From: a virus
Strand: one strand, 5' to 3'
Virus record (IMG/VR): IMGVR_UViG_3300030116_000149
Location: 1-36,354 of that record
DNA: 36,354 bases
Position numbers and translations under genes: made by a program. Below are positions 1 through 36,354 of this stretch, in pieces. Each line of letters starts with the position of its first letter. Position 1 is the first letter of the stretch. Under the pieces are notes generated by a model, which saw only the letters and a program-made list of their open reading frames with translations, did not search any database and was not told the DNA's origin.

Positions 1-68
1 TTGATACGTATGTTTACTAGTGGCCAGGAGCGCATCAGGCTGGATCAAAACGGCAACTTGCTGGTGGG
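1..68. repeat. Terminal direct repeat, left copy (circle join)
   Basis: These 68 bases are identical to positions 36286-36353; base 69 (t) differs from base 36354 (g). The repeat lies inside the tail-fibre coding frame and the frame is the same in both copies, so joining them restores one long gene. This is what a circular or circularly permuted genome looks like after assembly. A packaged terminal repeat inside a fibre gene would be unusual. Confidence 0.85.
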
Positions 69-825
69 TAAGACTGCTGCTGGCGCTACCACAGCAGGCG
101 TTGAGTTAGCTCCTGCTGGTATCGGAGTTTTTACTTATGCAGGAAGACCGTTATATCTTAATCGGCTGACAAGTGACGGTGACGTTATTGAGTTTGCGAA
201 AGACGGCTCCACAGTCGGGAGTATTGGTGCATACTCTGGCGACGTGTACATAGCCGAAGGCGATACTGGGCTACGCTTTAACGCTGATAATGATTTAATT
301 CTACCTTTCAATGGCTCAAGTGGCAGTCTTGCAACTAGAGATGCGGCTATTGACTTAGGCACTACTGGTGGACGCTTCAAAGACCTCTACCTCTCAGGCG
401 GTGCTTACTTAGGCGGCACAGCCGCAGCCAACCATTTGGACGATTATGAGGAAGGTACGTGGACGCCTACTTTACCTAATGGTGGGACGCTCACAGTTCA
501 AAGTGCAACCTACACAAAAATAGGTAGGCAGGTGAATGTAAGAGGGTATATCCAAAACATTAGCCCGACCGCCAACACCTCTCAGTTTGCAATAGGAGGA
601 CTGCCTTTTACAACGTCTAACGATGGCTACGGAGCAGGTTCTATAAGTTATTCAGCTAGTTTTGACGTTTCTGGATTAGGTCTTCTTAACTCAATTAGCA
701 ACAGTTATCTGTACTTTCACTACATAGATGGAACAACGGGGGCTTCCTTGAGTAACAACAACTGGATTTCCCAAGTCAACTCCACTAGCGGGCAGTTAAT
801 TTTCCAGATCACCTACTATACCTAA
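1..825 (+). CDS. Tail fibre protein, C-terminal part (continues from 34942-36354)
   Basis: This is the 3' part of the fibre gene that enters from the right end of the window. Codon 1 (TTG) is internal Leu, not a start. Joined across the 68-base overlap, the gene is 448 codons from 34942-36285 plus 274 here, giving a 722-residue protein. The visible part opens with the 'ERIRLDQNGNLLVG' module typical of marine phage fibres. It then has a DDYEEGTWTPTL motif at about residue 148, which begins a beta-rich C-terminal domain common on phage fibres and probably involved in receptor binding or trimerisation. It should act at the distal end of the tail. The family is recognised by motif; receptor specificity is unknown. 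Confidence 0.85.
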   Translation: MIRMFTSGQERIRLDQNGNLLVGKTAAGATTAGVELAPAGIGVFTYAGRPLYLNRLTSDGDVIEFAKDGSTVGSIGAYSGDVYIAEGDTGLRFNADNDLILPFNGSSGSLATRDAAIDLGTTGGRFKDLYLSGGAYLGGTAAANHLDDYEEGTWTPTLPNGGTLTVQSATYTKIGRQVNVRGYIQNISPTANTSQFAIGGLPFTTSNDGYGAGSISYSASFDVSGLGLLNSISNSYLYFHYIDGTTGASLSNNNWISQVNSTSGQLIFQITYYT

Positions 826-833
826 CTTAACTA

Positions 834-853
834 TCTCAAGTGGATTCTTGAGA
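834..853 (+). other. Hairpin after the tail fibre gene
   Basis: TCTCAAG and CTTGAGA form a 7-bp stem with a 6-base loop (TGGATT), starting 8 bases after the fibre stop codon. There is no T-run after it, so it is not a canonical terminator. It could stabilise the mRNA 3' end or attenuate transcription before the next gene. Its function is inferred only from position and symmetry. Confidence 0.4.
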
Positions 854-881
854 CGGACAGTCCAAACAAAGGAGAAAAAAT

Positions 882-1139
882 ATGGCTTTAACAGAAGCAA
901 CAATCAACGACAAGATTGAAGTCGTTAACAATGGTTCTTGGTCTTGTGTACAAGTAAGAACCGCGACAGTAATCAGTCGTAATGACGAAGAGATCTCACG
1001 GTCTTTCCATCGTCACGTAGTCATGCCAGATGCCGATCTATCTTCAGAAGACTCTGACGTATCGGCGATCTGCACCACAGTTTTTACAGAAGCCTGTAAA
1101 GACGCATACGCAGCGCATGTCGCATCACAAGGAGTTTAA
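882..1139 (+). CDS. Conserved hypothetical phage protein (85 aa)
   Basis: A clear start with an AAAGGAG ribosome site lies 9 bases upstream, and the frame is open for 85 codons. The protein is small, acidic and has no membrane segment. A central IEVV...VQVRTATVI...EISRSFHRHV pattern resembles short conserved proteins that follow tail fibres in marine phages. No enzyme motif is visible. Its position directly after the fibre gene and before the lysis cassette suggests a fibre-associated or accessory virion role, but that is only context. The function is unknown. Confidence 0.75.
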   Translation: MALTEATINDKIEVVNNGSWSCVQVRTATVISRNDEEISRSFHRHVVMPDADLSSEDSDVSAICTTVFTEACKDAYAAHVASQGV

Positions 1140-1141
1140 CG

Positions 1142-1465
1142 ATGGCAACCACATGGACAATTCCAACGCTCGAACGCGAGCTATCTGACGGGGGCGTTTT
1201 CGTGGCCCACTGGAGAGCAACCGATTCTGAAACCGTAGGCGAAGGCGATGACGCAGTAACCTACTCAGCGAGCAACTACGGCACTTGCGGTTTCACTTAC
1301 GACGCATCAAGTCCAGACTTCACGCCCTATGATGATCTCACGGAGTCTCAGGTATTGGGCTGGTGCTGGGCAAACGGTGTAGACCAAGATGCTATCGAGG
1401 CGTCTCTTGCTGCCAAGATTGAAGCCGATAAGAACCCAACGCAGGCTAATGGAGTACCGTGGTAA
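1142..1465 (+). CDS. Conserved hypothetical protein (107 aa), possible fibre-associated
   Basis: It starts 2 bases after the preceding gene, with AAGGAG 8 bases upstream, so the two are translated as a pair. The sequence begins MATTWTIPTLERELSDGG and is rich in aromatic and acidic residues, with a WCWANG stretch near residue 79. This resembles small proteins found next to tail fibres in marine phages, but no characterised domain is recognised. No signal peptide or membrane helix is present. The stop codon overlaps the next start (TAATG). A structural or chaperone role is a guess from location. Confidence 0.75.
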   Translation: MATTWTIPTLERELSDGGVFVAHWRATDSETVGEGDDAVTYSASNYGTCGFTYDASSPDFTPYDDLTESQVLGWCWANGVDQDAIEASLAAKIEADKNPTQANGVPW

Positions 1466-1626
1466 TGGACCTCTGGACAATCATAAACATCTTCACCGCT
1501 GTCGTTACGCTGGCTTCTGCGATTGCAGCAGTCACGCCTACGACTAAGGATGACGAGTTCATCGCTAAGTATCTCAAGCCGGTCATTGATGCGCTTGCGT
1601 TAAATGTAGGACACGCCAAAAAGTGA
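1465..1626 (+). CDS. Small single-pass membrane protein (53 aa)
   Basis: This short gene overlaps the previous stop as TAATG and ends inside the next start (GTGA). The protein begins MDLWTIINIFTAVVTLASA, a hydrophobic segment over about residues 3-24, followed by a charged tail ending in HAKK. It is the first of four consecutive overlapping membrane-protein genes that end with a holin, so a role in lysis or inner-membrane disturbance is plausible. No family was recognised. Tight overlaps at both ends are the main evidence that it is real. Confidence 0.6.
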   Translation: MDLWTIINIFTAVVTLASAIAAVTPTTKDDEFIAKYLKPVIDALALNVGHAKK

Positions 1627-1841
1627 CCGACGACGAGCGCAACTTAGCTCTGGACGCACTTGAGCGCATCGCACAGCACGAGAAGGAGTGTGGCGAACGT
1701 TGGGCTGAAGCTGTGGTGGAGCTAAGAGAACTTCGGAAAGCAACGGACATCCATGCTGCACGTTGGGAGAAGCTCGCGTGGCTGGTCGTTGGTAGTGTAA
1801 TGACAACTGTGGTAGCGGCATGGATTAAAATGGGTGCATAA
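1623..1841 (+). CDS. Small coiled-coil protein with C-terminal membrane anchor (72 aa)
   Basis: It starts with GTG overlapping the previous stop (GTGA), and its stop overlaps the next start (TAATG). Residues 1-48 are charged and helical (ERNLALDALERIAQHEKE...), likely a coiled coil. Residues about 49-68 (LAWLVVGSVMTTVVAAW) form one membrane helix near the C-terminus. This topology resembles XhlA-type hemolysin/holin partner proteins. The assignment is by architecture only. The neighbouring holin gene supports a lysis role, as holin modulator or membrane partner. Confidence 0.65.
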   Translation: MTDDERNLALDALERIAQHEKECGERWAEAVVELRELRKATDIHAARWEKLAWLVVGSVMTTVVAAWIKMGA

Positions 1842-2323
1842 TGTTTGGCTTTGGTGTGGGCGAGATGGCTGTAGTCAGTGGCGTGATTACTACGTTAAAA
1901 AGCCTAAACGACTCACTAGCAACAATAAAGCAAGCCGGAGCTAACGCAAGTCAACTGACTAGCTTAGTTAGCAAGTACGCATCACTAGACCAACAGATAA
2001 GGGACATCGAGCGTGACAAGTCAGGTGTCCTAAGTGTAAAAGCAGCCACTGAGCTACGGATGGCTAAGAGGCAAGCTGCTAACTTTGAACAGATGCTCAA
2101 AGACAGCTTACTCATGAATAATCTTGGGTCTGAGTGGCGAGCTATCATGACTGACGTAGAAGCTAGTCGTGCCGCTCATGAGAAAGAAGTAGCGAAACTA
2201 AAGAGACAAAGACGAGAAAGACAGAATCTAATCAAAGAAGTCAGTATGTACGTAACCATTGGTTCCATTTGTATGATATTTGCTATCGGTGGTTTGTACT
2301 TGTGGGTAGAGTTATTTAGATGA
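1841..2323 (+). CDS. Coiled-coil protein with C-terminal membrane helix (160 aa)
   Basis: The first 130 residues are mostly predicted helix with heptad-like spacing (SLDQQIRDIERDK, then a K/R/E-rich stretch at 115-130). They are followed by one hydrophobic helix near residues 136-157 (MYVTIGSICMIFAIGGLYLWV) and a two-residue tail. There is no cleavable N-terminal signal. This is the third gene of the overlapping membrane cassette and precedes the holin by an ATGA overlap. A tail-anchored coiled-coil protein here could be an antiholin or a spanin-like factor, but no lipobox or proline-rich region supports a spanin. The function is unresolved. Confidence 0.7.
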   Translation: MFGFGVGEMAVVSGVITTLKSLNDSLATIKQAGANASQLTSLVSKYASLDQQIRDIERDKSGVLSVKAATELRMAKRQAANFEQMLKDSLLMNNLGSEWRAIMTDVEASRAAHEKEVAKLKRQRRERQNLIKEVSMYVTIGSICMIFAIGGLYLWVELFR

Positions 2324-2712
2324 TAGATAAGCTCATAGGACCAGTCACAAGCCTCCTAGACAAGTTTGTGGAGGACAAGGACCAAAAGGCTAAATTGGCT
2401 CATGAAGTCGCTACGATGGCTCAGAAACACGCTCAGGAGCTTGCTAAGGGACAACTTGAGGTCAACAAGGCTGAAGCACAGCATAAGTCCCTGTTCGTCT
2501 CTGGTTGGCGTCCAGCGGTCGGTTGGTGCTGTGTTTTTGGCATGATGGGTAATTTTATGGTGATACCATTTACTAACTTTGTACTTGCGTTGCTTAAGAT
2601 CGACGTAGTAGTACCTCTGATTGACACGGCTACTATGATGCCTGTGTTGATGGGGATGCTTGGGTTAGGCGCTATGCGGACCTATGAGAAGCGTACAGGA
2701 GTGTCTAAGTAA
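2320..2712 (+). CDS. Holin, GTA-type three-helix family
   Basis: The sequence matches the pattern of 'holin of 3TMs for gene-transfer release': an amphipathic, charged N-terminal half (residues 1-56), then SGWRPAVGW and two to three hydrophobic helices. It ends with MGMLGLGAMRTYEKR. Holins accumulate in the inner membrane and open it at a set time, letting the endolysin out. The start overlaps the previous gene by ATGA, and the stop overlaps the giant acidic protein gene by TAATG. The matching endolysin gene is far away at 26330-26680. Confidence 0.8.
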   Translation: MIDKLIGPVTSLLDKFVEDKDQKAKLAHEVATMAQKHAQELAKGQLEVNKAEAQHKSLFVSGWRPAVGWCCVFGMMGNFMVIPFTNFVLALLKIDVVVPLIDTATMMPVLMGMLGLGAMRTYEKRTGVSK

Positions 2713-5700
2713 TGTCTAAGATGTCTGCACCAATGTTGACTGGTGGTAAGATGTCGCCAGTGGTTGTACCTGTTCAAAAAACATCAGAGTTCATTGATCC
2801 AAACGATATTGATCCAAACAGAGTCACTAACCCTGACGAAATTGCTGATTTTCTGAATGACTACTTTGGTCAAACAGACCCAACAGGTCAAAGTCAAGTT
2901 GATGAAGAATACTTCGACTCGCTACCACAGGAAATGCAGTGGTTGATTGAAGACGAAGCAGCTTTTAGGTCGCTTGTTAGAGACTACTTAACAGGAACTA
3001 TTAGTTATGAAGAGCTGTTAGACTTTAAACTAGAAGACTACGGAGATGCAGGAACTAAGTTTGTAGATTTTCATAACCAAGCAATATTACGGCTTGCGCC
3101 TCCAGAAGTAAAACAAACACTCTGGGAAACGGAAATCTTACCTGCGATAGAAGCTGGTGGAGACTTTGTTAAGACTGCTATCTTTGGTCCAGCACCTAGT
3201 GGTGGTCCTAGAAGCATTGATGAGTTATTTGAAGAGTGGATGAACGGAACTCTTGACCAAATGAAGGGTCCGCTCACGGTTACTGTTGATCCAGAAGGTC
3301 TATCTCTAGAAATCATGATCCCGGTAGGTTTTGAAGTCAACGGCGAGCCGCTTAAGATAAAAATATTTGACGAAGACGGTAACTTTGTAGGTGTACAGGA
3401 AATAGGCCAAGCTGTTTGGAACGGTACTTGGGGCGTCATTGAAGAAGGTGTTTTTAAGCCTATATCGGAAATTTTCGACCCTGAAGACACAGACACTAGA
3501 ACCACAATAGAAAGAATATTTGATGCTGCGGAGTCCGTAATAGTTCAAACCGGCTTAGGTGGAGTAGAACAAGGCGGCTGGCTTGGAGAAGTATTAGCTG
3601 CAGAAGTTTTAGGCCCAATCTTTTTTAACGAAGAAACAAACACCATTGAAGGAACAGAAGAAGGAAGTCTTGACCCTGATTCAGACCTCATGGGAGAAGA
3701 CCCTGCAGGAACAGCAGGCCAAGGTCCAGTAGACGCTAATAATGATGGTATAGACGACAACACTGGTTTGCCTCTAGTAGAAGACCCAGAAGAAGAAACA
3801 AGAGCCTCTTCTAAGCCACCGCCCGGAAGAGCCATTACTGACAAAGACGGCAATGTTCTTTACATTGATGGCGACGATGGTAATTTTTATGTACAGGACG
3901 AAGAAGGAAACTGGGTAGTACAACCAGAAGGTGAAGACGTAGGTGGAGAAGCTGAACTACCTGCTGATACAACTATTGAAGAAGACACTGATGAAGGTGA
4001 TGATGTTGTGTACGACACACCAGAACCAAGTGACCCACCAGTAGAAGATCCAGAAGAGCAGCGATATGAAGATGTAGAAGAAATTACAGAAGATACTGTC
4101 AGATCTGATGATGAAATCAATGACCTAATCTCGACAGCTTTAGAAGACTACATAAAAGCTGAAGATTTGCCAGAGGATCAGGTTCGGACTGATGAAGAAA
4201 TTCAGGCGTTAATTGACGCAGCTCTTGGTGCTATCCCAGAAGATACTACTCGGACTGATGATGAAATTAATGAGCTTATTTCTGCGGCATTAGGGGATCT
4301 AGTTTTACCTGAAGACACGACACGGACTGATGAAGAAATTCAGGCGTTAATTGACGCTTCAATTGCTGGACTAGAGGATCAAGTCAGGACTGACGAAGAA
4401 ATACAAGACTTAATTGATGCTTCTATTTCTGACTTCTTAACAGCTTCTGATTTACCTGAAGATCAAGTCAGAACTGATGAGGAAATTCAGGGGTTAATCG
4501 ATGCAGCTCTTTCTGCTATCCCTGAAGACACTACGCGGTCTGACGATGAAATTAATGAGCTTATTACTGCGGCAATAGATAACCTAGATCTGCCTGAAGA
4601 TACTACTCGGACAGATGAGGAAATTAATGCTTTAATTGATGCGGCTCTTGCGGGTCTTCCAGAAGATCAAGTCAGGACTGACGAGGAAATTCAAGACTTA
4701 ATTAATGCTTCTATCTCTGACTTCTTGACGGCTTCTGATTTACCCGAAGATCAAGTTAGGACTGATGAGGAAATTCAGGGGCTAATAAACGCAGCTCTTT
4801 CTGCTATCCCTGCAGACACTACTCGGTCTGATGATGAGATCAATGCTTTAATATCTACAGCAATAGGTAATCTCAACCTGCCCGAAGACACTACTCGGTC
4901 TGATGAAGAGATACAAGCACTGATCGATGCTTCAGTTTCTAATTTTACAACTGCTGATCAAGTAACAGACATAGTTAACGATGTTTTACTAGCGTCGGGT
5001 CTGACTGACTTAAACGACCTTAGTGAAGAAGACGTTCAAACAATTGTTGAGGACATTGTTGGTTCTCCTGAAGACGCTTCAGGGCTTTACGGATTTCTAG
5101 CCAATCTAAATGATTTGAGCGAAGACGACGTTACAAGAATTGTTACTACTGCGTTAGGCGGTCTTGAAAACATAAGCTCAGACGACGTGTCTAATATTGT
5201 CACGGGAATTATTGGATCACCCGAAGACGCTTCTGGGCTATACGGTGCTATTTCTGACGTATCTACACAAGTAAGCACACTAGACACCGACTTAAACAAC
5301 CGTATAGATGCCTTAGTAGACGCTGGTGTAACTAGAGCTGACGCAGTAGACCAAGCTTTATCAGATTTAGCTATTGCTAATAATACTACTGAAGCAAACA
5401 TCCTTGCACAAATAGGCACGACTGAAACAGCGTTGAGAGCAGACATCACAGACGTTGGTACTAGTGTAGAAGCTCTTGCTGAAACTGTAGGTCAGGACAC
5501 TCAGTATGACGACCAAGGAAACGTAGTAACCGAAGCTACGGGCATATTTGCTGAGTTTGACAACCTCATAGATCAAGGGGCTAATGAATACCAAGCTTTA
5601 ACTACTGCAATTAGCAACGTATCTGATCAAGTAGGTACGACTGAAGAGACACTGTTTGGAGCAATCCAAGACAGCGAAAACAGACTATCGGACATCATAG

Positions 5701-6002
5701 GTAGTCCTTCCGTGTCCGATGATCCTAATACACCAGAAGATGAGACTATCCCGGCCACAGGTATTTATGCAGACATAGAACAAAGTACTTCTGATATCTC
5801 TTCGGCTGTAGGTTCTGCAATTGGCGGTATGGGAGGCTTTGAGAAATTTATGGGTGGTTTTGATTATAGTCCCGCACAGTTTGTTGCTGTTGAGTACCAA
5901 CCACGTAAAGACTATATGGTAGAACTGGACCGCATGATTGACGAAGGTTTTAAAGACGTTTTTAACGATAGACAAAACAGTATGTTTGGAGACATGATCT
6001 AA
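2712..6002 (+). CDS. Giant acidic repeat protein, probable virion component (1096 aa)
   Basis: This is the largest gene of the window. Residues 1-300 look globular; about 330-455 is very acidic and low-complexity (D/E/P-rich with a DANNDGIDDN calcium-loop-like motif near 345). Residues 460-744 hold twelve copies of an R-T/S-D-E/D-E-I-x-x-L-I-x-x-A unit. Residues 745-1040 are coiled-coil-like with paired IIGSPEDASGLYG/IVGSPEDASGLYG segments. The C-terminus (FDYSPAQFVAVEYQPRKDY...) is aromatic and probably a docking tail. It lies between holin and tail tubular protein A and overlaps both by TAATG. A virion fibre, tape-like or internal role is likely; no enzymatic motif was found and the family was not recognised. 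Confidence 0.75.
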   Translation: MSKMSAPMLTGGKMSPVVVPVQKTSEFIDPNDIDPNRVTNPDEIADFLNDYFGQTDPTGQSQVDEEYFDSLPQEMQWLIEDEAAFRSLVRDYLTGTISYEELLDFKLEDYGDAGTKFVDFHNQAILRLAPPEVKQTLWETEILPAIEAGGDFVKTAIFGPAPSGGPRSIDELFEEWMNGTLDQMKGPLTVTVDPEGLSLEIMIPVGFEVNGEPLKIKIFDEDGNFVGVQEIGQAVWNGTWGVIEEGVFKPISEIFDPEDTDTRTTIERIFDAAESVIVQTGLGGVEQGGWLGEVLAAEVLGPIFFNEETNTIEGTEEGSLDPDSDLMGEDPAGTAGQGPVDANNDGIDDNTGLPLVEDPEEETRASSKPPPGRAITDKDGNVLYIDGDDGNFYVQDEEGNWVVQPEGEDVGGEAELPADTTIEEDTDEGDDVVYDTPEPSDPPVEDPEEQRYEDVEEITEDTVRSDDEINDLISTALEDYIKAEDLPEDQVRTDEEIQALIDAALGAIPEDTTRTDDEINELISAALGDLVLPEDTTRTDEEIQALIDASIAGLEDQVRTDEEIQDLIDASISDFLTASDLPEDQVRTDEEIQGLIDAALSAIPEDTTRSDDEINELITAAIDNLDLPEDTTRTDEEINALIDAALAGLPEDQVRTDEEIQDLINASISDFLTASDLPEDQVRTDEEIQGLINAALSAIPADTTRSDDEINALISTAIGNLNLPEDTTRSDEEIQALIDASVSNFTTADQVTDIVNDVLLASGLTDLNDLSEEDVQTIVEDIVGSPEDASGLYGFLANLNDLSEDDVTRIVTTALGGLENISSDDVSNIVTGIIGSPEDASGLYGAISDVSTQVSTLDTDLNNRIDALVDAGVTRADAVDQALSDLAIANNTTEANILAQIGTTETALRADITDVGTSVEALAETVGQDTQYDDQGNVVTEATGIFAEFDNLIDQGANEYQALTTAISNVSDQVGTTEETLFGAIQDSENRLSDIIGSPSVSDDPNTPEDETIPATGIYADIEQSTSDISSAVGSAIGGMGGFEKFMGGFDYSPAQFVAVEYQPRKDYMVELDRMIDEGFKDVFNDRQNSMFGDMI
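4093..4950 (+). repeat. Twelve-unit coding repeat with a 288-bp tandem duplication
   Basis: The DNA encodes twelve R[TS]D[ED]EI-type units separated by linkers of 5-20 residues. Positions about 4375-4662 and 4663-4950 are near-identical long copies offset by exactly 288 bp (96 codons), both starting at a 'gatcaagtcaggactgacga' block. The second copy has scattered silent and conservative changes, so the duplication is old or under selection for diversity. The copy number can change by recombination. Confidence 0.8.
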
Positions 6003-6649
6003 TGACTTATCTTAATTTAGTCAACAACGTACTCAGGAGGCTTCGTGAAAAAGAAGTCACTTCTGTGCAAACCACAGATTACAGTAAGCTCATTGGTGAC
6101 ATCGTAAATGATGCCAAAGATCTCGTGGAAAACTCATGGGACTGGTCTGCACTCAGGACTACGCTTACGATCACTACGACTGCTGACGTGTTTAACTACG
6201 CACTCACTGGTAGCCAGAACACTATCAAGGAGTTGAACGTCCTGAATGACACGTCTAATCTGATTATGCGATATCAGACAAACAACTGGTTTGACGAGGC
6301 GTACTTAATTTCTGAGCCACGCACAGGCGCACCTGAGTACTTCACGTACAACGGTGTTAACACAGACGGAGACACGCTGGTGGACTTGTATCCTAAGCCT
6401 GACGGTGTGTACTCACTGCGCTTCAACTGCGCCCTGCGTAACCCTGACTTGAGTGCTGATGATGACAAGCTAAAGATACCTGCGATGCCCGTAGTGCACT
6501 TGGCAGTGGCATTGGCAGCACGAGAGCGTGGTGAGACTGGTGGTACTTCGACTGCAGAGTACTTCCAGATGGCCAACAAGTACCTGTCCGACGCAATTGC
6601 ACAGGACGCTGGTAGACACCCTGAAGAAACTATATTTTACACTCCGTAA
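6002..6649 (+). CDS. Tail tubular protein A-like (head-tail adaptor)
   Basis: The 215-residue size, N-terminal helical pattern (YLNLVNNVLRRLREKEV...SKLIGDIVNDAKDLVENSWDWSALR) and C-terminal helices (VVHLAVALAARERGETGG...YLSDAIAQD) match the T7 gp11 type adaptor family of podoviruses. Such proteins form a dodecameric ring under the portal and connect it to the nozzle. The gene overlaps the preceding stop by TAATG and is followed 9 bases later by the partner nozzle-like gene, the conserved order in podoviruses. Recognition is by pattern and context. Confidence 0.75.
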   Translation: MTYLNLVNNVLRRLREKEVTSVQTTDYSKLIGDIVNDAKDLVENSWDWSALRTTLTITTTADVFNYALTGSQNTIKELNVLNDTSNLIMRYQTNNWFDEAYLISEPRTGAPEYFTYNGVNTDGDTLVDLYPKPDGVYSLRFNCALRNPDLSADDDKLKIPAMPVVHLAVALAARERGETGGTSTAEYFQMANKYLSDAIAQDAGRHPEETIFYTP

Positions 6650-6658
6650 GGCAGTAGT

Positions 6659-8182
6659 ATGGCACAGGAACTCAAAAGCATAAATCTTGTCGCTCCGGGC
6701 TTCAAAGGTATCAATACCGAAGACGCACCGCTGGCACAAGATCCGTCCTTTGCAGAAGTAGCGGACAACGCTGTGATCGATAAGCGTGGACGTGTTGCTG
6801 CTCGAAAAGGGCTCAATGTTGTTACCACAACTAAAACAGAGTTAGGCTCTGCTAAAATACGTGCGATCAAGGAGTACAGAGACGACGCAGGTAACACTAA
6901 GATCTTCTCCACAGGTAACAACAAGATTCTCAGTGGTGAGACAACGCTTGCCAACGAAACTCCCGGCAGTTACACGATTAGTGCTGACGAGTGGAAGATG
7001 GTCAACTTCAATGACAACATCTACTTCTTCCAACGCGCACATGAGCCGCTTGTGTACAACAACACGAGTGGATCAGTAGTCAAGCTCAGCACAGTCACAG
7101 GCGCTGCTGGTGTAGCCTCTACGATGTATGGACACGAGGTGTTGTCAGCTTATGGCAGACTGTGGACAGCAGATTTTACTCAGGACAAGTCTACGGTGTA
7201 CTGGTCTGACCTGTTGATTGGTCATGACTGGTCAGGAGGAACGTCTGGTTCCATCAATATCTCTAAAGTCTGGCCGGATGGTCATGATGAGATTGTAGCT
7301 CTGGCTGCACACAACAACCTTTTGATTATCTTTGGCAAGCGTAGCATAGTAGTCTATGGTGGTGCTGACGCACCCGCTACGATGGCTCTACAGGACACTG
7401 TGGCTGGCGTAGGCTGCGTAGGCAGGGACACTGTGCAGTACACAGGTACTGACGTTTTATTCCTGTCCCAGACTGGACTCAGGAGTTTTGGCAGGACGAT
7501 ACAAGAGAAGTCAATGCCCATCACCAGCTTGTCCTCTACGATTACTAAGGACATTATTCAGCTGATCAATGAAACTGGTGAACTCTACAAGTCAGTGTAC
7601 TTCCCAGAGGAGAACTTTTACTTAATCACCTTTAGCAATCAGGACATGACGTACTGCTTCGACACAAAAGGTACACTAGAGAATGGAGCGTACAGAGTCA
7701 CACGCTGGCCGGGAACTGGGTTTACTGCGTATGAACGTAAGGACAACGGAACGCTACTCATAGGTGGTGCACATGGCTTGGGCAATTACTCAGGCTATCA
7801 GGACAACGGTAGCTCGTATCCATTTAAGTACTTTAGTCCAGAGTTGTCTTTTGGTGACCCATCAAAGCTCAAGTTCCTCAAGAAGATCAGACCAACGATT
7901 GTAGGTGGTAGTGGTCTTGACATATTGTTCAAGTGGGACTATGACTTTGGTTCTGCTTACAACGCAGCATTTATTACACTCAGTAGCCAAGCCACAGCTG
8001 AGTTTGGTGTAGATGAGTTTAACATAGGTCAGTTTTCAAGTGGTATCCTCACGTCAAAGCAAGCAATCAATGCTAATGGCAGCGGAGGAACTCTGAGTAT
8101 TGGCCTAGAAACAGCTATCAACGGTGGTGAACTATCTTTACAGGAAATCAATATACTTGCGCTAGTAGGTAAAACAATATGA
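6659..8182 (+). CDS. Tail tubular protein B / stabilisation-type nozzle protein
   Basis: The 507-residue protein begins with a typical motif, LVAPGFKGINTEDAPLAQDP and an ADNAVIDKRGRVAARKG stretch, as in tail nozzle or stabilisation proteins of marine podoviruses. Most of it is short beta repeats (GHEVLSAYGRLWTAD, IIFGKRSIVVYGG, GVGCVGRDTVQYTG, VLFLSQTGLRSFGR), suggesting a beta-propeller. It probably forms the end of the short tail below the adaptor ring. It lies directly after the adaptor gene and overlaps the next gene by ATGA. The assignment rests on sequence style and gene order. Confidence 0.75.
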   Translation: MAQELKSINLVAPGFKGINTEDAPLAQDPSFAEVADNAVIDKRGRVAARKGLNVVTTTKTELGSAKIRAIKEYRDDAGNTKIFSTGNNKILSGETTLANETPGSYTISADEWKMVNFNDNIYFFQRAHEPLVYNNTSGSVVKLSTVTGAAGVASTMYGHEVLSAYGRLWTADFTQDKSTVYWSDLLIGHDWSGGTSGSINISKVWPDGHDEIVALAAHNNLLIIFGKRSIVVYGGADAPATMALQDTVAGVGCVGRDTVQYTGTDVLFLSQTGLRSFGRTIQEKSMPITSLSSTITKDIIQLINETGELYKSVYFPEENFYLITFSNQDMTYCFDTKGTLENGAYRVTRWPGTGFTAYERKDNGTLLIGGAHGLGNYSGYQDNGSSYPFKYFSPELSFGDPSKLKFLKKIRPTIVGGSGLDILFKWDYDFGSAYNAAFITLSSQATAEFGVDEFNIGQFSSGILTSKQAINANGSGGTLSIGLETAINGGELSLQEINILALVGKTI

Positions 8183-8412
8183 GCAACTACACTAAACTTA
8201 CAGATTTTGCTTCAAAGGACACTCTGTCTTCTGGAGACGCAAACAAAATCATCAAAGGAACTGAGTTTGAGACTGAGTTTGACAACATTGCAACAGCGAT
8301 TGCAACTAAAGCAGATCTAGCAAGCCCAACATTTACTGGGACTGTGACGATACCTGCGTTGACTTTTAGCGGTACGTTGTCAACAGGAACGATAAGCGGA
8401 GGAACGTACTAA
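8179..8412 (+). CDS. Small tail-fibre-like N-terminal module protein (77 aa)
   Basis: The protein contains the DANKIIKGTEFETEFDNIATAIATKADL pattern that heads many marine phage fibre proteins, then a short beta-strand run (SPTFTGTVTIPAL). It ends in STGTISGGTY, the same last residues as the fibre-like protein at 33749-34930 (TGTLSGGTY). It overlaps both neighbours (ATGA at its start, TAATG at its stop). It probably sits on the nozzle as a collar, plug or fibre-attachment piece. That role is inferred from the module and from its place next to the nozzle gene. Confidence 0.65.
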   Translation: MSNYTKLTDFASKDTLSSGDANKIIKGTEFETEFDNIATAIATKADLASPTFTGTVTIPALTFSGTLSTGTISGGTY

Positions 8413-9230
8413 TGGAAGATTGGTTAAAAGGTCTTTTAGGAGGTTTAGGTACGGCTGGTGGTTTAGGTCTTGCCAAAGAAGCTTACGATGAGCTTGGCCG
8501 AATCGGAGAAAAAGGCTACGCAGAAATGGCAGGTGAAGGTGGGCTTGCTGAGCAACTTTCTGGCATGCTTGAGTTTCAGCCTTACACTGTAACGTCAGCT
8601 ACTGGTGGACAGTTTGGCATGCGTCGTGATCCAGCCACGGGTCAAATGCTGTATGAGCTGCAGACTTCTCCCGAAGAGCAAGCACTACAACAAGAACAAA
8701 TGCAGCGAGCAGGGACGTTCTTTGAGCAAGCAGCAATGCCTACAACTGACCGTGAGCAGCAAGTGTATGAACGTATGCGAGCAGCCATGACTCCAGAAGA
8801 AGAGCGTCAGAGGCTGGCACTGGAGCAGCGTCTGGCTGCACAAGGGCGTTTAGGGACACGCACGAGTATGTTCGGTGGCACACCAGAGCAACTTGCGTTG
8901 GCACAGGCACAAGAAGAAGCTAAAAACAGGACAATCCTAAATGCAATGCAGTTTGCAGGGCAAGAGCAGCAACGCCTAGCTGGTTTAGGTTCAGGCATGT
9001 TGGCTGCTGGATACGTACCACAAGCTCAGCTGTTGGGCGCAGTGCAGCCCGGAATGACTGCTGCTGAACGACAACGACAAGCTATCTCTGAACAGGCAGG
9101 GACATACGGAGAAACTTACGCAAGTGGGTTAGAAGCTCTCTTGACAGCAGCACAGGCACAAGCTAATCTTGCTGGCGGCTTAGGAAGTAGTATTGCAAAG
9201 ACTTCTTTAGGCGGCTTGTTCGGAATTTAA
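8412..9230 (+). CDS. Probable internal virion / DNA-ejection protein (272 aa)
   Basis: The N-terminus (residues 1-27) has a Gly/Leu-rich amphipathic helix with GxxxG spacing. The middle (about 80-190) is Q/E/A-rich and likely coiled coil. The C-terminus is again Gly/Ala-rich (LGSGMLAAGY, ANLAGGLGSS). This resembles small pilot proteins of podoviruses that line or cross the host envelope during ejection (T7 gp14 or P22 gp7 roles). It follows the nozzle and precedes a run of three larger, similarly composed genes. No catalytic motif was seen. Confidence 0.65.
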   Translation: MEDWLKGLLGGLGTAGGLGLAKEAYDELGRIGEKGYAEMAGEGGLAEQLSGMLEFQPYTVTSATGGQFGMRRDPATGQMLYELQTSPEEQALQQEQMQRAGTFFEQAAMPTTDREQQVYERMRAAMTPEEERQRLALEQRLAAQGRLGTRTSMFGGTPEQLALAQAQEEAKNRTILNAMQFAGQEQQRLAGLGSGMLAAGYVPQAQLLGAVQPGMTAAERQRQAISEQAGTYGETYASGLEALLTAAQAQANLAGGLGSSIAKTSLGGLFGI

Positions 9231-9240
9231 GGAGTACGTA

Positions 9241-10677
9241 ATGGCTAAATTTTCACAAGGGTTTTTGTCCAGCTTAGGCAGACCTGCTTTTTCCCAGAGT
9301 CTATTTGACTTAGGTGCTGCCATTGGCGGTGTTCCGCAACAGATGAGGCAAAAAGAAAAGCAACAGCAGTTTAACCAGCTGATGCAACAAGGGCAGGCTG
9401 CTATGGCGGCTGGTGATGCTGCTAAGTTGGCTCAGATTGGACAACAGCTTGCTGCTGCTGGTTATCAGAAAGAGGCACAACAGTTTGCTACTGCTTCTCG
9501 TCAGGCTGCTACAAAGCAAAGACAAATGCAAGCTTTATCTGGAGTAGATCTCACAAGTCCTGCTGGATTAGCTTCTTTGTCTGAGTTCTACAAAACAGAA
9601 GGCGACATAGGACAGGCAGTTCAACTCGCTACAGCAGCTAGAGAAAGACAAACGGAAATTAACGAGGCAAACAGATTTACAGAGCGTAAAGTTAAGCTGG
9701 CTAATACAGCGCTTGGTTTAGGACTAAATGATTTAGCAGAACGGATACCGGGAATTACTGATCCTGAAGAGCTTAGAACCGTCGCTACTGAAATGAGACA
9801 AGCGGAAATAGCAAAGATGCCTACTCAAAGTCCACTGATACGCAAACAGATGGCAAAAGCAGCGGGAATACCGGATCGACTTTTTGGTCAGTTAGATCTA
9901 GCTAATGTTTCTGATGATGTTTTTTCTTCTTACCTTACAGGCCAAAAAGGAGATATGAAATTTTTCTTGAAAGGCGATAAGGTAGTGGACTACAGAGTAA
10001 ACAAAGAGTCCGGCTTAGTGTGGGACAAAGACTCTGACCGTTGGACTGAGGCGTCCGCTTTAGGACTACAACCTGCTCCTCCACAGGTGCAGAGGGTGGA
10101 AAATGTTTCTTCAGGAATGGCAGACGAATTATCTAAAGTAGGGGCAGACAACTTTGTTGAAGCCTATGAAGGAGCAAAGAAATCAGCAGAGGCTTTAAGT
10201 TCTATTAATAGAAGTCTTCCTAAATTAGACCAGATGTTTACTGGGGCAGGAGCTGAAATTAAACTTAATTTATCAAGATATGCTAGAACTTTAGGAGTGG
10301 ATTTAGCAGATCCTAATACAATTGCTAACACAGAAACGTATATTGCTGATGCTGGTAGGAGAGTTGCTGAATATATTACTAACCTAGGCGCAGGAACTGG
10401 TTTATCTGATGCTGACAGACAGTACGCTGAAAGAGTCGTTGGTGGTAGTATTGCTGTCGATGAGCTATCTCTCAAACGCCTGTTAGAAGATCTGCGTAAA
10501 GGCGCAAAAAACAAAATAGAGTCCTATCAAAAAATCAGAGCGCAAGTAAAAAAAGAACTAGGAGAAGGTGGAGAAGCGGCTCTATCGTTTTTCGCAGAAG
10601 ACTTCTACATTGACGAAGGACCAGCTCCTGTCAGATCTCAAGCAGCACAAAGTTTTCTTGACGCAGCATCACAATAA
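9241..10677 (+). CDS. Probable internal virion protein (478 aa)
   Basis: It starts after AAGGAG with a 10-base gap to the previous gene. The first 110 residues are strikingly Gln/Ala-rich (QKEKQQQFNQLMQQGQAAMAAGD...), predicting long helices. The middle and end are mixed helical (residues 300-440 with SINRSLPKLDQMF and GAGTGLSDADRQYAERVVGG). The composition and location match the middle internal core protein of podoviruses, which is ejected with DNA. No lytic transglycosylase or peptidase motif was visible. The ADRQYAERVVGG segment recurs in many ejection-type proteins, but this was not verified. Confidence 0.65.
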   Translation: MAKFSQGFLSSLGRPAFSQSLFDLGAAIGGVPQQMRQKEKQQQFNQLMQQGQAAMAAGDAAKLAQIGQQLAAAGYQKEAQQFATASRQAATKQRQMQALSGVDLTSPAGLASLSEFYKTEGDIGQAVQLATAARERQTEINEANRFTERKVKLANTALGLGLNDLAERIPGITDPEELRTVATEMRQAEIAKMPTQSPLIRKQMAKAAGIPDRLFGQLDLANVSDDVFSSYLTGQKGDMKFFLKGDKVVDYRVNKESGLVWDKDSDRWTEASALGLQPAPPQVQRVENVSSGMADELSKVGADNFVEAYEGAKKSAEALSSINRSLPKLDQMFTGAGAEIKLNLSRYARTLGVDLADPNTIANTETYIADAGRRVAEYITNLGAGTGLSDADRQYAERVVGGSIAVDELSLKRLLEDLRKGAKNKIESYQKIRAQVKKELGEGGEAALSFFAEDFYIDEGPAPVRSQAAQSFLDAASQ

Positions 10678-10688
10678 AAGAGGTAGTC

Positions 10689-12311
10689 ATGCAGTATACT
10701 CAAGAGCAGTATCGGACTGCTATACAACAAGCTCTAGTGGCAGGCAACCAACAAGCCGCAGAAGAGTTAGCCGAAGAAGCTGCAGTACTTTTTCCAAAGG
10801 GATATCAAGCGCCATCAGTTCCTTATACTGAGCAAGTAGCTCAAAGGGCAGAAGAGTTTTCACCTCTTGAAATACTTTCTAAGTATCCAGAAGAAGTGAG
10901 GAGGCGTTCTGAGCGAGCAGCCAGTGAATATGGACCTACTATACAGCAGGTGCTACCTATTGCTGCGTCTCAAGCTGTCAGGACTGGAGGAGAGCTTCTG
11001 GTCGGTGGAGTCAATATGCTGATTCCTGATGCTGTGCGTGAAGGTTTTGAAGAAGGCTGGAATGAGATCAAGGACGCTCCCGGTATCAAACAACTATCTG
11101 AAGCACTGGGCGCTGGGTTTGAAGTTTACTCTGAAGTAGCTAAAGAAAATCCGCGAGCGGCTGAAACCTTTGAGACTTACGTGGACATTGGTTTAGTACT
11201 GGCACCTAAGTCAGCAATTGACATCGCGCCTGTTGCCAGAAAACAAAACCTTTTGTACAACGTGTCTAATCGCATGGAGCGTCGTGCAGGTATCGATAAA
11301 CTGATGGACCCTCATTTTGTAGGAGAGCAAGGTTTTTCTGAAAACGGCTTTAGATCTGTAGGAGGTCCGCTAGACAAAACAGTCTACGTCCCTACCAAAC
11401 AAGAACAGATAATGAGGAGTACGTTAGAGACAGTAGAAAAACTCGACCCCAACAAAAGCTACGCCAACGCCCACACGGTAGTGGCTGACGAAATTGTAGC
11501 TGAAAGTAAAAAACTACAGGCACTGATAAAGCAACAAGGAAATCCTAAGTTTCAGCGTCAAGAGCTTGTGGACGACATGAGGGACGCCTTCGCTGGACTA
11601 AAGCAGCAGAGAGATTACATTGGTTTGTCTGCAGATGCACAGAAGAAAGCAAATGAGTATGCTTCAGTGGCTCTAGATTTAGTTGGTAAACAAAAACCCA
11701 ACGCTTTGGGACTACTACAGGCTAGAAAAGACTTCGATGAGTTTGTAAACTTCGGTGGCAAAAAAGGCGCTTTAGAACCGTCAGTAGAAAACGCAAAGGG
11801 AGTTGCTGGAAGGTTTGTACGAAATATCCTCAATGATAAACTGAAAGAAATAACTGAAGGCGACATCGTACACAACTCACTAGATCGCTCGCACAACCTG
11901 TACAATGCTAAAGCGCACCTTGTTAAACGGAGAATGGGTGAGGCTGACAATAGAATATCAAGAGCATTGCAACGAGTATCGAAAGCAGCAAACCTCCCTT
12001 CGACGCCTCTAGCTCTGTACGCTACGCTTAAGACAGGCGCTGCTGCTGCCGCTGGTGCTACAGCTGGCGTTGGTTTAGGAGCAGGGGCTGTAATGGGTGC
12101 AGGCGCTGGTGTTAGCATCTATGCCCTACTAAAAACAGCTAACAAGCAGACTAGACTTAAGTACTACTCCAAACTTTTGTCCGGTATTGACAAAGGACTA
12201 AAAGCTTACCAGAGCGACAAAAACCTGCTTAGAGAGCTTAAAGCAGACAGGGCGTATATTGTTTATCTCATGAATGAGGCTAGACAAGAGGAAGAACAAA
12301 ATGGCGAATGA
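10689..12311 (+). CDS. Probable internal virion protein with Gly/Ala hydrophobic segment (540 aa)
   Basis: The ATG follows AGAGG by a few bases. The protein is largely helical; the most distinctive region is residues about 448-478, an Ala/Gly stretch (GAAAAAGATAGVGLGAGA...) that could insert into a membrane. Other parts carry charged helices (AEELAEEAAVLFPKGYQ near residue 22; DKLMDPHFVGEQGF near residue 202). A large helical protein with an Ala/Gly transmembrane-like patch after the tail genes is typical of ejection proteins that form the transenvelope channel. It overlaps the next gene by 11 bases. Confidence 0.65.
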   Translation: MQYTQEQYRTAIQQALVAGNQQAAEELAEEAAVLFPKGYQAPSVPYTEQVAQRAEEFSPLEILSKYPEEVRRRSERAASEYGPTIQQVLPIAASQAVRTGGELLVGGVNMLIPDAVREGFEEGWNEIKDAPGIKQLSEALGAGFEVYSEVAKENPRAAETFETYVDIGLVLAPKSAIDIAPVARKQNLLYNVSNRMERRAGIDKLMDPHFVGEQGFSENGFRSVGGPLDKTVYVPTKQEQIMRSTLETVEKLDPNKSYANAHTVVADEIVAESKKLQALIKQQGNPKFQRQELVDDMRDAFAGLKQQRDYIGLSADAQKKANEYASVALDLVGKQKPNALGLLQARKDFDEFVNFGGKKGALEPSVENAKGVAGRFVRNILNDKLKEITEGDIVHNSLDRSHNLYNAKAHLVKRRMGEADNRISRALQRVSKAANLPSTPLALYATLKTGAAAAAGATAGVGLGAGAVMGAGAGVSIYALLKTANKQTRLKYYSKLLSGIDKGLKAYQSDKNLLRELKADRAYIVYLMNEARQEEEQNGE

Positions 12312-14058
12312 GGGTTTTTTCGGTAGAATGGGTGCACTTCCCGGCAAACGCTATGACGACTTCATGGAACAAACCAGAAGATATCGAAAGGGTGAAATCG
12401 GTATCGGAGATCAGATGCTGCAGGGCGGTGCTAATGCGTTAGGCTTACTTACTGATATCCCACTTGCAGCTGCAGGAGAAGCTATTAGTTTTGTTACTCC
12501 AGACATCGTAAAGAAAGGTCTGGGTCAGCTTGTAGAAGGCATCAGTCAGACCGACGCTGCACAGGCTGCTATGGAGTACGTGGCAGAAAATCCGCAAATG
12601 ATGAAGCGTCTGGGATACGCTGCTGACTTGTCTGTTATTCCCGCTACCAGAGTGGCTAAAAGAGGAATGTTACAAGACTTGTCAATGGAAGCTCCCAACA
12701 GACAACCCTCTTTCTATGGCTCAGGAAGAGCAGGACAAGTGGCGTCTATTGCTAGAACTGCTCCAACGGCTGTGGTTGATGCTTTTAGTCCAAAAGCCGC
12801 TGCTTCTCGTAGACAAGGACTTCCCATGTCTGTGCGTAGAGAAGCTGACAAGATAACCCCACAGCGAAGACAAAAAGCAGCAGAGATTAGAAACAAAAAA
12901 CCAGCAGAAAGGACAGAAGAAGAAGGGCTCTTTTTACGCGACTTTAATAAAGATCTGTCGTTTTTGGAAGGACAGCTGGATCAGACACAATTACTAAGCG
13001 CTGGTCGAAATGTCCCTACTCAGGGTGTGGTTAGGTCTTTTGAAAAAGTTCAAGCAATGGGAAGAGGGCAGCTAAGTCCTGAAGTTGTCTCAAGAGCAGC
13101 TTCTATGTCAGAACCTTTAAGAAATAAAGGTATCAAACCCACACAAGAAAACATCGCTGTCATTGAAGAAAACATTAGAAAAGCTCAAGGTATAGGACCA
13201 ACCGAAAACGTAGAAGTCGTTATTAGAAACCCCACTGCTTTTTCAGACATCGCCAAAGAGTCTCTAAAAGGGTCGAACAAAAAGGCGTCAAGAGTTTTTT
13301 ACGCCAGAGACAGCTTAAGGAAACACTTCCCAGACAAAAGCGGGTTTACCGACCAAGAGTTAAAAGAGTTTGTTGCTCTCACAAGACTGCCTGATGATAA
13401 GCTGTACAACCTAGAGACAGGAAAAGAAGCTAGTCGTTTTGAAAAAGAGCTATACAAGATGACAGAATCTAAAAAGTTTGGAACTAAAGGCAGGTCCGAC
13501 AAAGAAACTGTAGATATGTACTACAAGTACAAGAAAATGGAGCAGGAAGGGACTAAACTACGGAAACCACAGCAGGAAATATATGACGGAATGAAGGCTC
13601 GTATTGCAGCTGTGTCGGACACTTTAGATCTCAGAGGAGACACTGTTTACTTTCAGGGATCTCACAAGTCTTCTGCTAAAGGTTTAGGAGGCGTCAACGA
13701 CCAATACATGGTGAACAAGAAGGGAGATTTTGTTCACTTCATAAACGACGAGAATGACCTATTTGGACAAACTGTTCCCGGCGACAAAAGAGTTTTGTCT
13801 ATAGTAGCTCCGAATGGCTACAACGTATTTGCTCCTGCTGGTAGAGTCAAAGGACAAGCCTCTGGTGACAGTAAAGAAATGTTCCAAAGAGAGCTGCAAC
13901 AGCTGGGTGCTGAACCTGTTAGTAAAAGACCGGAAGGGATGTTAGAGCAAGCAGCAGTAGGTATCCAGAGACAGGCCGCACCAAATGTACGTGCGTCTGA
14001 CTACAGAAACCTAGCTGCTGCTGGTGCTTTAGGTACAGGAGCGTCCAGAGAACGCTAG
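12301..14058 (+). CDS. Probable internal virion / structural protein (585 aa), last plus-arm gene
   Basis: I choose the ATG at 12301 (MANEGFFGRMGALPG) because GAGGAAGAA lies just upstream; an in-frame ATG at 12274 would add nine residues. The first 120 residues have Gly-rich amphipathic helices. Residues 170-240 are highly basic (RRQKAAEIRNKKPAERTEEE), and the C-terminal third is mixed alpha/beta. It is the last gene of the structural arm. Its TAG stop at 14056-14058 shares bases with the TAG of the converging ribonucleotide reductase. No characterised domain was recognised; the virion role is inferred from the preceding ejection-like genes. Confidence 0.65.
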   Translation: MANEGFFGRMGALPGKRYDDFMEQTRRYRKGEIGIGDQMLQGGANALGLLTDIPLAAAGEAISFVTPDIVKKGLGQLVEGISQTDAAQAAMEYVAENPQMMKRLGYAADLSVIPATRVAKRGMLQDLSMEAPNRQPSFYGSGRAGQVASIARTAPTAVVDAFSPKAAASRRQGLPMSVRREADKITPQRRQKAAEIRNKKPAERTEEEGLFLRDFNKDLSFLEGQLDQTQLLSAGRNVPTQGVVRSFEKVQAMGRGQLSPEVVSRAASMSEPLRNKGIKPTQENIAVIEENIRKAQGIGPTENVEVVIRNPTAFSDIAKESLKGSNKKASRVFYARDSLRKHFPDKSGFTDQELKEFVALTRLPDDKLYNLETGKEASRFEKELYKMTESKKFGTKGRSDKETVDMYYKYKKMEQEGTKLRKPQQEIYDGMKARIAAVSDTLDLRGDTVYFQGSHKSSAKGLGGVNDQYMVNKKGDFVHFINDENDLFGQTVPGDKRVLSIVAPNGYNVFAPAGRVKGQASGDSKEMFQRELQQLGAEPVSKRPEGMLEQAAVGIQRQAAPNVRASDYRNLAAAGALGTGASRER

Positions 14059-15926
14059 ACTTCACACACTCCGCTGACACACGCTAACTGCTGTGCACCT
14101 TCGGTCATGTCACTAGCTTCCACGATGTCCCACTCAATGTTGTCTGGGAACTCCTTTGCAAGCGTCTTGTAAGTCTCAAGATCCACAGGCTCATAAGGGG
14201 CTTGCTGGTACGTGTGTTCTGAGTAAGGCAAGAAACTGATGCCACTCACCTTGTCAAACTTGTTGTACAGCCACTGTCCCACCTCAAGGAACTCATCGTC
14301 CCTGTAGTAACACGTCATGGACGGCTTGTGTTCACACCAGTGGTCCTGATACATCTCCCATAGCTCAAGCTGCTCCATAGCACCCATGTCAGAAGCCACT
14401 ACAGCGCCTTTGGGGGACTTTATGGGGAACGAGAATACCTTAGTACTGGGTGACATCACGTCGTCCTCTACAGGCACTCCTGAAGCCTCTAAGACAGAAC
14501 ACAGTGGATCTCGTGCGTCAGCCCTTACTCGTCGAATGTACTGATCTGAGTATCTAGGATGTATGCCCGATGCGCTATCAACCAGCTGAGACACAGTACC
14601 GGAAGGCTTAACAGCAGTAATGGCAGTGCTAATGTTAATGCCAAGCCGTTCAGCCCACTTACGGTTAGTCTTAATAGCTTCCTTTTTAAGCTCTTGTAGC
14701 CAGTACTTGAGTTCATCTTTACTCTTCCTCCCCGACATCACTGGGTGATCCATGATGCCAGTCAGGGACACGCCAAGTAATGCCTCTTCTTTTGTGTTGT
14801 CACTCCAGATCTTACGTAGGTATCTGAAGTCGGTTAGTGTTGCTTGCAGAGTGCCAAGGATAGTTGCACTTCGTACTTTCCGTCGGAGACTGTCGAGACT
14901 ATCGGTTGCCCTGATGACAACTTCTGATAAGTTGCAGAACTGGTACGGTCTGAGGATGATCTCTGAGCATGGGTTAGTACCGAAGTCAAAGGTAGCGTCT
15001 CTACGTTCATTCTTTGCAGCCTGTCGTTGACTTGCGACACGGCTAAAGACACCTCGTTCACCTGATCTGGACTCATACAAGCTCTTCCATTCGTTCAGAA
15101 ATGCTTCAAAATCTGGCTTCTCTGTGTAGCAAGCAGAGTTGTTAGCCAAGCCACGCTGTGGATTATCTACCCACCACTGCCCTGACTTAGCTCTTCTTAT
15201 TCTATCGTCAGTGAGGTTACTGAGACTGATGAGAGCACTTCTGCGGACTCCTCCAACGACGACGATCTGTGCAATCTTACAGCAGATATCGTGACATTCG
15301 ATGGAACTAAGCTTTCGTCCAGCAGCTTGGCGAAAGACATCGATTGTGAATTGAAACAGGTCAACAAGAGGTTCTGGACCACTTGCTCTACCTCCGAAGG
15401 TTTTAAGTGTTGCCCCTGCAGGTCTAACTCCAGATACGTCCCACTTTGGAACTTGGCCACTAAAGAGCATTGCGATAAGCTCGCGGTATGCTTTTGCCCA
15501 CCCAATCTTGCTGTCAGCGACGTGTACAACGGTATCTGTATCATGAAACTCCTCTGCGACTTCGGGTAGCTTTGTGATGTACTGACGCTCCACACTGAAG
15601 CCGACACCAGTGCCACACATGAGTACGTACATCATCTCATCAAATGCTTTGGGGTGGTCAATAGGCAAGTAGGAGCAGTTGAAGCCAGCTACATTGTCCC
15701 TGTCCAGAGCCTCACCAGCTGTCATCAAGGCTCTCATGCTGGGCATTACGTCCAGCTTGTAGATGTCGTCATAGAGTCCTGTAGCTTCCTTGCGTGTGAT
15801 CTTCTCTTTCTGCACCCAGAAGTCAAGGTAGCGGTTGACTGTCTCTAGCCATGTCTCCCTGCGCTGCTCCTCTGGTAAGTATCTGGCGTATCGGGACTTG
15901 TGTATGTACTGTTGATATGCGTCCAT
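14055..15926 (-). CDS. nrdJ: Adenosylcobalamin-dependent (class II, monomeric-type) ribonucleotide reductase
   Basis: This enzyme reduces ribonucleotides to deoxyribonucleotides using a B12-derived thiyl radical. The catalytic residues match the Lactobacillus triphosphate reductase pattern: Cys84 in GFNCSYLP, then Asn318-Pro-Cys320-Ser-Glu322. Cys331 lies eleven residues after Cys320, as in the reference. The C-terminal thiol pair is Cys616/Cys621 (CVSGVC). At 623 residues it is about 115 shorter than that reference and shows no ATP-cone. The start overlaps the previous stop by TAATG, with GAGGAG upstream. It is the last gene of the minus arm, downstream of the promoter at 16602-16630, and supplies dNTPs with ThyX. 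It needs host or environmental cobalamin. Confidence 0.93.
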   Translation of the reverse strand: MDAYQQYIHKSRYARYLPEEQRRETWLETVNRYLDFWVQKEKITRKEATGLYDDIYKLDVMPSMRALMTAGEALDRDNVAGFNCSYLPIDHPKAFDEMMYVLMCGTGVGFSVERQYITKLPEVAEEFHDTDTVVHVADSKIGWAKAYRELIAMLFSGQVPKWDVSGVRPAGATLKTFGGRASGPEPLVDLFQFTIDVFRQAAGRKLSSIECHDICCKIAQIVVVGGVRRSALISLSNLTDDRIRRAKSGQWWVDNPQRGLANNSACYTEKPDFEAFLNEWKSLYESRSGERGVFSRVASQRQAAKNERRDATFDFGTNPCSEIILRPYQFCNLSEVVIRATDSLDSLRRKVRSATILGTLQATLTDFRYLRKIWSDNTKEEALLGVSLTGIMDHPVMSGRKSKDELKYWLQELKKEAIKTNRKWAERLGINISTAITAVKPSGTVSQLVDSASGIHPRYSDQYIRRVRADARDPLCSVLEASGVPVEDDVMSPSTKVFSFPIKSPKGAVVASDMGAMEQLELWEMYQDHWCEHKPSMTCYYRDDEFLEVGQWLYNKFDKVSGISFLPYSEHTYQQAPYEPVDLETYKTLAKEFPDNIEWDIVEASDMTEGAQQLACVSGVCEV

Positions 15927-16156
15927 TAGATTTCGTAGTCTCCTCGTGTAATTAGCGATAGTTTAATTTGGTCCAGCAGGAAGTACAGCTGGTGTGTGTT
16001 GAGGTTTGTAGAGATGACAACGTAGTCGTCTGACTTAACTATACAGAAGGCGTCCTCATAGCTGTCTAGATCCTCCACTGAAGAAATAGCCCCAAATACC
16101 GTTGATACTGGTAGTTTCTCATCCTTGTCTCCGAAGTGTCCTTCAATTACTTTCAT
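15926..16156 (-). CDS. Hypothetical protein (76 aa)
   Basis: I place the start at the ATG at 16156 (MKVIEGHFGDKDE), preceded by CAGGAG and overlapping the upstream stop by TAATG; a longer frame to 16243 lacks such a signal. The protein is small and mixed alpha/beta, with no recognised domain (SVFGAISSVEDLD, DYVVISTNLNTHQLYFLLDQIKLSLI). It overlaps the RNR start by TAATG, so it is co-translated with it. A role in nucleotide metabolism is only suggested by position. Confidence 0.65.
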   Translation of the reverse strand: MKVIEGHFGDKDEKLPVSTVFGAISSVEDLDSYEDAFCIVKSDDYVVISTNLNTHQLYFLLDQIKLSLITRGDYEI

Positions 16157-16398
16157 TAGATTAACTCCTGTATCAACCTGTCTATGTACCAGCGACACTT
16201 CCTGAGATCCTCTACGGGTTTGTTCTTGTAGGTGTAGCGCCAAAGATACTTCACTGCGTTCCCCTTAAGATACCCTTGGAACTCTGTGTCGGACATGGAG
16301 GCTTTGATACCATCGATGGCTTCGATACCACCCTTGTTGTAATGCTCTGGTTTAGACACTAAGTCCCACTCAACTACCTCAGCATTATCAATACTCAT
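16156..16398 (-). CDS. DUF3310 family protein (80 aa)
   Basis: The motif KPEHYNKGGIEAIDGIKA, followed by GYLKGNAVKYLWRYTYKN and a helical C-terminal (DLRKCRWYIDRLIQ), is diagnostic for DUF3310, a short phage family sometimes annotated as nucleotide-kinase-like. I start at the ATG at 16398 because AGGAGG sits 7 bases upstream; a longer frame to 16434 starts inside the preceding gene. The family is common beside replication and nucleotide genes in phages, as here. Its biochemical activity is not established. Confidence 0.85.
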   Translation of the reverse strand: MSIDNAEVVEWDLVSKPEHYNKGGIEAIDGIKASMSDTEFQGYLKGNAVKYLWRYTYKNKPVEDLRKCRWYIDRLIQELI

Positions 16399-16573
16399 CT
16401 TCGTCCTCCTCTTCATCCACCAGTTCCTCTTCAAACCTGTCCAAACGATTAATCAGTTTGTCTTCAAAGCGATCCATGAGTTCTTCCGATGATATCTCCA
16501 GCGCCTCTAACAAGTCATCTGGGTCATAGACACGCAGTATTCTTTCCTTGATTTCATCCATTGTTAGAGACAT
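16388..16573 (-). CDS. Small acidic conserved protein (61 aa)
   Basis: The protein begins MSLTMDEIKERILRVYDPDDLLEALEIS and ends in a run of Glu/Asp (EEELVDEEEDEDEY). AGGAG lies 11 bases before the start. It overlaps endonuclease I by 20 bases and the DUF3310 gene by 11 bases. It is the first gene after the predicted promoter at 16602-16630. Related short acidic proteins occur in marine podoviruses, but the function is unknown. The acidic tail could mimic DNA or bind a basic partner; this is inference. Confidence 0.7.
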   Translation of the reverse strand: MSLTMDEIKERILRVYDPDDLLEALEISSEELMDRFEDKLINRLDRFEEELVDEEEDEDEY

Positions 16574-16937
16574 CGCTGATTAACTCCTGAAGTGTATCTA
16601 TAGTATACCATAAAATTTCTTCTTTGTCACACCATTGTGCCATCGTCATGGTAGCTCCTTTCCTAATCTTTTTGTTGGGGTGCATCAGGACGAACACTAG
16701 CCTCTGGTTCTCAGGTAAACTGTCCCTGACACTCTTGTACTTCTTAGTGTCTCCGTCCCTGAAGAATCCTTTGCACTCCACCAGCGTCCCTGTAGCTTCA
16801 TGTACGAAGTCCGGTTTGTAGTTCCTATGGATTGTGTAGGGTACTGTAAACGGCTCATACAGGAAGCCATGGAGATGCTGTGACACATCCTTTTCAAACT
16901 TACTACGGAAGTTCAATTTCTGGAACCTTCGGCTCAT
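16554..16937 (-). CDS. T7-type endonuclease I (Holliday junction resolvase)
   Basis: The 127-residue protein carries the PD-(D/E)xK core of T7 gp3: Glu in RSKFEKD, then YKPDF, then TLVECKGFF, and a conserved VFVLMHP strand. It cuts branched DNA and helps resolve replication concatemers and degrade host DNA. T7 gp3 is 149 residues, so this is slightly short. The start overlaps the nuclease gene upstream by 35 bases, with AGAGG just before it. Its 3' end contains the promoter for the downstream RNR group. Confidence 0.88.
   Translation of the reverse strand: MSRRFQKLNFRSKFEKDVSQHLHGFLYEPFTVPYTIHRNYKPDFVHEATGTLVECKGFFRDGDTKKYKSVRDSLPENQRLVFVLMHPNKKIRKGATMTMAQWCDKEEILWYTIDTLQELISDVSNNG
16602..16630 (-). 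promoter_or_regulatory. Sigma-70-type promoter inside endonuclease I gene
   Basis: Read on the minus strand, the -35 is GTGACA (16630-16625), followed by a 17-base spacer and the -10 TATACT (16607-16602), with an extended TGg directly before the -10. It matches the other three strong promoters of this window in spacing and in the TATACTATAG core. It would drive the four genes ending in the ribonucleotide reductase. Confidence 0.65.
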
Positions 16938-17772
16938 TTACTACCTCTACTAAATAACGTGGACCTGATGAATATGCGAAGCCTCTTACTTGAGGCCAAC
17001 ACTGCTTTTTGTAGGCACAATATGAGCATCCGACGGCGAGTTTCTGGTTGCCACTCTTTCCATCTGCGATAGATTCGTAGCAGACTTCTGGCGGTGTCGG
17101 CTGCTCCACTAGCTTTTTTATGTGGTCAATCCTGTCCTCAATGCTATAGGAGATCAGGTCATACACAGGCGCTTGTGTGTCCTCTGAGTCATACATCAGG
17201 TAAGTCAAGTGGCCATTCTGCTTGTCCATAGCAAGCCAGCCAAACTTCGTTGCACCTTCTGCATGTGCGTACCCTTTGATCTGCGCTATGTACCCAAACG
17301 GATCGTCATAAGCCAATGACCCATCTTTGAACTTCCTAAAACCATACGTGGACACTGACTTGACATCGGTAACGATACCGTCAATCTTGCAGTCCATGTG
17401 TCCCTTGATCCCATTGACTTCACACACCTTCTGCTCGTCAGTCACCTCGTGTCCAGCTGCACGAGTAAGGAACAACAGCAACTCCTCAATCAGATGCCCA
17501 TAGAGGAACTTCACGTAAGTGTGTGGTGGGATTACTTCACTGGGTTCCACTTCATTGAAGAGGTTCCACAGGTAGCGATCTTCGCGCCCAATGTTGGACA
17601 TACGGAGTGTCCTGTTATCCCGCTTCTTCTGCTCACCGAACTCCTGACGCATCAGGTCCTTGACGTTCTCGCCAAACTGCTCTATTGCAGCGTCGATGTC
17701 TACTCCTTCTTCTACCTCTTTGGTTGACACTACTTTGTAGATATCGTCCACTAGGTTGTATATGTTTTTCAT
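16903..17772 (-). CDS. PD-(D/E)xK exonuclease with a cysteine cluster (Cas4/RecB-like)
   Basis: The core nuclease motif is visible as GHMD (Asp127) and TDVKS (Asp136, Lys138), with a following QIKGYA (Gln164...Tyr168), typical of RecB/lambda-exonuclease-type folds. Cys231 and a C-terminal C-x2-C-x5-C set (Cys249, Cys252, Cys258) could bind an iron-sulphur cluster, as in Cas4/AddB nucleases. In T7-like genomes a 5'-3' exonuclease of host DNA sits in this position, so it may take the gp6 role. It follows the polymerase by 9 bases with AAGGA before its start. Confidence 0.82.
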   Translation of the reverse strand: MKNIYNLVDDIYKVVSTKEVEEGVDIDAAIEQFGENVKDLMRQEFGEQKKRDNRTLRMSNIGREDRYLWNLFNEVEPSEVIPPHTYVKFLYGHLIEELLLFLTRAAGHEVTDEQKVCEVNGIKGHMDCKIDGIVTDVKSVSTYGFRKFKDGSLAYDDPFGYIAQIKGYAHAEGATKFGWLAMDKQNGHLTYLMYDSEDTQAPVYDLISYSIEDRIDHIKKLVEQPTPPEVCYESIADGKSGNQKLAVGCSYCAYKKQCWPQVRGFAYSSGPRYLVEVVNEPKVPEIELP

Positions 17773-17781
17773 ATTGTTTCC

Positions 17782-19416
17782 TTAGTGAGTCTCTGCCCAC
17801 GTTGTGCCGACCTTGTACTCTCCGTCGAGTGGACATCTGAGGCCAAATTCCAAACCCGCCGCCTTGAGACACTCAACTGCGAGCCATCCATACTTCTCTG
17901 CTTGTTCTTCTGCAACCTCTGCCTGAACTTCGTCATGTATGTTCCCTATGAATTTGTAGTCGATGTTCCACTGCTTTGCGTAGTCATCAAGGATCACTAG
18001 TGCCTTCTTCATCACGATAGCACCAGCTGCTTGCAACAACGTGTTCAATGCAGCATGCTCGGATCTGACGTGAAGCTGCCTTCCGTCAAGTCCTTTAAGA
18101 TAGCCTCTCCCAGCAGCTCTGATAACTCGTTCTCGTAGACTTTCAAGAGCAGGTGTATTTCGTAGAAATCTCTGCTTAAGCTTTGCGCCATCAGATGCGC
18201 TTCCTCCGACGATACTTCCAATTTTAGCTTCTCCTGCTCCGTAAAGGAAAGCATAGATGAAAGTTTTTGCTTGAGGTCTAGTTTCAAGTCCAGCAGCCAT
18301 CTGGTTTCTTGTGTGTATGTCTTCAGTGAGGAGGACATTGGTAAACTCCTTGTCATTCATGTAGTGAGCCAGCATCCGCAACTCAAGTCCACTAGCGTCA
18401 AACCCCACCAGCTTCTTACCTTCTGGTACAGTCCAGCATGAGCGACACTCGTGTCCGTATGGACTGTGGCTTGCTGGGACTTGTGCCATGTTGGGTGACT
18501 GGTGTGTCATACGTCCAGTGACTGCACCGTTGCTGATGACGCGACCATGGACTCTACCGTCGTCCTGCTGTACGTGGTCTAGCCATGAGTGTACCTGTGC
18601 GTATCTCTTCTGTAGCATCAAGTACTCACTGACGACTCTAGCCTCTGGCAAGTCGATGGTGTCTAGGACAGCTTCGTCTACGATAGGATTGCCCTTCTCC
18701 GTAGTCTTCTCAAAGACCACACCAAGCCCAGATAGTCTCTTCGCAATCTGCTGCCTAGACCCGACATTAAAAACTTCAACCCTGTCCTTAAGGCGTTTGC
18801 CAGTCTTCTCAGACCACCTCTCATGGATAATCGGTGGAAATTTCTCCTGTAACTCCTCTTCGATTTCATTCATCCTCTCCTTGAATGTAGCACATAGCTC
18901 ATGCGCTAGTTGTTGATCCAAAACCCACCCATTGCGTTCCTGCTGCTGCACAATGCACTGGACCTTGTGTTCCAGCTTGATGGACTCAGCGGAGAAGTCC
19001 TTCATCTGCTGCTTCAGTTTCTGATGGACTGCTGCTGTGACTTTCACGTCCTGTATGCAGTAGTCAATCATCTCCTGACTGAGCCGTGACCAGTCGTCAT
19101 GATCACCTTTTGGGAAGCCCAACTCGTTACCCCAGTTCCTCAATGAGTGTCCACCTGACTTACTTGGGTCACATAAGCGTGACAAAACCAGTGTATCAAT
19201 GATCCTCTCAGACGCCACTGAGACGCCCCAGAGACGTTCTAGGACAGGGATATCGTAGCCTATTAGGTTGTGCCCAACGACGCTCACAGAGCCTCTGAGA
19301 GCCTCTCGTAGCGTTTCTGGTGTCGTGTGTACCTCCACATGGTCATTTTCCATGGTAACTACGCACCAAATGGTGTCAGGAGTCAAACCGTTGGCTTCCA
19401 AGTCCAGATAGATCAT
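17782..19416 (-). CDS. polA: Family A DNA polymerase (T7-type, replicative)
   Basis: The 544 residues hold an N-terminal proofreading exonuclease (DLE at 5-7, HNLIGYD at 49-55, YCIQD at 119-123) and a polymerase domain. Motif A is Asp340 in FDASGLELR. Motif B is R380-PQA-K384-TFI-Y388. Motif C is H494-D-E. Tyr388 aligns with E. coli Phe762, a tyrosine as in T7. It is about 160 residues shorter than T7 polymerase, and the thumb insert that binds thioredoxin in T7 is absent. The start overlaps the HNH gene by ATGA. Its partners are the helicase and SSB upstream. Confidence 0.95.
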   Translation of the reverse strand: MIYLDLEANGLTPDTIWCVVTMENDHVEVHTTPETLREALRGSVSVVGHNLIGYDIPVLERLWGVSVASERIIDTLVLSRLCDPSKSGGHSLRNWGNELGFPKGDHDDWSRLSQEMIDYCIQDVKVTAAVHQKLKQQMKDFSAESIKLEHKVQCIVQQQERNGWVLDQQLAHELCATFKERMNEIEEELQEKFPPIIHERWSEKTGKRLKDRVEVFNVGSRQQIAKRLSGLGVVFEKTTEKGNPIVDEAVLDTIDLPEARVVSEYLMLQKRYAQVHSWLDHVQQDDGRVHGRVISNGAVTGRMTHQSPNMAQVPASHSPYGHECRSCWTVPEGKKLVGFDASGLELRMLAHYMNDKEFTNVLLTEDIHTRNQMAAGLETRPQAKTFIYAFLYGAGEAKIGSIVGGSASDGAKLKQRFLRNTPALESLRERVIRAAGRGYLKGLDGRQLHVRSEHAALNTLLQAAGAIVMKKALVILDDYAKQWNIDYKFIGNIHDEVQAEVAEEQAEKYGWLAVECLKAAGLEFGLRCPLDGEYKVGTTWAETH

Positions 19417-19730
19417 GATAAGTCACCAAATAAGTCGTACTGTCTTACTTCTTCTGTCTTGTCTGCTGTGTTCACCTCCAGATAGTCCTTCTCATCTGTT
19501 GTTTTCTTTCGGTGGCAGTTAGCACAAAGAACTACGCAGTTTTCAAGCTCTTGTAGCAGGTTTGCCCAGCTGTAGTTATGAGCTTTTGACATCTTCATGC
19601 GCTTCAGTGACCTGTCCACATGGTCATAGTCCAGAGCTTCCGCAGTTTCGTTGTACCCACACTCGCTACAGCCCTTTGAAAGTTTGTAGTCCCGTAAGTA
19701 CTTCTGCTTCTCTGCTTTGTCAGCCCTCAT
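19413..19730 (-). CDS. HNH endonuclease (105 aa)
   Basis: The protein has two CxxC pairs (CSEC at 21-24 and CANC at 69-72) and an HNH core: DYDH at 34-37, Asn64 and His73. This is a small zinc-stabilised HNH nuclease like those in phage genomes, which can be homing-type or act in packaging and recombination. It overlaps the helicase stop (TGATG) and the polymerase start (ATGA), so it is embedded in the replication operon rather than a loose insertion. Its target is unknown. Confidence 0.85.
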   Translation of the reverse strand: MRADKAEKQKYLRDYKLSKGCSECGYNETAEALDYDHVDRSLKRMKMSKAHNYSWANLLQELENCVVLCANCHRKKTTDEKDYLEVNTADKTEEVRQYDLFGDLS

Positions 19731-21349
19731 CAGAAGTCGTCCCCAATGTGTGGGTTAGGTACTTCAGCTAGGCGACCTGTTGTGCGATCATAATTAAGCC
19801 AACAAGCAGGGCCAGTTTCACCAGTGTAACGATTCTTGAGGACCCTGACCGTGGTTGTGTTCCTGATGTCTTCGTTTTCATGCTGCTGATCTCGCTCCAT
19901 GCCTATTACTATGTCGGACAACTGTGCGATTGCTTGTGACCCACGTAACTCACCCAAGCTGATCTGAGCGCCATCTTCATGAGCTTTGCCCTGTGATCTG
20001 CGTAGGTGTGATACGAGGAACAAACATATCCCAGTCTCAGCCACGAGTGTCCTGAGCTTAGTCATGATCTCGTCAATCGCTTTGCGTTCGTCACCTGACT
20101 CCTGTGAGGACACAACGATGCTCAAGTGGTCCAAGATGACAAACTTGCAGTCCAGAGCTTTCGCCATGTACCGCACTCGTGCCAAGAGGTTGTCAGCCGA
20201 AGTTGACCCCCAATGGTCAAACAAGTAGTACCTGCCTGTGCCTAGCGTGTCCTCCCAGAACGGACGCAAGTGTTCAACCGGCGTGTCTTCCTCTAGGTGT
20301 AACGGACGGTTAGCTGATACTGACATGATGCCCAGCGTGGTACGAGACAAGTCCTCCTCAAGTGCCAATACGCCGATGTTGCCTCTGCAACGCTTGAGTA
20401 GGTCGTACTCTATCTCGCGTATGAACTGACTTTTACCCATACCACTACCACTGGTGATTGTCACTAGCTCATAAGGTCTGTGACCACGAGTCAGCTGGTT
20501 CAAGCCTTCCCATGGATATGGGGTGGACTTGACTTTGCGCTTCTCAACCAGTGCTTCCCATGTGTCCACGCCAGCTACAATACCGTCAGGTCTGTAGATC
20601 TTGGCATTCCACCATGCCTGAGTGAACTCCTTGACTTTGTTCGCCATGAGCATGTCACTGGCGTCCTTGAGTGGGAGCTTGACGATCTTCAGCTTGTTGG
20701 GGCTAAAGATGTCCTTCACCTGATCGACTGCTGCGTCACCAGCTTTGTCGTTATCGAAGCACAGAACTACCTGCTCATAACCTTCGATCCACTCCAGCTG
20801 CTCCTTGATCTCCTTGGCTGCGTTAGCTGCCCCTGCTCGTAGAGACACTACGTCCCACTTCCTGCCGGACATCTCATATACTGCAAGAGCGTCCAGTTCA
20901 CCCTCTGTAATAGTTAAGTATCGGTTAGTTGTGCACTTGTTCTGACCAAAAAAGCCAACTCCAGTAACGTCACCAGTAGTGTGGAAGTTCTTGGTCTTCA
21001 CTTCTCGTACTTTTGCAGATCCTACTTCGTTTGTGTCGATCTTGTAGTACGGGTAGTAATGCTTAATGATCTCACCCGTGGTTGAGTACTCCACAGTCAC
21101 ACCGAAGTGCTTACAAGTCTCCTGTGAAAGCCTACGTTGGGGTATTGCCGCTACTGTGCCTCCCATGTTAAGGCGACATGCTTTAACTGGTGCTGCTTCA
21201 GTTATTTGTGTTATCATGTTACCGCCATTGATATGGTAGTTGCACCCAGCGGCGAAGCAATGCGCTCCACCGTCTGAGTAGATTGCGAGAGCATCCGAAG
21301 AACCGCACTTCGGACACCCCACATGCTTGACAAAAGTGGACCTAGACAC
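19730..21349 (-). CDS. Primase-helicase (T7 gp4-type)
   Basis: This fused enzyme makes RNA primers and unwinds DNA at the fork. An N-terminal zinc-binding domain has Cys12, Cys15, Cys31 and Cys36. A TOPRIM core follows (TEGELDA at 148-154, CFDNDKAG at 197-204). The DnaB/RecA helicase domain has Walker A GSGMGKS at 301-307, Walker B-like FVILDHLSIV and the RGSQAIAQLSD segment near the end. The start is a GTG overlapping the SSB stop by one base (TAGTG). It is transcribed with SSB and followed by HNH and polymerase, the classic replisome order. Confidence 0.95.
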   Translation of the reverse strand: MSRSTFVKHVGCPKCGSSDALAIYSDGGAHCFAAGCNYHINGGNMITQITEAAPVKACRLNMGGTVAAIPQRRLSQETCKHFGVTVEYSTTGEIIKHYYPYYKIDTNEVGSAKVREVKTKNFHTTGDVTGVGFFGQNKCTTNRYLTITEGELDALAVYEMSGRKWDVVSLRAGAANAAKEIKEQLEWIEGYEQVVLCFDNDKAGDAAVDQVKDIFSPNKLKIVKLPLKDASDMLMANKVKEFTQAWWNAKIYRPDGIVAGVDTWEALVEKRKVKSTPYPWEGLNQLTRGHRPYELVTITSGSGMGKSQFIREIEYDLLKRCRGNIGVLALEEDLSRTTLGIMSVSANRPLHLEEDTPVEHLRPFWEDTLGTGRYYLFDHWGSTSADNLLARVRYMAKALDCKFVILDHLSIVVSSQESGDERKAIDEIMTKLRTLVAETGICLFLVSHLRRSQGKAHEDGAQISLGELRGSQAIAQLSDIVIGMERDQQHENEDIRNTTTVRVLKNRYTGETGPACWLNYDRTTGRLAEVPNPHIGDDF

Positions 21350-21732
21350 TAGAAGTCTCCAGAGTCACCTTCAGTCATCTCTGCTTCTTCCAACACCTTG
21401 ACTGCTTCCAGATACGTAGCTACACCGTGTACAGGATGAGGCTGACCCAAGACGTACTTCAGGCGTACCTTTGAGTTGTATGGGACTTCACCATCGTACC
21501 TGTTGCCTTCTGCGTCAAACCGCTTGATTTCAAACTTGGACTTGAACTTACGCTGTTTAGCGCCTTGGTAGTCCTTGATTTTGACACCTTGTGCCGCCAA
21601 TGCCGTAGCGTCATCTTCTGACAACGTAATGGTCATGGAGTACGCACCAGTGTCCTGTCCATTGAATACGTCATGCTGCGTTACGTTGCTGAAGTTTACT
21701 ACGCCTTCGATTGTTGTTGCTTGTGCTGCCAT
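21349..21732 (-). CDS. ssb: Single-stranded DNA-binding protein (T7 gp2.5-like)
   Basis: A 127-residue protein with an OB-fold-like strand pattern (TIEGVVNFSNVTQHDVFNGQ..., KFKSKFEIKRFDAEGNRY, SKVRLKYVLGQP). It has an acidic C-terminal tail ending in Asp-Phe (EEAEMTEGDSGDF), the hallmark by which gp2.5 contacts the helicase and polymerase. It coats single strands at the fork. It is the first gene after the strong promoter at 21795-21823, and its stop overlaps the primase-helicase start. Confidence 0.88.
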   Translation of the reverse strand: MAAQATTIEGVVNFSNVTQHDVFNGQDTGAYSMTITLSEDDATALAAQGVKIKDYQGAKQRKFKSKFEIKRFDAEGNRYDGEVPYNSKVRLKYVLGQPHPVHGVATYLEAVKVLEEAEMTEGDSGDF

Positions 21733-21794
21733 ATGGAATAATCTCCGTTTATCGTCTTCTGTTTTAACCTAGAACTCTCTCTAGATGTACTAAT

Positions 21795-21823
21795 ATTATA
21801 CCACGGTTCTCCACCCGTGTCAC
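21795..21823 (-). promoter_or_regulatory. Sigma-70-type promoter for the replisome operon
   Basis: On the minus strand: -35 GTGACA (21823-21818), 17-base spacer, -10 TATAAT (21800-21795) with extended TGg. The -35 overlaps the 3' end of the lipoprotein gene. The predicted start gives a leader of about 50-60 bases to the SSB ATG at 21732. This is the best -10 match in the window. Confidence 0.72.
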
Positions 21824-22098
21824 GCCCAACGTGCACAAACTGGCTTGTACACTCGTTTTCTTGTGCAGATCACGGACCATGGGTTAGCGTAGGTGCAGTT
21901 GAACTCCTGAGTAGGAACTACACGCATGTCGGTGCAGTACTCTGCATCACTGGACCTACTAACGCAGCCTGTGGCCATAAACATAAGTAATACTAAAGTA
22001 GACTTCTGTAGTAACTTCTTTAGTCTACTACTACTGTTAACTTCTTTAGTTTTATACTTAAGTAGTGACATAGGTACTACTTTAGTAGAGGGTATCAT
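21820..22098 (-). CDS. Small lipoprotein (92 aa), cysteine-rich
   Basis: A hydrophobic segment ends in a lipobox (LVLLMFMATGC, Cys at about residue 45), predicting export and acylation. The mature part is about 48 residues with five cysteines (CVSRSSDAEYC, FNC, VIC, PVC). I use the ATG at 22098, with GGAG 7 bases upstream; the ATG at 22071 would give a shorter leader but lacks a ribosome site. It sits among early/replication genes, unlike normal spanins, so superinfection exclusion or envelope modification is a possibility. An Rz1-like spanin was considered, but there is no proline-rich tail. Confidence 0.7.
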   Translation of the reverse strand: MIPSTKVVPMSLLKYKTKEVNSSSRLKKLLQKSTLVLLMFMATGCVSRSSDAEYCTDMRVVPTQEFNCTYANPWSVICTRKRVYKPVCARWA

Positions 22099-22276
22099 AG
22101 TTGTTCTCCATTGTCAAGTGTTTTCTAGTGAAGTCATCAAAAAAACTATCGTCTTCCCATTCGCAGGCTTGTGAGCTGTTGAAGCAGATACTACACAGGT
22201 CATAAAACTCACCATTTGGGTCCTTACGTGTTAACTCTGCGTCCTCTAGGATCGTGTTGCATGCCTTACATCTCAT
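22082..22276 (-). CDS. Zinc-ribbon-like small protein (64 aa)
   Basis: Two CxxC pairs (CKAC at 3-6 and CSIC at 28-31) predict a zinc ribbon, followed by an acidic C-terminal half (CEWEDDSFFDDF). GGAGG lies 9 bases upstream of the start. It overlaps the preceding gene by 11 bases and the lipoprotein gene by 17 bases. Proteins of this design are common in T7-like marine phages, usually without known function. It could bind nucleic acid or a host protein; this is inference. Confidence 0.75.
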   Translation of the reverse strand: MRCKACNTILEDAELTRKDPNGEFYDLCSICFNSSQACEWEDDSFFDDFTRKHLTMENNYDTLY

Positions 22277-22496
22277 CTTTAACTTCCTCCGAATAGCTAT
22301 AGTAAAATCTGTCTCTGTGTAACCTAAATAAGTCTGTAGGTATCATGGTTCTGTATTTCTCCCGAAGGAGTCTCTTCAGTACAAACTGTAGGTCACCGAA
22401 GTTGAGATTGTGCATCTCATCGATGGCTAAGTCGTCAGCCATTCGTTCTACATCAGTCTCAGTTACGTAGTGATCTAGGATCTCTTCATTCATCAT
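22266..22496 (-). CDS. Hypothetical protein (76 aa)
   Basis: The gene starts with two adjacent ATG codons after AAGGAG and overlaps both neighbours. The protein is acidic at its start (MNEEILDHYVTETDVERMADDLA) and basic/aromatic later (KRLLREKYRTMIPTDLFRLHRDRFYYSYSEE), likely all helical. No family was recognised and no membrane segment is present. It belongs to the cluster of small early genes downstream of thyX. Confidence rests on the start signal and the tight gene packing. Confidence 0.7.
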   Translation of the reverse strand: MMNEEILDHYVTETDVERMADDLAIDEMHNLNFGDLQFVLKRLLREKYRTMIPTDLFRLHRDRFYYSYSEEVKDEM

Positions 22497-22617
22497 CGTA
22501 CTCCTTGTGTACTTTGTTTACGTCTACAATCAACACATAGAACATCATAAAAAGGACCACTGGAAGCCACGCAGGTGCTGTCACCAGCATCATCAGTGCT
22601 TTCTTAAGTCTCTTCAC
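22486..22617 (-). CDS. Tiny inner-membrane protein (43 aa)
   Basis: It has a GTG start with AAAGGAG 7-9 bases upstream, inside the end of thyX. The product is MKRLKKALMMLVTAPAWLPV followed by more hydrophobic residues and a charged tail (VNKVHKEYDDE): a positive N-terminus and one transmembrane helix over about residues 8-31. Its stop overlaps the next start. It could be a host-membrane effector or small toxin-like early protein; the size alone does not tell. Confidence 0.55.
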   Translation of the reverse strand: MKRLKKALMMLVTAPAWLPVVLFMMFYVLIVDVNKVHKEYDDE

Positions 22618-23269
22618 CGTGGTTCTCCTTTAGTGCGTCCCAACTGGACATCAATGGTATCATACTACTCACCTTCTCGTCAATCAAATTAGCCACTAGT
22701 CGGCACTCCAGCTGTGCATCCGGTGCTGACCGTAGATTAACCACTCGTGCAAAGGCTGCTAGTGATCCAGTCCAGTACCACTCCGTCATCATGGACTGAG
22801 GTAGTACCATACGAGCCTGCTCTGGTGCTATCTTCTTGTCTTCCACCATGTGGTGATACAGCTTCTCAGCTTTAGTCATTAGGTCCCAGTACTCCATGAA
22901 GACCAGAGAGTCCCGCTCTAGGACTTCATCAGATGACCCCTGCTTCTTATCGTCCGCTCTGATCCTCCACAGTTCAGGATTGTAGAACTCTGGTGCATCG
23001 TCTACGTACCTACGGCTGACTTCATTCCACACTAGCCCCACCTGATGCTTCACTAGCTGCCTAGCGATGAACACTGGTGCTTTGACCCTAAATTGAAGCT
23101 GTACGTGGCCGAATGGGGTCCAGTGTTTATGCTTGGCTAGGTACTTAATTAGCTTCACATCGCCCTCTGTGAGCGTCTTGTGGTGCTTCTGGAATGACAC
23201 ACGGGCTGCATTAGCTACAGTCAAGTCATTCCCCATGCTGTTCAATAGTTCAACTTCTACACTGCTCAT
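22604..23269 (-). CDS. thyX: Flavin-dependent thymidylate synthase
   Basis: This enzyme makes dTMP from dUMP using methylene-tetrahydrofolate and FAD. The 221-residue length and the patterns KHKHWTPFGHVQLQFRVKAPVFIARQL, WNEVSRRYV and RVVNLRSAPDAQLECR are ThyX-type. The usual RHR signature is KHQ here (Lys74-His75-Gln76), and one extra residue precedes Asn82-Glu83. It overlaps the upstream gene (ATGA) and a tiny membrane protein gene downstream. Together with the RNR it raises the nucleotide supply for phage DNA. Confidence 0.92.
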   Translation of the reverse strand: MSSVEVELLNSMGNDLTVANAARVSFQKHHKTLTEGDVKLIKYLAKHKHWTPFGHVQLQFRVKAPVFIARQLVKHQVGLVWNEVSRRYVDDAPEFYNPELWRIRADDKKQGSSDEVLERDSLVFMEYWDLMTKAEKLYHHMVEDKKIAPEQARMVLPQSMMTEWYWTGSLAAFARVVNLRSAPDAQLECRLVANLIDEKVSSMIPLMSSWDALKENHGEET

Positions 23270-23454
23270 AGTGCTCTGTCTCCTGCTACACCTATGAAGT
23301 ACATCACTAGAATGGCCATAGATGCGACCATGAAGCCTATGACCACGATGTCAAGCAGGTCTTCATCAGTCTTCACGTAGCCGTCTCTGAAGTCTTCATA
23401 AATCATCTGTATCTCTGATGCTGCCCAATTGTATAGCCTTTTGAATATGTTCAT
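23266..23454 (-). CDS. Small membrane protein (62 aa)
   Basis: I choose the ATG at 23454 (MNIFKRLYNWAASEIQM), which overlaps the previous stop as ATGA; an ATG four codons earlier has no better ribosome site. The C-terminal part is a membrane helix (LLDIVVIGFMVASMAILVMYFIGVA), and the N-terminal part is amphipathic. Its stop overlaps the thyX start. The function is unknown; small early membrane proteins often modulate the host envelope or exclude other phages, which is only a possibility here. Confidence 0.6.
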   Translation of the reverse strand: MNIFKRLYNWAASEIQMIYEDFRDGYVKTDEDLLDIVVIGFMVASMAILVMYFIGVAGDRAL

Positions 23455-23726
23455 ACGTTCACCCATTCGTCTTTAATCACTAGTTTCACTGTAACCTCAC
23501 CGTCGGGATAACTCTCATAAGCTTCCTTGATTTTATTTCTCAAGTCTAGCCATGTCTGCAGCTGGTCTTCTTCGCCTAAATCATAGTCCCTATAGCCAGC
23601 AACATAGGCCAAACGTGTAACGCCTATCTGCTCTACGGTTTTGTCTTCGTTTACTTTGTAGTCCTTTGTAAAAGCTTCTACGTAGTAATCTGCGTTGTCT
23701 TCGCTTATGTGTACTTCTACAGCCAT
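23451..23726 (-). CDS. Hypothetical protein (91 aa)
   Basis: It starts after GGGAGA and overlaps the upstream gene by 10 bases. The protein is acidic with alternating beta-like strands (VEVHISEDNADYYVEAFTKDY, GEVTVKLVIKDEW) around a helical centre (TWLDLRNKIKEAYESY). No family was recognised; there is no membrane segment and there are no cysteines. It is part of the early minus-strand gene cluster ahead of thyX. A host-interaction role would fit its position, but nothing in the sequence shows it. Confidence 0.7.
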   Translation of the reverse strand: MAVEVHISEDNADYYVEAFTKDYKVNEDKTVEQIGVTRLAYVAGYRDYDLGEEDQLQTWLDLRNKIKEAYESYPDGEVTVKLVIKDEWVNV

Positions 23727-24187
23727 TGTGGTTTCTCCCGTTTAGTCCATCTCATGTCAATTTCATTCTCACGCACTCTATAGTAGTCCCGATAGGCTGC
23801 TATCGTGTCTAAGCCTCTGCACTCGTCATACATACACTGCGGTGGTTCTACAAATGGCAGATCCGGCAGCGCATCGGGTACTTGTGACAGGTGAGGCAAT
23901 AGGCGCTCTGTGGCATGATGTTTGCCGTAGCGGTGCGTATATTCAGCAAATAGTGCACGTAGATGCTGTAACCCGTGTTTGTACGCAATCTGAGACGATC
24001 TGAGCCACTTTGTGCTGGGGTGGTTAGCATGGGTAGGCTTATACACAAAGTCCGCTTGTGGGGACTCTGTGAGCCTGTGAGCCGTACTCAGCATCTGAGC
24101 AGTCTCTAGGATCATCTTGACTACGTGCTTATCACATAGCGCCCTAGCTGCCTGCGTAGGGCACTCTTCCACATAAAAGTAATTCAT
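23717..24187 (-). CDS. Conserved phage protein with CDKHVVKM motif (156 aa)
   Basis: The motif ALCDKHVVKMILETAQMLSTAHR (residues about 17-39) marks a family that is widespread in marine and other phages and usually left unnamed. I considered a pyrimidine-dimer glycosylase relation because some homologues carry that name, but the T4 endonuclease V catalytic pattern is not visible. Many His/Tyr/Arg residues follow (KHGLQHLRALFAEYTHRYGKHH), and the end is RWTKREKPQWL. The start overlaps the upstream stop by ATGA. Nucleic-acid binding is plausible but unproven. Confidence 0.7.
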   Translation of the reverse strand: MNYFYVEECPTQAARALCDKHVVKMILETAQMLSTAHRLTESPQADFVYKPTHANHPSTKWLRSSQIAYKHGLQHLRALFAEYTHRYGKHHATERLLPHLSQVPDALPDLPFVEPPQCMYDECRGLDTIAAYRDYYRVRENEIDMRWTKREKPQWL

Positions 24188-24369
24188 GCCGTATCCCTTA
24201 TGAAGTTTTCGTAATCGTTTAGCGCCATCTTAATTGCTGTTTCTCTTTTACAATCTTTTGGAAAGTACCACCCTTGCGGCTCGCGTGGAAACTTCCAGCG
24301 ACTAACCCTGACAGTATACCCAATCGGTTTGCCGTTGTGCTTCGCCACTTGTTTAATTTTGATTCGCAT
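24184..24369 (-). CDS. Small basic hypothetical protein (61 aa)
   Basis: I use the ATG at 24369 (MRIKIKQVAKHNGKPIGY), with AAGGAG 6 bases upstream; a longer frame to 24417 lies inside the previous gene. The protein is basic and mostly short strands (TVRVSRWKFPREPQGWYFP) with a C-terminal helix (AIKMALNDYENFIRD), reminiscent of small DNA-binding folds such as integrase arm-type or AP2-like modules, though no family can be assigned. It overlaps the next gene by ATGA. Confidence 0.65.
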   Translation of the reverse strand: MRIKIKQVAKHNGKPIGYTVRVSRWKFPREPQGWYFPKDCKRETAIKMALNDYENFIRDTA

Positions 24370-24589
24370 ATCGTCTCCTTGGTGTATCTTCGTCCACCCA
24401 CAACCACTTGTGATCATCTAAGCACTGGAGCATGTCCAAGTACTCACGGTTGGTCACGTCTTCGTTATGCTTCGGGACACCGTTGATTAGCAGTTGTTCA
24501 AACACGTAGTCATCGCCATCGTGATTCAGATGAAAGCTGTATTCATCGCCAGTGTAGCCACTATAAAACTCATGGTCATATCCGATCAT
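24353..24589 (-). CDS. Acidic hypothetical protein (78 aa)
   Basis: An ATG follows GGAG by about 8 bases. The protein is rich in Asp, Glu, His and Tyr (YDHEFYSGYTGDEYSFHLNHDGDDY) and ends in RRRYANQN. No domain is recognised. It overlaps the 55-aa gene upstream by 14 bases and the basic small protein downstream by 17 bases. An acidic/basic neighbour pair could interact, but this is not shown by the sequence. Confidence 0.65.
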   Translation of the reverse strand: MIGYDHEFYSGYTGDEYSFHLNHDGDDYVFEQLLINGVPKHNEDVTNREYLDMLQCLDDHKWLWVDEDTPRRRYANQN

Positions 24590-24743
24590 TGTTCAATCTC
24601 CTATTCTGTTCGGTGTCTAAGATTCGCATGGCTTGCTGTAGCTTGTCAACGTCATCGTGAGTGCGTCTACCGTCATGCTGTAGTTTGTACATCACTTCCC
24701 ATGCTTTGAGAATGTCTTCTCGCTTTGGTTCAATCATTTTCAT
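24576..24743 (-). CDS. Small helical hypothetical protein (55 aa)
   Basis: This short gene starts after AGGAGG (7 bases) and overlaps the next gene by 14 bases. The product MKMIEPKREDILKAWEVMYK continues with LQHDGRRTHDDVDKLQQAMRILDTEQ and RRLNNDRI, so it is fully helical and charged, perhaps a short coiled-coil dimer. It is easily missed by length cut-offs. No family was recognised. Confidence 0.6.
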   Translation of the reverse strand: MKMIEPKREDILKAWEVMYKLQHDGRRTHDDVDKLQQAMRILDTEQNRRLNNDRI

Positions 24744-24754
24744 CTTACTTCCTC

Positions 24755-25396
24755 CTATGCTGCTTTCGCAATTAGTCCTAACATCTTTTTACCGTGTGCT
24801 GGATATGCTATCACAGCTACCGACTTATTCCAACACGCTCGACAGGACGCACATTTGCCTTGTCTGGTGTACGCTTCACACACTGTCATACCGTCGGCAG
24901 CATCGTCTGCAAATGGCACAATGGTGCTCGTTGTCGCACCGTCGATAGTCTCGCCAGTGATGCTATCAGATGACAGACGGACTACCACGTTGGGCAATGC
25001 TTCCATCCCAGCGATCACATCGGCAAACTTCGCAAACTTGTGCATGCGAGTAGGTAGCCAGTGATTGACCCATGGTGTGCGCTTCATCACTTCCAGCATC
25101 TTTTGAGCCAGCTTGATTGAGTACATATCGCCAGAGTCAAACCAGCGGAAATAGCGGTCATTGTCTAACTCTGCCACCATATCATCTACCCATGAATCAC
25201 GCTTCCAATCCTCACGATTGTGCTCGCGTGGTGCTTTGACATTCGGAAATCGATAATTGCCCGTTGTGGCATAGCATCCAGCGCATGCTGGTACTAGTTT
25301 ACCGTCGTCGCCTACGCTCCCGGCGCATGTCTTGAGCGCTTCTAGTGACCACGACCGGCATGGCATCTTGCCAGCTTTTGATAGTTTGATTGTCAT
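24755..25396 (-). CDS. GP88-like cysteine-rich phage protein (213 aa)
   Basis: The ordered motifs LKTCAGSVGDDGKLVPACAGCYATTGNY, RYFRWFDSGDMYS, WLPTRMHKF and CEAYTRQGKCASCRACW resemble the phage 'gene product 88' family. Two Cys groups (one near residues 25-41, one near 173-189) could bind zinc or an iron-sulphur cluster. I start at the ATG at 25396, which has GAGG upstream; another in-frame ATG lies 15 bases earlier. It is the first gene of the minus arm after the control region, so it is probably very early. The function of the family is not established; a metal-dependent enzyme is possible. Confidence 0.7.
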   Translation of the reverse strand: MTIKLSKAGKMPCRSWSLEALKTCAGSVGDDGKLVPACAGCYATTGNYRFPNVKAPREHNREDWKRDSWVDDMVAELDNDRYFRWFDSGDMYSIKLAQKMLEVMKRTPWVNHWLPTRMHKFAKFADVIAGMEALPNVVVRLSSDSITGETIDGATTSTIVPFADDAADGMTVCEAYTRQGKCASCRACWNKSVAVIAYPAHGKKMLGLIAKAA

Positions 25397-25426
25397 GTGT
25401 TTTTTCCTCATATGTATATGGTGCCC

Positions 25427-25454
25427 ATTGTACTCTCATGGATGACCATTGCAA
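25427..25454 (-). promoter_or_regulatory. Possible early promoter for the minus arm
   Basis: On the minus strand, TTGCAA (25454-25449) is followed by a 16-base spacer and TACAAT (25432-25427). The -10 is 5/6 and the -35 4/6 of consensus. An inverted repeat, TCATGGAT (25436-25443) with ATCCATGA (25469-25476), flanks the -35, as an operator might. It lies 31 bases ahead of the first minus-arm ATG. It is weaker than the other promoters. Confidence 0.4.
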
Positions 25455-25568
25455 CACCATAGAATACGATCCATGATATCTCCAGAATCTTGAGGTTTCT
25501 GCAGATTGTCTATTGTTGGCATGGTGTGTGCTTATGGCTCCACAGGTCCTACACTGGCTCACACACTT

Positions 25569-25583
25569 TGTCAACACTTGACA
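25569..25583. repeat. Palindromic operator-like site 1
   Basis: TGTCAA-CAC-TTGACA is a perfect 6-bp inverted repeat with a 3-base centre. It is followed by TCTCGTG. The sister site at 25636-25650 has the same arms and nearly the same right flank (TCTTGTG), 67 bases away. Two-fold symmetry of this size suits a dimeric DNA-binding protein. Confidence 0.55.
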
Positions 25584-25635
25584 TCTCGTGTCGTCTGTGG
25601 TTGCGCCTCGTGTCGCTACATTAGTCCGGCCCTCG

Positions 25636-25650
25636 TGTCAACGCTTGACA
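25636..25650. repeat. Palindromic operator-like site 2
   Basis: TGTCAA-CGC-TTGACA repeats site 1 with one changed centre base. It overlaps one of the four CTCGTGT copies (25632-25638). No recognisable regulator gene is encoded in this genome, so the binding protein could be from the host or from an unrecognised early gene. Confidence 0.55.
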
Positions 25651-25878
25651 TCTTGTGCGGACTATGGTTGGCCCAACATTGGCACACTTCTTGCAGCACA
25701 GGGCCAATTGTCTGACAAATGTTGACACGGGGGAGGGTGTTGACTTGTGTTAACAATTGTAGTAGCCACTCACGCACAAAATAGGTGAAAATTAGGAATA
25801 TTACCTCGTGTTTTAACGACTGTAAGTCATTGATTAGCCTTGCGGTTGTGACTTGTGGCGCAACAATGGAAAAATAAC

Positions 25879-25907
25879 TTGACTTTTGTGTAGACTTGTG
25901 TTATACT
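25879..25907 (+). promoter_or_regulatory. Sigma-70-type promoter for the structural arm
   Basis: TTGACT (25879-25884), 17-base spacer, TATACT (25902-25907) with an extended TGt. The predicted start is about 20 bases before the small terminase ATG at 25936. The core TATACTATAG is shared with the promoter at 16602-16630. Confidence 0.75.
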
Positions 25908-25935
25908 ATAGTTGTAATTTGGGACAATTTGTGTT

Positions 25936-26340
25936 ATGACCGCTTCGACGCAGGCTAAGCCTACAGAAATAAAAAAGCGTGGTCGTGGCAGACCCCGGAA
26001 GTCAGAGATAGCCGCTGTAAAACCCGGAAACAAAGGGCAAGTGGGTAGACCAAAGGGTGACGCTGCTATCATCAACGAGTACAAAGCTCGTATGCTGGCT
26101 TCACCGAAGTCAAAAAAAGTCCTAGAGACGATATTTGATGCTGCTTTGGACAATGAACACAAGAATCAAGCGGCAGCATGGAAGCTAATCATGGACCGTA
26201 TGCTACCAGTAGGTGCATTTGAGAAGGACGTGGTTAAGGACGCAGGTAGAAACGCTATTCAAATCAATATTACTGGTGTTGGCACTGTTGACGTGGGCGA
26301 CAACGAGGTCATCGAAGGGGAAATCGTAGATGAAGCTTAA
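25936..26340 (+). CDS. Terminase small subunit-like, with AT-hooks
   Basis: The N-terminus holds two AT-hook-like motifs (KRGRGRPRKSE at about 14-24 and GRPKGD at about 38-43), followed by helices (IINEYKARMLASPKSKKVLETIFDAALDNEHKNQAAAWKLI) typical of small terminases that recognise the packaging site. It is the first gene of the plus arm and precedes the large terminase by two genes. The ATG has only a weak GGGA upstream. A 3' overlap couples it to the endolysin gene. The role is assigned by motif and position. Confidence 0.72.
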   Translation: MTASTQAKPTEIKKRGRGRPRKSEIAAVKPGNKGQVGRPKGDAAIINEYKARMLASPKSKKVLETIFDAALDNEHKNQAAAWKLIMDRMLPVGAFEKDVVKDAGRNAIQINITGVGTVDVGDNEVIEGEIVDEA

Positions 26341-26680
26341 GTACTTTACTCTAGATGAGTTCAATTGTCAAGTCACGGGTGACAACCGTATGGAACAGGA
26401 CTTCCTAGAGAAGTTAGACCGTTTGCGTGGGGGCTGTGGTTTTCCTTTTGTGATCACGAGTGGCTTCCGTCATCCTACAGAACATCCTATTGAAGCTGCC
26501 AAGGAAGTTCCCGGCACCCACGCCCAAGGTATCGCTGCTGACATCAGAGTCACCAGTGCAGCCGAAAGACACCGCATAGTCAACGTAGCTAACCACATCG
26601 GCTTCAACGGCATCGGTATAGCTAAAGACTTCGTACACGTCGACACTCGTGGCACTACACCCGTTATGTGGCTCTACTAA
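26330..26680 (+). CDS. Endolysin, M15 family D-Ala-D-Ala peptidase type
   Basis: The 116-residue protein has the M15 zinc site: SGFRHP (residues 44-49), His64 and Asp71 in THAQGIAADIRV, and His103 in FVHVDTR. It would cut the peptide cross-links of peptidoglycan to release phage. It begins within the terminase small subunit gene (AAGGGGAAA upstream) and its stop overlaps the next start (TAATG). It lacks a signal peptide, so it depends on the holin at 2320-2712. Confidence 0.87.
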   Translation: MKLKYFTLDEFNCQVTGDNRMEQDFLEKLDRLRGGCGFPFVITSGFRHPTEHPIEAAKEVPGTHAQGIAADIRVTSAAERHRIVNVANHIGFNGIGIAKDFVHVDTRGTTPVMWLY

Positions 26681-27042
26681 TGCTGACCACAGTACATACT
26701 ACAGTTTCTTCCACAGCGGAGACAACGCTTTTTACTGTCCCTGATGGTTACGTAGCGAACATCTACTACATCTTCATAGCTAATCACGGGGGTAGTACAA
26801 ATAGTGTTACACTCAAGTGGGAAAATAGCGGTGGTGTAGACCAGTTGTACTTTTTTGATGCTGACAACGTGTCTGGAGGAGGTAAAGAGACTCTGGGTGG
26901 GCAAGCGTCACTACCTCTGTTTGTAATACAGGCAGGAGAAGTAGTCAAGTGTCAGACAGGATCTGCTGGAGACGTGGAGTTTGCAGTGACTATAGACTTA
27001 ACACCAAGAGCTGCTGGGTTTAACAACTTTGACGGATCTTAA
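26680..27042 (+). CDS. Hypothetical beta-rich protein (120 aa), between endolysin and terminase
   Basis: I start at the ATG at 26680 (MLTTVHTTVSSTAETTLF), which overlaps the endolysin stop as TAATG. The protein is predicted beta-sandwich (TVPDGYVANIYYIFIANH, SVTLKWENSG, VIQAGEVVKCQTGSAGDVEF), as in head-decoration or fibre-domain proteins. It ends within the large terminase start (14-base overlap). A capsid-decoration or attachment role is suggested by fold style only. Confidence 0.65.
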   Translation: MLTTVHTTVSSTAETTLFTVPDGYVANIYYIFIANHGGSTNSVTLKWENSGGVDQLYFFDADNVSGGGKETLGGQASLPLFVIQAGEVVKCQTGSAGDVEFAVTIDLTPRAAGFNNFDGS

Positions 27043-28282
27043 CATTGAGCTACTGCCTTGGCAGCAAGAAGTCTGGACGGACGACACTAGATTTAAGATA
27101 GTAGCTGCAGGTAGACGTACAGGTAAGTCTAGGCTTGCTGCATGGATGCTGATTGTAAACGCTCTGCAAGCCGATAGGGGTCATGTGTTTTACGTAGCCC
27201 CTACACAGGGTCAGGCTCGTGACATCATGTGGCAGACGTTGTTGGAACTGGGGCATCCAGTGATTGCTGGAAGTCACATCAACAACCTGCAACTAAAGCT
27301 GGTCAATGGTGCAACTATCAGCCTCAAAGGTGCTGACAGACCAGAGACAATGCGTGGTGTGTCGCTAAAGTTCCTCGTGTTGGACGAGTACGCAGACATG
27401 AAGCCTGACGTATTTGAGCAGATCCTTCGACCAGCCTTGGCTGACCAAAAGGGCTGTGCAATGTTCATAGGTACGCCTATGGGCAGAAACCATTTCTACG
27501 AGTTGTACAAGTATGCTGAACTGGGTGACGACGAGACTTACAAAGCTTGGCACTTTACTTCCTATGACAACCCTTTGCTTGACCCTAGTGAGATCGACAT
27601 TGCTAAGAAGTCTATGTCAAGCTATGCGTTTCGTCAAGAGTTTATGGCGTCGTTTGAAGCTCGTGGGTCAGAGATGTTTAAAGAGGACTGGGTTAAGTTT
27701 TCAGAAGATGAACCAGACGTAGGAGACTATTACATTGCAGTTGACTTGGCAGGGTTTGAAGAAGTCAACAAGAAGCGTACTAAGAATACAAAGCTTGACG
27801 ACACCGCAATTGCTGTGGTCAAGGTCAGTCCTAATGGTTGGTACGTTGACAATATTATTTACGGGCGATGGAGCCTTGACGAGACAGCAGCCAAAATTTT
27901 TCAGGCAGTACGAGATTACGAACCAGTCAGTGTGGGTATCGAAAGAGGTATTGCTAAGCAAGCTGTAATGTCGCCTCTGTCGGACCTACAGAAACGCTAC
28001 GGGACATTCTTTAGAGTCGAGGAGCTAACTCACGGTAACAAAAAGAAGACTGACAGGGTTATGTGGGCACTTCAGGGGCGGTTTGAGAATGGCTACATAA
28101 CGCTGAACAAAGGTGAGTGGAACAGTCGGTTCTTGGACCAGTTGTTCCAGTTTCCGGACCCACTAACGCACGACGACTTGGTGGACGCTTTGGCTTACGT
28201 CGATCAGCTTGCAAACGTAGCGTATGACTATGAATACGAAATTGACGACCATAAAATCTTAGACGTGGTAGCAGGATACTAA
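27029..28282 (+). CDS. terL: Terminase large subunit
   Basis: The packaging motor ATPase and nuclease. Walker A is AGRRTGKS (27-34), Walker B FLVLDE (115-120), and the coupling motif FIGTP (146-150). The nuclease domain shows Asp239 in YYIAVDLAG, Glu305 in VGIERG and HDDLVDALAY (381-390). The start must be TTG at 27029, because the next ATG is past Walker A; there is no clear ribosome site, and the 14-base overlap with the previous gene suggests coupling. It is followed by the portal after one base. Confidence 0.95.
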   Translation: MTDLNIELLPWQQEVWTDDTRFKIVAAGRRTGKSRLAAWMLIVNALQADRGHVFYVAPTQGQARDIMWQTLLELGHPVIAGSHINNLQLKLVNGATISLKGADRPETMRGVSLKFLVLDEYADMKPDVFEQILRPALADQKGCAMFIGTPMGRNHFYELYKYAELGDDETYKAWHFTSYDNPLLDPSEIDIAKKSMSSYAFRQEFMASFEARGSEMFKEDWVKFSEDEPDVGDYYIAVDLAGFEEVNKKRTKNTKLDDTAIAVVKVSPNGWYVDNIIYGRWSLDETAAKIFQAVRDYEPVSVGIERGIAKQAVMSPLSDLQKRYGTFFRVEELTHGNKKKTDRVMWALQGRFENGYITLNKGEWNSRFLDQLFQFPDPLTHDDLVDALAYVDQLANVAYDYEYEIDDHKILDVVAGY

Positions 28283-28283
28283 T

Positions 28284-30317
28284 ATGAGCGAAATATATGA
28301 GCAGGACCCTTTGATGGTCGAAGAGACTATTGAAGACTGGGTGATGACCAAGTGTGAAGACTGGCGTGACTACTACGAAAGCAACTACGAGTACAGATTT
28401 GAAGAATACTACAGACTCTGGCGGGGACAATGGGACCCAGCAGACAGCGAACGTAAGTCAGAACGTAGTCGCATCATCTCACCTGCTCTACAGCAAGCCG
28501 TTGAGTCCAACGTAGCTGAGCTAGAAGAAGCCACCTTCGGGCGTGGCAAGTGGTTTGACGTAAGTGACAACATGGGCGACACAGAGCGCCAAGACGTGTT
28601 GTTCCTGCGTAACAAACTCACGGAGGACTTTGAGGACTGTAAAGTTCGTAAGTCAGTCGCAGAGTGCCTCATCAATGCAGCTGTGTTTGGCACAGGTGTC
28701 GGTGAGATAGTCATTGAAGAAATGAAAGAGATGGCTCCAGCAACTCAACCCATCATGGGTGGAGACTTGCAGGCTGTTGGAGTCAACATCATGGAGCGTG
28801 TCAAAGTTAAGCTGAAGCCTGTGTTGCCACAGAACTTCCTCATTGACCCTGTAGCTACGTCCGTTGAGGACGCTATGGGCGTTGCTGTGGACGAGTTCGT
28901 AAGCAGACATCAGGTAGAGCTTCTGCAGGAACAAGGCGTCTATAAGGACGTGTACGTAGGTACGGCAGCGCCGGACACAGACCTTGAGCCTGACCAAGAC
29001 ATTACTATCTACAACGACGACAAGGTGCGTCTAACGAAGTACTACGGCTTAGTCCCACGAGATCTGCTTGAAAAAGCTATGCAGGACGAGGACGAAGAAG
29101 TAGTAGAACTGGACGAGAAGCCTAAGTCAAAGTACGTAGAGGCGGTAGTTGTTATTGCTAATGGTGGACTTCTACTTAAAGCTGAAGCTAACCCATACAT
29201 GATGCAGGACAGGCCAATAGTAGCTTTCCCATGGGACGTAGTACCCGGAAGATTCTGGGGACGTGGCGTGTGTGAAAAAGGCTACAACAGCCAAAAAGCA
29301 CTGGACACAGAGTTGCGAGCTAGGATCGACGCTCTGAGTCTTACGATACACCCAATGCTTGCCATTGACGCTACTCGTTTACCTCGTGGTGCAAAACCAG
29401 AAGTACGTCCGGGTAAGATGATATTAACTAGTGGAGACCCGCGTGAAGTTTTACAACCGTTCAATTTCGGACAGGTTAATCAAATTACGTTTGCTCAAGC
29501 AGGAGCTTTGCAGCAAATGGTACAACAAGCTACAGGAGCTGTCGATTCAGCTGGAATCGCAGGTCAGGTCAATGGAGAGGCAACAGCTGCTGGAATCAGC
29601 ATGTCTCTTGGGGCTATTATTAAGCGTCACAAGCGTACTCTCATCAACTTTCAGCAGTCTTTCCTGATTCCATTTGTCAAGAAAGCTGCCTATCGGTACA
29701 TGCAGTTTGACCCTGAGAATTATCCCGTAGCTGACTACAAGTTCAACGCGAGCAGCACACTGGGCATTATCGCTAGGGAATACGAGGTGACACAGCTGGT
29801 ACAGCTACTACAGACCATGCAGAAAGACTCACCGCTGTACAATACTCTGATCCAGTCAATCATTGACAACATGAATCTATCTAACCGTGAGGAACTTCTG
29901 GCGGCTATGGCACAAGCTATGCAGCCTAACCCAGAAGCTCAGCAGATGGCACAAGCAGCACAGCAGGCCCAGCTTGAGTTCCAGCAGTCCCAGACACAAG
30001 CTCTGGCTGCTCAGGCTCAGGAGTCAGCAGCTAGGGCAGGCAAACTTGTTGCAGAAGCCAACGCTGTACCTCAAGAGTTGGAGATAGACCGCATCAATGC
30101 CATCACTAGGAATCTACGTGAAGGCGATGCAGAAGACAAAGAGTTTGAAAGACGTATGCGCGTTGCTGAAACTCTCCTTAAAGAACGTCAGATTAAAGGT
30201 AATCAAAATGCTAACAGACCAAGAACTGAAGAGCCTATTGCGGCAGGTGGACAGCTACCTAGAACCGCGATGGCAACTCCTCAAAGACTTAGACCGCAAG
30301 GTGGAGGAAATAACTAA
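28284..30317 (+). CDS. Portal protein (podovirus head-tail connector)
   Basis: The 677-residue protein starts with an acidic, aromatic helical region (YESNYEYRFEEYYRLWRGQWDP). It then has the portal-type segments RIISPALQQAVESNVAELEEATFG and TGAVDSAGIAGQVNGEATAAGISMSLG. A long Gln/Ala-rich C-terminal helix follows (550-600: EAQQMAQAAQQAQLEFQQSQ), like T7-like portals whose C-terminal barrel reaches into the head. It forms the dodecameric ring for packaging and tail joining. It is adjacent to the large terminase and overlaps the next gene (TAATG). Confidence 0.92.
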   Translation: MSEIYEQDPLMVEETIEDWVMTKCEDWRDYYESNYEYRFEEYYRLWRGQWDPADSERKSERSRIISPALQQAVESNVAELEEATFGRGKWFDVSDNMGDTERQDVLFLRNKLTEDFEDCKVRKSVAECLINAAVFGTGVGEIVIEEMKEMAPATQPIMGGDLQAVGVNIMERVKVKLKPVLPQNFLIDPVATSVEDAMGVAVDEFVSRHQVELLQEQGVYKDVYVGTAAPDTDLEPDQDITIYNDDKVRLTKYYGLVPRDLLEKAMQDEDEEVVELDEKPKSKYVEAVVVIANGGLLLKAEANPYMMQDRPIVAFPWDVVPGRFWGRGVCEKGYNSQKALDTELRARIDALSLTIHPMLAIDATRLPRGAKPEVRPGKMILTSGDPREVLQPFNFGQVNQITFAQAGALQQMVQQATGAVDSAGIAGQVNGEATAAGISMSLGAIIKRHKRTLINFQQSFLIPFVKKAAYRYMQFDPENYPVADYKFNASSTLGIIAREYEVTQLVQLLQTMQKDSPLYNTLIQSIIDNMNLSNREELLAAMAQAMQPNPEAQQMAQAAQQAQLEFQQSQTQALAAQAQESAARAGKLVAEANAVPQELEIDRINAITRNLREGDAEDKEFERRMRVAETLLKERQIKGNQNANRPRTEEPIAAGGQLPRTAMATPQRLRPQGGGNN

Positions 30318-30583
30318 TGCCCAGAAGCAAGGACCCAAAGCTGGCACGGGCGGGAGTAAGCGCGTACAACAAGCCAAAGAGAACGCCTAATCACCCTACG
30401 AAGAAGTTTGTAGTTGTTGCCAAAGAGGGTGACAAGACAAAGACTATTCGCTTCGGTGACGCAAAGATGAAAATCAAAAAAGACCAGCCAGCCAGACGTA
30501 AGTCATTTAGGGCCAGACATCGGTGTGATACCAGTCCACCCAGTAAGCTTACGGCTCGCTATTGGTCCTGTAAAAAGTGGTGA
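30317..30583 (+). CDS. Small basic protein, DUF6321-like (88 aa)
   Basis: The start MPRSKDPKLARAGVSAYNKPKRTPNHPTK, followed by FVVVAKEGDKTKTIRFG and a basic RRKSFRARH...ARYWSC end, matches a short family common next to phage portal or capsid genes (DUF6321-like). It is highly basic with Cys residues near the end. It overlaps the portal stop (TAATG). A DNA- or RNA-binding role is plausible from charge, but unproven. Confidence 0.75.
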   Translation: MPRSKDPKLARAGVSAYNKPKRTPNHPTKKFVVVAKEGDKTKTIRFGDAKMKIKKDQPARRKSFRARHRCDTSPPSKLTARYWSCKKW

Positions 30584-30587
30584 TGTA

Positions 30588-30830
30588 ATGGCAAAAGGCG
30601 TAAAACATTTTAAGAAAGACGGGACTCTCCATACCGGAGGAACCCACAAGATGCCGAATGGTGAACTCCACTCAGGAAAAACCCACGGCAAAACATCAGT
30701 AAAGTTGTACCATTTTGACGAACTATCAGCTAAAGCTAAGGAGAAAGCAATGCCGTATCACAAGTCAAGCAAGCCAAAAGCTAAATCTAAGCCTAAGCCC
30801 AAGAAAAAACCAATGAAGCGAGGCTACTAA
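30588..30830 (+). CDS. Lys-rich basic protein (80 aa)
   Basis: I start at the ATG at 30588 (MAKGVKHFKKDGTLHTGGTH); an in-frame ATG at 30525 lies inside the previous gene. Gly/His/Lys motifs (KKDGTLHTGGTHKMPNGELHSGKTHGKTS) are followed by a Lys/Pro/Ser tail (KPKAKSKPKPKKKPMKRGY). It is a small basic cation-rich protein, probably interacting with DNA or the capsid inside; only composition supports this. It overlaps the next start by TAATG. Confidence 0.7.
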   Translation: MAKGVKHFKKDGTLHTGGTHKMPNGELHSGKTHGKTSVKLYHFDELSAKAKEKAMPYHKSSKPKAKSKPKPKKKPMKRGY

Positions 30831-30949
30831 TGCCATACAAAAAATATAGCCCTAAGCAGAAGAAGTTAGCTGCTGTAGCGCCACCACGTAAGAAGATTAC
30901 TGGTGCAGACTTGAAAAAGGTGAGACAACGTGGCAAGAGCAAAAGGTAA
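30830..30949 (+). CDS. Very small basic protein (39 aa)
   Basis: The product is MPYKKYSPKQKKLAAVAPPR plus KKITGADLKKVRQRGKSKR. Lys/Arg make up a large part. Its start overlaps the upstream stop (TAATG) and its end overlaps the next gene by 20 bases in another frame. Such short basic genes are common in marine podovirus packaging regions. Its role is unknown. Confidence 0.6.
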   Translation: MPYKKYSPKQKKLAAVAPPRKKITGADLKKVRQRGKSKR

Positions 30950-31106
30950 ACCCAAGAAAAAGACTTCTGGTCCAACGCCTAAGAATAAAGCTCTGTATTC
31001 TCGTGTAAAGGCAGAGGCTAAGCGTAAGTTCGACGTTTGGCCCTCTGCTTACGCCTCAGCTTGGCTTACAAGAGAGTACAAGAAGCGTGGAGGTACATAT
31101 GGCTAA
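30930..31106 (+). CDS. Small basic protein, N-terminal half of a split DUF5872-type pair (58 aa)
   Basis: It starts with GTG (MARAKGKPKKKTSGPTPK), then NKALYSRVKAEAKRKFDVWPSAY and ASAWLTREYKKRGGTYG. In other phages a segment like this is joined to a following 'GLKKWFxEEWVDVKTGKKCGR' segment. Here the two parts are encoded in different frames with an 8-base overlap (31099-31106). A ribosome slip or a real split is possible. The helical KALYSRVKAEAKR unit may bind DNA or scaffold. Confidence 0.6.
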   Translation: MARAKGKPKKKTSGPTPKNKALYSRVKAEAKRKFDVWPSAYASAWLTREYKKRGGTYG

Positions 31107-31347
31107 AGGTGGACTTAAGAAATGGTTTGCAGAAGAGTGGGTAGACGTTAAGACTGGGAAGAAATGTGGACGCTCCGGTAAGGAGAAGAAGAAACGTCCA
31201 TATCCCTCATGTCGCCCCAAAGCTGTAGCAGCCAAGATGACAAAGGCTGAAAAGGCATCTTCAGCACGTCGAAAGACTGGTCCGGGCAAAATTAAGCATG
31301 CTGTGACAGCTTCTGGGAGGCGTAGAAAAACCACAAGAAAAGCTTGA
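31099..31347 (+). CDS. Small basic protein, C-terminal half of a split DUF5872-type pair (82 aa)
   Basis: I start at the ATG at 31099 (MAKGGLKKWFAEEWVDVKTG), with GGAGG 5 bases upstream. It has KKCGRSGKEKKKRPYPSC and a KMTKAEKASSARRKTGPGK end: very basic, two Cys, no membrane segment. It overlaps the 58-aa gene by 8 bases in another frame. The stop lies in the -35 of the next promoter. The family is known in phages, the function is not. A virion-internal or DNA-binding role is inferred from charge. Confidence 0.7.
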   Translation: MAKGGLKKWFAEEWVDVKTGKKCGRSGKEKKKRPYPSCRPKAVAAKMTKAEKASSARRKTGPGKIKHAVTASGRRRKTTRKA

Positions 31348-31372
31348 CTTTACTACAAAAGTATGCTATACT
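31344..31372 (+). promoter_or_regulatory. Sigma-70-type promoter for scaffold and capsid genes
   Basis: TTGACT (31344-31349), 17-base spacer, TATACT (31367-31372) with extended TGc. The -35 overlaps the stop codon of the preceding gene. It lies in the only gap of the packaging region and would boost the 84-aa, zinc-ribbon, scaffold and capsid genes, whose products are needed in large amounts. The leader to the ATG at 31402 is about 20-25 bases. Confidence 0.72.
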
Positions 31373-31401
31373 ATAACTGTAGTAATACATAAAGGAAACT
31401 A

Positions 31402-31656
31402 ATGAACACCGAGCTTGAAACTTATTTCAACAACTACAATGAACTCTTCAACTCCGAAGGTTTCAAACAACTCGTGCAAGAGCTTTCTGATAATGCACTA
31501 CGACTAGCTGACATTCAGTCAGTCAAAGATGCAGAGGATCTACACTTTCGTAAAGGCCAAGTTGCCGCTTTAGCTTCTGTAATTAACCTACCTAGCACTA
31601 TTGAAGCTGCTAGAGAGCAAGCAGAAGTTGAAGACGAAGAAGTAGAAGATGTATAA
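31402..31656 (+). CDS. Acidic hypothetical protein before scaffold (84 aa)
   Basis: It starts after AAAGGA, just below the promoter. The protein MNTELETYFNNYNELFNSEG is helical, with a KGQVAALASVINLPSTIE segment and an acidic C-terminus (EVEDEEVEDV). Short proteins with the VINLPSTIE-type patch sit between portal and scaffold in related phages; the function is not known. It overlaps the zinc-ribbon start by 8 bases. Confidence 0.7.
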   Translation: MNTELETYFNNYNELFNSEGFKQLVQELSDNALRLADIQSVKDAEDLHFRKGQVAALASVINLPSTIEAAREQAEVEDEEVEDV

Positions 31657-31876
31657 ATTTTACGACTTTAAGTGCCCTAATGGGCACGTAGTAGAAAAGT
31701 TTGTCCCTAGCGGCACTAGAATCAGTAGGTGCGATTGTGGTGCTGACGGGACACGTATGGTATCTGCTCCGGCTTTTATCCTAGATGGGTCTAGTGGGGA
31801 CTTTCCCGGTAGACACATGAAGTGGGTCAAAGAACACGAAAAGGCAGGCCGCAACAACAACCTCCATAATGACTAA
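31649..31876 (+). CDS. FmdB-type zinc-ribbon protein (75 aa)
   Basis: The pattern YDFKCPNGHVVEKFVPSG followed by ISRCDCGADGTRMVSAPAF is the putative regulatory zinc-ribbon (FmdB-like), with Cys9 and a CDC pair about 20 residues later. It could bind DNA or metal. The C-terminus (GRHMKWVKEHEKAGRNNNLHND) is basic-hydrophilic. It sits in the packaging arm of many marine podoviruses; the function is not shown. It overlaps the previous gene (different frame). Confidence 0.78.
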   Translation: MYKFYDFKCPNGHVVEKFVPSGTRISRCDCGADGTRMVSAPAFILDGSSGDFPGRHMKWVKEHEKAGRNNNLHND

Positions 31877-31893
31877 GATCACGGAGTTTAATC

Positions 31894-32691
31894 ATGTCAA
31901 GAGCAACAATGGTTGACTTGCCTCCTGAAGAGGAACAAGCAGACAACATTGAACCAAACGAAGTAGAAGAGATTCAGCAAGAAGTAGCTGAGCAACCTCA
32001 ACAAGAAGAATCTACCGTACCAGAGAAGTACCAAGGCAAATCATTAGAAGAAGTGGTACAGATGCACCAAGAGGCTGAGAAGCTACTTGGGCGTCAATCA
32101 TCTGAGGTAGGCGAACTTCGTAAAGTTGTGGACGACTTTATTACAAGTCAGTCACAGCAACCAGCACCTCAACAATACGTTGAGCCTGAAGACGATATTG
32201 ACTATTTTACGGACCCTCAAGCAGCAGTTAATCGTGCTATTGAGAATCATCCGAAGATCAAAGAAGCTCAAGAGTACACTGCTCAATACAAGAAGCAGAC
32301 ATCTCTTGCGATGCTAAACAGCAAACACCCGGACATGCAGGACATCCTAAAAGATCCTAAGTTTGCTGACTGGATCAAAGATTCTAAGATCAGGACTCAG
32401 TTGTTTGTAGAAGCTGACCAGCAGTACAATGCTGAAGCTGCTGACGAACTCTTTACTCTCTGGAAGGAGCGTAAAAACATCGCACAGCAGACCGCTGCGG
32501 TTGAAAAACAGTCGCGGAAGCAACAACTTAAGGCAGCTAACACAGGCAATGCACGAGGCAGTGCTGAAGGTAGTCGTAAGAAAGTTTATCGCAGGGCCGA
32601 CATTATTAAACTTATGAGAACAGACCCTGAGCGTTACCAAGCTTTATCAGAAGAAATCTTGAAAGCATACGCAGAGGGTCGAGTCAAATAA
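31894..32691 (+). CDS. Capsid scaffolding protein
   Basis: This 265-residue protein is very acidic at its start (PPEEEQADNIEPNEVEEIQQE) and charged and helical throughout, with a PEKYQGKSLEEVVQMHQEAEKLLGRQSSEVGELR segment typical of T7-like scaffold (gp9). The C-terminus is basic (SRKKVYRRADIIKLMRTDPERYQALSEEILKAYAEGRVK), as required to bind the coat protein. It directly precedes the major capsid gene after 20 bases. It is assembled inside the prohead and removed. Confidence 0.9.
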   Translation: MSRATMVDLPPEEEQADNIEPNEVEEIQQEVAEQPQQEESTVPEKYQGKSLEEVVQMHQEAEKLLGRQSSEVGELRKVVDDFITSQSQQPAPQQYVEPEDDIDYFTDPQAAVNRAIENHPKIKEAQEYTAQYKKQTSLAMLNSKHPDMQDILKDPKFADWIKDSKIRTQLFVEADQQYNAEAADELFTLWKERKNIAQQTAAVEKQSRKQQLKAANTGNARGSAEGSRKKVYRRADIIKLMRTDPERYQALSEEILKAYAEGRVK

Positions 32692-32711
32692 TCTAAAGGA
32701 GATTGTGACTA

Positions 32712-33695
32712 ATGGCTACTGCTACATATCCCGGTGCAGCGGGTAATACTGCTAAAACAGAAGCAGCAACTTTTATTCCAGAAATCTGGAGTGACGAGAT
32801 TATTGCTTCTTACCAGAAAAACCTTAAGATGGCTCCACTTGTCAAGAAGCTTGCTATGTCAGGCAAGAAGGGCGACAAGATCCATATCCCTAAGCCGACT
32901 CGTGGCGATGCAAATGCGAAAGCTGCTGACACTGCAGTAACGATCATTGCGAACACTGAGTCAGAACTGACTATCGACATCGATCGTCATTTTGAGTATT
33001 CACGACTCATCGAGGACATCGTTGAAGTACAGGCTCTCAACAGCCTCCGTCAGTTCTACACTGAAGACGCTGGATACGCTCTGGCTGTCAAAGTCGATAC
33101 TGACCTCCACTCTGCTGGTACTGGTTTCGGCAACGGCGGTTCAATTGTGTTCTCTGGTTCAGTAGCTCCTACTGACTACCAGCACACTGGCTGCTTCTTC
33201 AATGACAACGGCACTACGACTCAGTACACCGACGACACGATTGTCGCTGCTGACGTATTTACCGATGCGTTCTTCCGTGACATGATCCAGAAGTTGGATG
33301 ACAACAACGTACCGATGGAAGATCGCGTACTTGTAATTCCTCCTTCTGTCCGTAACACGATTATGGGAATTGACCGTTATGTATCTTCTGACTTCGTAAG
33401 TGGTCAGGCTGTACAGTCAGGTCTTATCGGTAACTTGTACGGTGTAGACATCTATGTGTCTGCTAACTGTGCAACGATTGAAGCTGCTGCTGACAACACA
33501 GCATCTTCAGTTGACACTCGTGCTGCTATGCTCTTCCACAGAGACGCTATTGTCCTCGCTGAGCAGTTATCAGTACGTTCACAAACCCAGTACAAGCAGG
33601 AATACTTGTCAACGCTGTACACGGCTGACTGCCTCTACGGTGTTCAGGTATATCGTCCTGAAGCTGGTTTCGTACTCGCTATTGCTGAAGCGTAA
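32712..33695 (+). CDS. Major capsid protein
   Basis: The 327-residue protein follows AAAGGAG. It has capsid-type segments: FIPEIWSDEIIASYQKNLKMAPLVKKLAM at the N-terminus, KIHIPKPTRGD, then HFEYSRLIEDIVEVQALNSLRQFYTEDAGYALAVKVD (a long helix), and a C-terminal YGVQVYRPEAGFVLAIAEA. Its size and style agree with the HK97-fold coat of marine podoviruses. It lies after the scaffold, as expected, and is followed by a terminator-like hairpin. Confidence 0.92.
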   Translation: MATATYPGAAGNTAKTEAATFIPEIWSDEIIASYQKNLKMAPLVKKLAMSGKKGDKIHIPKPTRGDANAKAADTAVTIIANTESELTIDIDRHFEYSRLIEDIVEVQALNSLRQFYTEDAGYALAVKVDTDLHSAGTGFGNGGSIVFSGSVAPTDYQHTGCFFNDNGTTTQYTDDTIVAADVFTDAFFRDMIQKLDDNNVPMEDRVLVIPPSVRNTIMGIDRYVSSDFVSGQAVQSGLIGNLYGVDIYVSANCATIEAAADNTASSVDTRAAMLFHRDAIVLAEQLSVRSQTQYKQEYLSTLYTADCLYGVQVYRPEAGFVLAIAEA

Positions 33696-33702
33696 CGAAC
33701 AC

Positions 33703-33731
33703 GGGGGTCTTAATCGGCCCCCACCTTTATT
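33703..33731 (+). terminator. Terminator-like hairpin after the capsid gene
   Basis: GGGGG (33703-33707) and CCCCC (33718-33722) form a 5-bp GC stem around a 10-base loop, followed by a T-rich ACCTTTATT. It sits just after the capsid stop, where T7 also carries a terminator. The U-run is weak, so it is probably an attenuator that lowers transcription into the fibre genes rather than stopping it. Confidence 0.55.
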
Positions 33732-33748
33732 CCTAGCTGGAGCAACGT

Positions 33749-34930
33749 ATGGGTATCTTTAGAGGTACAGGAGGTACTGGTGACGCTACTACAGACGCAG
33801 TAGCTTCACAGGTTGGTACAGATGCCGCCACTGCTTCAGCTAAAGCTAATGCTGCAGCCAGTTCAGCTACAGATGCAGCTAACTCGGCTACAGCAGCAGC
33901 TACAAGTGAAACTAATGCTGCAACGTCAGCAACTAACGCATCGACTTCGGCCACTAATGCTTCTACGAGTGCAACCAATGCATCAACCAGTGCGACCAAC
34001 GCAGCCACTAGTGCCACCAGTGCATCCGGTAGTGCGACTACGGCTACAACAAAAGCAACCGAAGCGGCGACTTCCGCGACCAATGCAGCAACCAGTGCAA
34101 CCACCGCAACAACCAAAGCCTCCGAAGCAGCCACTAGCGCAACTAGTGCTGCAACTTCTGCGACCAGTTCTTCAACGTCTGCAACAAATGCTGCAACGTC
34201 AGCTACCAACGCTTCAACCTCCGCAACCAATGCATCTAACAGTGCAACAGCGGCAGCAACTAGCGCAACAGCGGCTGAAGCAGCAAAGGACGCAATCGAC
34301 GGACTCTACTTAGGCGCACAGTCGTCCAACCCAACGGTAGACGGTAATGGCGCTGCGTTGACTGTAGGTGACTGGTACTTTAACACTTCTGACAATACCA
34401 CTCGTATCTATGACGGTTCTTCATGGAATACGATTAACCCTGACCTTGTGGGTGACTCATCGCCACAATTGGGTGGTAACTTAGACCTGAACAGTAGGAA
34501 CATTACTGGCACAGGTAATCTAAACATCACTGGTAACATTGTTCTGTCCGGTACTGTGGATGGACGTGACGTTGCTGCTGATGGGACTAAGTTAGACGGT
34601 ATAGAAGCATCTGCTACGGCAGACCAAACAGCAGCAGAGATCAGAACACTTGTGGACTCTGCTTCTGACTCTAATGTGTTTACTGATGCTGACCACACTA
34701 AGTTAGACGGAATAGAAGCAGCAGCAGACGTAACGGACACAGCTAACGTAACTGCAGCTGGCGCTCTGATGGACTCAGAGGTCACTAACTTAGCACAGGT
34801 CAAAGCATTTAGCTCCAGTGACTACGCTACTGCTGCACAGGGCGCACTAGCAGACTCAGCATTACAATCAAACTCAACACTTAACGCAAGTAACATGACA
34901 ACAGGTACGCTCTCAGGCGGCACATACTAA
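33749..34930 (+). CDS. Tail fibre-like protein with Ser/Ala/Thr heptad repeats (393 aa)
   Basis: Residues about 25-175 consist of seven-residue repeats of the SATNAST type. They are predicted as a trimeric coiled coil or a beta-helix stalk, with changing codons between copies. Then a fibre-type region follows: TVGDWYFNTSDNTTRIYDGSSW, and two DxTKLDGIEA-type repeats near 275 and 310. It ends TGTLSGGTY, matching the 77-aa protein at 8179-8412. It starts after TGGAG. It likely forms the shaft that carries the distal fibre encoded next. Confidence 0.8.
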   Translation: MGIFRGTGGTGDATTDAVASQVGTDAATASAKANAAASSATDAANSATAAATSETNAATSATNASTSATNASTSATNASTSATNAATSATSASGSATTATTKATEAATSATNAATSATTATTKASEAATSATSAATSATSSSTSATNAATSATNASTSATNASNSATAAATSATAAEAAKDAIDGLYLGAQSSNPTVDGNGAALTVGDWYFNTSDNTTRIYDGSSWNTINPDLVGDSSPQLGGNLDLNSRNITGTGNLNITGNIVLSGTVDGRDVAADGTKLDGIEASATADQTAAEIRTLVDSASDSNVFTDADHTKLDGIEAAADVTDTANVTAAGALMDSEVTNLAQVKAFSSSDYATAAQGALADSALQSNSTLNASNMTTGTLSGGTY

Positions 34931-34941
34931 AGGGATAAACA

Positions 34942-36354
34942 ATGGCTACAACTATCATAACCAAGTTCGGTTCAGGCGCTCCTGCTGCCTCTGATGTAGT
35001 TCGGGGAGAGCTTGCCGTTGATACAGAAAACAAAAGACTTTACACTGAAAACTCTGTTGGGTCAGTAGTAGAACTGGGGACTAACCCAGCAGCTAATATT
35101 ACATTCGGTGACAATATAAAGGCCATCTTCGGCGCTGGCTCTGACCTACAGATTTATCATGATGGGTCTAATAGCTATGTGGATGACACTGGAACAGGCA
35201 ACTTAATTATAAGAGCTTCTGCCGCAGCTTATATTAATGCTGCTGGTACAAATGCGACTATGGGTGCTTTTGTAAAAGGAGGCGGTGCCTTTCTTTATCA
35301 TAACGGTAATCAGAAATTTACCACCACGTCCACGGGCATCGACGTAACCGGGACGGTGACTGCTGATGGTTTGACTGTGGATGGGGATGTCACAATCAAC
35401 AGCACAACTCTAAAGTTGTCTGGAGATTTCCCAAAAATCCTTTTGGAAGACACGGCGGGTTCAGACCAAGACTCATATATTGTTAACAATGCTAACGGCT
35501 TATTCTTTGGAAAAACCAACACTCCAAGTGCCTCAAACGACATCATTAAACTAGACCTATCTGGTGGCGATATCAGCTTTTTCGACACCTCTGGAAATGC
35601 GGCGGTATTTTTTGATGCCTCTGCTGCGTCGCTAGGCATCGGCACGACGAGTCCTTCGTTTGGATTGTCAGTAGAGTCTGATAATGGTTCAGGTTATGCG
35701 GCGTTATTTAGAAAATCTAGCTCTGACCCCGCTTTAACAATTCAGACCACCAGCAGTATTACGCAGATACAGGGACTTAATAGCGCCTTGAATGCAACCA
35801 ATAATATTGCCATGCAACTTTCAGGCGGCAACGTCGGGATCGGCACGTCGAATCCTTCTGCAACATTAGCCTTAGATAAAAACACTGGCTCACAACATAG
35901 AGCATTAGATCTAGAAAACAACAGCATTACTTATTCAATGTATGTTGACCAAGATAACTCCATCACTAATTCTTGGTCGCTTTTTGATACTACAAACTCT
36001 CAAACAGCATTGCGTTATTTGCCTTCTAGTTCAGGCTACTGGCAGTTTTACACCAACGATAGTGAACGCATGCGTATCGGATCGGATGGCTCAATTTTAA
36101 AAGTCTCTGGCAGCAACGCAACCTTACCTGCAATATCAACCTCACTAATCGAAGGTGAAGTTAGAGGATCAGAAAACGCTGTTACAGCACAGGACAGCGG
36201 GATTCTAAGGCTATCAGCAGGCGGTGGTACAACAATCGGAGTCAAGGCCGGTATCGACATCTTCCGTGGCGCTACGGACGGCTCGTTGATACGTATGTTT
36301 ACTAGTGGCCAGGAGCGCATCAGGCTGGATCAAAACGGCAACTTGCTGGTGGGG
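34942..36354 (+). CDS. Tail fibre protein, N-terminal part (continues at 1-825)
   Basis: It starts after AAGGGAT and runs off the window end; the in-phase continuation is at 1-825. It begins TIITKFGSGAPAASDVVRGELAVDT, the N-terminal module of many marine phage fibres. It then has repeated short beta modules (SLGIGTTSPSFGLSVESD, NVGIGTSNPSATLALDKN, SERMRIGSDG). Such fibres bind host receptors and change fast. It lies after the shaft protein and before two small hypothetical genes. The whole joined protein is 722 residues. Confidence 0.88.
   Translation, partial: MATTIITKFGSGAPAASDVVRGELAVDTENKRLYTENSVGSVVELGTNPAANITFGDNIKAIFGAGSDLQIYHDGSNSYVDDTGTGNLIIRASAAAYINAAGTNATMGAFVKGGGAFLYHNGNQKFTTTSTGIDVTGTVTADGLTVDGDVTINSTTLKLSGDFPKILLEDTAGSDQDSYIVNNANGLFFGKTNTPSASNDIIKLDLSGGDISFFDTSGNAAVFFDASAASLGIGTTSPSFGLSVESDNGSGYAALFRKSSSDPALTIQTTSSITQIQGLNSALNATNNIAMQLSGGNVGIGTSNPSATLALDKNTGSQHRALDLENNSITYSMYVDQDNSITNSWSLFDTTNSQTALRYLPSSSGYWQFYTNDSERMRIGSDGSILKVSGSNATLPAISTSLIEGEVRGSENAVTAQDSGILRLSAGGGTTIGVKAGIDIFRGATDGSLIRMFTSGQERIRLDQNGNLLVG
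36286..36353. repeat. Terminal direct repeat, right copy (circle join)
   Basis: Identical to positions 1-68. The last base of the window (36354 g) differs from base 69 (t), most likely a sequencing or contig-end error. Frame continuity of the fibre gene across the join argues for a 36,285-bp circle rather than two related genes. Confidence 0.85.

Follow-up and report, generated by a model that had tools for sequence, protein, structure and literature searches.

A candidate early/late control region and probable replication origin with exchangeable arrays of host-protein sites in uncultured marine T7-like podophages

In an uncultured marine podophage, the region located between two divergent gene arms appears to be an early/late control region and a probable replication origin, organized around an array of host-protein sites that can be exchanged, and the palindromes that it harbours are best read as tandem pairs of divergent promoters. 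We hold this composite reading, which is based on sequence comparisons, with moderate confidence. The DNA analysed, hereafter called the window, is the whole of the IMG/VR virus record IMGVR_UViG_3300030116_000149 (36,354 bases), and the control region occupies positions 25397-25935. The region has a conserved frame, in which a leftward early element is followed by the site array, a G-run, an AT-rich block and a strong late promoter. We propose that the array of the window would result from the tandem duplication of a divergent promoter pair in units of 67 bp. Transcription of the early (replication) arm would start from the leftward halves of the palindromes and that of the late arm from the rightward halves, these promoters presumably being recognized by host RNA polymerase carrying the housekeeping sigma factor, and melting of the AT-rich block would start replication at this place.

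Gene content of the two arms

The phage is a member of an uncultured marine T7-like podophage family. Its leftward arm (25411 to 14055) codes for a GP88-family protein, a ThyX-type thymidylate synthase, a gp2.5-like SSB and a primase-helicase, and also for a family A DNA polymerase, a Cas4-type exonuclease, an endonuclease I and a ribonucleotide reductase. The rightward arm (25936 onward) codes for a putative small terminase with an AT hook, an endolysin, the large terminase, and the portal, scaffold and capsid proteins. The control region parts the leftward early (replication) arm from the rightward late arm. The first gene of the early arm (24755..25411, minus strand) was identified by its match to the Gene product 88 family (PF17338). 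The first late gene (25936..26340, plus strand), coding for an AT-hook protein whose predicted structure is of low confidence, was assigned as a putative small terminase only by its position. The helicase is closest to those of phages of Pelagibacter and Roseobacter, and we infer that the host is an alphaproteobacterium.

In agreement with the preliminary description of this DNA, no known regulator family was recognized among the genes scanned in the record. No single-subunit phage RNA polymerase was found among the scanned proteins either; the PF00940 signature was silent, but it was silent with the control genomes too. GC skew, put forward earlier as a check for an origin, does change sign at the region, but gene orientation alone would produce the same change. 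The first ~66 bases of the window recur almost exactly in its last ~66, inside tail genes, which may reflect an assembly overlap or a gene repeat.

Conserved layout of the region in relatives

Scans with GP88 and with the first late gene each yielded about 597 relatives and 80 loci. About 70 contigs carry both genes, in divergent orientation and 450-1900 bp apart, and in about 115 IMG/VR relatives this region is again found ahead of the late gene for the putative small terminase. The order of the elements is conserved (site array, G-run, AT-rich block and sigma-70-like late promoter), with the array itself varying. To the right of the array, the conserved elements are the G-run, a block extending from TGTAGTAGCCACTC to GCACAAAATAGGTnAAAATTAGGAAAATTA, and the promoter TTGACT-N17-TATACT. 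The G-run of the window (GGGGGAGGG, 25729..25737, plus strand) has counterparts in 97 of the 115 relatives, and a conserved block from TGTAGTAGCCACTC to GCACAAAATAGGTGAAAATTAGGAATATTA lies at 25760..25805 on the same strand, where the relatives have AT-rich DNA that ranks among the least stable of their genomes. In cultured phage records, neither near nor distant DNA searches found a relative of the region, and no match to the late-gene protein was obtained; a search of Rfam gave no match.

The late promoter of the window (25879..25907, plus strand) is strong and conserved: 112 of 115 contigs have an equivalent in front of the late gene, as against 0-2 in shuffled sequences. A promoter toward each arm had initially been proposed. 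The rightward one corresponds to this late promoter, but the leftward one, TTGCAA-N16-TACAAT (25454-25427), is no better than those found in shuffles. A second site that looks like a strong promoter, TTGACT-N17-TATACT with TATGC ahead of its -10 element, is located at 31344-31372 (plus strand), upstream of the gene at 31402 with which the scaffold/capsid block starts.

In G001, G004 and G005, no part of the genome is less stable than the AT-rich DNA next to the array, and this DNA ranks in the top 0.4% for instability (60-nt windows) in the other relatives tested. The AT-rich block of the window is less extreme than those of the relatives, ranking in the top 0.3% at 60 nt and in the top 2.5% at 100 nt.

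Palindromes of the window

The exact pattern TGTCAA-n3-TTGACA has only two matches in the 36-kb record, and the reversed control pattern has none, which bears out the initial report of two such palindromes 67 bases apart. Palindrome 1 (TGTCAACACTTGACA, 25569..25583) and palindrome 2 (TGTCAACGCTTGACA, 25636..25650), whose starts are separated by 67 bp, each consist of back-to-back TTGACA boxes. Both are part of a 35-nt direct repeat, with plus-strand copies at 25569..25603 and 25636..25670 that have the same start-to-start distance and are 83% identical. With up to two mismatches, nine sites are found in the record as against 2.6 expected, and four of the nine are grouped within 220 bp (25507, 25569, 25636 and 25713). 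A degenerate palindrome with two mismatches (TGTCTATTGTTGGCA) lies at 25507..25521, and a degenerate third site (TTGTCTGACAAATGTTGACA, 25708..25727) is found 1 nt from the G-run. Two other elements singled out at first are indeed present, but not beyond chance: the third palindrome TTGTC-t-GACAA (TTGTCTGACAA, 25708-25718), with 0.14 occurrences expected, is reached in 14 of 100 shuffles, and TGTTAACA occurs 3 times in the genome for 0.96 expected.

Alignment with relatives, another of the checks envisaged in the preliminary description, showed that L003, L171 and L004, which are close relatives, have retained the palindromes. Three units at 67-bp steps, the third with one mismatch, are present in L004 versus two in the window, and the 67-bp spacing is found in L003, L004, L165, L170 and L172. 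The leftward half of palindrome 1 corresponds to a TTGACA-n-GTGTG element shared by 76 of the 115 relatives, whose arrays represent the main types, and it is kept also in relatives devoid of the other half.

The palindromes might be operators, each bound by a dimeric transcription factor of phage or host origin that would switch expression from early to late genes. Their perfect 6+6 symmetry and the occurrence of two exact and two degenerate copies are consistent with this possibility, as is the fact that L171 retains all 12 palindromic bases despite an identity of only 77.5% over the surrounding 383 nt. In addition, a 55-residue early protein (24576-24743, minus strand) was found, among the contigs examined, only in the window, L003, L171 and L166, which have the palindrome type of array, and in L085, which has one palindrome; all contigs with 67-bp units in which the early arm is long enough to show it encode this protein. 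However, this protein is predicted to form a two-helix hairpin, without significant structural match, and may simply travel with the early arm. The lack of a recognized regulator family among the scanned genes, the persistence of the leftward half of palindrome 1 in the absence of the other half, and the presence of TTGACA-N17-TA in arrays without palindromes also argue against operators, and we consider this explanation rather unlikely.

A scan of bacterial genomes for paired palindromes yielded matches that are unrelated repeats, and this lead was abandoned. Paired TGTCAAATCTTGACA dyads are numerous in a gammaproteobacterial MAG (JABDCL; L175, L176, L178-L180, L182, L183, L187 and L188), where they seem to form a repeat family of their own, unrelated to the palindromes.

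TTGACA boxes as candidate promoter elements

We collected every TTGACA site from the arrays of all types and thinned out similar ones. In this set, TA is found at exactly 17 bp in 45 of 105 cases, compared with a mean of 6 at other spacings, and 29 of the 105 sites are followed by an extended -10 motif (TGnTA). The corresponding numbers in the rest of the genomes are 31 and 8 out of 298 for TA at N17 and TGnTA, respectively. The peak at N17 is present in each array type separately, including the arrays without palindromes. A model trained on the relatives, with the window and L003 left out, gives the four palindrome halves ranks 1, 2, 6 and 8 among the 82 TTGACW sites of the window.

On the basis of spacing and model rank, we delineated two leftward promoter-like sites, TTGACA-N17-TAGGAC (25546..25574) and TTGACA-N17-TAGCGA (25613..25641), both on the minus strand, and two rightward ones on the plus strand, TTGACA-N14-TG-g-TTGCGC (25578..25606) and TTGACA-N14-TG-g-TTGGCC (25645..25673). 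One more rightward site, TTGACT-N17-TAGCCA (25740..25768, plus strand), ranks 3 of 82. The palindrome halves fit a TTGACA -35 box with a 17-bp spacer to a TA-type -10 element, except that the two rightward halves have TT rather than TA. None of the four has a full TATAAT -10 (TAGGAC, TAGCGA, TTGCGC and TTGGCC), and they are weak by the E. coli standard. Most sigma-70 promoters of alphaproteobacteria lack the T at -7 of the -10 element, a relaxed -10 being usual in these bacteria (PMC8407463). The sites described here resemble those promoters by TTGAC at -35, the 17-bp spacer and a -10 that starts with TA and lacks the final T, but they differ from them by their arrangement as back-to-back pairs in 67-bp tandem units.

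Given the N17-TA spacing, the model ranks and the shared leftward element, we read each palindrome as a pair of -35 boxes, set back to back and belonging to divergent promoters, the whole arrangement being repeated in tandem. Besides the weak -10 hexamers, it counts against this assignment that the facing promoters of neighbouring units would obstruct each other and that perfect palindromic symmetry would also be expected of an operator. The original suggestion that an early protein of unknown type or a host factor binds the palindromes is thereby modified, the regulator part being weakened and -35 boxes of divergent promoters providing a better fit. A long array of TTGACA-N17 sites with TATGC-type extended -10s was also observed in a 94.9-kb viral contig (L174).

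DnaA-box arrays in relatives

In the relatives, the region harbours 165 perfect DnaA boxes distributed over 69 regions, as against 1.0 in shuffles, and their density drops from 2.08 per kb in the regions to 0.002 per kb elsewhere on the contigs; the array motifs were spotted before they were counted and the array copies are homologous, so that p-values overstate independence. In whole genomes, DnaA boxes are confined to this region. Within arrays they are phased, with spacings of 11, 12, 22 and 33 bp, and 18 of 32 arrays have their last box at a distance of 7-9 nt from the G-run. An independent scan for three clustered DnaA boxes, which made use of no gene of this phage, returned the same late gene, with identities down to 31%, in 34 of 118 contigs, and 191 of 201 boxes were within 900 nt upstream of that gene.

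The basal unwinding layout of bacterial oriC comprises DnaA boxes, a GC-rich spacer, and AT-rich or DnaA-trio DNA (PMC8287927). With perfect TTATCCACA boxes phased by 11-12 bp, an adjoining G-run and then AT-rich DNA of low stability, the relatives of the window have the same layout, and the region is therefore probably a replication origin in this phage family. It differs from oriC in that it belongs to a phage with a T7-like replication set and is situated beside a late operon. Furthermore, the region of the window contains no DnaA box, in the form of either TTATCCACA or TTWTNCACA, and its use as an origin is thus argued from the relatives. The preliminary description had regarded it as the best place for an origin or an early/late switch. 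Both proposals are strengthened by the divergent arms and by the DnaA arrays, G-run and unstable AT-rich DNA of relatives, but the window itself does not provide the boxes.

The primary origin of T7 consists of tandem promoters plus AT-rich DNA. The phage described here shares with T7 a gp2.5-like SSB, a primase-helicase and a family A polymerase, together with an array of candidate promoters beside AT-rich DNA. It differs from T7 in that no phage RNA polymerase was found among the scanned proteins, that its candidate promoters are of the host sigma-70 type, and that they are divergent, whereas those of T7 are unidirectional.

Sigma-54-like arrays

The full sigma-54 consensus is mrNrYTGGCACGN4TTGCW. 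In other relatives, the arrays are made of TGGCAY-N5-TTGCW motifs, with 82 sites versus 0-1 in shuffles. A logo built from 219 plain TGGCA seeds of the arrays reads [A/c]-R-N-R-Y-TGGCA-Y-R...TTGC-W, its flanks also matching the sigma-54 consensus, and the distance from TTGGCAY to TTGCW is 12 bp in 150 of 203 pairs. An interpretation of these sites as 12-bp iterons was dropped once the flanks, too, were found to match. The array sites, flanks included, thus resemble sigma-54 promoters, whose consensus core has been quoted as TGGCACG-N4-TTGCW (PMC2573895), but they are arranged in facing pairs on both strands, with up to nine per array. The window has one such site, TGGCAC-ACTTC-TTGCA (25680..25695, plus strand), an apparent remnant of the sigma-54-type array that is found at this place in L085. 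The latter contig has the left end of the window and palindrome 1, followed by a sigma-54-like array in place of palindrome 2.

Large numbers of sites, namely 5-10 DnaA boxes per array or up to nine sigma-54-consensus sites in facing pairs, which would be odd for working promoters, might indicate that the arrays are decoys that draw DnaA or RNA polymerase holoenzyme from the host. There is a precedent in E. coli, where the clustered boxes of datA titrate DnaA (PMC5835720). A decoy needs no fixed place, however, and the arrays occupy one set position, between the early and late starts and adjoining both the G-run and the AT-rich DNA, from which the last DnaA box tends to keep a given distance. 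We therefore deem this explanation improbable.

Exchange of arrays

On a tree of late-arm proteins from 116 contigs, supported branches indicate at least 16 changes for the sigma-54-like type of array and at least 12 for the DnaA type. The array type is no better explained by the GP88 tree than by that of the late gene (19 versus 18 changes). We found no convincing case of an early gene that follows the array type beyond what lineage explains; the neighbours of the array move together with it. L004 and the distant L165, whose small terminases are 57% identical, have 490 nt of array region in common at 83% DNA identity. L153 has ten DnaA boxes and L155 four sigma-54-like sites, and yet their small-terminase proteins are identical and their large terminases 98.8% identical.

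The latter pair also bears on the possibility that the region serves for packaging, as a pac or cos site bound by the small terminase encoded next. Packaging sites are often located upstream of the small-terminase gene, and the region directly precedes the gene for the putative small terminase with its AT hook and includes a conserved GC-rich run. A change of array type with an unchanged putative small terminase is not what such a site would lead one to expect, and in many relatives the array sites are canonical DnaA boxes, which makes a packaging function very improbable. A cos site in particular was rejected, as most full-length contigs continue straight through the region.

T7-like phages devoid of their own RNA polymerase need another way to open DNA. 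We tentatively envisage that the fixed slot between the early and late genes is an exchangeable docking site, in which arrays for DnaA, sigma-54 or the housekeeping RNA polymerase could be swapped to suit the host and would start both replication and early transcription. We see this as a possibility worth considering rather than as the likelier outcome. A large uncultured family would then have kept one frame and replaced its initiator sites, the expected host initiator being DnaA in some members, sigma-54 in others and the housekeeping RNA polymerase in the window. No published report of such array swapping was found in a literature search that covered subscription journals in part. Outside the family, the Manatee Spring phage MW202796 (L309, 2680-3160) carries, between divergent genes, four TGTCTTATATAAGA-like copies next to a tract rich in C, and this repeat region is apparently yet another array type.
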